Positions 1 to 38,644 of a stretch of DNA of 38,644 nt are shown piece by piece. Both the position numbers and the translations under genes were made by a program. A model generated the notes under the pieces. That model was not told the DNA's origin, did not search any database, and saw only the letters and a program-made list of their open reading frames with translations. The number at the start of each line of letters is the position of its first letter. The stretch's first letter is position 1. The DNA is taken from assembly GCA_007130825.1 (NCBI GenBank), contig SLRT01000079.1, forward strand, positions 1 to 38,644, given 5' to 3'. Source of the DNA: Syntrophomonadaceae bacterium. GTDB taxonomy: Bacteria; Bacillota; Dethiobacteria; DTU022.

Positions 1-605
1 ACCAGGACATCGGAATCTGCCGTTTGTTCTTTGTCGGTCAGCAAACGCTCATACATAACCAACCGTCCGCCCGCTTTGACCTCAACCTCGGTAACCCTGG
101 TCGTCTGATCGACTCCGCGGATTTGCACCAGTTCAAGTTCAGCATAACCGCCTTCTTCAATCACCAGGACAGTCTTCGGATTAAGCACCCTTTTTCCGCC
201 GTCTTCACCTTCGCCAAAATGTTTTTCGGTATAAATGAGGCGGGCACCCCGGCGCACAATGATTTCATGCACTCCGTCGTGCTGGGCTTTCCCGGAACCC
301 GGGTTGTGGATTCCGCACCCGGCGACCAGGGTAATATCGGATTCCCGGCCGATATCGATCTTGTTATAAACCAGGTCGGAAAGGTCGGTTTCGGTCATGA
401 TCACCGGTATATGAACCGTTCCTTCTTTTCCGGGGGCGACGATCACATCGATGCCGGGCTGATCTGTTTTAGGTTTTATTTCAATACCCTCCAGGGAACG
501 CCGCTCAACACCCTTTCCGTCTTTGCGTATATTGAACGCTCCGGGCGGTTCACCGTGCAGATCGGCCACCTCTTCCAGCAACCTTTTATCGAGGGCAGTC
601 AGCAT
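1..605 (-). CDS. smsB: SmsB/SufB-family Fe-S cluster scaffold protein (3' end cut by window edge)
   Basis: This is a SufB/SufD-type beta-helix scaffold protein that would build Fe-S clusters in the cytosol with the ATPase encoded just upstream. I translated the minus strand: the first 201 residues are open, and the gene runs off the left edge, so its C-terminus is not seen. Recognisable pieces are GEPPGAFNIRKDGKG near the N-terminus, GCGIHNPGSGKAQHDGVHEI near residue 100, and the repetitive beta-rich stretch after it. The short N-terminus, starting almost directly with this segment, fits the reduced SufB of SmsCB-type systems rather than long E. coli-like SufB; that assignment is from memory of the family. 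The start at 605 has a GGAGGG ribosome site 8-9 bases upstream, and the gene overlaps the end of smsC by 20 bases, so the two are translationally coupled. Confidence 0.85.
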   Translation of the reverse strand, partial: MLTALDKRLLEEVADLHGEPPGAFNIRKDGKGVERRSLEGIEIKPKTDQPGIDVIVAPGKEGTVHIPVIMTETDLSDLVYNKIDIGRESDITLVAGCGIHNPGSGKAQHDGVHEIIVRRGARLIYTEKHFGEGEDGGKRVLNPKTVLVIEEGGYAELELVQIRGVDQTTRVTEVEVKAGGRLVMYERLLTDKEQTADSDVL

Positions 606-1332
606 AGATTTCACCCTCCAGTCGGCAGTCATTGCGGCAGGAGCATTCGGCACTTTCTTTGATCTGCGGCCAGATAGTTTTGCGATCGCCGCGCATACTC
701 ACCGTTCCATCCTTGATCAGGACAATTTCATCAACCATGTTCAAAATTTTCTCCTGGTGCGAGATGATCACTGTCGTCGCATCTTCGCGGTGGCTGCTGC
801 CGATAACATCGATCAACTGCTCAAAGCTCCACAGGTCGATCCCGGCCTCCGGTTCGTCGAAGATACGCACCTTCGGATCCTGGGCCAGCAAGGTGGCAAT
901 CTCGATCCGCTTGATTTCACCGCCGGATAAGCTGTTGTCGAGAGCGCGCTCGATGTAATCGTCCGGACACAGGCCGATATCGCGCAGGACCTGGCAGTTA
1001 GCGCTGTCGGCGTACTTCATGGCCAGTTCGAGCATATCTTTAACCAGCATGCCTTTAAACCGGGGCGGGTGCTGAAAAGCGTAACCGATCCCCCGCCGGG
1101 CCCGCTCGGAAATGCTCCAATCACTGATCTCCTCTCCGTTATAGATAACCTTTCCCGCTGTCTGCTTATAAATACCCATGGCCACCCGGGCTACAGATGA
1201 TTTTCCACTGCCGTTCGGCCCGGTCAGGGCATACATTTTCCCCGCCTCCAGCTGCAGGTTGATATCATGCAGTATGGGCACTCTCCGTTCTTCCACTTCC
1301 AGTTCTAGATTTATATTCTCCAATGAAAGCAC
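586..1332 (-). CDS. smsC: SmsC/SufC-type Fe-S assembly ABC ATPase
   Basis: Cytosolic ABC ATPase that drives cluster assembly on SmsB/SufB. The Walker A motif GPNGSGKSS, the signature LSGGEIKR and the Walker B region RIFDEPEAGID are all present, and the protein ends with a Cys-containing tail (ECSCRNDCRLEG). About 248 residues is the usual SufC length. I chose the GTG at 1332: it follows an AAAGGAG site and lies downstream of a TATAAT at 1440-1435. An upstream ATG at 1449 would precede that promoter and add a sequence unlike SufC. No sufD, sufS, sufU or sufE is visible next to it, so this looks like a two-gene SmsCB unit, although genes beyond the left edge cannot be excluded. Confidence 0.88.
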   Translation of the reverse strand: MLSLENINLELEVEERRVPILHDINLQLEAGKMYALTGPNGSGKSSVARVAMGIYKQTAGKVIYNGEEISDWSISERARRGIGYAFQHPPRFKGMLVKDMLELAMKYADSANCQVLRDIGLCPDDYIERALDNSLSGGEIKRIEIATLLAQDPKVRIFDEPEAGIDLWSFEQLIDVIGSSHREDATTVIISHQEKILNMVDEIVLIKDGTVSMRGDRKTIWPQIKESAECSCRNDCRLEGEIYADCPR

Positions 1333-1434
1333 TGCTCTTAAAAACTCCTTTCTACTAGTTAAAAAAGCTAGTCCAGCTGCAATTAAAACATTTAAGCTGT
1401 AAGGCAATCCCGGATTTATAATACAGGGCTGTTG

Positions 1435-1443
1435 ATTATAACA
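1435..1443 (-). promoter_or_regulatory. Extended -10 promoter for smsCB
   Basis: On the minus strand TGTTATAAT (extended -10) lies about 100 bases before the smsC GTG. No good -35 is seen, as is common for TGn-TATAAT promoters. The leader contains a small inverted repeat, ACTAG/CTAGT, at about 1353-1371 just before the ribosome site. The wider gene-free stretch 1333-1732 otherwise holds the decayed ORF at 1457-1591 and the vapBC promoter. Confidence 0.5.
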
Positions 1444-1456
1444 GCACATTGCACAT

Positions 1457-1591
1457 TTATTTAACTGCTAAAGATTCAGGCGTCCCAAGATCATTCGAGG
1501 CGATTATGTCCGCTGCAGCCACCACCTCAAAGCGGCCTTTATTTTTATTCGACAGAGCATTGTTGATTCCTGCCGGGACAGGAACCCGGAT
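1457..1591 (-). pseudogene. Possible 3' remnant of a decayed gene upstream of smsC
   Basis: The minus strand is open for 44 codons before a TAA at 1459-1457. The reading is protein-like (PAGINNALSNKNKGRFEVV, then a helix-like end with DIIASNDLGTPES), but it is bounded upstream by TAG and has no usable start before the middle. I do not recognise the family. The composition looks like real coding sequence, so the simplest reading is the tail of a gene whose 5' part was lost. It lies on the same strand as, and directly upstream of, the smsC promoter. A chance open frame is the alternative. Confidence 0.35.
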
Positions 1592-1636
1592 CTAAAAGAG
1601 TGTTATAAAATGGTCCTAAAATATAATTTCTTTAAA

Positions 1637-1718
1637 AATGTAGTCATTGCGTACACAAAAAGCATTGACAAACTGATTTACAGCCCCTATAATTTAATGT
1701 AGTGACAGTGACTACATT
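1637..1718 (+). promoter_or_regulatory. vapBC promoter with palindromic operator
   Basis: A near-perfect sigma-A promoter: TTGACA at 1665-1670, a 17-base spacer, TATAAT at 1688-1693. Immediately after the -10 lies a perfect palindrome with arms AATGTAGT (1696-1703) and ACTACATT (1711-1718) around a 7-base centre, covering the expected transcription start. The same half-site AATGTAGT occurs again at 1637-1644, upstream of the -35. This arrangement fits autorepression by the antitoxin or the antitoxin-toxin complex. Confidence 0.85.
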
Positions 1719-1732
1719 AGGGTGTGATCGCA

Positions 1733-2020
1733 ATGAAAAAGAATTACATCGGTATCAGGGAAGCAAGAATCAATCTGAGCAAATTAATCAGGGATGTCCG
1801 CGACGGGATGGAAATAGTGATCACCGACCGGGGGACACCGGTGGCAAAACTGGTCCCGGCCCAGGGCCAGAGCCTCTCGCTGGAAGAAAGAATCAAAAAC
1901 TATGAAAGCTGCGGGCTAATCGAATCATGCCCGCAAACTGAGCAGTTTGATTCGTCTCCAATCGAACTGCCCCGGGAGTTCGCCCAGCAGTACATAAAGG
2001 AGGAAAGAAACGATGAATAG
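1733..2020 (+). CDS. vapB: Phd/YefM-family (VapB-type) antitoxin
   Basis: DNA-binding antitoxin of a type II toxin-antitoxin pair. The N-terminal half, GIREARINLSKLIRDVRDG followed by EIVITDRGTPVAKLVP, is the typical Phd/YefM fold; the acidic, probably disordered C-terminal half would wrap the toxin. It is 95 residues from the ATG at 1733, which has an AGGGTG site 8 bases upstream. A GTG at 1724 is too close to any ribosome site. The stop overlaps the toxin start by 8 bases (ATGAATAG), giving coupled translation. Autorepression is likely through the palindrome at 1696-1718. Confidence 0.9.
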   Translation: MKKNYIGIREARINLSKLIRDVRDGMEIVITDRGTPVAKLVPAQGQSLSLEERIKNYESCGLIESCPQTEQFDSSPIELPREFAQQYIKEERNDE

Positions 2021-2465
2021 GAAACCGGTGGTAATATACTGGGATTCATCGGCTCTTTTATCCTATTTGTTTAAAGACAAGCACAGTGACCTGGTGGCGG
2101 AAAAAATTCGTCAAAAAGGTGTGCATCTTTTACCGACATTGACCATCGCCGAAGTTTACACCGTAATTAACAGGCTGCAAAGAGAGCACCATCTGCCGGA
2201 AATGGTCGTTGAATCACTTTTTGACATTCTCGAATTCGGGCCCTGGAGCCGGTTGAATATTGTGCCTGACAGCACAGCCCTGCGTAAACTGGCCCGCCGG
2301 TGGCCGCTGCGGGGTTCAGGCCTGTGGCACCTTGCTACAGCAAAGACGCTGCAGCAGGAGTTCCCGGAGTTAATGATATTAACTTTTGACCAAAATCTGG
2401 CCCAGGCTTCGAAAGGGGAACAGCTAAAGTTGTGTGTCACTGTTAGAAGTAACCAGGCGCAGTAA
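2013..2465 (+). CDS. vapC: PIN-domain toxin, VapC family
   Basis: PIN-domain ribonuclease-like toxin, 150 residues, behind a strong AAGGAGG site inside the antitoxin gene. The expected acidic residues are D11 (YWDSSALL), E47 (TIAEVYT) and D126 (LTFDQNLA). The position usually occupied by a third Asp, in the LR-x-x-D-x-x-HLA motif, reads LRGSGLWHLATA, so Gly103 stands where Asp is normally found. One base change (GGC versus GAC) would account for it. The fold is clear from sequence; nuclease activity is therefore uncertain. A family member with shifted metal ligands is the alternative. Confidence 0.85.
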   Translation: MNRKPVVIYWDSSALLSYLFKDKHSDLVAEKIRQKGVHLLPTLTIAEVYTVINRLQREHHLPEMVVESLFDILEFGPWSRLNIVPDSTALRKLARRWPLRGSGLWHLATAKTLQQEFPELMILTFDQNLAQASKGEQLKLCVTVRSNQAQ

Positions 2466-2518
2466 GCAGGCAATTTTAAAGTTTTAAATTAAAAACACAG
2501 AAAGGGGATTAAATATTT

Positions 2519-2890
2519 ATGAAGATGTGGCGTTGTGAAGTCTGCGGATACCTGCACGAAGGAGAGGAACCCCCTGATTTTTGTCCCAAGTGCGGAGCAC
2601 CGAAGGAAAAATTCGTGCTCCTTGACGAAGAAGAAGCGGAAATGATGCGTGATTCTTTGGCTACCAGGGAGAAATACAGGCAAATTTATCAGCATCTGGA
2701 GTCGATCAGCAGGATCACCCAGGAAGGTATCGATTTGAATTTAGACGAAGGTTGTAACGAGATTTTCAGCCAGACAAAAGCAGATATCGAAAATATCCAT
2801 AACAAGATCAAGGAAGAGCTGGCCGGGCATGCATCCGAATGCATCTGGGTTAAAGTAGCCAGCGACGGTTTGCTTGATGAAAGTTTCTAA
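2519..2890 (+). CDS. Rubredoxin-like domain fused to a helical domain
   Basis: Small cytosolic iron protein of 123 residues. Residues 1-33 form a rubrerythrin-type rubredoxin module with ligands C6, C9, C22 and C25 (MWRCEVCGYLHEG and FCPKCGAP). The rest is predicted mostly helical and charged, and lacks the paired E-x-x-H motifs of a rubrerythrin diiron site. It may pass electrons in oxygen or peroxide defence, but the partner is unknown. It sits alone between vapBC and dnaK, about 50 bases after vapC, with a GAAAGGGG ribosome site about 8 bases upstream of its ATG. Confidence 0.75.
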   Translation: MKMWRCEVCGYLHEGEEPPDFCPKCGAPKEKFVLLDEEEAEMMRDSLATREKYRQIYQHLESISRITQEGIDLNLDEGCNEIFSQTKADIENIHNKIKEELAGHASECIWVKVASDGLLDESF

Positions 2891-2914
2891 AAGTATTTAG
2901 ATCCTGCTCGGGAA

Positions 2915-2990
2915 CCAGGATTGAGCAGTTATCCTGTCGGCCAAGTATAACTGCCGACTGCTGAATCCTGGGTCCTGAGTTATAACCCAG
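2915..2990 (+). promoter_or_regulatory. Structured leader upstream of dnaK
   Basis: A long imperfect hairpin: CCAGGATT (2915-2922) pairs with AATCCTGG (2964-2971), AGCAG (2924-2928) with CTGCT (2958-2962), and TCGGC (2937-2941) with GCCGA (2953-2957). An 8-base bulge interrupts the left arm. A competing pairing, GCAGTTAT with ATAACTGC, uses part of the same sequence. A further repeat CTGGGT/ACCCAG (2968-2973/2985-2990) follows. No CIRCE or CtsR box is visible here, so heat control may work through this element. DNA operator and RNA leader cannot be told apart from sequence. Confidence 0.45.
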
Positions 2991-3032
2991 CAACTAAAAA
3001 CACTGATATGAAAAGGAATGAGGTGAACAATA

Positions 3033-4922
3033 ATGGGTAAAACAATAGGTATTGACTTAGGCACGACCTTTTCCGCTGTAGCGGCAGTTGAAGGCGGCAA
3101 GTCGGAGATTATAACCAACGCAGAGGGTTCACGGACTACGCCGTCGGTAGTCGCCTTTAAAGAGTCCGGAGAGAGGTTGATCGGCCAGGTGGCCAGGAGA
3201 CAGGCCGCCCTGAACCCGGAAAGAACCCTCTTTTCCGTAAAACGTTTTATCGGCCGCAAGTTTGACGAGGTCGAAGCCGAGCGCAAGCTGGTCCCTTACA
3301 ATGTGGTATCGGGACCAAACAACGCTGTGCGTTTCCAGGTTGACGACAAACAGTTCTCCCCGGAAGAAATATCGGCCATGATCTTAAGAAAACTGGTCGA
3401 AGACGCTTCCGCGCACCTGGGCGAGAAAATAACCGACGCCGTAATTACGGTCCCGGCCTATTTTAACGACGCCCAACGCCAGGCAACCAAGGACGCCGGC
3501 AAGATTGCCGGTTTAAATGTCCAGCGAATAATTAATGAGCCGACGGCAGCTTCAATGGCCTATGGACTGGACAAAAAGTCAAACGAAACCATTGTGGTTT
3601 TCGACCTCGGGGGCGGCACATTCGACGTGTCGATCCTGGAAGTCGGCGAAGGCGTGTTTGAGGTAAAATCTACGCATGGCGACAGCCACCTCGGTGGCGA
3701 CAATTTCGACAAAGCGGTTGTCGACCACCTGGCTGATGAGTTCAAGAAAAACCAGGGTATCGATCTGCGTGAGGATCGGCAGGCCCTGCAGCGTTTAATC
3801 GAGGCGGCTGAAAAGGCAAAAGTTGAACTGTCTTCAACCATGGAGACCCAGATCAGCATCCCTTTCATCACCGCTGATGCAAGTGGACCGAAACACCTTG
3901 ATACCAAGCTGACCAGGGCCAAGTTCGAAGACCTGACCCATCACCTGGTCGAACGCTGCCGGCAGCCAATCAAAAATGCCCTGGATGACGCAAAGCTGAC
4001 CGAGAACGATATCGACGAAATAATCCTGGTTGGCGGTTCGACCCGCATACCGGCAGTGCAAAAACTGGTCAAGGATATGATCGGCAAAGATCCGAACCAG
4101 AGCGTTAACCCGGACGAAGTTGTCGCTGTAGGAGCGGCAGTCCAGGCCGGTGTCCTGGGCGGAGAAATGGACGATGTCGTCCTGCTTGACGTCACCCCGC
4201 TTTCCCTCGGAGTCGAAACACTGGGTGGCGTGATGACTAAAATAATTGAACGCAACTCGACCATTCCGACCCGGCACAGCGAGGTCTTTTCGACTGCGGA
4301 AGACAATCAACCGGCAGTTGATATCCACGTACTGCAGGGCGAGCGGGAATTGGCCAAAGACAACCGTTCCCTGGGCCAGTTCAAACTGGAAGGCATTCCC
4401 CCTGCGCCGCGTGGCGTGCCGCAGATCGAGGTCTCTTTCGACATCGATGCCAACGGCATTTTAAAAGTTAGCGCCAAGGATAAGGGAACCGGTAAAGAAC
4501 AAACTATTACCATCAGCGGTTCAACTAACCTTGACCAGGGTGATATCGATAGAATGGTCAATGAAGCAGAAAAATACAGTGAAGAAGACCAGAAACGCCG
4601 TAAAGAAATCGAGGAACGCAACCAGGCCGACAGCCTGGCCTACCAGGTTGAACGTCAGCTAAACGAGCTGGGCGACAGTGTGCCGGCAAATGAAAAAGAA
4701 AGAATCGGAAAAATCATCGCCGACTTAAAAGAAGCAATCAAAAATGAAGAACCGATCGATAAGATCCGCAGCCTGCAAAGCGACCTGCAGCAGGCAGCGC
4801 ATTCCCTGTCGGAACAAGCCTATCAAAAAACAACAGCCGGCAGTGGCGGCCCGGAACAGGCAGCTGGCAGCGGCAGCGGCGACGACGAGGATGTAGTCGA
4901 CGCCGACTATGAAGAACAATAA
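3033..4922 (+). CDS. dnaK: Molecular chaperone DnaK (Hsp70)
   Basis: ATP-dependent cytosolic chaperone that binds unfolded segments with DnaJ and GrpE. The 629-residue protein has the usual order: ATPase domain with [12 protein letters not shown] at the start, the phosphate-binding [10 protein letters not shown] and [24 protein letters not shown], then the substrate domain after the [14 protein letters not shown] linker. The C-terminal tail is Gly/Ser-rich and ends [13 protein letters not shown], the usual EEVD-like acidic end. The length lacks the extra segment of Gram-negative DnaK, fitting a Firmicute. It heads the dnaK-grpE-dnaJ-cbpM-clpB cluster; no hrcA precedes it. Confidence 0.98.
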
Positions 4923-4964
4923 ACTGACAGCCAGGTTAGTTAACCTCTAACGGTTAAAGGTTCA

Positions 4965-5009
4965 GGAGCAGGGCCACTATCATAGCATTGATCGCTTTGG
5001 CCCTGCTCC
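4965..5009 (+). promoter_or_regulatory. Perfect 12-bp hairpin between dnaK and grpE
   Basis: Arms GGAGCAGGGCCA (4965-4976) and TGGCCCTGCTCC (4998-5009) are exactly complementary around a 21-base loop, ending 13 bases before the grpE ribosome site. There is no T run after it, so it is not a simple terminator. It may be an RNA processing or stability element that sets the dnaK:grpE ratio. A shorter palindrome, AGGTTA/TAACCT, precedes it at 4933-4946. Confidence 0.6.
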
Positions 5010-5034
5010 CAGAACTAAAGTGGGAGGTATGATT

Positions 5035-5658
5035 ATGAACGAGAAAAAAACAGGAAAGAAAAACATGGAAAATAAAAAATACGCAGCAGACCAAGAAGAA
5101 CATGAAGAAATCGAAGAAACTGGTAAAGATGATCATGGTAGTCACAAAAATGATCTGGATGTAAAACTCGAACAACTGCACAGTGAACTTGAAGCAGAAA
5201 AAGAAAGACACATGCGCACCCGGGCTGATTTCGACAATTATCGCAAGCGGATGGAACGCGAAGTGGAAACAAAACGCATTCATGCAAAAAAAGATATTCT
5301 CCTTGACCTGCTGACTTTTTTTTTTTTTTTTTAACAAGCCCGAAAACAGGTTCAGGATCCTGCCGCAGCTGAAGGAATCAACATCATGGCGCGGCAGTTC
5401 TATGAACTTCTAAATAAACACGGGGTCAGGCCGGTCGAGTGCCTGGGCAAACCGTTTGACCCTGAAAACCAGGAAGGAATAGGCTATGTTGAAACCGATC
5501 GATACCCGGCGGGCTGTGTGGCCGAAGAAATCTGCACCGGCTATCAGCTGGGTGACATCTTGCTTAAACCGGCCCGGGTGATGGTTGCCCGGAACCCGGC
5601 GGAAGGAAACAATAAAGAAAACGGCGATCAAACAAATCAGGACGAAGGCGAACAGTAG
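5035..5658 (+). pseudogene. grpE: grpE, nucleotide exchange factor, interrupted by a 17-T run and in-frame stop
   Basis: GrpE releases ADP from DnaK. Translation from the ATG at 5035 (GGGAGG site 7 bases upstream) gives an acidic N-terminus, a coiled coil and RADFDNYRKRMEREVE, then reaches a run of 17 T (5316-5332) and stops at TAA 5332-5334. The same frame resumes directly after it, QARKQVQDPAAAEG, and continues to HGVRPVECLGKPFDP and the C-terminal beta domain, ending at 5658. The broken section has exactly the length expected for the family's TFFDNFEQA-type segment, so nothing is inserted or lost; bases appear overwritten by T. Reconstructed length is about 207 residues, normal for GrpE. 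A base-calling or assembly error is the likeliest explanation, because the rest of the chaperone operon is intact; a true inactivating mutation is possible. Confidence 0.85.
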
Positions 5659-5659
5659 C

Positions 5660-5696
5660 CTTGGCCCGGTTTCGCTCCAGCCAGGGCCAGTTTTTT
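5660..5696 (+). terminator. Rho-independent terminator or attenuator after grpE
   Basis: TGGCCC (5662-5667) pairs with GGGCCA (5684-5689), extended by GG/CC inside, and TTTTTT follows at 5691-5696. It lies between grpE and dnaJ, so it may limit readthrough into dnaJ-cbpM-clpB rather than end the operon completely. Confidence 0.65.
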
Positions 5697-5774
5697 CCAG
5701 GCCCCGGCGGCGGCTGTTTACTTTATAACGGTTATGATCCCGGGCAGTAATATGCTCTAGTTGGAGGAATCAGT

Positions 5775-6821
5775 ATGTCAGTAAAATTTCAAGACTACTA
5801 TGAAATACTGGGCGTGGACCGCAACGCCTCAGATAAAGATATAAAGGGCGCTTATCGAAAGCTGGCCCGCAAATGGCACCCCGACCTGCATCCGGCTGGC
5901 GAAAAAGAAAAAGCTGAAGAACAGTTTAAAAAGATTAATGAAGCTTACGAGGTCTTAAGCGACCCTGAAAAAAGAAAGCGCTATGACCAGCTGGGCAGCA
6001 GGTGGAAAGAAGGACAGGACTTTCAGGGCCAACCGGACATGGGTGGCGTGCATTTCTATACATCCGAAGATTTTGGAGCGGGCGGTTTTGAAAGCGTTTT
6101 TGAAGGCGGTTTCAGCGACTTTTTCAAAATGTTTTTCGGCGAAGGAGCGGCGGCCGGACAGACCGGCCGGACCGGTAGCGCCGGACGGGCCGGACGGACC
6201 GCTCAACGCGGCCCGGTGAAAGGAAAAGACGTGGAAAGTGAAATAGAATTATCCCTGGAAGAAGCTTACAAGGGCGTTACCAGGTCACTTCGGATCAGCG
6301 GTGGTTCAGTATGTTCTAACTGCGGTGGAACGGGCACCAGCGGACACGGTTTTTGTGCGCAGTGCGGTGGAACCGGTTCGACCCCTGATGAAAAGACCCT
6401 GGAAGTGCGCGTGCCGGCCGGCGTTAAAGAAGGCAGCCGTATCCGCCTGAAAGGACAGGGCGGAGAAGGCCTGGGAGGCGCCCCAAAAGGAGACCTCTTT
6501 CTCAAAGTCCGACTTAAACCACATCCTGTTTTTAAACTGAAGGGTGACGACCTGGAAGTCGATGCCGTTATCCGGCCCGACCAGGCAGTTTTCGGCGACA
6601 GGATACCGGTCCAGACTCTTGACGGCCAGGTAAACCTGAAGGTGCCTCCGGGCACCCGCAGCGGCAATAAACTGCGCCTGCGGGGCAAAGGTTTCCCCGG
6701 GAAAAATAAAACCCGCGGGGATCAATATGTCCGGCTGGTTATCGACACACCACCTGATTTGAGCGAAGAAGAGAAAAGCCTTTACAAGCAGCTTTACGAG
6801 CTGCGGAAAGGTGGGGAGTAA
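5775..6821 (+). CDS. dnaJ: DnaJ/CbpA-type co-chaperone with a half zinc finger
   Basis: Hsp40 co-chaperone that delivers substrates to DnaK and stimulates its ATPase. Residues 5-70 form the J domain with the HPD motif ([10 protein letters not shown]). A Gly/Phe- and then Gly/Ala/Arg-rich linker follows. The central region has only two CxxCGGTG repeats (C180/C183 and C194/C197), where classical DnaJ has four, so it could bind a single zinc ion. The C-terminal substrate domains are complete ([32 protein letters not shown]). It has a GGAGG site at its ATG, and cbpM begins 4 bases after its stop. The adjacent cbpM, together with the reduced finger, suggests a CbpA-like subtype. Confidence 0.93.
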
Positions 6822-6825
6822 TGGG

Positions 6826-7116
6826 ATGAAACTGATTCGTATCCACTGCCACACCGACGTGGAAGAAAAAGTGACCGCATACAGCCTGGAATACCATCCC
6901 GATATTCTGGCGATTTATCAGGAGCTCGGTATTATTGATTTAGATGAAGAAGAGACGATCCACTATGAAGACATGCGTCGATTAAATAAAATCCAACGCC
7001 TGAAGAAAAATTGCGGCGTGAATACAATCGGGGCAACAATCATAGTAGATTTACTGGATCAAATAGAAAACCTGCAGGACGAAATTGAGCGCCTGCGAAA
7101 AAAAGTAGGTGATTAA
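6826..7116 (+). CDS. cbpM: Chaperone modulator CbpM-like protein (MerR-like helical)
   Basis: Small 96-residue protein matching the CbpM/MerR-like modulator that binds the J domain of CbpA-type co-chaperones. The N-terminal half resembles a helix-turn-helix region ([20 protein letters not shown], then [17 protein letters not shown]), and the C-terminus is a coiled coil ([16 protein letters not shown]). The start at 6826 uses GGGGAG 7 bases upstream; an earlier in-frame GTG lies inside dnaJ. It sits between dnaJ and clpB with a 2-base gap to clpB, so all three are probably cotranscribed. A transcriptional role cannot be excluded. Confidence 0.78.
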
Positions 7117-7118
7117 AT

Positions 7119-9737
7119 ATGGATTTAGAACGTTTGACCAACAAAACCAGAGAAGCGCTGTCAACGGCCCAGGAAATAGCGGTTAACCGTGGCCACCAGG
7201 TAGTCGGCCCAAAGCACCTTCTTTCCGCCCTGCTTGACCAGGAAGAAGGCCTGGCCGGCCGGTTTCTGGAGCATGCGGGAATCGATGCCGCCAACCTGAA
7301 ACAGGGCCTCGAAAAACTGCTCAATACCATTCCGCGCGTTTCCGGATACGAGGGCTCTTTGCAAATGAGTTCCTCCCTGGCCCGTGTTTTATCCAGGGCA
7401 GAGCAGGAAGCAAAACAGCTCAAAGATGATTACGTCAGCGTAGAACATCTTTTGTTAGCCCTGACCGAAGAAGGCGATGAAGATTTAAAGAAACTGCTCG
7501 CCGAAACAGGTTTGAACCGCGACAAACTGCTTAACTCATTGAAAACAGTTCGCGGCGCACAGCGCGTAACCAGCGAGAACCCGGAAGAGACCTACGAAGC
7601 CCTGCTGCGTTACGGAAGGGACCTGACTGATTTAGCTTCCAGGGGCAAGCTGGACCCGGTAATCGGCCGGGACGACGAAATACGCCGGATTATGGAGATT
7701 TTATCGCGAAGGACAAAAAACAACCCGGTGCTGATCGGCGATCCCGGAGTCGGAAAAACCGCGGTAGCCGAAGGCCTGGCCAGGAGAATCGTCGCCGGAG
7801 ATGTCCCGGAAGGTTTGAAAGATAAAAAAGTGATCTCCCTTGATATGGGCTCGCTTGTATCAGGGGCAAAATACCGCGGTGAATTTGAGGAAAGATTAAA
7901 AGCGGTCCTGAAAGAAGTGCAGGAAGCCGAGGGCAAGATCATCTTATTTATCGACGAACTGCACACCGTAGTTGGCGCCGGCGCCGCAGAAGGAGGCATG
8001 GATGCCAGCAACCTTCTCAAGCCGATGCTGGCCAGAGGCGAGCTGCAGTGCATCGGGGCGACCACTATCGGTGAATACCGTAAATACATAGAAAAAGATG
8101 CCGCCCTGGAAAGGCGCTTCCAGCAGGTCCAGATTGATCAACCCTCGGTGGAGGATACCATTTCAATCCTGCGCGGCCTGAAGGAACGCTACGAAGTGCA
8201 TCACGGGGTCCGCATCCAGGACAGCGCCCTGATATCTGCTGCGGTTTTATCCGATCGCTATATCAGCGATCGCTTTTTGCCCGACAAAGCGATTGACCTG
8301 ATTGACGAAGCGGCAGCTCACCTGCGCACCCAGATCGACAGCATGCCGGCCGCCCTCGATGAAATTACCCGCCGGATCATGCAGCTAGAAATCGAAGAGG
8401 CCGCCCTGAACAAGGAAAAAGACCGGGCCTCACGCGAACGGCTGGAAAAATTGCAGGAGGAACTGTCCGAACTGCGCAGTGAAGCTGATGCGATGAAAGC
8501 GCAGTGGCAGACTGAAAAAGAGTCAATTTCAAGGGTAAGATCGCTCAAACGTGAAATTGATGAGGTGCGCACCGAAATTGAAAAGGCGGAAAGGCAATAC
8601 GATCTGAACCGGGCAGCCGAGCTGAAGTACGGCCGCCTAAATGAGCTGGAACAACGCCTCCAGTCGGAAGAAGAACACCTGGCCAACAAACAGAAAGAAG
8701 ATATGCTCCTGAATGAAGAGGTCAGCGAAACAGAAATTGCCCGGGTGGTTAACCGCTGGACCGGTATACCGGTCAGCCGCCTCCTCGAAGGCGAGCGTGA
8801 AAAGCTGGTTCGTTTAGAAGATATCCTGCACGAACGGGTTATCGGACAGGAGGAGGCGGTCAGCGCCGTAGCCGACGCAGTGCTCAGGGCACGCAGCGGG
8901 ATAAAAGATCCCAACCGCCCGGTAGGCAGTTTTATATTTCTCGGCCCGACCGGAGTAGGTAAAACCGAGCTGGCCCGGACCCTGGCCGAGGCGCTGTTTG
9001 ACGACGAGCGCAACATGATCCGCCTCGACATGTCTGAATACATGGAAAAACATACCGTGGCCCGCCTGATCGGCGCGCCGCCAGGTTACGTCGGCTACGA
9101 AGAAGGCGGCCAATTAACCGAGGCAGTCAGGCGTAAGCCATACAGCGTAATCCTTTTTGACGAAGTGGAAAAGGCCCACCATGATGTCTTTAACGCAATG
9201 CTGCAGATCTTAGATGACGGCCGGTTGACCGATGGCAAGGGTCGGACAATTGATTTCAGAAATGCGATCCTGATCATGACTTCAAATATTGGCAGCCAGG
9301 AGATCCTTTCATTCCACGACAAAGGCGGAGATTATGAACAAATGAAAACTACCGTGCTCGGTTTACTGCGGCAAAACTTCCGCCCGGAATTTTTAAACCG
9401 CCTTGATGAGACGATCGTCTTCAGGGCACTGGAAAAAGACCAGGTCCACCGGATCGCCTCTTTGCTCCTGGAAAGGCTCTCTGCCCGGCTGGCAAATACA
9501 GCAAACCTGAGCCTGGAATGGGAAGACGATACTGTCGCTTACCTGGCTGAAAAGGGCTATGACCCGGCCTTTGGAGCAAGGCCCCTGAAAAGGGTAATCC
9601 AGAATGAAGTGGAGACTCCGCTTTCGCGCCGGATGATTGCCGGCGAGGTGAGCACCGAGGGGCCGATATGCATTGGCAAAGGCGAACACGGCCTGGAGTT
9701 CAGGCAAGCCGTCCAAGCCGAAAAAGTCGAGAGATAG
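7119..9737 (+). CDS. clpB: ATP-dependent disaggregase ClpB
   Basis: Hexameric AAA+ chaperone that rescues aggregated proteins together with DnaK. Its 872 residues contain, in order: the N-terminal Clp repeat domain, NBD1 with Walker A GDPGVGKT near residue 207, the long coiled-coil middle domain (about 410-525) that is diagnostic of ClpB rather than ClpC, and NBD2 with GPTGVGKT near residue 609 followed by the [11 protein letters not shown] and [20 protein letters not shown] segments. The middle domain is the DnaK-docking element, consistent with being the last gene of the dnaK cluster. No CtsR box is seen upstream. Confidence 0.98.
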
Positions 9738-9905
9738 GGTTATTTCAAGGAAATTGGGAACAGTAAGCGGAAGCCGGGCTTTTCAATCAAGAAAAAGCAG
9801 TCCGCTGGAAAAATAAAAACATCCCGATTTATGTGAACATAAAAGGAATATTGCCCGGCCACACTAAAAAACAGATGCAGCGCTGAATTAAAAAAAATAC
9901 AAACA

Positions 9906-9937
9906 GGGCCACTTCTTAAAAAAAAGAGGAGTGGCCC
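9906..9937 (-). terminator. Bidirectional hairpin between clpB and the flavoprotein gene
   Basis: GGGCCACT (9906-9913) and AGTGGCCC (9930-9937) form an 8-bp stem, extended by weaker pairs towards a poly-A loop. Read on the minus strand the hairpin is followed by a T-rich stretch including eight T, so it best fits termination of the flavoprotein transcript, and could also stop clpB readthrough. The remainder of 9738-9961 shows nothing else convincing. Confidence 0.6.
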
Positions 9938-9961
9938 CAATTTATTATGCTTTAAATATAT

Positions 9962-10558
9962 TTACTGCTGCAGAGTTTCCTCGACTCCGGCAACGAACTC
10001 TTTACCAGCCTGGTAAGTTTCAGCGAGCGCTTCCGGACTGTGAAGAACAGCCCCTTTCTCATCATATCCCCGGTAAGACAGGCTGCCGGCAAACTTATGG
10101 TTGATATTGGTAAAGAAGACTTTGATTATTTCCAGCGCATTCTCACAATATCGCTCTCGTTTTAGGGCGCCGACACAGATGAAAAAGCCCTGGCGTTTTG
10201 GCTTATCGGGAACAAAGGGGGTGTTTAAATTAAACTTGGCATGCCACCAGCACTGGAAACGGTCAATAAGCATTTTCAGCTGAGCATTTAAGGAACCGAA
10301 AGTAATCGGGCTGGCAATGACTAAAGCATCGGCATTGATCATCTTCGGGTAAACTTCCTGCATATCATCTTTTAAAATACAACGTCCATCTTTTGCGCAA
10401 GCATCACAAGCCTGGCAGGGCCTGAACTTCAGGTCATTGATACGCAGCAATTCAACCTGCCATCCTGCATCTTCAGCTCCGCGGCAAAATTCTTTTAAAA
10501 GAATTTCGCTGTTGCCATTACGGCGCGGACTGGACGCCAGCGCCAACAATGTTTTCAA
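9962..10558 (-). CDS. Iron-sulfur flavoprotein / NADPH-dependent FMN reductase family
   Basis: Flavodoxin-fold FMN protein of 198 residues with the phosphate-binding loop SSPRRNGNS near the N-terminus and the compact cysteine motif C48-C51-C54-C60 (PCQACDACAKDGRC) typical of Isf-type iron-sulfur flavoproteins, which bind a [4Fe-4S] cluster next to FMN. In anaerobes these are thought to reduce O2, peroxide or other small acceptors using ferredoxin-type donors. The ASPITFGSLNAQLKMLIDR segment is the usual flavin-contact region. It is monocistronic and divergent from the deacetylase; the ribosome site AAGGAAG lies about 9 bases before the ATG. Confidence 0.85.
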   Translation of the reverse strand: MKTLLALASSPRRNGNSEILLKEFCRGAEDAGWQVELLRINDLKFRPCQACDACAKDGRCILKDDMQEVYPKMINADALVIASPITFGSLNAQLKMLIDRFQCWWHAKFNLNTPFVPDKPKRQGFFICVGALKRERYCENALEIIKVFFTNINHKFAGSLSYRGYDEKGAVLHSPEALAETYQAGKEFVAGVEETLQQ

Positions 10559-10698
10559 CGGTGTTCACTTCCTTTTCACTTTAGTTGGGAAATAAAAATT
10601 AACATTGTTTTATCTTTTGTAGTAGGTTACCATATAGAAGGGAAAAAGAAAATAGAATTACTTTTAAATAAATTTTTAAATACAGGAAAGTGGTGGCT

Positions 10699-11634
10699 AT
10701 GCCGGGCCGACATGTAAATCACTACAGCAAAAGAACAAGACAGCCGCGAAAAGGCCTAACCGCTCGACTGGCAATCTTAATATTTTTACTGGCCGCGGTT
10801 GGAGCTCTCTCTATTTTCAGCGCAAACCTGTACCTGGCCATGCAGTCGCTGCACCGAAATCTTGATTCGCTTGAAGAAAAACTCGAGCAGGTGGAGCAGG
10901 AAAATATCAAGCTTGAAGAACAATATGACCAGATCCATGAAGAAAAAGAAAAACTGCGTGAAGAAAACGAGATTTTACGCGAAGAAAACAAGATGATGCG
11001 TTCAGAAACGATTATTGAATACGGTAATCGCGAAACCAATAAAGTAGCCATTACTATTGATGATGGGGCAGATGCAGCATTAACCCACCGGGCCCTTGAT
11101 TACCTCAGGGAACACAATCTGCAAGCGACCCTTTTCCCCAAGGGTAATAATGTAGAACAAAATCCGGAAGTATGGCAGCGGGCTGTTGAAGAGGGCCACG
11201 AACTGGGCAATCACACTTACAGCCATCCTTTTATAACCAATATTTCCGCGGACCGGGTCCGGGAAGAGATAAGCGGCTGGCAGGAATCGGTCGATAAAGC
11301 TGTTGATTCTTCTTATCGCACCCTCTTTTTCCGGCCGCCCTACGGAGATGGTTTTCTTTCAGGCCAGAGCCATCACACCGGCCGGCTCCAGGAGATCATT
11401 GCCGAAAAAGGCATGTTCACTGTCCTCTGGGACGTTGAATTAATTTATGCCTTGCGCAATCAAGCATACACACCGGCCCGTGTAACCGAACATGTGCTGG
11501 CAAACGCCAAAGGCGGCAGTATCGTTCTACTGCACTTTAATGAAGCAGATATCGACGCCCTGCCCGATATTATCTCCGGCCTGCGCGATCGCGGCCTGGA
11601 ACCCTGTTCCCTAAGCGAGCTGCTATTAGATTAA
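10699..11634 (+). CDS. Membrane-anchored polysaccharide deacetylase (NodB domain)
   Basis: Carbohydrate esterase 4 family protein, likely acting on cell-wall peptidoglycan or another envelope glycan outside the membrane. The order is a basic N-terminus, one membrane segment (about 20-45), a highly charged coiled coil (about 50-100), and the NodB domain. Motif 1 reads TIDDGAD (D121, D122) instead of the usual TFDDGP; motif 2 is GNHTYSHP with H172 and H176; motif 3 is FFRPPYGDG. The metal-binding set is therefore present. The ATG at 10699 has GGAAAG 8 bases upstream; two GTG codons just before it are less likely. Its 3' end overlaps the converging dctM by 9 bases. Confidence 0.88.
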   Translation: MPGRHVNHYSKRTRQPRKGLTARLAILIFLLAAVGALSIFSANLYLAMQSLHRNLDSLEEKLEQVEQENIKLEEQYDQIHEEKEKLREENEILREENKMMRSETIIEYGNRETNKVAITIDDGADAALTHRALDYLREHNLQATLFPKGNNVEQNPEVWQRAVEEGHELGNHTYSHPFITNISADRVREEISGWQESVDKAVDSSYRTLFFRPPYGDGFLSGQSHHTGRLQEIIAEKGMFTVLWDVELIYALRNQAYTPARVTEHVLANAKGGSIVLLHFNEADIDALPDIISGLRDRGLEPCSLSELLLD

Positions 11635-12930
11635 CGAAGGTAAGAATGTGGCCAATCCGGGAAAAATAATCAGCAGGGCCAGGGCGACGATAATTGCAAA
11701 TAAAAATGGCCAGACGCCCCGAAAGATCACTTCGAGGGGCACGTTACCGGCGACCCCCTTTACAATATAGACATTCATCCCTACCGGCGGAGTAATTACC
11801 CCCATGGCCACGACCATAACAATGATCACGCCGAACCAAATCGGATCATAGCCGAGCACCCCGACAGCCACCGGTAAAAAAATAGGAATGGTTAGCAGTA
11901 TCAGGGCCAGTGCATCTATAAAACAACCTAAGGCCAGGTAAATTAACAAAATAAGGGCGATCACTGCAAACGAAGGCAGGGCAAGCTCAGCCGCCCAGTC
12001 AGCCATGTCAAAAGGAATCCTGCTGAGGGCGATAAAACGGCCAAAAATAACCGCCGAGGCAACCAAAAGCATGATCATCGCCGTGGTGCGGGTAGTATCA
12101 GCCAGAGATTTTGTAATCATCGCCAGGTTTACCTGCTTTTTAAGCGCTGCAACCAGCAAAACCCCGGCCACCCCAACAGCACCGGCTTCCGTCGGCATAA
12201 ACCACCCGGCAAAAAGACCGCCCAGGGAAATGGTAAATACGATCATAACTTCAAACAAACCGCCTCCCAAAGCCAGGTAACGATCACGCCAGCCGGCTTT
12301 AGGGCCGGCCGGACCTAAGGCAGGAGTGTAGCGGGCGGTAATAAAGATAACCAGCATGTACAGCGCCATCAATAATAATCCAGGAATAATTCCGGCTAAA
12401 AACAGCCGTCCGACCGATTGCTCGGCGGCAATGCCATAGACAATAAAGATCACGCTGGGCGGGATGAGCACCCCTAAAGCTCCGCCTGCCGCCACGCTGG
12501 CCGTCGAAAGAGATGGATCATAATTATACTTGCGCATTTCCGGTAAAGCAATCGCCCCGATTGTAGCTGCCGTCGCAGTATTGGAACCACAAACCGCTCC
12601 AAAAAGGGCACAGGTAACCTGGGTGGCGATAGCCAGACCACCGGGAAGGTGGCCGACCATTTTGTACGCCAAATCATAAAGCCGGGCTCCCATTCCGGCA
12701 TGGAAAGCAAGAAAGCCCATCAGGATAAACATCGGTATCACGCTCAGCGAATAACGGGAAAAGGTGGAAAACAGCTCTGTTGAAACCATGGACAGGGCAG
12801 CAGAGGTGGAAGTCAGGTAGCTGAATCCGGCAAACCCGACCATAGCCATGGCATAGGCTATAGGCATTTTTAATATGATCAGAAGGAAAAAAATAAAAAT
12901 TCCGATCAAACCTGCCATTGTCGGGCTCAT
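11626..12930 (-). CDS. dctM: TRAP transporter large permease subunit (DctM)
   Basis: Large membrane subunit of a tripartite ATP-independent periplasmic transporter that uses an ion gradient to import an organic acid. The 434 residues are strongly hydrophobic with about 12 membrane segments, and contain family landmarks such as GAVCGSNTATAATIGAIALPEM, GGALGVLIPPS, WFMPTEAGAVGV and VITPPVGMNVYIVKG. The ATG at 12930 overlaps the dctQ stop in an ATGA and has a GGGGGTG site; a GTG two codons earlier is the alternative. The substrate cannot be told from sequence. The tail overlaps the converging deacetylase by 9 bases. Confidence 0.95.
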   Translation of the reverse strand: MSPTMAGLIGIFIFFLLIILKMPIAYAMAMVGFAGFSYLTSTSAALSMVSTELFSTFSRYSLSVIPMFILMGFLAFHAGMGARLYDLAYKMVGHLPGGLAIATQVTCALFGAVCGSNTATAATIGAIALPEMRKYNYDPSLSTASVAAGGALGVLIPPSVIFIVYGIAAEQSVGRLFLAGIIPGLLLMALYMLVIFITARYTPALGPAGPKAGWRDRYLALGGGLFEVMIVFTISLGGLFAGWFMPTEAGAVGVAGVLLVAALKKQVNLAMITKSLADTTRTTAMIMLLVASAVIFGRFIALSRIPFDMADWAAELALPSFAVIALILLIYLALGCFIDALALILLTIPIFLPVAVGVLGYDPIWFGVIIVMVVAMGVITPPVGMNVYIVKGVAGNVPLEVIFRGVWPFLFAIIVALALLIIFPGLATFLPSLI

Positions 12931-13415
12931 TTCCACTCACCCCCGAAAAATAGCTTCAGCAACCGGACCAGGACGGTCAGGGCCAGCACTAAAAATCCAA
13001 AAGCTACCAGGTAAATAAACGGATAAAAAATGATCTGTGTAGTCGGTGAAACCTCACCGCTTGCGGCAATGATGGTCCCGTAATCAAAAAGGTTAAAAGC
13101 AACAAAGAATAAAAAAGCCAAAACCGGGATACCGATCAAAAGATCAATATACCGCTGCAGACCTTGCGGTAATTTCTCGACGATAAAACCAACGGAAATA
13201 TGGCCGTCTTCCAGGGCGCAGCGGGACAGGGCCAGTCCGATAACAGCGGCGGTGAGAAAACCAACCATTTCGTAAGTTCCCAGGATAGACCGACCGAACA
13301 GGGCTCTGCCCAATATATTGGCCACTACCAAAAAAGCGGTAACCGCCAAAATAATTCCGGCAAACAGGTCAAGATAGCGGCTTAATTTAGCGACAACTGC
13401 TTCCAGTACAGACAT
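12927..13415 (-). CDS. dctQ: TRAP transporter small permease subunit (DctQ)
   Basis: Small four-helix membrane subunit that pairs with DctM. From the ATG at 13415 it is 162 residues: MSVLEAVVAKLSRYLDLFAG, then four hydrophobic segments, with the family-typical NILGRALFGRSILGTYEMVG and ALEDGHISVGFIVEKLP. AAGGAAG lies about 8 bases upstream. The frame is open further upstream to 13568, but that extension is hydrophilic, not DctQ-like, and is rejected. A 172-base gap separates it from dctP; I see no terminator in that gap, so all three TRAP genes are probably one operon. Confidence 0.9.
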   Translation of the reverse strand: MSVLEAVVAKLSRYLDLFAGIILAVTAFLVVANILGRALFGRSILGTYEMVGFLTAAVIGLALSRCALEDGHISVGFIVEKLPQGLQRYIDLLIGIPVLAFLFFVAFNLFDYGTIIAASGEVSPTTQIIFYPFIYLVAFGFLVLALTVLVRLLKLFFGGEWK

Positions 13416-13587
13416 GATGCATCTTCCTTTTGCTGAATTCTTATAGTTTGGCCCGTGATATAGTACATCTTTTAAACTGACCCGGTCCCGGATCCGCTGT
13501 CCAGGCAAATAATACTTAATAATTTCACCTGTATAACAGAAACCGGGATACGGGCTTTCAACAACCATAATTGATCAATAATTATAG

Positions 13588-14601
13588 TTATTGATATTGC
13601 TCGGCCAGACGCTTGACTGTTTGCAGGATCTCTTCACCGTCAAAGCCAAGTTCGTTCATTTCCTCCACAAAATTGTCCTGGATCGGCTGAACTTTTTCAA
13701 TCCATTTTTCGGTCTCTTCAGCGGTGAGGGTGATTATTTCCTGGCCGGTTTCCTCGACCGCCCACTCCAGGGCCTCTTCATTCTGGACATCCCATAAACC
13801 GGCGGCGACTTCCTCGAAGAAACGCTCATTGACTTCCAAAAAGATTTCCTGTAATTCCGGCGGGAGGGAATCCCATTTGTCCTGGTTCATGGTCACAAAG
13901 AAAACCGCGTTATAAAGAAACGGGGTCCGGGTCAGGTAGTCGGTAACTTCAGCATGCCGCCACCCTTTCAGCACCTCAACAGGGGCCAGGTTGCCATCGA
14001 CCATGCCGCGCTGCAGGGCCTCATAGGCATCGGGCTGGGGCATGGCTTCCGGAGTAGCCCCTAACAGGGGAAGCGTATCAGCGCTTAAACCGGCAGCCCG
14101 GATTTTCATTCCCTGCAGGTCATCTAAATTTTCCACCGGTTCAGTAGTAAACAGATCGCCCGGGCCGGTAGCTAAAACAAACATTAACTCTGTATCCTGC
14201 ACCTCTTGCAGTTCCAGCTCTTTGATCCCTTCCCAGGCCACTTTACTGGCCATTTCCGAACTATTATAGACAATTCCGGGCAGTTCAAAGGCTTCCAAGA
14301 CCGGGAAGCGGCCGCGGGTATAAAAAAAGGCGGAAAGCCCGATATCGGCTGCGCCGGAAACAACCCCGCTGTAAGTATCGCCTGCTTCAAGCAGGGTTTC
14401 TCCCGGGTAACTGGTTATCTCGATCCGGCCATCACTGGCTTCTTCGAGCGCTTCGGCCCAACCCTGAACCAGCACTTCTTCAGCAGGATGCCCGGCCGGG
14501 AAAAAATGGGCCAGCGTGAATTCATCAGTTTCCTCGCGATCACAACCAGCCACCAGAATTAGTATTGCTGCCATGCCAATGATTAATAGGTTTTTTCTCA
14601 T
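13588..14601 (-). CDS. dctP: TRAP transporter solute-binding lipoprotein (DctP)
   Basis: Extracytoplasmic solute receptor of the TRAP system, 337 residues. The signal peptide LLIIGMAAILILVAGC ends in a lipobox, so the mature protein is attached to the outer face of the membrane through its Cys, as expected in a Gram-positive. Family features include TLAHFFPAGHPAEE, GAADIGLSAFFYTRGRFP and the ligand-binding Arg in GMKIRAAG. I chose the ATG at 14601, 7 bases after GGAGGAG; the ATG at 14616 overlaps that ribosome site. First gene of dctPQM. An inverted repeat at 14658-14677 lies in its leader. Confidence 0.93.
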   Translation of the reverse strand: MRKNLLIIGMAAILILVAGCDREETDEFTLAHFFPAGHPAEEVLVQGWAEALEEASDGRIEITSYPGETLLEAGDTYSGVVSGAADIGLSAFFYTRGRFPVLEAFELPGIVYNSSEMASKVAWEGIKELELQEVQDTELMFVLATGPGDLFTTEPVENLDDLQGMKIRAAGLSADTLPLLGATPEAMPQPDAYEALQRGMVDGNLAPVEVLKGWRHAEVTDYLTRTPFLYNAVFFVTMNQDKWDSLPPELQEIFLEVNERFFEEVAAGLWDVQNEEALEWAVEETGQEIITLTAEETEKWIEKVQPIQDNFVEEMNELGFDGEEILQTVKRLAEQYQ

Positions 14602-14657
14602 TTTTTTCTCCTCCATAAAAGTTGATCTGTGATTAACGCTCAGGGCATAAAAGAAAT

Positions 14658-14677
14658 AATACCCCGGTGGGAGTATT
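14658..14677 (-). promoter_or_regulatory. Inverted repeat upstream of dctP
   Basis: Arms AATAC...CCC and GGG...GTATT form an 8-bp imperfect palindrome (with one G-T pair) about 57 bases before the dctP start. It could be an operator for substrate-dependent control of the TRAP operon or a small leader hairpin. No matching regulator gene is nearby. Confidence 0.35.
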
Positions 14678-14684
14678 AATAAGC

Positions 14685-14711
14685 AAAAAATTAGCCGGCC
14701 CTATGACCGGC
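14685..14711 (-). terminator. Rho-independent terminator of the iscS-iscU-tusA-dsrE operon
   Basis: On the minus strand GCCGG (14711-14707) and CCGGC (14698-14694) pair around 8 bases and are followed by TAATTTTTT. It lies about 100 bases after the dsrE-like gene and upstream of dctP, separating the two minus-strand operons. Confidence 0.75.
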
Positions 14712-14813
14712 ACAAGCGCTTTGCAAACCCTGCCGTCCTACCATGCTAATTAATATATTTTCGCCATGGTTTTTAAAAATCCTTCCGGACGGTAAAATTT
14801 TTATCTATAGCTT

Positions 14814-15188
14814 TTAAAAGTTCAATATTGCATCGGCATCCAGGGCCAGGTCATTTAAGGTGGCTGCCCCGGCAATTGTCGCTTCTTCAACTAAATCTTC
14901 TGCCTTAATTTCGCCTCCGAATAGCTGCATGCTCTGCTGGCAGGCCATGATTTTAATCCCCTGGCCGGCAGTTTGCTGCAGCACTTCCTTGAGGGTTGGG
15001 AACTCACCGATTTTTACTTTTTCCGCTTCTCCCTTAACCAGGTTTTTCAAACCAAGACCCAGGAAATAAACTGTAGCCTCCACGCCCATCGCTTTTGCCG
15101 TCTGGGCCAGGATCAAAGGAGAATACAGCCTGTTCGGGGTATCGGTCCCGCTGGTCTGCACATAAAGGATTTTTTTCGCTTCAGCCAT
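14814..15188 (-). CDS. DsrE/DsrF-family sulfur-relay protein
   Basis: Small cytosolic protein of 124 residues with the DsrE fold. The N-terminus KKILYVQTSGTDTPNRLYSPL and the single conserved Cys83 in KIMACQQSM fit proteins that carry sulfur as a persulfide. It starts 1 base after the stop of the TusA-like gene, with a GAGGAGG site, and is the last gene of the iscS-iscU operon. TusA and DsrE-like domains are found fused in YedF-type proteins of other bacteria; here they are neighbouring separate genes. Partner and acceptor are unknown. Confidence 0.82.
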   Translation of the reverse strand: MAEAKKILYVQTSGTDTPNRLYSPLILAQTAKAMGVEATVYFLGLGLKNLVKGEAEKVKIGEFPTLKEVLQQTAGQGIKIMACQQSMQLFGGEIKAEDLVEEATIAGAATLNDLALDADAILNF

Positions 15189-15189
15189 G

Positions 15190-15549
15190 TTATGAAACCT
15201 CCTCGCTTCCTTTTAGGATAAAAAAGTGGTATTCTTCGCCATTCTGCTGCATTTTCACCAACTGATGCCCGGCCCTTTTAGCCCAGCGGGGGATATCTTC
15301 CTCTGATGCCGGGTCATCTGCAATCAACTCCATCACCTCCCTGTCTTCCAGTTGATCTATCTCTTCTTTTGCCCGCATTACCGGTACCGGACAGTACAAC
15401 CCGACACAATCAACCCGGTGAACCTTAAACCTGCCATCATTATTGCAGGTATACTTTTCCGTACCGGGTTCAGGACATATCGGTTGATCACAGAAAGGGC
15501 AGCTGCATTGGCTCTTGTTTATTTCAACATTCAGGTTTTCATCGTTCAT
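15190..15549 (-). CDS. TusA-like sulfur carrier with Cys-rich N-terminal extension
   Basis: The C-terminal two thirds is a TusA (SirA/YeeD) domain: VDCVGLYCPVPVMRAKEEI, with Cys53 in the CPxP motif as the expected sulfur-carrying residue. The first 40 residues add five cysteines (C15, C17, C20, C25, C35; CSCPFCDQPIC), which could bind zinc or an Fe-S cluster, an unusual extension for TusA. Length is 119 residues instead of about 80. GGGAGG lies 8 bases before the ATG. It follows iscU after a 133-base gap containing a small hairpin and directly precedes the dsrE-like gene. Confidence 0.82.
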   Translation of the reverse strand: MNDENLNVEINKSQCSCPFCDQPICPEPGTEKYTCNNDGRFKVHRVDCVGLYCPVPVMRAKEEIDQLEDREVMELIADDPASEEDIPRWAKRAGHQLVKMQQNGEEYHFFILKGSEEVS

Positions 15550-15597
15550 CTGTTATCCTCCCTTTAATTGGGCGAACGCAAAGTAATTAAACAAATA

Positions 15598-15621
15598 TAA
15601 GCTTGCTTCGCTCAAAGCTTA
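15598..15621 (-). other. Hairpin between iscU and the tusA-like gene
   Basis: TAAGCTT (15598-15604) and AAGCTTA (15615-15621) form a 7-bp stem with a 10-base loop. On the minus strand it is followed by TATTTGTTTAAT, a poor U tract. It may reduce readthrough or protect the iscSU message. Confidence 0.45.
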
Positions 15622-15682
15622 ATGGCAAATAAAATATCTAAACAATCTCTGCCGGTTAAAACCACTTCCTGTTCACGGTTTA

Positions 15683-16078
15683 TCAAGAACTGCTGCCTGC
15701 TTCGACCTTTTGTTTTTCCATGTAATCTGTTATTGCTTTGTGCAGAGCATCGGCTCCGAGATTGGAACAGTGCATCTTGTTGCCAGGCAAACCGCCAAGC
15801 TCTTCAGCTACCTGCTTGTTGGTAATCTTCAAAGCTTCTTCCAGGGTTTTGCCTTTGGCCATTTCTGAAACCATGCTTGAAACGGCTATAGCGGCGCCGC
15901 AGCCGAAAGTGAAATACTTGACATCCTCGATGCGGTTATCTTTAACCTTGATCGTGAATTTCATCATATCACCGCACACCGGGTTTCCTACTTCGCCGAT
16001 GCCGTCGGGCTCGCTGACTTCACCGATATTACGGGGATTAGTAAAATGTTCCATAACTTTCTCACTGTACTCGGGCAT
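15683..16078 (-). CDS. iscU: IscU/NifU-type Fe-S cluster scaffold
   Basis: Scaffold on which [2Fe-2S] clusters are built, 131 residues. The cluster ligands are all present: C35 and D37 (NPVCGDMMKF), C60 (FGCGAAIAVSS) and H103-C104 (KMHCSNLGADAL). The HscA-binding motif LPPVK is replaced by LPGNK, which fits the absence of hscA/hscB in the operon. The ATG at 16078 is 8 bases after GGAGGG; the ATG two codons earlier is too close to it. It overlaps the end of the iscS-like gene by 17 bases, so the two are coupled. Confidence 0.93.
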   Translation of the reverse strand: MPEYSEKVMEHFTNPRNIGEVSEPDGIGEVGNPVCGDMMKFTIKVKDNRIEDVKYFTFGCGAAIAVSSMVSEMAKGKTLEEALKITNKQVAEELGGLPGNKMHCSNLGADALHKAITDYMEKQKVEAGSSS

Positions 16079-17267
16079 TGTCATTTCCCTCCTTAAGATG
16101 CTGGTGGTAAAGCGGTGACATATTTCTCAGCAGTCCTGAAACCTGGCCCAGATTTTCGGTAATGTATGGTATGTCTTCTTTACTGCTCTCTTTGCCCAGG
16201 CTTAAAAGTAAAGATCCCTGGGCCAGTTCCGGGGGTAAGCCGAGCGCTCCCAGGACGTGGGAAGATTTTAAAGCCTGTGAAGTGCAGGAAGATCCGCTTG
16301 AAACATAAATACCGGCCATGTTCAGGCGCATCAGCAGGGCCTCTCCCTCGACAAATTCAACGGAAATATTAAGGTTACGGGGCAGGCGCTTTTCAGGGTG
16401 CCCGTTCAAATGCAAATGAGGTATCTCTTTAAACAAACCAGCCTTAAGCTGATCCCTGATTGCCGACACTCTTTGCGACCTTTCATCTAGCGATTGATAA
16501 GCCAGCCTGGCTGCTTCTCCCAGGCCAACAATAGCCGGCACATTTTCGGTTCCGGCCCGTAAGCCTTTTTCCTGGATACCGCCTTCGATTAAAGGACGCA
16601 GGCGTATACCGCGGCGCACAAACAGGGCAGCAGCTCCTTTCGGACCGTAAAACTGGTCGGCGGCCAGGCTTAACATATCAACACCTGTTTTTTTTACGTC
16701 AAGTGGAATCCAGCCGGCGGCTGCAGCAGCATCGGTGTGAAAAGGAATTTCATTTTCGTGGGCCACAGAGATCAGTTTTTCAACCGGTTGAATGGTTCCG
16801 ATTTCCGGGTTGGCTGTCTGTATGGAAATAAGGATGGTTTGATCGGTAATCGCAGCCGCCAATTGTGCAGGATCAACAGTCCCATGACGATCAACCGGAA
16901 GCAGGGTAACCTCGAAACCTTCTTTTTGCAGGCTCTTGAGCTGATTTAGAACTGAGAAATGCTCGATTGAAGAAGATATAATATGGTTACCTTTCTTCTT
17001 ATTTGCCGCAACCAGCCCTTTAAGGGCCAGATTGTTCGCTTCTGAAGCGGAAGCGGTAAATATAATTTGTTTTTCATCAACTCCTTCAGCCCCAATGAGG
17101 AGACCCACTTTTTCACGGGCCTCTTCCAGGGCCCGCCTTGGCGTTTCACCAAGAGCATGGCCGCTTGATGGATTGCCGTAATGTTCAGTAAAAAAAGGAA
17201 TCATCGCCTGCAATACACCCTGATCTACCGGTGCAGCTGCTGTATAATCTAAATTAATCGTTTTCAT
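16062..17267 (-). CDS. iscS: IscS/NifS-like protein lacking the PLP-binding lysine
   Basis: Fold-type I aminotransferase-like protein of the cysteine desulfurase family, 401 residues, partner of IscU. The family framework is clear: YGNPSSGH, ASASEANNLALKG, H103 in IEHFSVL, D179 in HTDAA, RAGTENVPAIVGLGEA, and Cys328 in SSGSSCTS. However, the motif normally written S-x-H-K-F/I-YGPKG reads LSLAADQFYGPKG: Gln205 occupies the place of the Schiff-base lysine and Asp204 that of the His. ANNEIG is ANPEIG, and DAAQA is DAAAA. Classical desulfurase chemistry is therefore doubtful. It may serve as a structural or sulfide-handling partner of IscU, as I recall for reduced 'minimal' ISC systems of anaerobes. 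The ATG at 17267 follows AAAGGG. Confidence 0.9.
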   Translation of the reverse strand: MKTINLDYTAAAPVDQGVLQAMIPFFTEHYGNPSSGHALGETPRRALEEAREKVGLLIGAEGVDEKQIIFTASASEANNLALKGLVAANKKKGNHIISSSIEHFSVLNQLKSLQKEGFEVTLLPVDRHGTVDPAQLAAAITDQTILISIQTANPEIGTIQPVEKLISVAHENEIPFHTDAAAAAGWIPLDVKKTGVDMLSLAADQFYGPKGAAALFVRRGIRLRPLIEGGIQEKGLRAGTENVPAIVGLGEAARLAYQSLDERSQRVSAIRDQLKAGLFKEIPHLHLNGHPEKRLPRNLNISVEFVEGEALLMRLNMAGIYVSSGSSCTSQALKSSHVLGALGLPPELAQGSLLLSLGKESSKEDIPYITENLGQVSGLLRNMSPLYHQHLKEGNDNARVQ

Positions 17268-17325
17268 AAAAAACATCCCTTTCCATTGTTCATATCTTGA
17301 CTTAATCAAGGTTTTATTCTATAAT

Positions 17326-17364
17326 TACTATCATAATAATAGTATATAAATAGCGCTTTGTCAA
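17326..17364 (-). promoter_or_regulatory. iscS operon promoter with overlapping palindrome
   Basis: On the minus strand TTGACA (17364-17359), a 17-base spacer and TATTAT (17341-17336) make a strong sigma-A promoter about 65 bases before the iscS-like start. A palindrome with arms TACTAT (17326-17331) and ATAGTA (17339-17344) covers the -10, as expected for a repressor operator. No Rrf2/IscR gene is adjacent, so the regulator is unknown. Confidence 0.78.
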
Positions 17365-17460
17365 CCTCTTATTTGTTAGAGGAAACAAGACAGTCTTCGT
17401 AGAAATAGGAATTTACGCTTACGCGTAATAATAAACCATATTATAAATAAGGAGAGATTG

Positions 17461-17961
17461 ATGATGAAAACAAAAGAAAACCTGATGGCCGCCTTTGCCG
17501 GTGAATCGCAGGCCAACCGCAAGTACCTGGCCTTTGCCCGGAAAGCTGAAAAAGACGGATACAAAAATGTCGGCCGGTTATTTCAAGCTGTCGCTGAGGC
17601 AGAAACCATTCATGCCCTGAAACATTTTGAAATAGCAGAACAGGTAGGCTCTACAAGCGACAACCTCGAGGCGGCAGCCGCAGGCGAACATTATGAATTC
17701 AGTGAGATGTACCCTGAATTTATTGAAGCGGCAAAAAAAGAGGGCCAGGATAAAGCGCTGCAAACTTTCGAGTATGCCAATGCCGCCGAAAAAGTACACG
17801 GCGGGATCTTCAGGGAATTAAAAGAAAAAGTGGCGGCAGGCTCCGATGCCGAAGAAAAAGTAATCCACTTATGCCCGGTTTGTGGTTGGGTCGGCATGGA
17901 ACCGGCTCCCGATCAGTGTCCGATCTGCAATACTGCCAAAAAAGCTTTTAAACAATTCTAA
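17461..17961 (+). CDS. rbr: Rubrerythrin
   Basis: Non-haem diiron peroxidase that removes H2O2 in anaerobes using electrons from rubredoxin-like centres. The ferritin-like domain shows the paired carboxylate motifs (FAGESQANRKYLAFARKAE, AEAETIHALKH, FEYANAAEKVHGGIF). A C-terminal rubredoxin domain follows with HLCPVCGWVG and DQCPICNTAKKAF, giving four Cys ligands. About 166 residues is the short form common in Clostridia. Two adjacent ATGs (17461, 17464) follow GGAGAG; either could be used. It is divergent from the iscS operon, and its stop is only 23 bases from the end of the converging DUF1722 gene. Confidence 0.95.
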   Translation: MMKTKENLMAAFAGESQANRKYLAFARKAEKDGYKNVGRLFQAVAEAETIHALKHFEIAEQVGSTSDNLEAAAAGEHYEFSEMYPEFIEAAKKEGQDKALQTFEYANAAEKVHGGIFRELKEKVAAGSDAEEKVIHLCPVCGWVGMEPAPDQCPICNTAKKAFKQF

Positions 17962-17984
17962 TGATCGATAAGGAGCAAGAACGG

Positions 17985-18704
17985 CTAGTATTGATCTGTG
18001 AAGTCGGCAAATATTGTCGAATGCAGAAGGTATGAGCAATTATACTTCCGGGCCAGACCGTATATAAACGGGACCAGGGCCGGGAGCTGTTCAGATTTAA
18101 GTTTTAAGTATGTTTCTTTTTCAGCTTCCGAGGCTTCTTTTTTAAAATAACCCCAGAGGTGATCAACTACGTTGGTCAGAGCCGGCACAAAAACCGGCTT
18201 TCCCATGATCTCTAAAATCTGCCCGATAAGATGCCCCTCTTCTTCAAGGGGGCATCTTTCTTTTAAGCGTAAATGCGCCTGGATATCCTTATAGTGGTTG
18301 TAACCGCGGGCCATGACTGAATACTTGTGGTGTGCCCAGAATTCAAAGGCATTTTTAGGCAGGGGTATGCGTCCGGCCCGGTTTCTTTCCCGGTATTTTT
18401 GTTTGAGAATATTTATTTGCTCCACGGGAGTATCAACATAGACCAATGCCGGGGCCGGATCATTATCCCTGCAGGCTGCAAGTGGGCTGGCATGGTTGTA
18501 ACTTCGCAGTTTTATCTCTAAAACATTCAAATCGTGCCTGCGTTTCAGGCAATTAAGCTTACCTTTCCAGCGCCGTGTTTCAGGATGTGCCGCATAACCT
18601 TTCTTTTCCCCTCCGATAATATTGGCCAGGGCATGGATCTCAGCATGTTGGCCGAACAGATTTTGTCTTGAAAGGTAGCCCGGATGTATATCCCAAACAC
18701 GCAC
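17985..18704 (-). CDS. Pyrimidine-dimer glycosylase-like domain fused to DUF1722 (YbgA)
   Basis: Two-domain cytosolic protein of 239 residues. Residues 1-75 (MRVWDIHPGYLSRQNL ... KKGYAAHPETRRWKGK) resemble the pyrimidine dimer DNA glycosylase (Pyr_excise) family. Residues about 110-235 (FEFWAHHKYSVMARGYNHYKDI ... VVDHLWGYFKKEASEAEKE ... LVPFIYGLARKY) match DUF1722, which in other bacteria is attached to photolyase-linked genes. The combination points to repair of UV-type lesions, but this is inference. The start is a GTG at 18704 about 10 bases after AAAGGA. Convergent with rubrerythrin, divergent from rubredoxin. Confidence 0.72.
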   Translation of the reverse strand: MRVWDIHPGYLSRQNLFGQHAEIHALANIIGGEKKGYAAHPETRRWKGKLNCLKRRHDLNVLEIKLRSYNHASPLAACRDNDPAPALVYVDTPVEQINILKQKYRERNRAGRIPLPKNAFEFWAHHKYSVMARGYNHYKDIQAHLRLKERCPLEEEGHLIGQILEIMGKPVFVPALTNVVDHLWGYFKKEASEAEKETYLKLKSEQLPALVPFIYGLARKYNCSYLLHSTIFADFTDQY

Positions 18705-18800
18705 AAAAAACCATTCCTTTCAGATCAACAGTGCCCGGTTGTTTAATAATAACGCTAAAGCTTGAAAAAGTGTAACACTAAAAACGTTTAAATTAAACAT

Positions 18801-18862
18801 TTGACGACAAAACAGGTTTAGGCTATTATGCTTATAAGCCCGCCCGGAGCGGGGCGATAGCC
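18801..18862 (+). promoter_or_regulatory. Rubredoxin promoter and structured leader
   Basis: TTGACG (18801-18806), a 17-base spacer and TATTAT (18824-18829) form a strong promoter. Around and after the -10 lie an inverted repeat GGCTAT/ATAGCC (18821-18826/18857-18862) and an inner GC-rich stem CCCGC/GCGGG, so the transcript start region could fold or bind a regulator. The ribosome site AAAGGAGG follows at about 18877. Confidence 0.75.
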
Positions 18863-18892
18863 AACAATCAAAACCAAAGGAGGAATTATTTT

Positions 18893-19063
18893 ATGCAAAG
18901 TTACATGTGTGAACTCTGCGATTATACGTACGAACCGAAAAATGGAGATCCCGAAAATGGCGTGGCTCCCGGAACCGCCTTTGAAGATTTGCCTGATGAA
19001 TGGAAATGCCCGGTTTGCGGCGCTGATAAAGACGAATTTCAGGCTGTGCCGGATACTGCCTAA
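18893..19063 (+). CDS. rub: Rubredoxin
   Basis: Small electron carrier of 56 residues with a single Fe(SCys)4 site: [12 protein letters not shown] and [13 protein letters not shown] supply the four ligands, and the spacing and the [11 protein letters not shown] segment are standard for rubredoxin. It likely reduces the nearby rubrerythrin and other oxygen-defence enzymes. A strong AGGAGG site lies 9-10 bases before the ATG. It is preceded by its own promoter and followed by a hairpin at 19158-19184. Confidence 0.96.
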
Positions 19064-19157
19064 ACTAAAAAACCAAAATTGAAGCGACCGGATTGATTGA
19101 AAATGCGCCTCCAGCTTAAAACTAACCGGCGAACACGCACCACCAAACAATATAAAA

Positions 19158-19184
19158 GGGACAGGACTATATTTCTCCTGTCCC
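19158..19184 (+). terminator. 9-bp hairpin downstream of rubredoxin
   Basis: GGGACAGGA (19158-19166) pairs perfectly with TCCTGTCCC (19176-19184). The + side lacks a clean T run; on the minus strand the stem is followed by TTTTATATTG. It may end transcription from the selenoprotein side, from rubredoxin, or both. Confidence 0.55.
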
Positions 19185-19218
19185 CGCTAATTTCATAAAA
19201 GTTTTTGCTTCACATCCC

Positions 19219-19299
19219 AACCTGGACAAGCCAGTACCATAAAGTTGGATTTGAAAATGACCCCTGCTAAACGTAGTGTACATTTGCGTTCGCGGGATC
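19219..19299 (-). repeat. 81-bp dispersed repeat, copy 1
   Basis: Read on the minus strand from GATCCCGCGAAC to GTCCAGGTT, this segment matches 28205-28285 on the plus strand without gaps at 65 of 81 positions (about 80%). The best blocks are GATCCCGCGAAC, TTTAGCAGGG, CCAACTTTATGGT and GTCCAGG. The differences do not favour third codon positions in the open frame, so it is not conserved as protein. It lies about 50 bases after the stop of the selenoprotein gene, in the same direction. Confidence 0.8.
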
Positions 19300-19346
19300 T
19301 TTTAAAAAAGTACTGCCAAAAATGCGCAGCACTTCAGGTTAAGGGC

Positions 19347-19619
19347 TTAAAGCTCTTTAACAACAAAGCCTCCAAAAATCCAAAAACCGACCCAGTTTAT
19401 GGAGAACGTTTTGCCATACATTTCGTTACGGACATAGAAGGGTATACCCTCTACTTCTGTTTTCTGATAATTTTCTTCTTCTTCTGGTTTACCTGCTTTC
19501 ACGGCAGGGGTTACAACTGAACTCCCTCACCCACCGCGGCAAACGAGGTAAAGGGTATACGCCCTGGAACCGTTCTTCATTTTTTCCAGGGCAGCAGGCT
19601 TAATTTTTAATCTGGCCAT
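19347..19619 (-). CDS. CC/Se-motif family selenoprotein (UGA read as selenocysteine)
   Basis: On the minus strand an ATG at 19619, with a perfect AAAGGAGGT site 6 bases upstream, opens a frame that meets TGA at codon 31 (19529-19527). It then continues uninterrupted to TAA at 19349-19347, 90 codons in all. The product reads LVCRGG-U-GSSVVTPAVKAGKP, then VEGIPFYV and a hydrophobic end VGFWIFGGFVV. This layout (Cys/Sec in a Gly-rich turn, a GKP-x5-Y motif, a beta-rich C-terminus ending GFWIF) is the one I recall for the small 'CC/Se motif family (seleno)protein' of anaerobes, of unknown function. A hairpin follows the UGA at the right distance for a bacterial SECIS. The extended -10 promoter at 19684-19679 supports an independent gene. 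Reading stops at residue 30 if Sec is not inserted. Confidence 0.82.
19492..19508 (-). promoter_or_regulatory. Bacterial SECIS-like hairpin
   Basis: On the minus strand, 18 bases after the in-frame UGA, CCUGC pairs with GCAGG around the loop CGUGAAA. The stem size, the GU near the 5' side of the apical loop and the 23-base distance from UGA to loop fit the loose consensus of bacterial selenocysteine insertion elements. Confidence 0.65.
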
Positions 19620-19678
19620 TTAAGGACCTCCTTTGCCAGCCTGATATTCTGACTGGACATTTGTTAATAATCATTCCT

Positions 19679-19687
19679 ATTATAACA
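19679..19687 (-). promoter_or_regulatory. Extended -10 promoter of the selenoprotein gene
   Basis: TGTTATAAT on the minus strand, about 60 bases before the start codon, without an obvious -35. The rest of the 19620-19994 gap contains a CCCTGG/CCAGGG hairpin (19722-19742) and the direct repeats described separately; nothing else was recognised. Confidence 0.55.
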
Positions 19688-19740
19688 CATTTAGGAGGAG
19701 GGGAGGGGAAACGCCACCAGACCCTGGCACCGTGATCCAG

Positions 19741-19824
19741 GGTAAGATCCTCATATGATTGATCCGTTACTCTTCGGTAAGATTTTTATATGATTTGACA
19801 CGTATATGGCAGTTAGGTTTTTAT
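19741..19824 (+). promoter_or_regulatory. Imperfect direct repeats and possible glycerate kinase promoter
   Basis: GGTAAGATCCTCATATGATT (from 19741) recurs 35 bases later as GGTAAGATTTTTATATGATT (from 19776). The second repeat runs into TTGACA (19795-19800), and TTTTAT lies 18 bases beyond it. This could be a promoter with upstream activator sites for the glycerate kinase gene. The -10 is weak. Confidence 0.4.
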
Positions 19825-19994
19825 CTCCCTGCTTCCTCCCTCCACCTTCCGCTAAAGATGCAGGATTGCCGGCAAGGCCGTAGAATTATAGATTAACAGC
19901 AGGGCACCGGTTTACCCTTCTCCGCTAATGTCCGTGAAGTAATTTTTGCTGCTGCGCAGCCCAGGCCCGGCGCCACCGATGGAGGTTTAAAGAA

Positions 19995-21134
19995 ATGTCT
20001 TTTATTATCGCCCCCGATAAGTTTAAAGGAAGCATGTCAGCTTTCGAAGCCGCAGAATCTATCGCCAGGGGAATTAAGGCGGTACTTCCAGAATCAGAGC
20101 TGTTCCTGTTACCTCTTTCCGACGGAGGAGAAGGTTTAATCGATTCTTTGACCGGCAAAGCAGAAAGCTTTATAAAAAAAATAACCGTGACCGGACCCCT
20201 CGGCAAACCGGTTGAAGCCCGCCTTGGCATCATCGATCAAGGCAGTACAGCGGTAATTGAAATGGCCGCCGCATCAGGGCTTTTGCTGGTTCCGGAAGCA
20301 GAACGAGATCCTTCAATGACGACCACTTACGGCACCGGGGAACTAATTAAATCTGCTCTTGATCAGGGCTGTAAAAAATTAATCATCGGTATCGGCGGCA
20401 GCGCTACCAACGACGGCGGAGCGGGTATGGCCCAGGCCCTGGGAGCAGAACTTCTGGATCAGTCCGGCCGGCCGCTTGGTTTTGGTGGCGCCGATCTTCT
20501 CCGGCTTGATGAAATTAATATTTCCAACCTTGATTCACGCCTGCCTGAAGTCGAGGTGCTGGCCGCCTGCGATGTCGACAATCCCCTCACCGGTCCCCGG
20601 GGAGCTTCCTTCGTTTACGGCCCGCAAAAAGGAGCCTCTGCTGCTATAGCCGCAAAGCTTGACCGGGCCTTAAAAAAATATGCCCGGGTAATTAAAAAAG
20701 ACCTCGGGCTTGATGTAGACAATATACCGGGCTCCGGCGCGGCAGGGGGGCTGGGAGCGGGTTTGCTCGCCTTTTTACAGGCTAAACTTTGCCCCGGAAT
20801 AGAACTGGTCCTGGATGGTTTAAATCTAGAGCAATACCTGCCGAATTGCGACCTGCTGATAACCGGTGAAGGTAAGCTTGACGCTCAGTCAGCTTACGGT
20901 AAAGCCCCGGTGGGAGTGGCCAGAAAAGCCGGTGATTTTTATGTTCCGGTTATCGCCCTGGCCGGCAGCTTAGAGGGAAACCTTGATATTTTTCACCGTG
21001 AAGGAATAAACGCCTGCTTTTGTATCGCTGACGGCCCACTTTCCCTGCAGGAATCAATATCACGGGGATCTCAACTGCTCGAAACAAAAACAGCTGAGCT
21101 GTTCCGCCTGTGGAAGCTAACTCAAACTGTTTAA
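19995..21134 (+). CDS. glxK: Glycerate kinase (GlxK/GarK family)
   Basis: Phosphorylates D-glycerate, usually to 2-phosphoglycerate in this family, feeding serine, glyoxylate or sugar-acid breakdown into glycolysis. The 379 residues match the GarK-type two-domain kinase: PDKFKGSMSAFEAAESIARG, LPLSDGGEG, TGPLGKPVEARLG, IGGSATNDGGAGMAQALGA, CDVDNPLTGPRGA, PGSGAAGGLGAGLLAFL and LITGEGKLDAQSAYGKAPVGVA are all in order. The ATG at 19995 follows GGAGG. It appears monocistronic; the next gene converges from the other strand only 12 bases away. No glycerate-forming enzymes are in the window. Confidence 0.95.
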   Translation: MSFIIAPDKFKGSMSAFEAAESIARGIKAVLPESELFLLPLSDGGEGLIDSLTGKAESFIKKITVTGPLGKPVEARLGIIDQGSTAVIEMAAASGLLLVPEAERDPSMTTTYGTGELIKSALDQGCKKLIIGIGGSATNDGGAGMAQALGAELLDQSGRPLGFGGADLLRLDEINISNLDSRLPEVEVLAACDVDNPLTGPRGASFVYGPQKGASAAIAAKLDRALKKYARVIKKDLGLDVDNIPGSGAAGGLGAGLLAFLQAKLCPGIELVLDGLNLEQYLPNCDLLITGEGKLDAQSAYGKAPVGVARKAGDFYVPVIALAGSLEGNLDIFHREGINACFCIADGPLSLQESISRGSQLLETKTAELFRLWKLTQTV

Positions 21135-21146
21135 AGAACGATAAGT

Positions 21147-21737
21147 TTAATCGATAACAAAATGTTTTTCGCTCTCCACCTCTATTTCATAACTTTCCAA
21201 CACGGTTTCATTTTCTATGCCAATAGCCAGTACGTCATAAGTATCCGGATCAGCGAAAAAGAACCTGCTGATCCCGGCCGGTATAACTTCTCCGCCGAGC
21301 CAGTCCTCTCCCCAGTCTTCACTTTCGGTTGGGGATAAATAAAACCGGCCTATATCTGTCTCCGTATCATTGGTAACTAAAATGGGATACTCGCCTTCCA
21401 CGCCGATTTCCAATCTATAATCCTCACTTATCTCCCTGGCTGCAGGAAGAACGTAATAATCATAAGTCATCGGGATTACGGTGTAAGTTTCTTGCGGTAA
21501 CACGAAAGAAACTTCTTCGCCGGGTTCAATTACTTCATCATCAAGCATATCTTCACCCCACTCATCAAGGCCGGGGCCGTAGAATAAAGCAAAAGCAATT
21601 GTAATCTGATCGGTTTTATTGGCCAGTTCAATAGTGATTTCATCCTCATTAGCGGGTCCAGTCTGGTCATTACCACAGGCTCCGGCCCAGAGCAGAACAG
21701 AAACACATATACCTACCAGTAGCGTTTTCTTGACCAT
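21147..21737 (-). CDS. Putative lipoprotein with two related beta-rich repeats
   Basis: Secreted lipoprotein of 196 residues from the ATG at 21737 (GGAGG 6 bases upstream). A hydrophobic signal ends in WAGACGN, a plausible lipobox. The mature part is acidic and holds two related units: one with FYGPGLDEWGEDMLDDEVIEPG, the other with SPTESEDWGEDWLGGEVIPAG, each followed by a YTVI/YDVLAIG strand. This looks like an internal duplication of a small beta-sandwich-like domain. I do not recognise the family. No operon partner. A TGATATAAT extended -10 lies at 21831-21823 on the minus strand. Confidence 0.75.
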   Translation of the reverse strand: MVKKTLLVGICVSVLLWAGACGNDQTGPANEDEITIELANKTDQITIAFALFYGPGLDEWGEDMLDDEVIEPGEEVSFVLPQETYTVIPMTYDYYVLPAAREISEDYRLEIGVEGEYPILVTNDTETDIGRFYLSPTESEDWGEDWLGGEVIPAGISRFFFADPDTYDVLAIGIENETVLESYEIEVESEKHFVID

Positions 21738-21822
21738 AAACAACCTCCATTAGTCTTGTGTCGCAGCTGAAAGAACACAATCAACAACTCTAGAATTTAA
21801 TTCTCTTTTAAAACACGGTTCC

Positions 21823-21831
21823 ATTATATCA
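21823..21831 (-). promoter_or_regulatory. Extended -10 promoter of the duplicated-domain lipoprotein
   Basis: TGATATAAT on the minus strand about 90 bases before the ATG. It lies in the 319-base gap 21738-22056, which also holds the GNAT promoter; no other feature was recognised there. Confidence 0.45.
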
Positions 21832-21990
21832 TTGTCTTTTACCGGTATCACCAGCGTTACCTTTGTAATTTTATCATATATGCTTTTTTATTCAAGCCTT
21901 AAAACTATTCCAGAAAATGTTCAGTACAGTATACTCTTTAAGATAATAACCGGCAAGTTGTAAAAACATCTCTGAAATAGCGTTTGCAAG

Positions 21991-21999
21991 TGTTATAAT
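21991..21999 (+). promoter_or_regulatory. Extended -10 promoter of the GNAT gene
   Basis: TGTTATAAT at 21991-21999. A GGGAGG sequence follows at 22019-22024, but no ATG, GTG or TTG lies at normal distance from it; the first in-frame ATG is at 22057. Confidence 0.5.
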
Positions 22000-22056
22000 A
22001 AAAAAAAACTACTTTAGAGGGAGGAAACCGGCCCAGAATACCTGCCAGACAAGTCC

Positions 22057-22728
22057 ATGAACAAAATCAAGTTAACTGTTTTACCGCCAGCAAATTCGGA
22101 ACACCAAATAGATTTAACCCTGAATCAAGCCATGGATCAAACGGTGGAAGTTTTTCTTAATGCTTTTAAAGAAGAAGCTTTTACCAAAGCCCTGCTTGAT
22201 CTTAATCACCGCCCAAACTACGATTTATATTTCCAGGCGGTTAAATACAAGCTTTCTTTATACCGGGAAGTCGGCCACAAGGTGTTTGTAGCCAGCGAGG
22301 GCAAGAGTATTATCGGAACTTTCATCTTAAGGTCACCGCACGTCAGCACTCCTTTTGGTCTGCAGCTGCGCCGGCTTACCCCTCACCTGCCCACTTTTGC
22401 CCGGCTGATCCTAAAATACCTGCAGGCTGCCCACCTGTCCCAAGCCGTTAAACCGCCGGACAACCTGCCAATAAAACATTATGCCTTAGAAGGGCTGGCT
22501 GTGCATTCTACCTGTCAGGGCCAGGGAGTGGGCCGCATGATGCTTGAAAAAGCTGATCATGTCTGTTCTGAAGACAATACTGCTTCCGGAATCTATCTCT
22601 ACACAGGTGATGAAAAAAACAAAGAAATTTACAAGCATTTCGCATATAAAATTCTCGAAGCCCGGCCAACCCGTCTATTTAACGCTTACCACATGTTCAA
22701 ATATAACAATGCAAAAAATAAATATTAA
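22057..22728 (+). CDS. GNAT-family N-acetyltransferase
   Basis: Acetyl-CoA-dependent acyltransferase of 223 residues. The acetyl-CoA-binding motif A is clear: LEGLAVHSTCQGQGVGRMMLEKA (Q/R-x-x-G-x-G type), followed by GIYLYTGDEKNKEIYKHFAYKI, typical of motif B. The N-terminal third (EVFLNAFKEEAFTKALLDLN) is the usual acceptor-side region. Substrate unknown. The start is uncertain: the best ribosome site (GGGAGG, 22019) is 30 bases too far upstream of the ATG at 22057, so a non-standard start (e.g. CTG at 22042) is possible. A hairpin plus T5 terminator follows at 22773-22837. Confidence 0.82.
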   Translation: MNKIKLTVLPPANSEHQIDLTLNQAMDQTVEVFLNAFKEEAFTKALLDLNHRPNYDLYFQAVKYKLSLYREVGHKVFVASEGKSIIGTFILRSPHVSTPFGLQLRRLTPHLPTFARLILKYLQAAHLSQAVKPPDNLPIKHYALEGLAVHSTCQGQGVGRMMLEKADHVCSEDNTASGIYLYTGDEKNKEIYKHFAYKILEARPTRLFNAYHMFKYNNAKNKY

Positions 22729-22772
22729 AGCGGAAAAAAACATGGCCTGCCACTAAACCTGGACCACCTTTG

Positions 22773-22837
22773 TTGAAGATAACACTGTCATGAAAAATCA
22801 TACCTGCTGTTTATGTTGGTCATGATCTTCAATTTTT
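22773..22837 (+). terminator. Rho-independent terminator after the GNAT gene
   Basis: TTGAAGAT (22773-22780) pairs with ATCTTCAA (22825-22832), reinforced by CATGA/TCATG inside, followed by TTTTT at 22833-22837. The loop is long, so strength is uncertain. Confidence 0.6.
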
Positions 22838-22863
22838 AACACAGATCTATAAACACATATAAG
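22836..22863 (+). promoter_or_regulatory. Candidate nagA promoter
   Basis: TTAACA (22836-22841), 16 bases, TATAAG (22858-22863), directly after the terminator and about 40 bases before the nagA start. Confidence 0.4.
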
Positions 22864-22904
22864 CATAGCGGCAGACTATTAATTTACAGGGGGATGAATA
22901 AATT

Positions 22905-24122
22905 TTGAGCAACAACAACCAAAGCATCTCCGTTCACAATTTCGAGCATCGCCGTGATCAGAGTTTCATTCTTTATAACGGGACTGTTTATACCCCCTGG
23001 GGAAAATTTCACGGTGGAGTAACGGTGCGCAAAGGAAAAATTGATGCAGTTTTTAAGGGAGAGCCGGCGGATATGCTCGCCGCGAAAAGCGAAATACTGG
23101 TAAACTGTTATGAAAAAAGTATTGTCCCCGGTTTTATTGACCTTCATGTGCACGGCTCAAAAGGTTTTGATTTCACCCTTGCTTCGACAGAAGAAATAAC
23201 CAGGGCCGTTTCTTTTCAAGCCGCTACAGGTGGGACAACCGCCCTGTTGCCAACAATTGTTTCAGCCCCACTGAACACAATCAAACGAGCTTCGGAGAAA
23301 ATTAAGCAGGCAAGAATAAAAATCAGCGGGCCGCAAATACTGGGCGTTCATCTGGAAGGACCTTTCTTAAACCCATGGTACAAAGGCGCTCATTCTGAAG
23401 AATATCTCAGACATCCCGAACCAAAGTTAATTGAGGACCTGGCAGCATCCCTCGGAGAAGAGCTGTCAATGATCACCCTGTCCCCTGAACTGCCGTATGC
23501 CATTGAAGCAATATCATACCTGAGCAGGCAGGGCATAATAGTCGCTCTCGGCCACAGTGGAGCAACCCTGGAAGAGGTTCAAAAGGCCGTTGATTGCGGC
23601 CTTAGCCACGCAGTGCATACTTATTCAACCATGCGGAGATTTCACCACCGTTCACCCGGCGCCCTCGGAGCCGTACTCACTATGGATGAAATCAGCGCTG
23701 AAATTGTCGCCGACGGCGTCCACATCGATCCCGCCGCGGTAAAACTATTCTTCCGCGCAAAACCGCCTGGCCAGGCCATACTGGTCACTGATGCCCTGGC
23801 CGTTTGTGGCCTGACTGACGGAGAATGCATGCTGGGAGACAAAAAAATAATTAAACGTGCCGGTAAAGCCTTCCTTGAAAACGGCACCCTGGCAGGCAGT
23901 ATCATAACCATGAACCTTGCTGTAGCCGGGGCAGTCAAAATGAGCTCACTGAGCCTGGAAAAAATTCTACCGGCAGCCACCATCAACCCGGCCCGGGTGC
24001 TCGGACTGGATAATTGCAAGGGCTCCCTTGAAAAAGGAAAAGATGCCGACATCGTTATCCTCGATGACGACTACAGGGTCATCTCAACAATATGCCGCGG
24101 AAAAGTTTTCCGCCACAGCTGA
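22905..24122 (+). CDS. nagA: N-acetylglucosamine-6-phosphate deacetylase
   Basis: Amidohydrolase that removes the acetyl group from GlcNAc-6-phosphate in amino-sugar and cell-wall recycling. The 405-residue protein has the metal-binding H81-x-H83 (FIDLHVHGSKG), the catalytic-site Glu in GVHLEGPFLNP, GHSGATLEEV with the following His, HTYSTMRRFHHRSPGALGA, IVADGVHIDP and the catalytic Asp in LVTDALA. The start is TTG at 22905, about 11 bases after GGGGG; it gives about 20 extra residues before the usual ILYNGTVYTP beginning, so the true start is a little uncertain. No nagB or PTS gene is adjacent. Confidence 0.93.
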   Translation: MSNNNQSISVHNFEHRRDQSFILYNGTVYTPWGKFHGGVTVRKGKIDAVFKGEPADMLAAKSEILVNCYEKSIVPGFIDLHVHGSKGFDFTLASTEEITRAVSFQAATGGTTALLPTIVSAPLNTIKRASEKIKQARIKISGPQILGVHLEGPFLNPWYKGAHSEEYLRHPEPKLIEDLAASLGEELSMITLSPELPYAIEAISYLSRQGIIVALGHSGATLEEVQKAVDCGLSHAVHTYSTMRRFHHRSPGALGAVLTMDEISAEIVADGVHIDPAAVKLFFRAKPPGQAILVTDALAVCGLTDGECMLGDKKIIKRAGKAFLENGTLAGSIITMNLAVAGAVKMSSLSLEKILPAATINPARVLGLDNCKGSLEKGKDADIVILDDDYRVISTICRGKVFRHS

Positions 24123-24218
24123 CAATTAATCATAGCGCAAGGAGAAAAAGACTCCACGGCAATAACAACTAAACTGGCTTTATGGATTAATAATTGCACT
24201 GCTCCGGCATTGTTAACT

Positions 24219-24410
24219 TTACTTCTGCTGGATGTCTGTCAACAACTTCCCGCCTACTCCCACGTTTTCCGGCGAAGATGAACGCAGGTAAACCACGAAT
24301 GCTGATTTGTCGATGCCGGTAGCTTTACTGGCTGACTCGGTAAAAGATTCAATCAGCTCCCTTTTCTTATCCTTTTCCAGCTCCGGACCATAAAAAAATA
24401 TCGTTGGCAC
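24219..24410 (-). CDS. 4-oxalocrotonate tautomerase-family protein
   Basis: Small tautomerase of 63 residues. Translation starts at a GTG at 24410 with AAAGGA about 9 bases upstream. After Met removal the N-terminus is Pro (PTIFFYGPELEKDKKREL), the catalytic base of the family. The rest matches one beta-alpha-beta unit (ESFTESASKATGIDKSAFVVYLRSSSPENVGVGGKLL). The frame is open further upstream to 24500, but that extension would bury the proline and is rejected. Substrate unknown. A TGTTATAAT promoter lies at 24468-24460 on the minus strand. Confidence 0.88.
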   Translation of the reverse strand: MPTIFFYGPELEKDKKRELIESFTESASKATGIDKSAFVVYLRSSSPENVGVGGKLLTDIQQK

Positions 24411-24459
24411 GAAAAACCATCCTTTCTGTTTTAGCTTAGTAATTAATATGGAGAGCTTG

Positions 24460-24468
24460 ATTATAACA
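24460..24468 (-). promoter_or_regulatory. Extended -10 promoter of the tautomerase gene
   Basis: TGTTATAAT on the minus strand about 50 bases before the GTG start. A GGTCAAA sequence lies just upstream; it is a single half of a CtsR-like site and no second half was found. Confidence 0.5.
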
Positions 24469-24551
24469 AACTTTGACCAAACAAACTTATATGCTTTCAA
24501 TATCTATCCTTTGAATCCATGACTTCCCGGGTTACGGTTTTTTTTGCAAAA

Positions 24552-25577
24552 TCAGGGGCTGGTCATGATCCGGAAAGTATTATAACAAGGTTCTGGAGAC
24601 AATCCCCAGAGATAAGATGTCTCTACCACGTCGGGAACGATGCATTTTTGACACTTGTTCCCTAAATCGATCAATTTTCGGCGATCCTGCTCACTGATTA
24701 TTTCCTTCAAGCCCTTTTCTCTTACGTTACCAACTGAGCTTCCGGGAGTAAAACAATTTAAGGCGGTACCGTCGGCGAGCACATTTAAGAAGACCAGGGG
24801 AACCCGGCACCGGTAATCCCCCCCTTCAAGCATATATTCCTGCAAATAGCGGCGGCAGTTGTTAACGGGCAAGCCTTGTTTTTTTAACTCCAAAAATCTC
24901 CGGGCCGCATAGCGGAAACCCTCAAAAGATGCAAGATCGGGCCGGTTTGTTTGCCCTTCTCCGCCGGGCAATTCACCCTCCATAGCCGGAGAAAGATAAA
25001 GCGATAGACCCAGATCCCGGGCCAGGTAAGCAACCCCTTCGGCATCTTTTTCGTTATCCCGGTGAAGTATACAGTTTATAAACAGTTTGATCCGGGGATA
25101 ATTATCACGGATAAGCCTGGCTCCTTTCACTGCCCGCTCGAACAAACCGGGGCAATTCCTGAACGCATCATGCCTGGAGGCTTCGGGATAATCGAGGGAA
25201 ACGATTAAACCATCCACTTCCGGCCCCAGTTGATCATATGTTTCAGGGAGATAATAACCGTTGGTGATGACGACAGTAAGCATGCCCGCCTGCCGGGAAG
25301 CGCGACAGAGCACTGGTAAATCTTCACGACAAAGAGGTTCTCCGCCCCATATTACATTGGCCACAAAACCGGTTTCCGAAGCTTCTGAATAAAGAGTTTC
25401 ATTGTCTGCTGTGCTCATTTCTTCAGCCACGTTGTCTCTCCAAAAGCAGGTCGGACACTGGCAGTTGCAACGGGCAGTAACCAGGTGAGAGAGAAAAAAG
25501 GGAGTTTTCCGCAATCCAAGGCGACTTGCAATGATCGCTTTAAATAAAGGCATGGCTTGTAAACGAAGCAGACCCAT
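24552..25577 (-). CDS. Radical SAM protein with SPASM-like C-terminus
   Basis: Radical SAM enzyme of 341 residues. The [4Fe-4S]/SAM motif is C37-x3-C41-x2-C44 (ARCNCQCPTCFW), followed by VIWGGEPLCREDLP (the GGE element) and VVITNGYYLPETYDQL. The C-terminal part carries additional cysteines (NNCRRYLQEY, YRCRVPLVF, LNCFTPG, NKCQKC) as in SPASM/twitch domains that hold auxiliary clusters. No peptide substrate or maturation partner is adjacent, so the reaction is unknown. I chose the ATG at 25577 with GGGGTG upstream; a GTG at 25607 is the alternative. Confidence 0.82.
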   Translation of the reverse strand: MGLLRLQAMPLFKAIIASRLGLRKTPFFLSHLVTARCNCQCPTCFWRDNVAEEMSTADNETLYSEASETGFVANVIWGGEPLCREDLPVLCRASRQAGMLTVVITNGYYLPETYDQLGPEVDGLIVSLDYPEASRHDAFRNCPGLFERAVKGARLIRDNYPRIKLFINCILHRDNEKDAEGVAYLARDLGLSLYLSPAMEGELPGGEGQTNRPDLASFEGFRYAARRFLELKKQGLPVNNCRRYLQEYMLEGGDYRCRVPLVFLNVLADGTALNCFTPGSSVGNVREKGLKEIISEQDRRKLIDLGNKCQKCIVPDVVETSYLWGLSPEPCYNTFRIMTSP

Positions 25578-25730
25578 CGTGGCACCCCATTTCTGTCTTT
25601 TCTCCACGTTCGGTATTTACATCTTCTGATTTATTTCCAGCCTATTATGGCCAAAAGCAAATGTCAACTTCTGCGGCGCTTTGTCGCCCGGCTCCCTTAA
25701 TAATTGCAACTGCCGCAGAAAGTCCGTGTC

Positions 25731-25757
25731 AAAAAAACCCGGTGATTATGCTCCGGG
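25731..25757 (-). terminator. Rho-independent terminator (distal) of the PrcB-like gene
   Basis: On the minus strand CCCGG (25757-25753) pairs with CCGGG (25742-25738), followed by seven T (25737-25731). It is the second of two terminators after the gene. Confidence 0.75.
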
Positions 25758-25791
25758 CAAATTGATGAAGTTTAACTTGCCTTTTTACAGA

Positions 25792-25820
25792 CCAAAACCG
25801 GGGAGTATTCTTCTCCCCGG
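25792..25820 (-). terminator. Rho-independent terminator (proximal) of the PrcB-like gene
   Basis: CCGGGGAG (25820-25813 on the minus strand) pairs with CTCCCCGG (25805-25798), followed by TTTTGG. Eight perfect base pairs with a 7-base loop. Confidence 0.8.
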
Positions 25821-25854
25821 CTTTAGCAGTGGTTAAGGTTCTTTGGGCAGAAAC

Positions 25855-26298
25855 TTATTCGATGACCGGTATTTCAGTTTCGTCTCCGGTGGCAACGAAC
25901 TCAATCGGCAGGTCGGTTTCTTCAACTACAACCAGGTCATAAGGGTAGGTCAGAGCCTGAGTAACAACTTCATCTTCGCCCGGTTCGCTAAAATTAGCGG
26001 TGACAACCAGCTTTTCTTCTTGCTCAACTACAGCGGCAATTTCTACGTCAAAACCGCCTGTCGGCTTTTCGCCGTAAGTTACCAGGATATAAAGTTCATC
26101 ATTATACAACCGGGTCTGCCCACCGAATGTTTCCCGTGAATTTTCGATCCACTCTTCTATTTCGGCAGGATGCCCATCATTATCGTTGATCGGATCTTCA
26201 GGTCTAATATCCTCTTCCATTGTTCCAGGTTCACCACAGCCATAAACGAAAAGAATTGTTGATGCCAGCATAGTAATTAGTAATACTCTCTTTAACAT
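25855..26298 (-). CDS. PrcB-like secreted lipoprotein
   Basis: Lipoprotein of 147 residues. The signal MLKRVLLITMLASTILFVYGCGEPG ends in a lipobox Cys. The mature domain contains YILVTYGEKPTGGFDVEIAAVVEQEEKLVV, which matches the 'protease complex subunit PrcB' family pattern (GxKPTGGYxVEI), and ends in an acidic beta-strand tail. PrcB-like proteins are extracellular and often of unknown role; in treponemes PrcB partners a protease, but no protease gene is adjacent here. ATG at 26298 is 7 bases after AAGGAGG. Two strong terminators follow, so it is monocistronic. Confidence 0.8.
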   Translation of the reverse strand: MLKRVLLITMLASTILFVYGCGEPGTMEEDIRPEDPINDNDGHPAEIEEWIENSRETFGGQTRLYNDELYILVTYGEKPTGGFDVEIAAVVEQEEKLVVTANFSEPGEDEVVTQALTYPYDLVVVEETDLPIEFVATGDETEIPVIE

Positions 26299-26542
26299 GT
26301 AAATACCTCCTTGATATTTGTTCTTTGTAATAGAAAGCTTCTTATGCTCCTCTATATATGCAGACAATTTATTAGCCAGATTGGTTCAAACACCTGAGCT
26401 GGGCAAACCAGTTCCTTCAAAGTTGAGTATGAATAGGCAGCTATACAAAAAATATTATTTAAAGGAAATAACCCGGGGCGCGGCGAAAGAAATTGAGTTG
26501 GAAGGCAAAAATGAGGAAAACAGATTCGAATCAGGTGGCTAT

Positions 26543-27925
26543 ATGGCAAATGACAGAAACCCTCCATGCAAACAGGGCCAGGTTCTTGCAGTGGAAATCA
26601 CCGACCTTAATCACCGGGGCGAAGGTGTGGGCAAAACCGGCGGTTTTACGCTGTTTGTCCCGCAAGCGCTGCCCGGAGAAATTGCCAGGGTAGAAATTAG
26701 CGCCGTTAGAAAAAATTTTGCCGGAGCCAAGCTTCTTACCCTGGAACAATCTTCCCCCCACCGGGTAAACCCGCCCTGCCCTTACTTTCCTGAATGTGGC
26801 GGATGCCAGATCCAGCACCTTTCCTATGAAAAACAGCTGGCCTGGAAAAATGAAAAAGTGTTTGAAACCCTGCGCCGCATCGCCGGCGCGGAACCATCCA
26901 TCCAACCGGTCCTGGGCACGGCCAATCCCTGGCGTTACCGCAATAAAGCCCAGGTTCACCTTGGTATAGCAAATGACCGGGTTAAAACCGGCTTTTACCA
27001 GCAGCGAAGCCACCAGATCATCGACATAACAGATTGCCTGGTTCAACACCCCCATAACGGAAAAATGATCAACGCCATCCGCCAGGCAGCTCAAGAATTT
27101 GCCGACCGGAAAACCATTCCGGCCGGCGAAGATCCCTTGCCGGCTAACAGGGCCGCAATCCGTTCTTCTTTTTCCACCGGCAAGAGCATGATCATTCTTA
27201 CCGGCGCCGCCACCAGTAAGAACAGCCCTTTATTTCTGAAAACATACCTGCAAAAGCTGGCTGACCTGATCAACTTCAAGGCCAAGGAGCCGCCGGCCGG
27301 TATTATCCTTCATCAGCCTGACAAAGCCGGCGATCGTCACATCACCCTTTCCGGGCAACCGTACCTTGAAGAAGATATTGCCCCGTTCCACTACCGCCTT
27401 TCCCCCCGGTCATTTTTCCAGGTCAATCCCGGGCAGGCCGGGATATTATACGAGCAAGCGGCGTCACTATCCGGCCGTCCACGTACCGCTTACGATCTTT
27501 ACTGCGGAACAGGCAATTTTGCTCTCTACTTAAGCAAAACGGCAGAACAGGTGATCGGAATCGACTCCGATGGCTCAGCGATAAAAGACGCCAATGAAAA
27601 CGCCGCCCTGAACAAGATCGGCAATATCCAATTTATCAATGCCCGGGCTGAAGATGTGACGGACCTTTTAATCAAAGGAAACCACCCTAAAACAGTTTTT
27701 CTCAACCCACCCCGCCAGGGCTGCTCCCCGGGCCTCCTTGAAGCTATAATCAGAGCCAAACCCGAACGCATCGTTTATATCTCCTGCAGCCCGGCCACCC
27801 TGGCGCGCGATATCGACCGTCTGCAGCAAAGCAGTTATGCTGTAAAATTGGTCCAACCGGTTGATATGTTTCCCCATACCAGCCACGTGGAAAGTGTGGC
27901 TTTAATAGAAAGGCGGCAAGCTTAA
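26543..27925 (+). CDS. rlmD: 23S rRNA (uracil-5-)-methyltransferase, RlmD/RlmCD family
   Basis: SAM-dependent enzyme forming 5-methyluridine in 23S rRNA. From the ATG at 26543 it has about 460 residues: a TRAM domain (VLAVEITDLNHRGEGVGK), the iron-sulfur motif with CPYFPECGGCQIQHL, and the catalytic domain with SFFQVNPGQAG, YDLYCGTGNFALYLS, FLNPPRQGC and the nucleophile Cys in YISCSPATLARD. AGGTGG lies 4-5 bases upstream. The frame stays open back to 26318, but that extension overlaps the promoter region of the divergent prcB gene and lacks family similarity. It is followed by ywbE 22 bases downstream. Confidence 0.95.
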   Translation: MANDRNPPCKQGQVLAVEITDLNHRGEGVGKTGGFTLFVPQALPGEIARVEISAVRKNFAGAKLLTLEQSSPHRVNPPCPYFPECGGCQIQHLSYEKQLAWKNEKVFETLRRIAGAEPSIQPVLGTANPWRYRNKAQVHLGIANDRVKTGFYQQRSHQIIDITDCLVQHPHNGKMINAIRQAAQEFADRKTIPAGEDPLPANRAAIRSSFSTGKSMIILTGAATSKNSPLFLKTYLQKLADLINFKAKEPPAGIILHQPDKAGDRHITLSGQPYLEEDIAPFHYRLSPRSFFQVNPGQAGILYEQAASLSGRPRTAYDLYCGTGNFALYLSKTAEQVIGIDSDGSAIKDANENAALNKIGNIQFINARAEDVTDLLIKGNHPKTVFLNPPRQGCSPGLLEAIIRAKPERIVYISCSPATLARDIDRLQQSSYAVKLVQPVDMFPHTSHVESVALIERRQA

Positions 27926-27947
27926 ATGACTGGAGTGAAGGTTTAAG

Positions 27948-28145
27948 ATGGACGGGCCAAAAAGAATTAATATAAAACCGGGAACCGCTGTATTGATTGT
28001 GCAAAAAAAAGATCAACAAAGCGGTAAACTTACAGAAGGCGTTGTTAAAAAAATCCTCACTAAATCTGCCTCTCATCGCCATGGGATAAAAGTATTACTT
28101 GCAAGCGGAGCGATTGGCCGGGTGAAAAAAGTTAAAACAGAATAG
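27948..28145 (+). CDS. ywbE: YwbE family protein
   Basis: Small basic protein of 65 residues with the YwbE (DUF2196) pattern: RINIKPGTAVLIVQKKDQQSGKLTEGVVKKILTKSASHRHGIKVLL, then GRVKKVK. The fold is expected to be a small beta-barrel, possibly nucleic-acid binding, judging from the positive charge; function is unknown. It follows rlmD by 22 bases with AAGGTTTAAG before the ATG, so the two are probably cotranscribed. Confidence 0.9.
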   Translation: MDGPKRINIKPGTAVLIVQKKDQQSGKLTEGVVKKILTKSASHRHGIKVLLASGAIGRVKKVKTE

Positions 28146-28204
28146 TTGTCCTTAAAAAACTGCAGCATCTAATAACGTGGGCCCTGATTCTTTCTTATTT
28201 GAGC

Positions 28205-28285
28205 GATCCCGCGAACACCCATGGACGCTGTATTTAGCAGGGATCATTTTTAAAGCCAACTTTATGGTGCCGGATCGTCCAGGGT
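28205..28285 (+). repeat. 81-bp dispersed repeat, copy 2
   Basis: Ungapped match (65 of 81 positions) to the minus strand of 19219-19299. As with copy 1, it begins about 50-60 bases after the stop of an upstream gene reading in the same direction (here ywbE) and ends just before a converging gene. It fills most of the 150-base gap between ywbE and yibE/F. Confidence 0.8.
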
Positions 28286-28295
28286 CAGGTATAAA

Positions 28296-29471
28296 CTACC
28301 TCCCCCCGGCCAGCAGGTATTTGGCTAAAAGCGCTGTGACCGGAACAGCGGCAATCAGGCCGATGCTTCCGGCCGCACCGCGGACAAATTCAGTGGCGAT
28401 TATGTCCATGTTGATCACCTTCAGCCAGTCCATCTCGTAACCCATAACCAGTAAAAGCATCGGTGTGGCGGCGCCGACATAGGCCAGAATCAGCGTGTTG
28501 GCCATAGTGCCCATTACGTCGCGGCCGACATTCAGGGCCCCATTGAAAAGATCTCCGCCCGAAATGTCAGGCCTGGCCTGCTTGATTTCCGCCGCCGCGG
28601 AAGCCACCGACATCCCTATATCGGTAATCGCCCCGAGTGAGCCGATAATTATACCGGCAAATAAAAGGCCCCGGAAATCGATGCTGTGATCCAGAAAGTA
28701 GAGCATTTGCGCTTCATGAGTGCCAAAACCGGTTAAACGGGCTATGCTGCCCGCCCAGAAGGCCATCAAGCCGGCCACGACCACCCCGGTGATCGTTCCC
28801 AGGATGGCAACCAGGGATTTGAGGTTTAAACCGCCGATGACAAACAGGGTAAAGGTAATGGCCAGGCAGGCCATGGCTACCGCCAGAGGGATCGGGCTGT
28901 AGCCCAGAAGCAGTAGAGGTAAAAGAAACTGGAAAATCAAGAATATCGTCACCGCCAGGGTAATAATCGTTTTCAGTCCCTTCATGCGGCCGACAAGGAG
29001 CAAAACGATGATAAATACGCCGATCAGGTAGTATACTCCCCGGTCCCGGGCCATATCCTGGACATAAACCTGTTCGAAACTGCCTTCTTCACCAAGAGAG
29101 ACCACGATTACTTCCTGGCCTTCTTCGAGGATAAAATCATAAACCGGATCGCCTTCAAAGAAGGTGTTTATGATATCAATTTTTTTACCCTGGTAAGGCC
29201 CGCTGGTTAGTTCGACAACCACTTCCTGCTCAATAACGGTATAATATTCCCGGTGATCTTCTTTGGTTTCATCTATCTCCAGCACCCGCGCCCGGTAATA
29301 ATGATCTTCAGCGGAAGGTTCTTCTTCAAGCAGATCCTCTGTTGAGGGATCCTGCAGTGAAGGATCTTCGATTAACGGATCGTCTTCAAGAGGATCATCG
29401 CCTGACACAGCACCGGCCGTTGTGCTCAGGCTAAGTACAATAATTGCTGTCCAAATAGATATTTTCAACAT
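28296..29471 (-). CDS. YibE/F-family multi-pass membrane protein
   Basis: Membrane protein of 391 residues. A signal segment (about 1-22) is followed by an acidic low-complexity stretch with repeated DP units (PLEDDPLIEDPSLQDPSTED), an extracellular beta domain (about 60-145), then seven to eight membrane helices. The membrane part contains GLKTIITLAVTIFLIFQFLL, GIIIGSLGAITDIGMSVASA, ARPDISGGDLFNGALNVGRDVMGTMANTLILAYVG and a Gly/Ala-rich end, all typical of the YibE/F family. Function is unknown; transport is inferred. AGGAGG precedes the ATG by 7 bases. It follows the flavoprotein reductase gene by 49 bases on the same strand. Confidence 0.9.
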   Translation of the reverse strand: MLKISIWTAIIVLSLSTTAGAVSGDDPLEDDPLIEDPSLQDPSTEDLLEEEPSAEDHYYRARVLEIDETKEDHREYYTVIEQEVVVELTSGPYQGKKIDIINTFFEGDPVYDFILEEGQEVIVVSLGEEGSFEQVYVQDMARDRGVYYLIGVFIIVLLLVGRMKGLKTIITLAVTIFLIFQFLLPLLLLGYSPIPLAVAMACLAITFTLFVIGGLNLKSLVAILGTITGVVVAGLMAFWAGSIARLTGFGTHEAQMLYFLDHSIDFRGLLFAGIIIGSLGAITDIGMSVASAAAEIKQARPDISGGDLFNGALNVGRDVMGTMANTLILAYVGAATPMLLLVMGYEMDWLKVINMDIIATEFVRGAAGSIGLIAAVPVTALLAKYLLAGGR

Positions 29472-29520
29472 GGGCTAACCTCCTGTTGTCAAAAATCACC
29501 TGTATTTTTCTGCCTGATTG

Positions 29521-30891
29521 TTATCCGGAATTGGCGGTGTTGATAATTGCCTCGGATAGGGTCGGGTGAATGTGCATCATCTCCTGAATATCATAGATGG
29601 TAGCGCCCAGATACACGGCTGTGATTAGCTCGTGGATCAGTTCTCCTGCTTCCGGGCCAATGATGTAGGCGCCCAGGATTTTGCCGTTATTATTATCCAC
29701 AGTCATTTTAATAAAGCCTGCAAATTTTTCCATTGCCCGCGCCCGTCCCTGGAATTTAAACGGGTAGTGTTGGATTTTTACCTCAAATCCTGCAGCAACT
29801 GCTGCTGCTTCATCCAGGCCAACACCGGCTATTTCCGGTTCGGTAAATATGGCAAATGGGATCAGCCTGTTGGAAGAAACGATTTCTTTGCCCCCGGTAA
29901 AGAAGCGGTAAAGCAGTAAAGAATCGTGCCAGGCCCTGTGGGTAAACATCATCCCCCCGGTAGCATCGCCGATAGCCCAGATTCCTTCAGCGCTTGTTTT
30001 AAACCTTTCATCAACAACAATATAACCCCGCTGATCTGTTTCGACCCCCACTTTCTCCAGGTCAAGCTGATCACTGTTGGGCTTCCTGCCGGTGGCGACA
30101 AGAATTTGGTCGGCAGTGTAGCGCACCGGTCCGCCGGCGGTCTCATCAAGCACGCAGATCGATTCACCTTCCACGCTGACCGAACCGATCCTGGTATCAG
30201 TCTTGATCAAAACTCCTTCTTCTTCGAGTATTCTGCGGATTTCTTCTGATATTTCCGGGTCAAGATTTGGAGCCAGGTAATCCCCGCGTTGCAGGATCGT
30301 CACTTTCACGCCCAGGCGGGCAAAGAGTTGTGAAAACTCAAGGGCGATAATTCCGCCACCCAGGATAATCAGGCTTTCGGGAAGCGCCTTCATTTCCATC
30401 ACAGAAGTGGAGGTCAGGTAATTCACATCGCTCAGACCCGGCACCGCCGGCACTGCCGTCCGAGCCCCGGTGGCAATGACAATTTTTTCTGCAGAAATAG
30501 TCTCCCCGTTAACCGCTACTGTTTTAGGCCCGGTAAAAACTGCCTGCCCCTCATATAAAGTAATCCGCTCGTTTTTATCCACATTCTTGTATCTACGGTT
30601 ACGGATCCTTCCGACCAGCTCATCCTTGCGGTTAACCATCGCCGGCCAATCCGCCTGCGGGGGCTCAGCGATAACCCCCACTTTATGAGCATCACGGACC
30701 GTCTGCATCACCCGTGCCGAAGAAATCAGCGTTTTTGAAGGAATACAGCCAACATTTATACAAGTACCCCCCAGGTAGCTCGATTCGACGAGAGCAATCT
30801 GCCAGCCTTTAGCTGCAAGCGGAAAAATTAGATTCGTTCCCGCAGTTCCACCTCCGAGAACAATCAAATCATAGTATTTTCGATCAGGCAT
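29521..30891 (-). CDS. FAD-dependent disulfide oxidoreductase (dihydrolipoamide dehydrogenase/mercuric reductase family)
   Basis: Class I flavoprotein disulfide reductase of 456 residues. The FAD site GGGTAGTNLIFPLAAKGWQ, the redox-active Cys pair C44/C49 (LGGTCINVGCIPSK), the NAD(P) site ILGGGIIALEFSQLFARLG, the second FAD motif IWAIGDATGG and the C-terminal HIHPTLSEAI with its catalytic His-Glu pair are all present. It lacks the N-terminal metal-binding domain and the C-terminal Cys pair of true MerA. It is not next to any 2-oxo acid dehydrogenase or glycine cleavage gene, so its partner may be a different disulfide. Start ATG with GGGAGAG upstream. Confidence 0.92.
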   Translation of the reverse strand: MPDRKYYDLIVLGGGTAGTNLIFPLAAKGWQIALVESSYLGGTCINVGCIPSKTLISSARVMQTVRDAHKVGVIAEPPQADWPAMVNRKDELVGRIRNRRYKNVDKNERITLYEGQAVFTGPKTVAVNGETISAEKIVIATGARTAVPAVPGLSDVNYLTSTSVMEMKALPESLIILGGGIIALEFSQLFARLGVKVTILQRGDYLAPNLDPEISEEIRRILEEEGVLIKTDTRIGSVSVEGESICVLDETAGGPVRYTADQILVATGRKPNSDQLDLEKVGVETDQRGYIVVDERFKTSAEGIWAIGDATGGMMFTHRAWHDSLLLYRFFTGGKEIVSSNRLIPFAIFTEPEIAGVGLDEAAAVAAGFEVKIQHYPFKFQGRARAMEKFAGFIKMTVDNNNGKILGAYIIGPEAGELIHELITAVYLGATIYDIQEMMHIHPTLSEAIINTANSG

Positions 30892-30984
30892 ATCTAAGTC
30901 TCTCCCTTCGTCAACAATTATCGCTACAATTAGTCCTTAGCATTTATTTCAAGCTTGGGCTCCGGCTTTAGAGGCAAAAAAATG

Positions 30985-31710
30985 TCAGCGTCCGATGAAA
31001 AGCTGCGTATAATAATGCCTGCCATCACTGCCAACATAAATACCCACACCGACATACTGAAAATCAGGACTCAGGATATTTCTTCTATGACCCGGTGAAT
31101 TCATCAAATTATTATGAACGGAACCGACATTGCCGCTAGTATTCCAGGCCAGGTTTTCACCCGCCGTCCGGTAGTTAATCCCGTAGTAAAGCAATAAACT
31201 GGTAAAGCTGCCGTGGGTGGGTGAATTATGACTGAAATATTTGTTATCAACCATATCCTTACTCTTGGCCCGGGCAGCAGCAGTTATCTGGCTGTTAACC
31301 TGCAAAGCAGGCAGACCGGCCTCATTCCTGGCCCGGTTAATAAAGTTAACCATCTGCTGCTCTTTACCGGCGGTTAGCGCCGGGCTTGAAAGAACCGCAC
31401 CTTGTGAAAAACCCCGGGAAGCTTTCCTCAGCTCAGCAGGTGAAGGATCAGGTTCCGGCCCCGCTTTCTCACCGGGATTGAAGCGCTGATCTTTATCCGC
31501 CTTAAAGATCAGCGCGTAAAAGTTAACCCCTTCTTTCCCTCTGTCTTCCACCGTATCTTCTAAGTCACCAGGAGGAAATTGCTCATCATGGTAGTCCAAG
31601 GCCAGTTTTGCGGCATTTTCGTTTCCGACAGCAAGAAAAAACACCAGCGGCATCAGCAGGAGGATGAAGCTGAAAAAAAAGCAGGTGTATAAAAATATTT
31701 TAGTATTCAT
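30985..31710 (-). CDS. Secreted/membrane-anchored CAP (SCP-like) domain protein
   Basis: Extracellular protein of 241 residues. An N-terminal hydrophobic segment (KIFLYTCFFFSFILLLMPLVFFLA) acts as signal or anchor. A roughly 95-residue linker follows, then a CAP domain: VNFINRARNEAGLPALQVNSQITAAARAKSKDMVDNKYFSHNSPTHG, ENLAWNTSG, LMNSPGHRRNILSPDFQYVGVGIYV and YYTQLFIG, with the conserved His and Glu residues. Such proteins are common in spore-forming Firmicutes (YkwD type); biochemical role unknown. I chose the ATG at 31710 with GGGAGA 6 bases upstream. Confidence 0.9.
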   Translation of the reverse strand: MNTKIFLYTCFFFSFILLLMPLVFFLAVGNENAAKLALDYHDEQFPPGDLEDTVEDRGKEGVNFYALIFKADKDQRFNPGEKAGPEPDPSPAELRKASRGFSQGAVLSSPALTAGKEQQMVNFINRARNEAGLPALQVNSQITAAARAKSKDMVDNKYFSHNSPTHGSFTSLLLYYGINYRTAGENLAWNTSGNVGSVHNNLMNSPGHRRNILSPDFQYVGVGIYVGSDGRHYYTQLFIGR

Positions 31711-31814
31711 CGCATATCTCCCTGCACCACACTTTATTCCTGTCCAGAACAAAGCGCTGTTGTGATTATCTTTCTAACGGAGAAGGTTTAAGTTTCACAA
31801 GCATTTGATCAGGC

Positions 31815-32136
31815 TTATAACCTGCTGCTTTCATTCCAGTTCCCGGTGGACCAGCGCAGGTCACGGTTGGTGATAATTCCTTTAAGCGATTCATTAGCTT
31901 TTCCGTTCCGGGTAATCAATACCGCTTCTATCTTCTTCCCTTCATTCTGCCAGCGATAAAACAAACCGGGAATTTCTTGAAGCGATTTATCTACGGCAAC
32001 AAATTCATAGCTGTCAACCTCACCGGCCACGCAAATTATATCTTTTATGGTCGTTTTTTCAATGTCGAAATAATTATTGGCCAGGCTCAAACCCATCCAC
32101 TGCTAAAAAGCGTTCGGAATTATTTAGCTCACTCAT
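31815..32136 (-). pseudogene. CBS-domain protein gene with internal out-of-frame deletion
   Basis: From 32096 the minus strand encodes WMGLSLANNYFDIEKTTIKD, then YEFVAVDKSLQEIPGLFYRW, EAVLITRNGKANE and GIITNRDLRW. That is the last CBS domain of a family whose members usually begin with MSELNNSERFL and carry two CBS domains. Just upstream, in another frame, ATG 32136 gives exactly MSELNNSERFLA and then runs into a short frame ending at TAA. The two pieces are joined at about 32097-32101, so the middle (probably over 100 residues, including the first CBS domain) is missing and the frame is broken. A separate short gene starting at 32096 cannot be excluded, but it lacks a good ribosome site. Confidence 0.65.
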
Positions 32137-32269
32137 TACAGCGAAAATTCATCCTCTTACTGCCTCATTACGGAGCTTACATTATTATTCACCACCGCCT
32201 TTGAAAATCCTGCTCTTTTGCAATCCCGGCGGGGACAACTGTAAAACCAGCCTGCCAAATGAAATAATA

Positions 32270-32278
32270 TGTTATAGT
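32270..32278 (+). promoter_or_regulatory. Candidate extended -10 promoter of the HIT gene
   Basis: TGTTATAGT at 32270-32278, about 120 bases before the HIT gene. The rest of 32137-32400 holds nothing recognised. Confidence 0.35.
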
Positions 32279-32400
32279 AGTAAACAGGTAAAAGCTATAT
32301 TTGCCCAAACCTGACTGCGGTCCGGGCCTTGCGCTGATGATTGAGATAATCAAAGAAGTGGAATATAAAATATCGACTAAAACCTTTGGGGAGGATATCT

Positions 32401-32769
32401 ATGCCGGATTGTGTGTTTTGTCAGCGGGAAAACCTGGCAGTTGTTGCGGAAAACAAACAGGCTATGGCTTTTTACGACGCCTGCCCGATTAATCAGGGCC
32501 ATATCCTGGTGATCCCAAAAAGGCATGTCGAAACCTACTTTGATGCAACTGCGCACGAACATGCTGCCATAATCGACCTGATTTACCGGATAAAAGACTA
32601 TTTACAGAAAAAATATAACCCCGATGGATATAACATCGGGGCCAATGTAGGTCCGGCCGCCGGCCAGACGGTGTTTCACTTTCACATCCATGTTATTCCC
32701 CGCTACAGGGGAGACGTAACCGACCCGCGGGGCGGTATAAGAAAAGTTATCTCCCACCGGAAACGGTGA
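32401..32769 (+). CDS. HIT family nucleotide-binding hydrolase
   Basis: Histidine-triad protein of 122 residues, related to Hint/Fhit hydrolases of nucleotide phosphoramidates or dinucleoside polyphosphates. The N-terminal PDCVFC could be half of a zinc site; GHILVIPKRHVETYFD and the active-site triad HFHIHVIPRY (H-x-H-x-H) are clear. The ATG at 32401 follows GGGGAGG. An in-frame start five codons upstream would include the ribosome site and is rejected. Monocistronic. Confidence 0.93.
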   Translation: MPDCVFCQRENLAVVAENKQAMAFYDACPINQGHILVIPKRHVETYFDATAHEHAAIIDLIYRIKDYLQKKYNPDGYNIGANVGPAAGQTVFHFHIHVIPRYRGDVTDPRGGIRKVISHRKR

Positions 32770-32817
32770 TCGCAATCATCGGGCTCAAAAAACTAAGAAA
32801 CGCACCCACCCCTCCGG

Positions 32818-34926
32818 TTATTCTGCCAGGAGCGCCTCAAGTTCTTCAGCAGACGTGACCGGCGCCAGGCAGCGCATATCCCGGCAGTATTGAGCGGTTG
32901 CTCCCTCCCCGGGCGCCTTGATATCCTTTAAAAAAGGACAGAGCTCGAAGATAATATCACCTTCACCGCTGTCACCAACCGGACAGAAAAGCAGGTCCAG
33001 GTGGGGCCGAAATGAATTTCTGGCTGAAGCTGCCATTTCCATCACCGCTTCCGATCCGGCCTGACCGGTAATGATTAACTCTTCAGGCGGAGAAAGGGCA
33101 TAATCAAGAGCCACAAGCAGGGCGGTATGACCGGTTGGAAACCGTTTAAGCATGTCATCCTGGGCGCTTAACAACGCTTCTCCTTTTTCAACCAGGCTGT
33201 TCTGACGCAGTAAACGGCCCAGCTTCAGGTAATTTGCCACGCTTACCGATACACACGAAGGCATGGCCCCGTCATACGTTTCGGCAATAACCGGCAAATC
33301 GGCAATAATATCATTTGAAGTGCTTAACTTAAGCTTTCCATCGCCCCGGTTCAGCAGCCGGTCCATAGCCATGGTTAATTGGTAAGCCTGCTCAAGACGA
33401 CGGCTGTCAAAAGTAGCCTGGTAAAGCTCCAGCAAGCCCCGGGCCAGGAAAGCATAATCCTCGAGGAAAGCAGGAATAGCCGCTTCTCCCACGCGGTAAC
33501 GCCTGTAAAGCAAGCCTTCCCCTGAAACCATCTTCTCCAGTATAAAATCAGCGGCACGGTCTGCTGATTCGGCATACCCGGTTTCACCGAGCACTACCGC
33601 CCCCCGGGCCAGGGCTGAGATAATCATCCCGTTCCAGGCGGTGATGATTTTATCATCGCGAAAAGGCCTTTCCCGCTGAGCGCGCGCCTGGAGCAAAACT
33701 GCGCGCGACTCCTCTAAAATCTCCGCTAGATCAGCTGTGGAAATACCCCGTTCGGCAGCAAAATCTTCAGCATCCTGCACCAGGTGCAAAACGCTTTTAC
33801 CCTTTTCAAAGTTACCCTTTTCAGTTACCCCCAAATAATCAGCCACCAGGCGGCCGCGTTCGGATCCGAGCAATTCGATAATTTCTTCACGGTTCCAGAC
33901 ATAAAAGGTCCCTTCTTCCCCTTCACTGTCTGCATCTTCAGCTGAATAAAAACCGCCTTCCGGGGAGGCTAGTTCGGCCAAGACATAACTAAAAATCTTG
34001 CGGGCAAAATCAGCCATTTCCGGATCGCCGGAGGCCTGAAAAGCTTCCAGGGCAGCGGCAGCAGTTGTGGCCTGATCATAGAGCATCTTCTCAAAATGAG
34101 GCACCAGCCATTGCCGGTCAACCGAATAGCGGTGCATACCGTAACCCAACTGGTCGAATATACCGCCACGGTGCATCGCCTTCAGGGTATTGACGGCCAT
34201 ATCTAGCGCTTCGTCAGAACCAGTGCGCTTCCAGTAACTCAATAAAAAGTTGAGCTGATGCGGCGCCGGAAATTTAGGCGCATCGCCAAACCCGCCGTTA
34301 GCGCCGTCATAACTACCTGCTAACTGCCGGTAAGCGTTATTTAGCAGATCTTTATCCGGCAGTTTGCGTTCCGCCGATTTTTCAGTTCCGGGCAGATCGC
34401 CCCGGGCATGCTTACGCAAAGCTTCAGCGATTTCCTGGGCAGACTGTTCCACCTGCTCACGGTCACCGCGCCAGATCTCGATTAGTTTCGGCAAAAATTC
34501 AAGCAGACCGCTAATGCCCTGCCGGGAATGCTTTGGCAAATAGGTAGCGGCAAAAAAAGGTTTTTTCTCCGCTGTCATAAACACGGTCAGCGGCCAGCCG
34601 CCCTGGCCGGTCATCGCCTGGCAGGCGGTCATATAGATTTGATCCAGGTCCGGCCGCTCTTCCCGGTCAACCTTGATCGAAATAAAATCCTGATTGAGCA
34701 GGTCTGCTACTTCCCGATCTTCAAATGATTCCTTTTCCATGACATGACACCAGTGACAGGTGGAGTAACCGATGCTAAGAAATATCGGTTTATCTTCCTC
34801 TTTTGCTTTTTTAAAAGCCTCTTCTCCCCACGGGTGCCAATCAACCGGGTTGTAGGCATGCTGGAGCAAATAAGGCGATTTTTCGTTAATCAGGCGATTT
34901 GCTTTCTTTTGATCATTATTTTTCAT
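32818..34926 (-). CDS. yyaL: DUF255 thioredoxin-domain protein (YyaL/SSP411 family)
   Basis: Large cytosolic protein of 702 residues. The first 150 residues are a thioredoxin-like DUF255 domain: [20 protein letters not shown], then the C57-HW-C60 motif in [18 protein letters not shown], and [13 protein letters not shown]. The rest is an (alpha/alpha)6-barrel resembling N-acylglucosamine 2-epimerase/glycosidase folds ([69 protein letters not shown]). It is conserved across life but its function is unsettled. GAGGAG precedes the ATG. Monocistronic on the minus strand. Confidence 0.95.
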
Positions 34927-35166
34927 CTTTACTCATCTCCTCGGTCGAATTATATACTATTTCTATCATTTTAATATATTATAGCACAGCTTTCCTGCCC
35001 ACTGCAATAACCGGTAACAGCTTGCCCCAGATAAAGATATTTCCATTATAAAAGCCCGGGAATAAAAGCTCGCTTAGTGTCAAGGTTAAGAACCGGTTGG
35101 GAATGAAGTTAGTGCTAAACGTGTAAGTTATATCTGCAAACAATTCCATGATTAAGCCGTATTTTT

Positions 35167-35220
35167 TTAACAAAATCTTAACATTTGTCCCATTAAACTG
35201 CCTGACATGCTGATTATACT
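35167..35220 (+). promoter_or_regulatory. TTAACA-N5-TTAACA boxes and promoter of the Spy-like gene
   Basis: TTAACA occurs at 35167-35172 and 35178-35183, spaced by exactly 5 bases, the layout of binding sites for PhoP/PhoB (OmpR-family) response regulators. Downstream, TTAAAC (35193-35198), 16 bases and TATACT (35215-35220) form a plausible promoter about 47 bases before the gene. The OmpR-type regulator encoded 650 bases downstream is the obvious candidate. The remainder of the 34927-35266 gap shows nothing else. Confidence 0.55.
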
Positions 35221-35266
35221 GAACATGAAGAGTTAAAAAACATTTAAAACCATGGAGGTTATAGAC

Positions 35267-35689
35267 ATGAAAAAGACATTGATAGTGATAGCGGTGCTTA
35301 CAGCAGTCTTGATGGCTGCATCTTCCGTAACCTTTGCCTACGGAGGTCCGGGCCAGGGTCAAAGCGGAGCAGAGCATGATACCTGCATTAAGGAGTATCT
35401 TTCTGAAACGGAACAAGCGCAATTTATGGCGGTCATTACCGATTTCAAGGATAGAATGCTTGAGCTGCGCGATATAATGCGCGAATTAAGAGAGGAAGGC
35501 GACTTCGAAGCGTTCCTCGATGTCCGTGAGAAACGCCTTGAAGCTATGGAAGAAAAACATGATAAACTAAGTGAAATCGTGCCCGATGAATTAATGGACC
35601 GGTTTGAAAGCAATGGACGAAATAAACGCAACACCAGCCGGGAAAGTGGAAGCGGCGGCTTTAATAAACAAAAAGGCACAGGACATTAA
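35267..35689 (+). CDS. Small secreted Spy/CpxP-like helical protein
   Basis: Exported protein of 140 residues. Signal peptide about 1-24 (LIVIAVLTAVLMAASSVTFA, then YGG). The mature part is mostly charged helix (LSETEQAQFMAVITDFKDRM, MRELREEGDF, REKRLEAMEEKHDKLSEIVP) with an LTxxQ-like LSETEQ, as in Spy/CpxP envelope-stress proteins, and a Gly/Ser/Lys tail. Resemblance is by pattern only. ATG at 35267 follows GGAGG by 8 bases; an ATG at 35252 overlaps that site. The gene precedes an OmpR-type two-component system, mirroring the cpxP-cpxRA arrangement, so it may be a target or modulator of that sensor. Confidence 0.72.
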   Translation: MKKTLIVIAVLTAVLMAASSVTFAYGGPGQGQSGAEHDTCIKEYLSETEQAQFMAVITDFKDRMLELRDIMRELREEGDFEAFLDVREKRLEAMEEKHDKLSEIVPDELMDRFESNGRNKRNTSRESGSGGFNKQKGTGH

Positions 35690-35697
35690 ACTGTAAG

Positions 35698-35850
35698 CAG
35701 CCGGTCGAACTCTAAACAAAGAACAATCAACAACACGATGTAACCGGCTGTTTAGAGCAAACGCCCCGCGGTGGGGCCGAGGTTAAATCCGGACTCCACC
35801 CCGGGCTTCATATAGATTAGATCCACGGGGCCTTTTTAGTCCCCGTGGAT
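35698..35850 (+). ncRNA. Structured intergenic RNA candidate with pseudoknot topology
   Basis: Three elements follow each other. First, CAGCCGGT (35698-35705) pairs with ACCGGCTG (35743-35750), while CTCTAAAC (35710-35717) pairs with GTTTAGAG (35750-35757); the order of arms is that of an H-type pseudoknot with an A-rich loop. Second, CCCG-C-GGTGG (35765-35774) pairs with CCACC-C-CGGG (35796-35805) with one C-C mismatch. Third, ATCCACGGGG (35821-35830) pairs perfectly with CCCCGTGGAT (35841-35850). It fills the gap between the Spy-like gene and the response regulator. It could be the leader of the two-component operon, a 3' element of the Spy-like gene, or an independent small RNA. I do not recognise it as a known riboswitch class. 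Confidence 0.5.
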
Positions 35851-35916
35851 TAGTTCTTTCTACTTGTTTTAACTTCCGTTTATGTTTACAATTAACCAAA
35901 AAAAGGAGCATGATCA

Positions 35917-36591
35917 ATGGCTGTTATCTGGGTTGTCGACGACGAAGAAAATATCCGCAACCTGATCAGGCGCTACCTTGAAAAAGAAGATTACACAGTA
36001 CGCACCTTTAATTCTGCTGAAGAGTTAAATAATGCGCTGGTCAGCAGCCTGCCCGATATGTTTATTCTTGATATTATGCTTCCGGGAGTGGACGGACTGG
36101 CTCTCTGCCGAACAATTCGAGAAAACTATGATCTGCCCATAATCTTCGTTTCGGCCCGCGGTGAAGAATTCGATCGAGTGCTGGGTCTGGAACTCGGCGG
36201 AGATGACTACCTGGCCAAACCATTCAGCCCCCGTGAACTGCTCATCCGGGTGAAAAACATCTTCCGCCGCCTCCAAACAGCAGATAACCCTGAGAAAAAA
36301 ATGGTTTTCAAAAATATCATTATCGACCCGGAGAAAAGATCAGTAATCGTCAACAATGAAGAAGTCAATTTTACCGGTAAGGAGTTCGATCTTTTCTATC
36401 TCCTGGCCGGTTCTCCCAACCGCCCTTTCAGTAGACAGCTGCTGCTGGAAAAAATATGGGGTTTTGACTATGAGGGGGCGGAAAGGGCAGTTGATGATAC
36501 GGTGAAACGAATCCGTAAAAAAATTCGCGAGAAAGGAGCCCTGCCGGCTCTAACCACGGTTTGGGGCTATGGCTACAAACTCGATGTTTAA
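35917..36591 (+). CDS. OmpR/PhoB-family response regulator
   Basis: Two-component response regulator of 224 residues. The receiver domain has the acidic pair in WVVDDEENIRN, the phospho-acceptor D52 (FILDIMLPGVDG) and the conserved K101 (YLAKPFSPREL). The C-terminal winged helix shows FTGKEFDLFYLLAGSPNRPFSRQLLLEKIWGFDYEGAERAVDDTVKRIRKKI and ends WGYGYKLDV, typical of OmpR/PhoB. AAAGGAG precedes the ATG by about 8 bases. The stop overlaps the kinase start by 8 bases. Likely targets are the TTAACA boxes at 35167-35183. Confidence 0.96.
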   Translation: MAVIWVVDDEENIRNLIRRYLEKEDYTVRTFNSAEELNNALVSSLPDMFILDIMLPGVDGLALCRTIRENYDLPIIFVSARGEEFDRVLGLELGGDDYLAKPFSPRELLIRVKNIFRRLQTADNPEKKMVFKNIIIDPEKRSVIVNNEEVNFTGKEFDLFYLLAGSPNRPFSRQLLLEKIWGFDYEGAERAVDDTVKRIRKKIREKGALPALTTVWGYGYKLDV

Positions 36592-37957
36592 ACGCATATT
36601 TACAGGTTACCTGGCCGTGCTGGTCATATCTTTTGCTGTATTGGCCCTGGCTTTCAGCTTTACTGTTCGCTACTACCTGATTACCGACACCGTGCGCAGT
36701 CTTTACCGGGTGGCCGAAACTTTATCGACCACCGCCATCGATACACGCATGCACGGCAGCGGACAGATGCGCGGGGCTTATTTTAACCTGGCCAACCGCA
36801 TCGCCTACGCTGAATATGTGTTGATCAAACCGGACGGAACCATTCTCGACAGCAGCGATATTGAAGCTTACCCGCCGGGGGCGGAAATGCTCAATGAAGC
36901 ATTTCTGGATCTGGCCTTTGGTCAAGAAAACAGCGAAAGTATGATTGAGGGTGACCGGGTAGCTGTTTCTTTTCCAATCATCCTCGGTGAAGAGCGAGGA
37001 GAAGCTTCCCTGGTCCTTTATTCCCAGCTCGATGTCCTCACCCGGCTAAACCGCAGTATACTGGGTATCCTGGCCTTTGCCGTGGGAGCGGGCATACTTG
37101 TCTCTGTTTTATCCGGACTTTTTGTTACCCGCCTCGTGGTCGGACCCCTGCAGCAGCTAAAAAACAAGGCCAACCAAATGGCCAGGAGAGAATTTAGCGG
37201 AAAACTGGCCATCAACACCGGCGACGAAGTTGAAGAGCTGGCCGATACTTTTAACGATATGGCCAGTCAACTGGCCGAATATGATCGCTCCCAAAAAGAC
37301 TTTTTTCAGAAAGCCTCCCACGAGCTAAAAACACCGTTAATGTCCATCCAGGGTTATGCCGAAGCGATAAAAGACGGGATCATACCGAAAAACGAAAAAG
37401 AAAAGGGCCTGGAGATAATCATCAAGGAATCAGGACGCATGAAAGCCCTGGTCGATGAATTCATTTACCTTTCGAAGATGGAAACATTAAACGAAAGCTA
37501 TGACTTTGAACTGGTCACACTCGATGAAGCGGTACAAGAAGCAATTTACGCCGTAAACAGCCTGGCCCTGGAAAAAGATGTCAGCATTGAAACCTCGATC
37601 ACATCCGGCAACAATGTAATCGAGGGCGACCCGGAAAAAATCCACCGCCTTTTGCTTAATATTCTAAGCAATGCCCTGCATTATGCGCGTAAAAATGTCG
37701 TTGTGATTCTCAATAACGCTGAGATCGTGGTTGAAGACGACGGACCGGGCTTTTGCAGCGAAGACCTGGAAAAAGTCTTCGATCCTTTTTTCCATAAGAG
37801 CAAAAAAGAAAGCAGCGGCCTGGGCCTGGCTATTTCCCGGGTAATTGTCGAAAAACACGGTGGGACGATCACAGTTAAAAACAAACCCGGAAACGGGGCA
37901 AAGATTATAATCGCTTTTAAAAAAGCCGGACCGAAAATCTATAAAGATGTTAATTGA
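36584..37957 (+). CDS. Sensor histidine kinase
   Basis: Membrane sensor kinase of 457 residues, partner of the preceding regulator. Two membrane helices (about 7-29 and 165-187) flank an extracytoplasmic sensor region of about 135 residues. A HAMP domain follows (VGPLQQLKNKANQMARREF), then the dimerisation/phospho-acceptor domain with H246 in SHELKTPLMSIQGYAEAI, and the ATPase domain with N box NILSNALHYAR, G1 VEDDGPGF, F box DPFFHKSKK and G2 SGLGLAISRVIVEKHGG. The ATG at 36584 overlaps the regulator stop; an in-frame ATG at 36569 is the alternative. The signal is unknown, but gene order suggests envelope stress with the Spy-like protein. Confidence 0.95.
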   Translation: MFKRIFTGYLAVLVISFAVLALAFSFTVRYYLITDTVRSLYRVAETLSTTAIDTRMHGSGQMRGAYFNLANRIAYAEYVLIKPDGTILDSSDIEAYPPGAEMLNEAFLDLAFGQENSESMIEGDRVAVSFPIILGEERGEASLVLYSQLDVLTRLNRSILGILAFAVGAGILVSVLSGLFVTRLVVGPLQQLKNKANQMARREFSGKLAINTGDEVEELADTFNDMASQLAEYDRSQKDFFQKASHELKTPLMSIQGYAEAIKDGIIPKNEKEKGLEIIIKESGRMKALVDEFIYLSKMETLNESYDFELVTLDEAVQEAIYAVNSLALEKDVSIETSITSGNNVIEGDPEKIHRLLLNILSNALHYARKNVVVILNNAEIVVEDDGPGFCSEDLEKVFDPFFHKSKKESSGLGLAISRVIVEKHGGTITVKNKPGNGAKIIIAFKKAGPKIYKDVN

Positions 37958-37998
37958 TGCGGCTAATTTAGTTCTAAGGACTCATAGGGCACGTGTAT

Positions 37999-38644
37999 TT
38001 ACGGTTTTTTTGGACAGGAAAACAGCAGTTCCCGGATCAATTCGGGTGGAAGAGAACCGTATTTCAACAGAGCATGATGAAACTCTTTTAAGTTGAAATC
38101 GTTTCCTTTTTTCTTCCGGTATTCTTCCACAATCTTTAAAATCTCCAGTTTGCCGATAAGGTAGCTCATCGGTTGCGTGGGGGTAGCAGTATAACGCCGG
38201 ACCTCGGTAACAGCGCTGTTTCTCTCCAGCAGGGCTACTTTTTCCATGTAATCCACTGCTTCGTCAAAAGCCATTTTACCGGTATGCAAACTTACATCGG
38301 CTACTATACGGCAGGCCCGCCACAGCTGGTCCTTCAACCGGTGCAGACGATTCCGGGGATCTTTTAAATAGCCCTGCTGTTCCATCAACTGTTCGCAGTA
38401 AAAAGCCCAGCCTTCTATGAAAAGGGTGCTGTGGGCAATTTTTTTCAGCAGGGATGACGCCCGGTTTGCATAACACAGCTGGAGATGATGGCCGGGATAA
38501 CCTTCATGGAGAACAGTCAGGGGAACCGAATAATAACTGTGCTCTCCGAGCTGGGCTTCTTTTTCTGCAGGGTCTTTGTCAGGATCCACCGGTGTCACGA
38601 AAAATCTTCCCGTCTGTTCTTCTTCCAGTGGAGCCGGGTTCAAA
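37999..38644 (-). CDS. DUF885 family putative metallopeptidase (5' end cut by window edge)
   Basis: C-terminal 214 residues of a DUF885 protein. The zinc-binding motif LHEGYPGHHLQ (H-E-x-x-G-H-H type) and the following STLFIEGWAFYCEQLM provide the expected metal and catalytic residues, and GKMAFDEAVDYMEK and YTATPTQPMSYLIGKLEI are the usual C-terminal landmarks. The N-terminal part lies beyond 38644; the TTG near the edge is not a real start. It probably cleaves peptides or another amide; the substrate is unknown. It converges with the histidine kinase across a 41-base gap. Confidence 0.9.
   Translation of the reverse strand, partial: LNPAPLEEEQTGRFFVTPVDPDKDPAEKEAQLGEHSYYSVPLTVLHEGYPGHHLQLCYANRASSLLKKIAHSTLFIEGWAFYCEQLMEQQGYLKDPRNRLHRLKDQLWRACRIVADVSLHTGKMAFDEAVDYMEKVALLERNSAVTEVRRYTATPTQPMSYLIGKLEILKIVEEYRKKKGNDFNLKEFHHALLKYGSLPPELIRELLFSCPKKP

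Follow-up and report, generated by a model that had tools for sequence, protein, structure and literature searches.

A UGA-containing gene of the CC/Se-motif family in a Syntrophomonadaceae bacterium: a very probable selenoprotein with a predicted A-type iron-sulfur carrier fold

The closest described system to the gene examined here is the protein family NF041239, "CC/Se motif family (seleno)protein" (Moor_selen_rel, NCBIfam). It is catalogued as a known selenoprotein family under the name "hypothetical protein," with the motif CxxU (PMC13188914), which is a descriptive motif from that source rather than NCBI's criterion for membership. The same source describes a model of the bacterial SECIS (bSECIS) with an apical loop of 3 to 9 nt, an upper stem of 4 to 16 bp, and a loop located 16 to 37 nt after the UGA; one of the two opening bases of the loop is a G, and the next base is often G or U (PMC13188914). 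Here, we compare these descriptions with a locus in a 38,644-nt stretch of DNA from a Syntrophomonadaceae bacterium (GCA_007130825.1, contig SLRT01000079.1), to which we refer as the window.

The gene lies on the minus strand. From an ATG at 19619, the frame runs for 30 codons to a TGA at 19529 to 19527, continues for 59 codons, and closes with a TAA ending at 19347. The initial annotation had described this layout together with a perfect Shine-Dalgarno sequence, and we read both features in the sequence:

19347 to 19619, minus strand: CC/Se-motif family gene, predicted selenoprotein of 90 residues with Sec at residue 31; NF041239 score of 47.2 bits (curated cutoff 40); TGA kept in 53 family genes
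19527 to 19529, minus strand: UGA codon (codon 31), predicted to be read as selenocysteine; the 37 genes of the taxonomic family that bear a TGA, the window's among them, all have it in this column
19626 to 19633, minus strand: strong Shine-Dalgarno sequence AAGGAGGT, 7 nt 5' of the ATG at 19619, by direct reading
19492 to 19508, minus strand: candidate bacterial SECIS hairpin CCUGC-CGUGAAA-GCAGG (5-bp stem, 7-nt loop), on the grounds of conservation, covariation, and fit to the bSECIS model

With U at codon 31, the product would be MARLKIKPAALEKMKNGSRAYTLYLVCRGGUGSSVVTPAVKAGKPEEEENYQKTEVEGIPFYVRNEMYGKTFSINWVGFWIFGGFVVKEL. Standard gene-finding would overlook the gene because its UGA stop codon is very probably read as selenocysteine, in agreement with the earlier remark that the split makes it easy to lose. 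Promoter and terminator scans around the gene returned nothing above chance.

The match to NF041239 spans the whole length of the protein (residues 3 to 88 against profile positions 2 to 89 of 91). The motif position of the family is occupied here by the TGA codon, and all 27 aligned members also carry TGA (written C) at this position. The window protein does not contain CxxU, its sequence CRGGU being CxxxU instead. The initial annotation had pointed to a family of CC/Se-motif proteins of about 90 residues with a Gly-rich turn followed by GKP; that family can now be identified as NF041239. Two refinements are needed: the partner Cys is placed as CxxxU here and is not conserved, and the protein is predicted to fold like an A-type Fe-S carrier. 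We conclude that the window gene is an additional member of an already catalogued, uncharacterised selenoprotein family.

NF041239 matches are present in 29 of 43 genomes of the same taxonomic family and in 45 of 98 genomes of the class. The 98 class-level genomes yielded 53 genes, counting that of the window, in which a single TGA occupies this column, 1 relative with two adjacent TGAs, and 16 relatives lacking TGA, 15 of which are complete and 1 of which is interrupted by a contig end. In most of the TGA-less forms, CC replaces the Sec (e.g., SRGGGCCGGCSF), and most of them have Cys at the column aligned with codon 31. A scan of GTDB contigs gave ten relatives, from eight Syntrophomonadaceae MAGs and two Bacillota MAGs; viral contigs contained none. 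Homologues with Sec or Cys aligned at codon 31, which the selenoprotein reading needs, therefore exist in the form of 53 TGA genes and most of the TGA-less forms. Because the TGA occupies one position in 53 family genes, close relatives among them, a sequencing error at 19527 to 19529 is very unlikely.

The CCTGC-CGTGAAA-GCAGG hairpin (19508 to 19492) starts exactly 18 nt after the UGA, where the initial annotation had placed a hairpin with a GU-containing loop, and it is conserved at the level of individual bases in relatives. Its 5-bp stem, its 7-nt loop (CGUGAAA, with G as the second base and U as the third), and the 23 nt between the UGA and the loop agree with the bacterial model, and we predict on these grounds that it is a SECIS. 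The hairpin has the same register in 51 of the 53 Sec genes. The exact 17-nt motif CCTGCCGTGnnnGCAGG is present once in the window and in 40 of the 53 Sec genes, compared to none of the 16 TGA-less forms; as a pattern, the 17-nt hairpin occurs 28 times in the 43 related genomes, compared to 1 occurrence of a reversed-pattern control. The Ala codon GCC and the Val codon GTG within the hairpin do not vary at their wobble positions in any of the 37 Sec genes that belong to the taxonomic family; across the genes of the window, GCC accounts for 46% of Ala codons and GTG for 27% of Val codons, and the wobble sites adjoining the two codons, which serve as a control, are mixed. Compensatory changes occur at pair 3 (U-A, C-G, and A-U among Sec genes); the covariation score is 0.212, compared to 0.095 for shuffled alignments, and the score is lower at all slid positions. 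A near-frozen 17-nt hairpin within a coding stretch represents a clear natural case of an RNA constraint fixing synonymous sites.

We also folded the bases after the UGA, a check proposed in the initial annotation. When a segment of 45 to 66 nt starting at the UGA was folded alone, another structure was preferred (hairpin probability of approximately 0.15); when at least the first 3 to 6 nt after the UGA were omitted, the hairpin probability was at least 0.94. These first few nucleotides would lie within the mRNA channel of a ribosome paused at the UGA. Plain folding of the stretch after the UGA performed no better than shuffles, and the free energy of the hairpin is not special, with 940 of 2,000 synonymous shuffles being as good; the evidence for the hairpin is therefore conservation and covariation, not energy. 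An Rfam search of the region gave chance matches only and no match to a SECIS model. The folding of the whole segment, along with the default genetic code, is what speaks for a true stop, with the two pieces representing a decayed pseudogene or two small genes. We consider this very improbable, given that the frame, the TGA, and the hairpin are kept in 53 genes from several families of one class and that the genome has a full Sec-decoding system.

That system comprises selA (581 bits), selB (379 bits), selD (358 bits), and tRNA-Sec (74 bits), all above curated cutoffs; selA, selB, and selD are clustered on one contig (C135), and tRNA-Sec is located on another (C2). In-frame TGAs are also found in the genome's selD, formate dehydrogenase (FdhA), and HesB-like genes. 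The genome thus carries the complete bacterial Sec-decoding trait (selA, selB, selD, and tRNA-Sec), and the organism is equipped both to make Sec and to insert it, as the initial annotation had predicted. The lack of selA, selB, and selC, which would have spoken against that prediction, is not what we find, since SelA, SelB, and tRNA-Sec are encoded. The presence of known selenoprotein genes with TGA elsewhere in the genome, the covarying SECIS-type hairpin, and the Cys in most TGA-less relatives at the aligned column also weigh against a UGA codon read as another amino acid (e.g., Trp, or near-cognate read-through), a reading with which the open frame through the TGA is compatible and to which we assign hardly any probability.

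Taken together, the NF041239 match, the Sec machinery, and the 53 TGA homologues support the original reading of a small CC/Se-type selenoprotein, and we consider it very probable, judging from sequence, that the gene encodes a 90-residue selenoprotein in which UGA31 is decoded as Sec. Because a conserved NF041239 frame is combined with a covarying hairpin at fixed distance and a full Sec set, we expect SelB, acting with Sec-tRNA, to place Sec at codon 31 once the hairpin just ahead of the ribosome has formed.

Several relatives depart from the plain form. An N-terminal lipoprotein signal (LSGC or LTGC) precedes the CC/Se domain in L048, L059, L061 (two tandem copies), L063, and L066, and these genes retain the TGA and the same hairpin. 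Apparently, they encode membrane-anchored, extracytoplasmic selenoproteins, and on the tree this branch has one origin. The relative with two adjacent in-frame TGAs (L128, G091:C103:11577-11762, minus strand; SGUUAAF) has a strong hairpin, CCCCATCA-GGTC-TGATGGGG, after them and is likely a double-Sec form. A TGA-less form with GGGCCGGCSF (L047, L058, L060, L062, L064, and L065) lies directly downstream of the same membrane protein, a putative CstA by our reading, at six of six loci.

Cysteines in the 53 Sec proteins are concentrated around the Sec, with 40 located within 5 residues of it, compared to 2 among 4,049 other residues. They occupy seven offsets from the Sec (−4, −3, −1, +1, +2, +3, and +4), and a tree built with the Sec loop left out implies 23 or more changes of offset, a rough count given that many forks are unresolved. 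The pattern resembles that of a partner residue that need not occupy one particular site, such as a resolving Cys on a flexible loop. No Cys is found near the Sec in 15 of the 53 proteins; an internal Se-S bond is therefore not universal, and these members must use an outside thiol or other chemistry.

We modeled the Sec form with AlphaFold2 from an alignment of 27 Sec sequences (pLDDT 88.5, pTM 0.74). Compared to solved structures, the model matched IscA first (Z of 9.4 over 82 residues), with non-A-type chains at 2.3 or below, and the top 10 Foldseek matches were all A-type Fe-S carriers or A-type-like, at modest strength (E of 3e-4, TM of approximately 0.6). An independent model of the Cys form, built from a separate alignment of TGA-less sequences (pLDDT 89.6), produced the same match list (IscA Z of 9.6, non-A-type chains at 2.2 or below). 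An A-type Fe-S carrier fold (IscA/SufA/ErpA) for the CC/Se protein is therefore well supported as a prediction. In sequence searches, the window protein had no match to PF01521 (Pfam) at E up to 0.1 or to TIGR01911 at E up to 0.01, and a PDB sequence search using the CC/Se profile returned nothing. Single CC/Se members gave weak matches to the IscA_HesB_Se and ErpA_rel models. A profile comparison with HesB-like selenoproteins of the same genomes placed Sec on Sec at a moderate probability (69%), and the Sec of the HesB-like proteins falls in turn on the ligand Cys that solved ErpA-like chains carry in their GGGCSG turn; by this chained alignment, the CC/Se Sec is predicted to occupy the position of the first cluster-ligand Cys of A-type carriers. 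The same comparison using the TGA-less set gave only a short, meaningless match.

A-type carriers conserve three ligand Cys, the first within the Gly-rich turn and the other two in a C-terminal CxC; the window protein has Sec at the first position and ends in FVVKEL without CxC. The A-type fold is predicted, yet the ligand set is incomplete, and the protein therefore falls outside the A-type carrier definition. The models suggest that the CC/Se family descends from the A-type iron-sulfur carrier group, and the assignment would place the "hypothetical" NF041239 family structurally among iron-sulfur carriers. The HesB-like genes show a regularity of their own: all 30 PF01521 matches in the 43 related genomes (L077 to L106) have one in-frame TGA each, most of these loci share a nearly fixed GACTCTGGATGAGTC-type hairpin after it, and the HesB-like gene of the window's genome is located close to tRNA-Sec.

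In the window, the CC/Se gene is solitary and divergent from a glycerate kinase gene. Near it are a rubredoxin-like ORF and the following genes:

17458 to 17961, plus strand: rubrerythrin (PF02915), a neighbor kept in other genera
16062 to 17309, minus strand: NifS-type cysteine desulfurase, a conserved neighbor
15683 to 16084, minus strand: NifU/IscU-type Fe-S scaffold (TIGR03419, 200.5 bits, cutoff 187.9)
15190 to 15549, minus strand: TusA-domain sulfur carrier protein (PF01206)
14814 to 15188, minus strand: DsrE-like sulfur carrier protein (PF02635)

In relatives from other genera, the gene order on one side has changed, and rubrerythrin and NifS still adjoin the CC/Se gene. These neighbors hint at, but do not prove, a connection with the handling of sulfur or iron-sulfur clusters and with stress from oxygen or peroxide; they form no operon with the gene, and their conservation may partly be vertical synteny. 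The TusA domain bears an N-terminal Cys-rich extension (SQCSCPFCDQPIC) and adjoins the DsrE-like gene and the NifS/NifU pair. A protein encoded at 17985 to 18704 (minus strand), matching Pyr_excise (pyrimidine dimer DNA glycosylase) and DUF1722, lies beside the CC/Se gene in many relatives. Elsewhere in the window, a GrpE-like frame (5020 to 5658) is broken at a run of approximately 17 T (near 5317 to 5333), with the remainder in another frame; the break may be an artifact of assembly or of the homopolymer, or the site may be genuinely slippery.

Given these observations, our tentative proposal, which we hold at slightly below even confidence, is that the protein uses Sec as a redox-active selenolate, either as a small redox protein of the thiol/peroxide type or as a handler of sulfur, selenium, or iron that is gated by redox state. 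The selenolate would sit at the tip of the Gly-rich loop and, where a Cys is nearby (C27 here, CxxxU), would form a reversible selenenylsulfide; the protein would work alongside the neighboring NifS, NifU, TusA/DsrE, and rubrerythrin proteins. The predicted carrier fold with Sec at the first ligand position, the NifS, NifU, TusA, and DsrE neighbors, and the weak IscA_HesB_Se and ErpA_rel matches could also indicate a selenoprotein that handles metal or Fe-S as an A-type-like carrier rather than acting as a redox enzyme, the Sec selenolate binding iron, a cluster, or another metal together with a Cys or a second subunit. The Sec form lacks both C-terminal ligand Cys of A-type carriers, and in many members Sec is the sole possible soft ligand, such that we regard metal handling as rather unlikely, though by no means negligible.

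Returning to a redox role, we find it an even call whether CC/Se proteins are a selenium-using offshoot of the A-type fold that lost its C-terminal ligands and took on a redox function, based on a single selenolate and a partner Cys that is "roving" around the same loop. In this view, an extracytoplasmic branch with a lipoprotein anchor arose from it once, as did a form in which two Sec residues are adjacent. Whether a metal-carrier fold was converted into a redox enzyme could be tested concretely and cheaply on the roving Cys, on the TGA-less forms, and on the lipoprotein branch. Possibly new here are the structural placement of the family, its roving Cys, and its branches with a lipoprotein anchor or a double Sec; our check of the literature was light, and an IscA-like fold may have been reported earlier.

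Compared to the NF041239 family as listed, the window protein shares the length of approximately 90 residues and the Sec or Cys within a Gly-rich turn; it differs in having its partner Cys at CxxxU, and among relatives the Cys site wanders or the Cys is missing. The A-type carriers IscA, SufA, and ErpA are the closest solved folds for two independent models, with Sec at their first ligand Cys by the chained alignment, but the CC/Se protein lacks the C-terminal CxC ligands and sequence identity is only about 10 to 15%. The HesB-like selenoprotein (PF01521; TIGR01911 and NF038090 in NCBIfam) has the predicted fold class in common with the CC/Se protein, their Sec columns align, and both are present as TGA genes in the window's genome. 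In contrast, the window protein has neither a PF01521 or TIGR01911 match nor a C-terminal Cys cluster, and the hairpin after the UGA differs, being GACUC-UGGAU-GAGUC in HesB-like genes. Finally, Allochromatium vinosum DsrR (PDB 2k4z) shares the IscA-like fold (Z of 8.1 and 8.7), although it has no Sec and belongs to a different sequence family. We take DsrR to be an IscA-like protein without Fe-S binding, and it would therefore be an earlier example of a protein with this fold that has lost the ligands.
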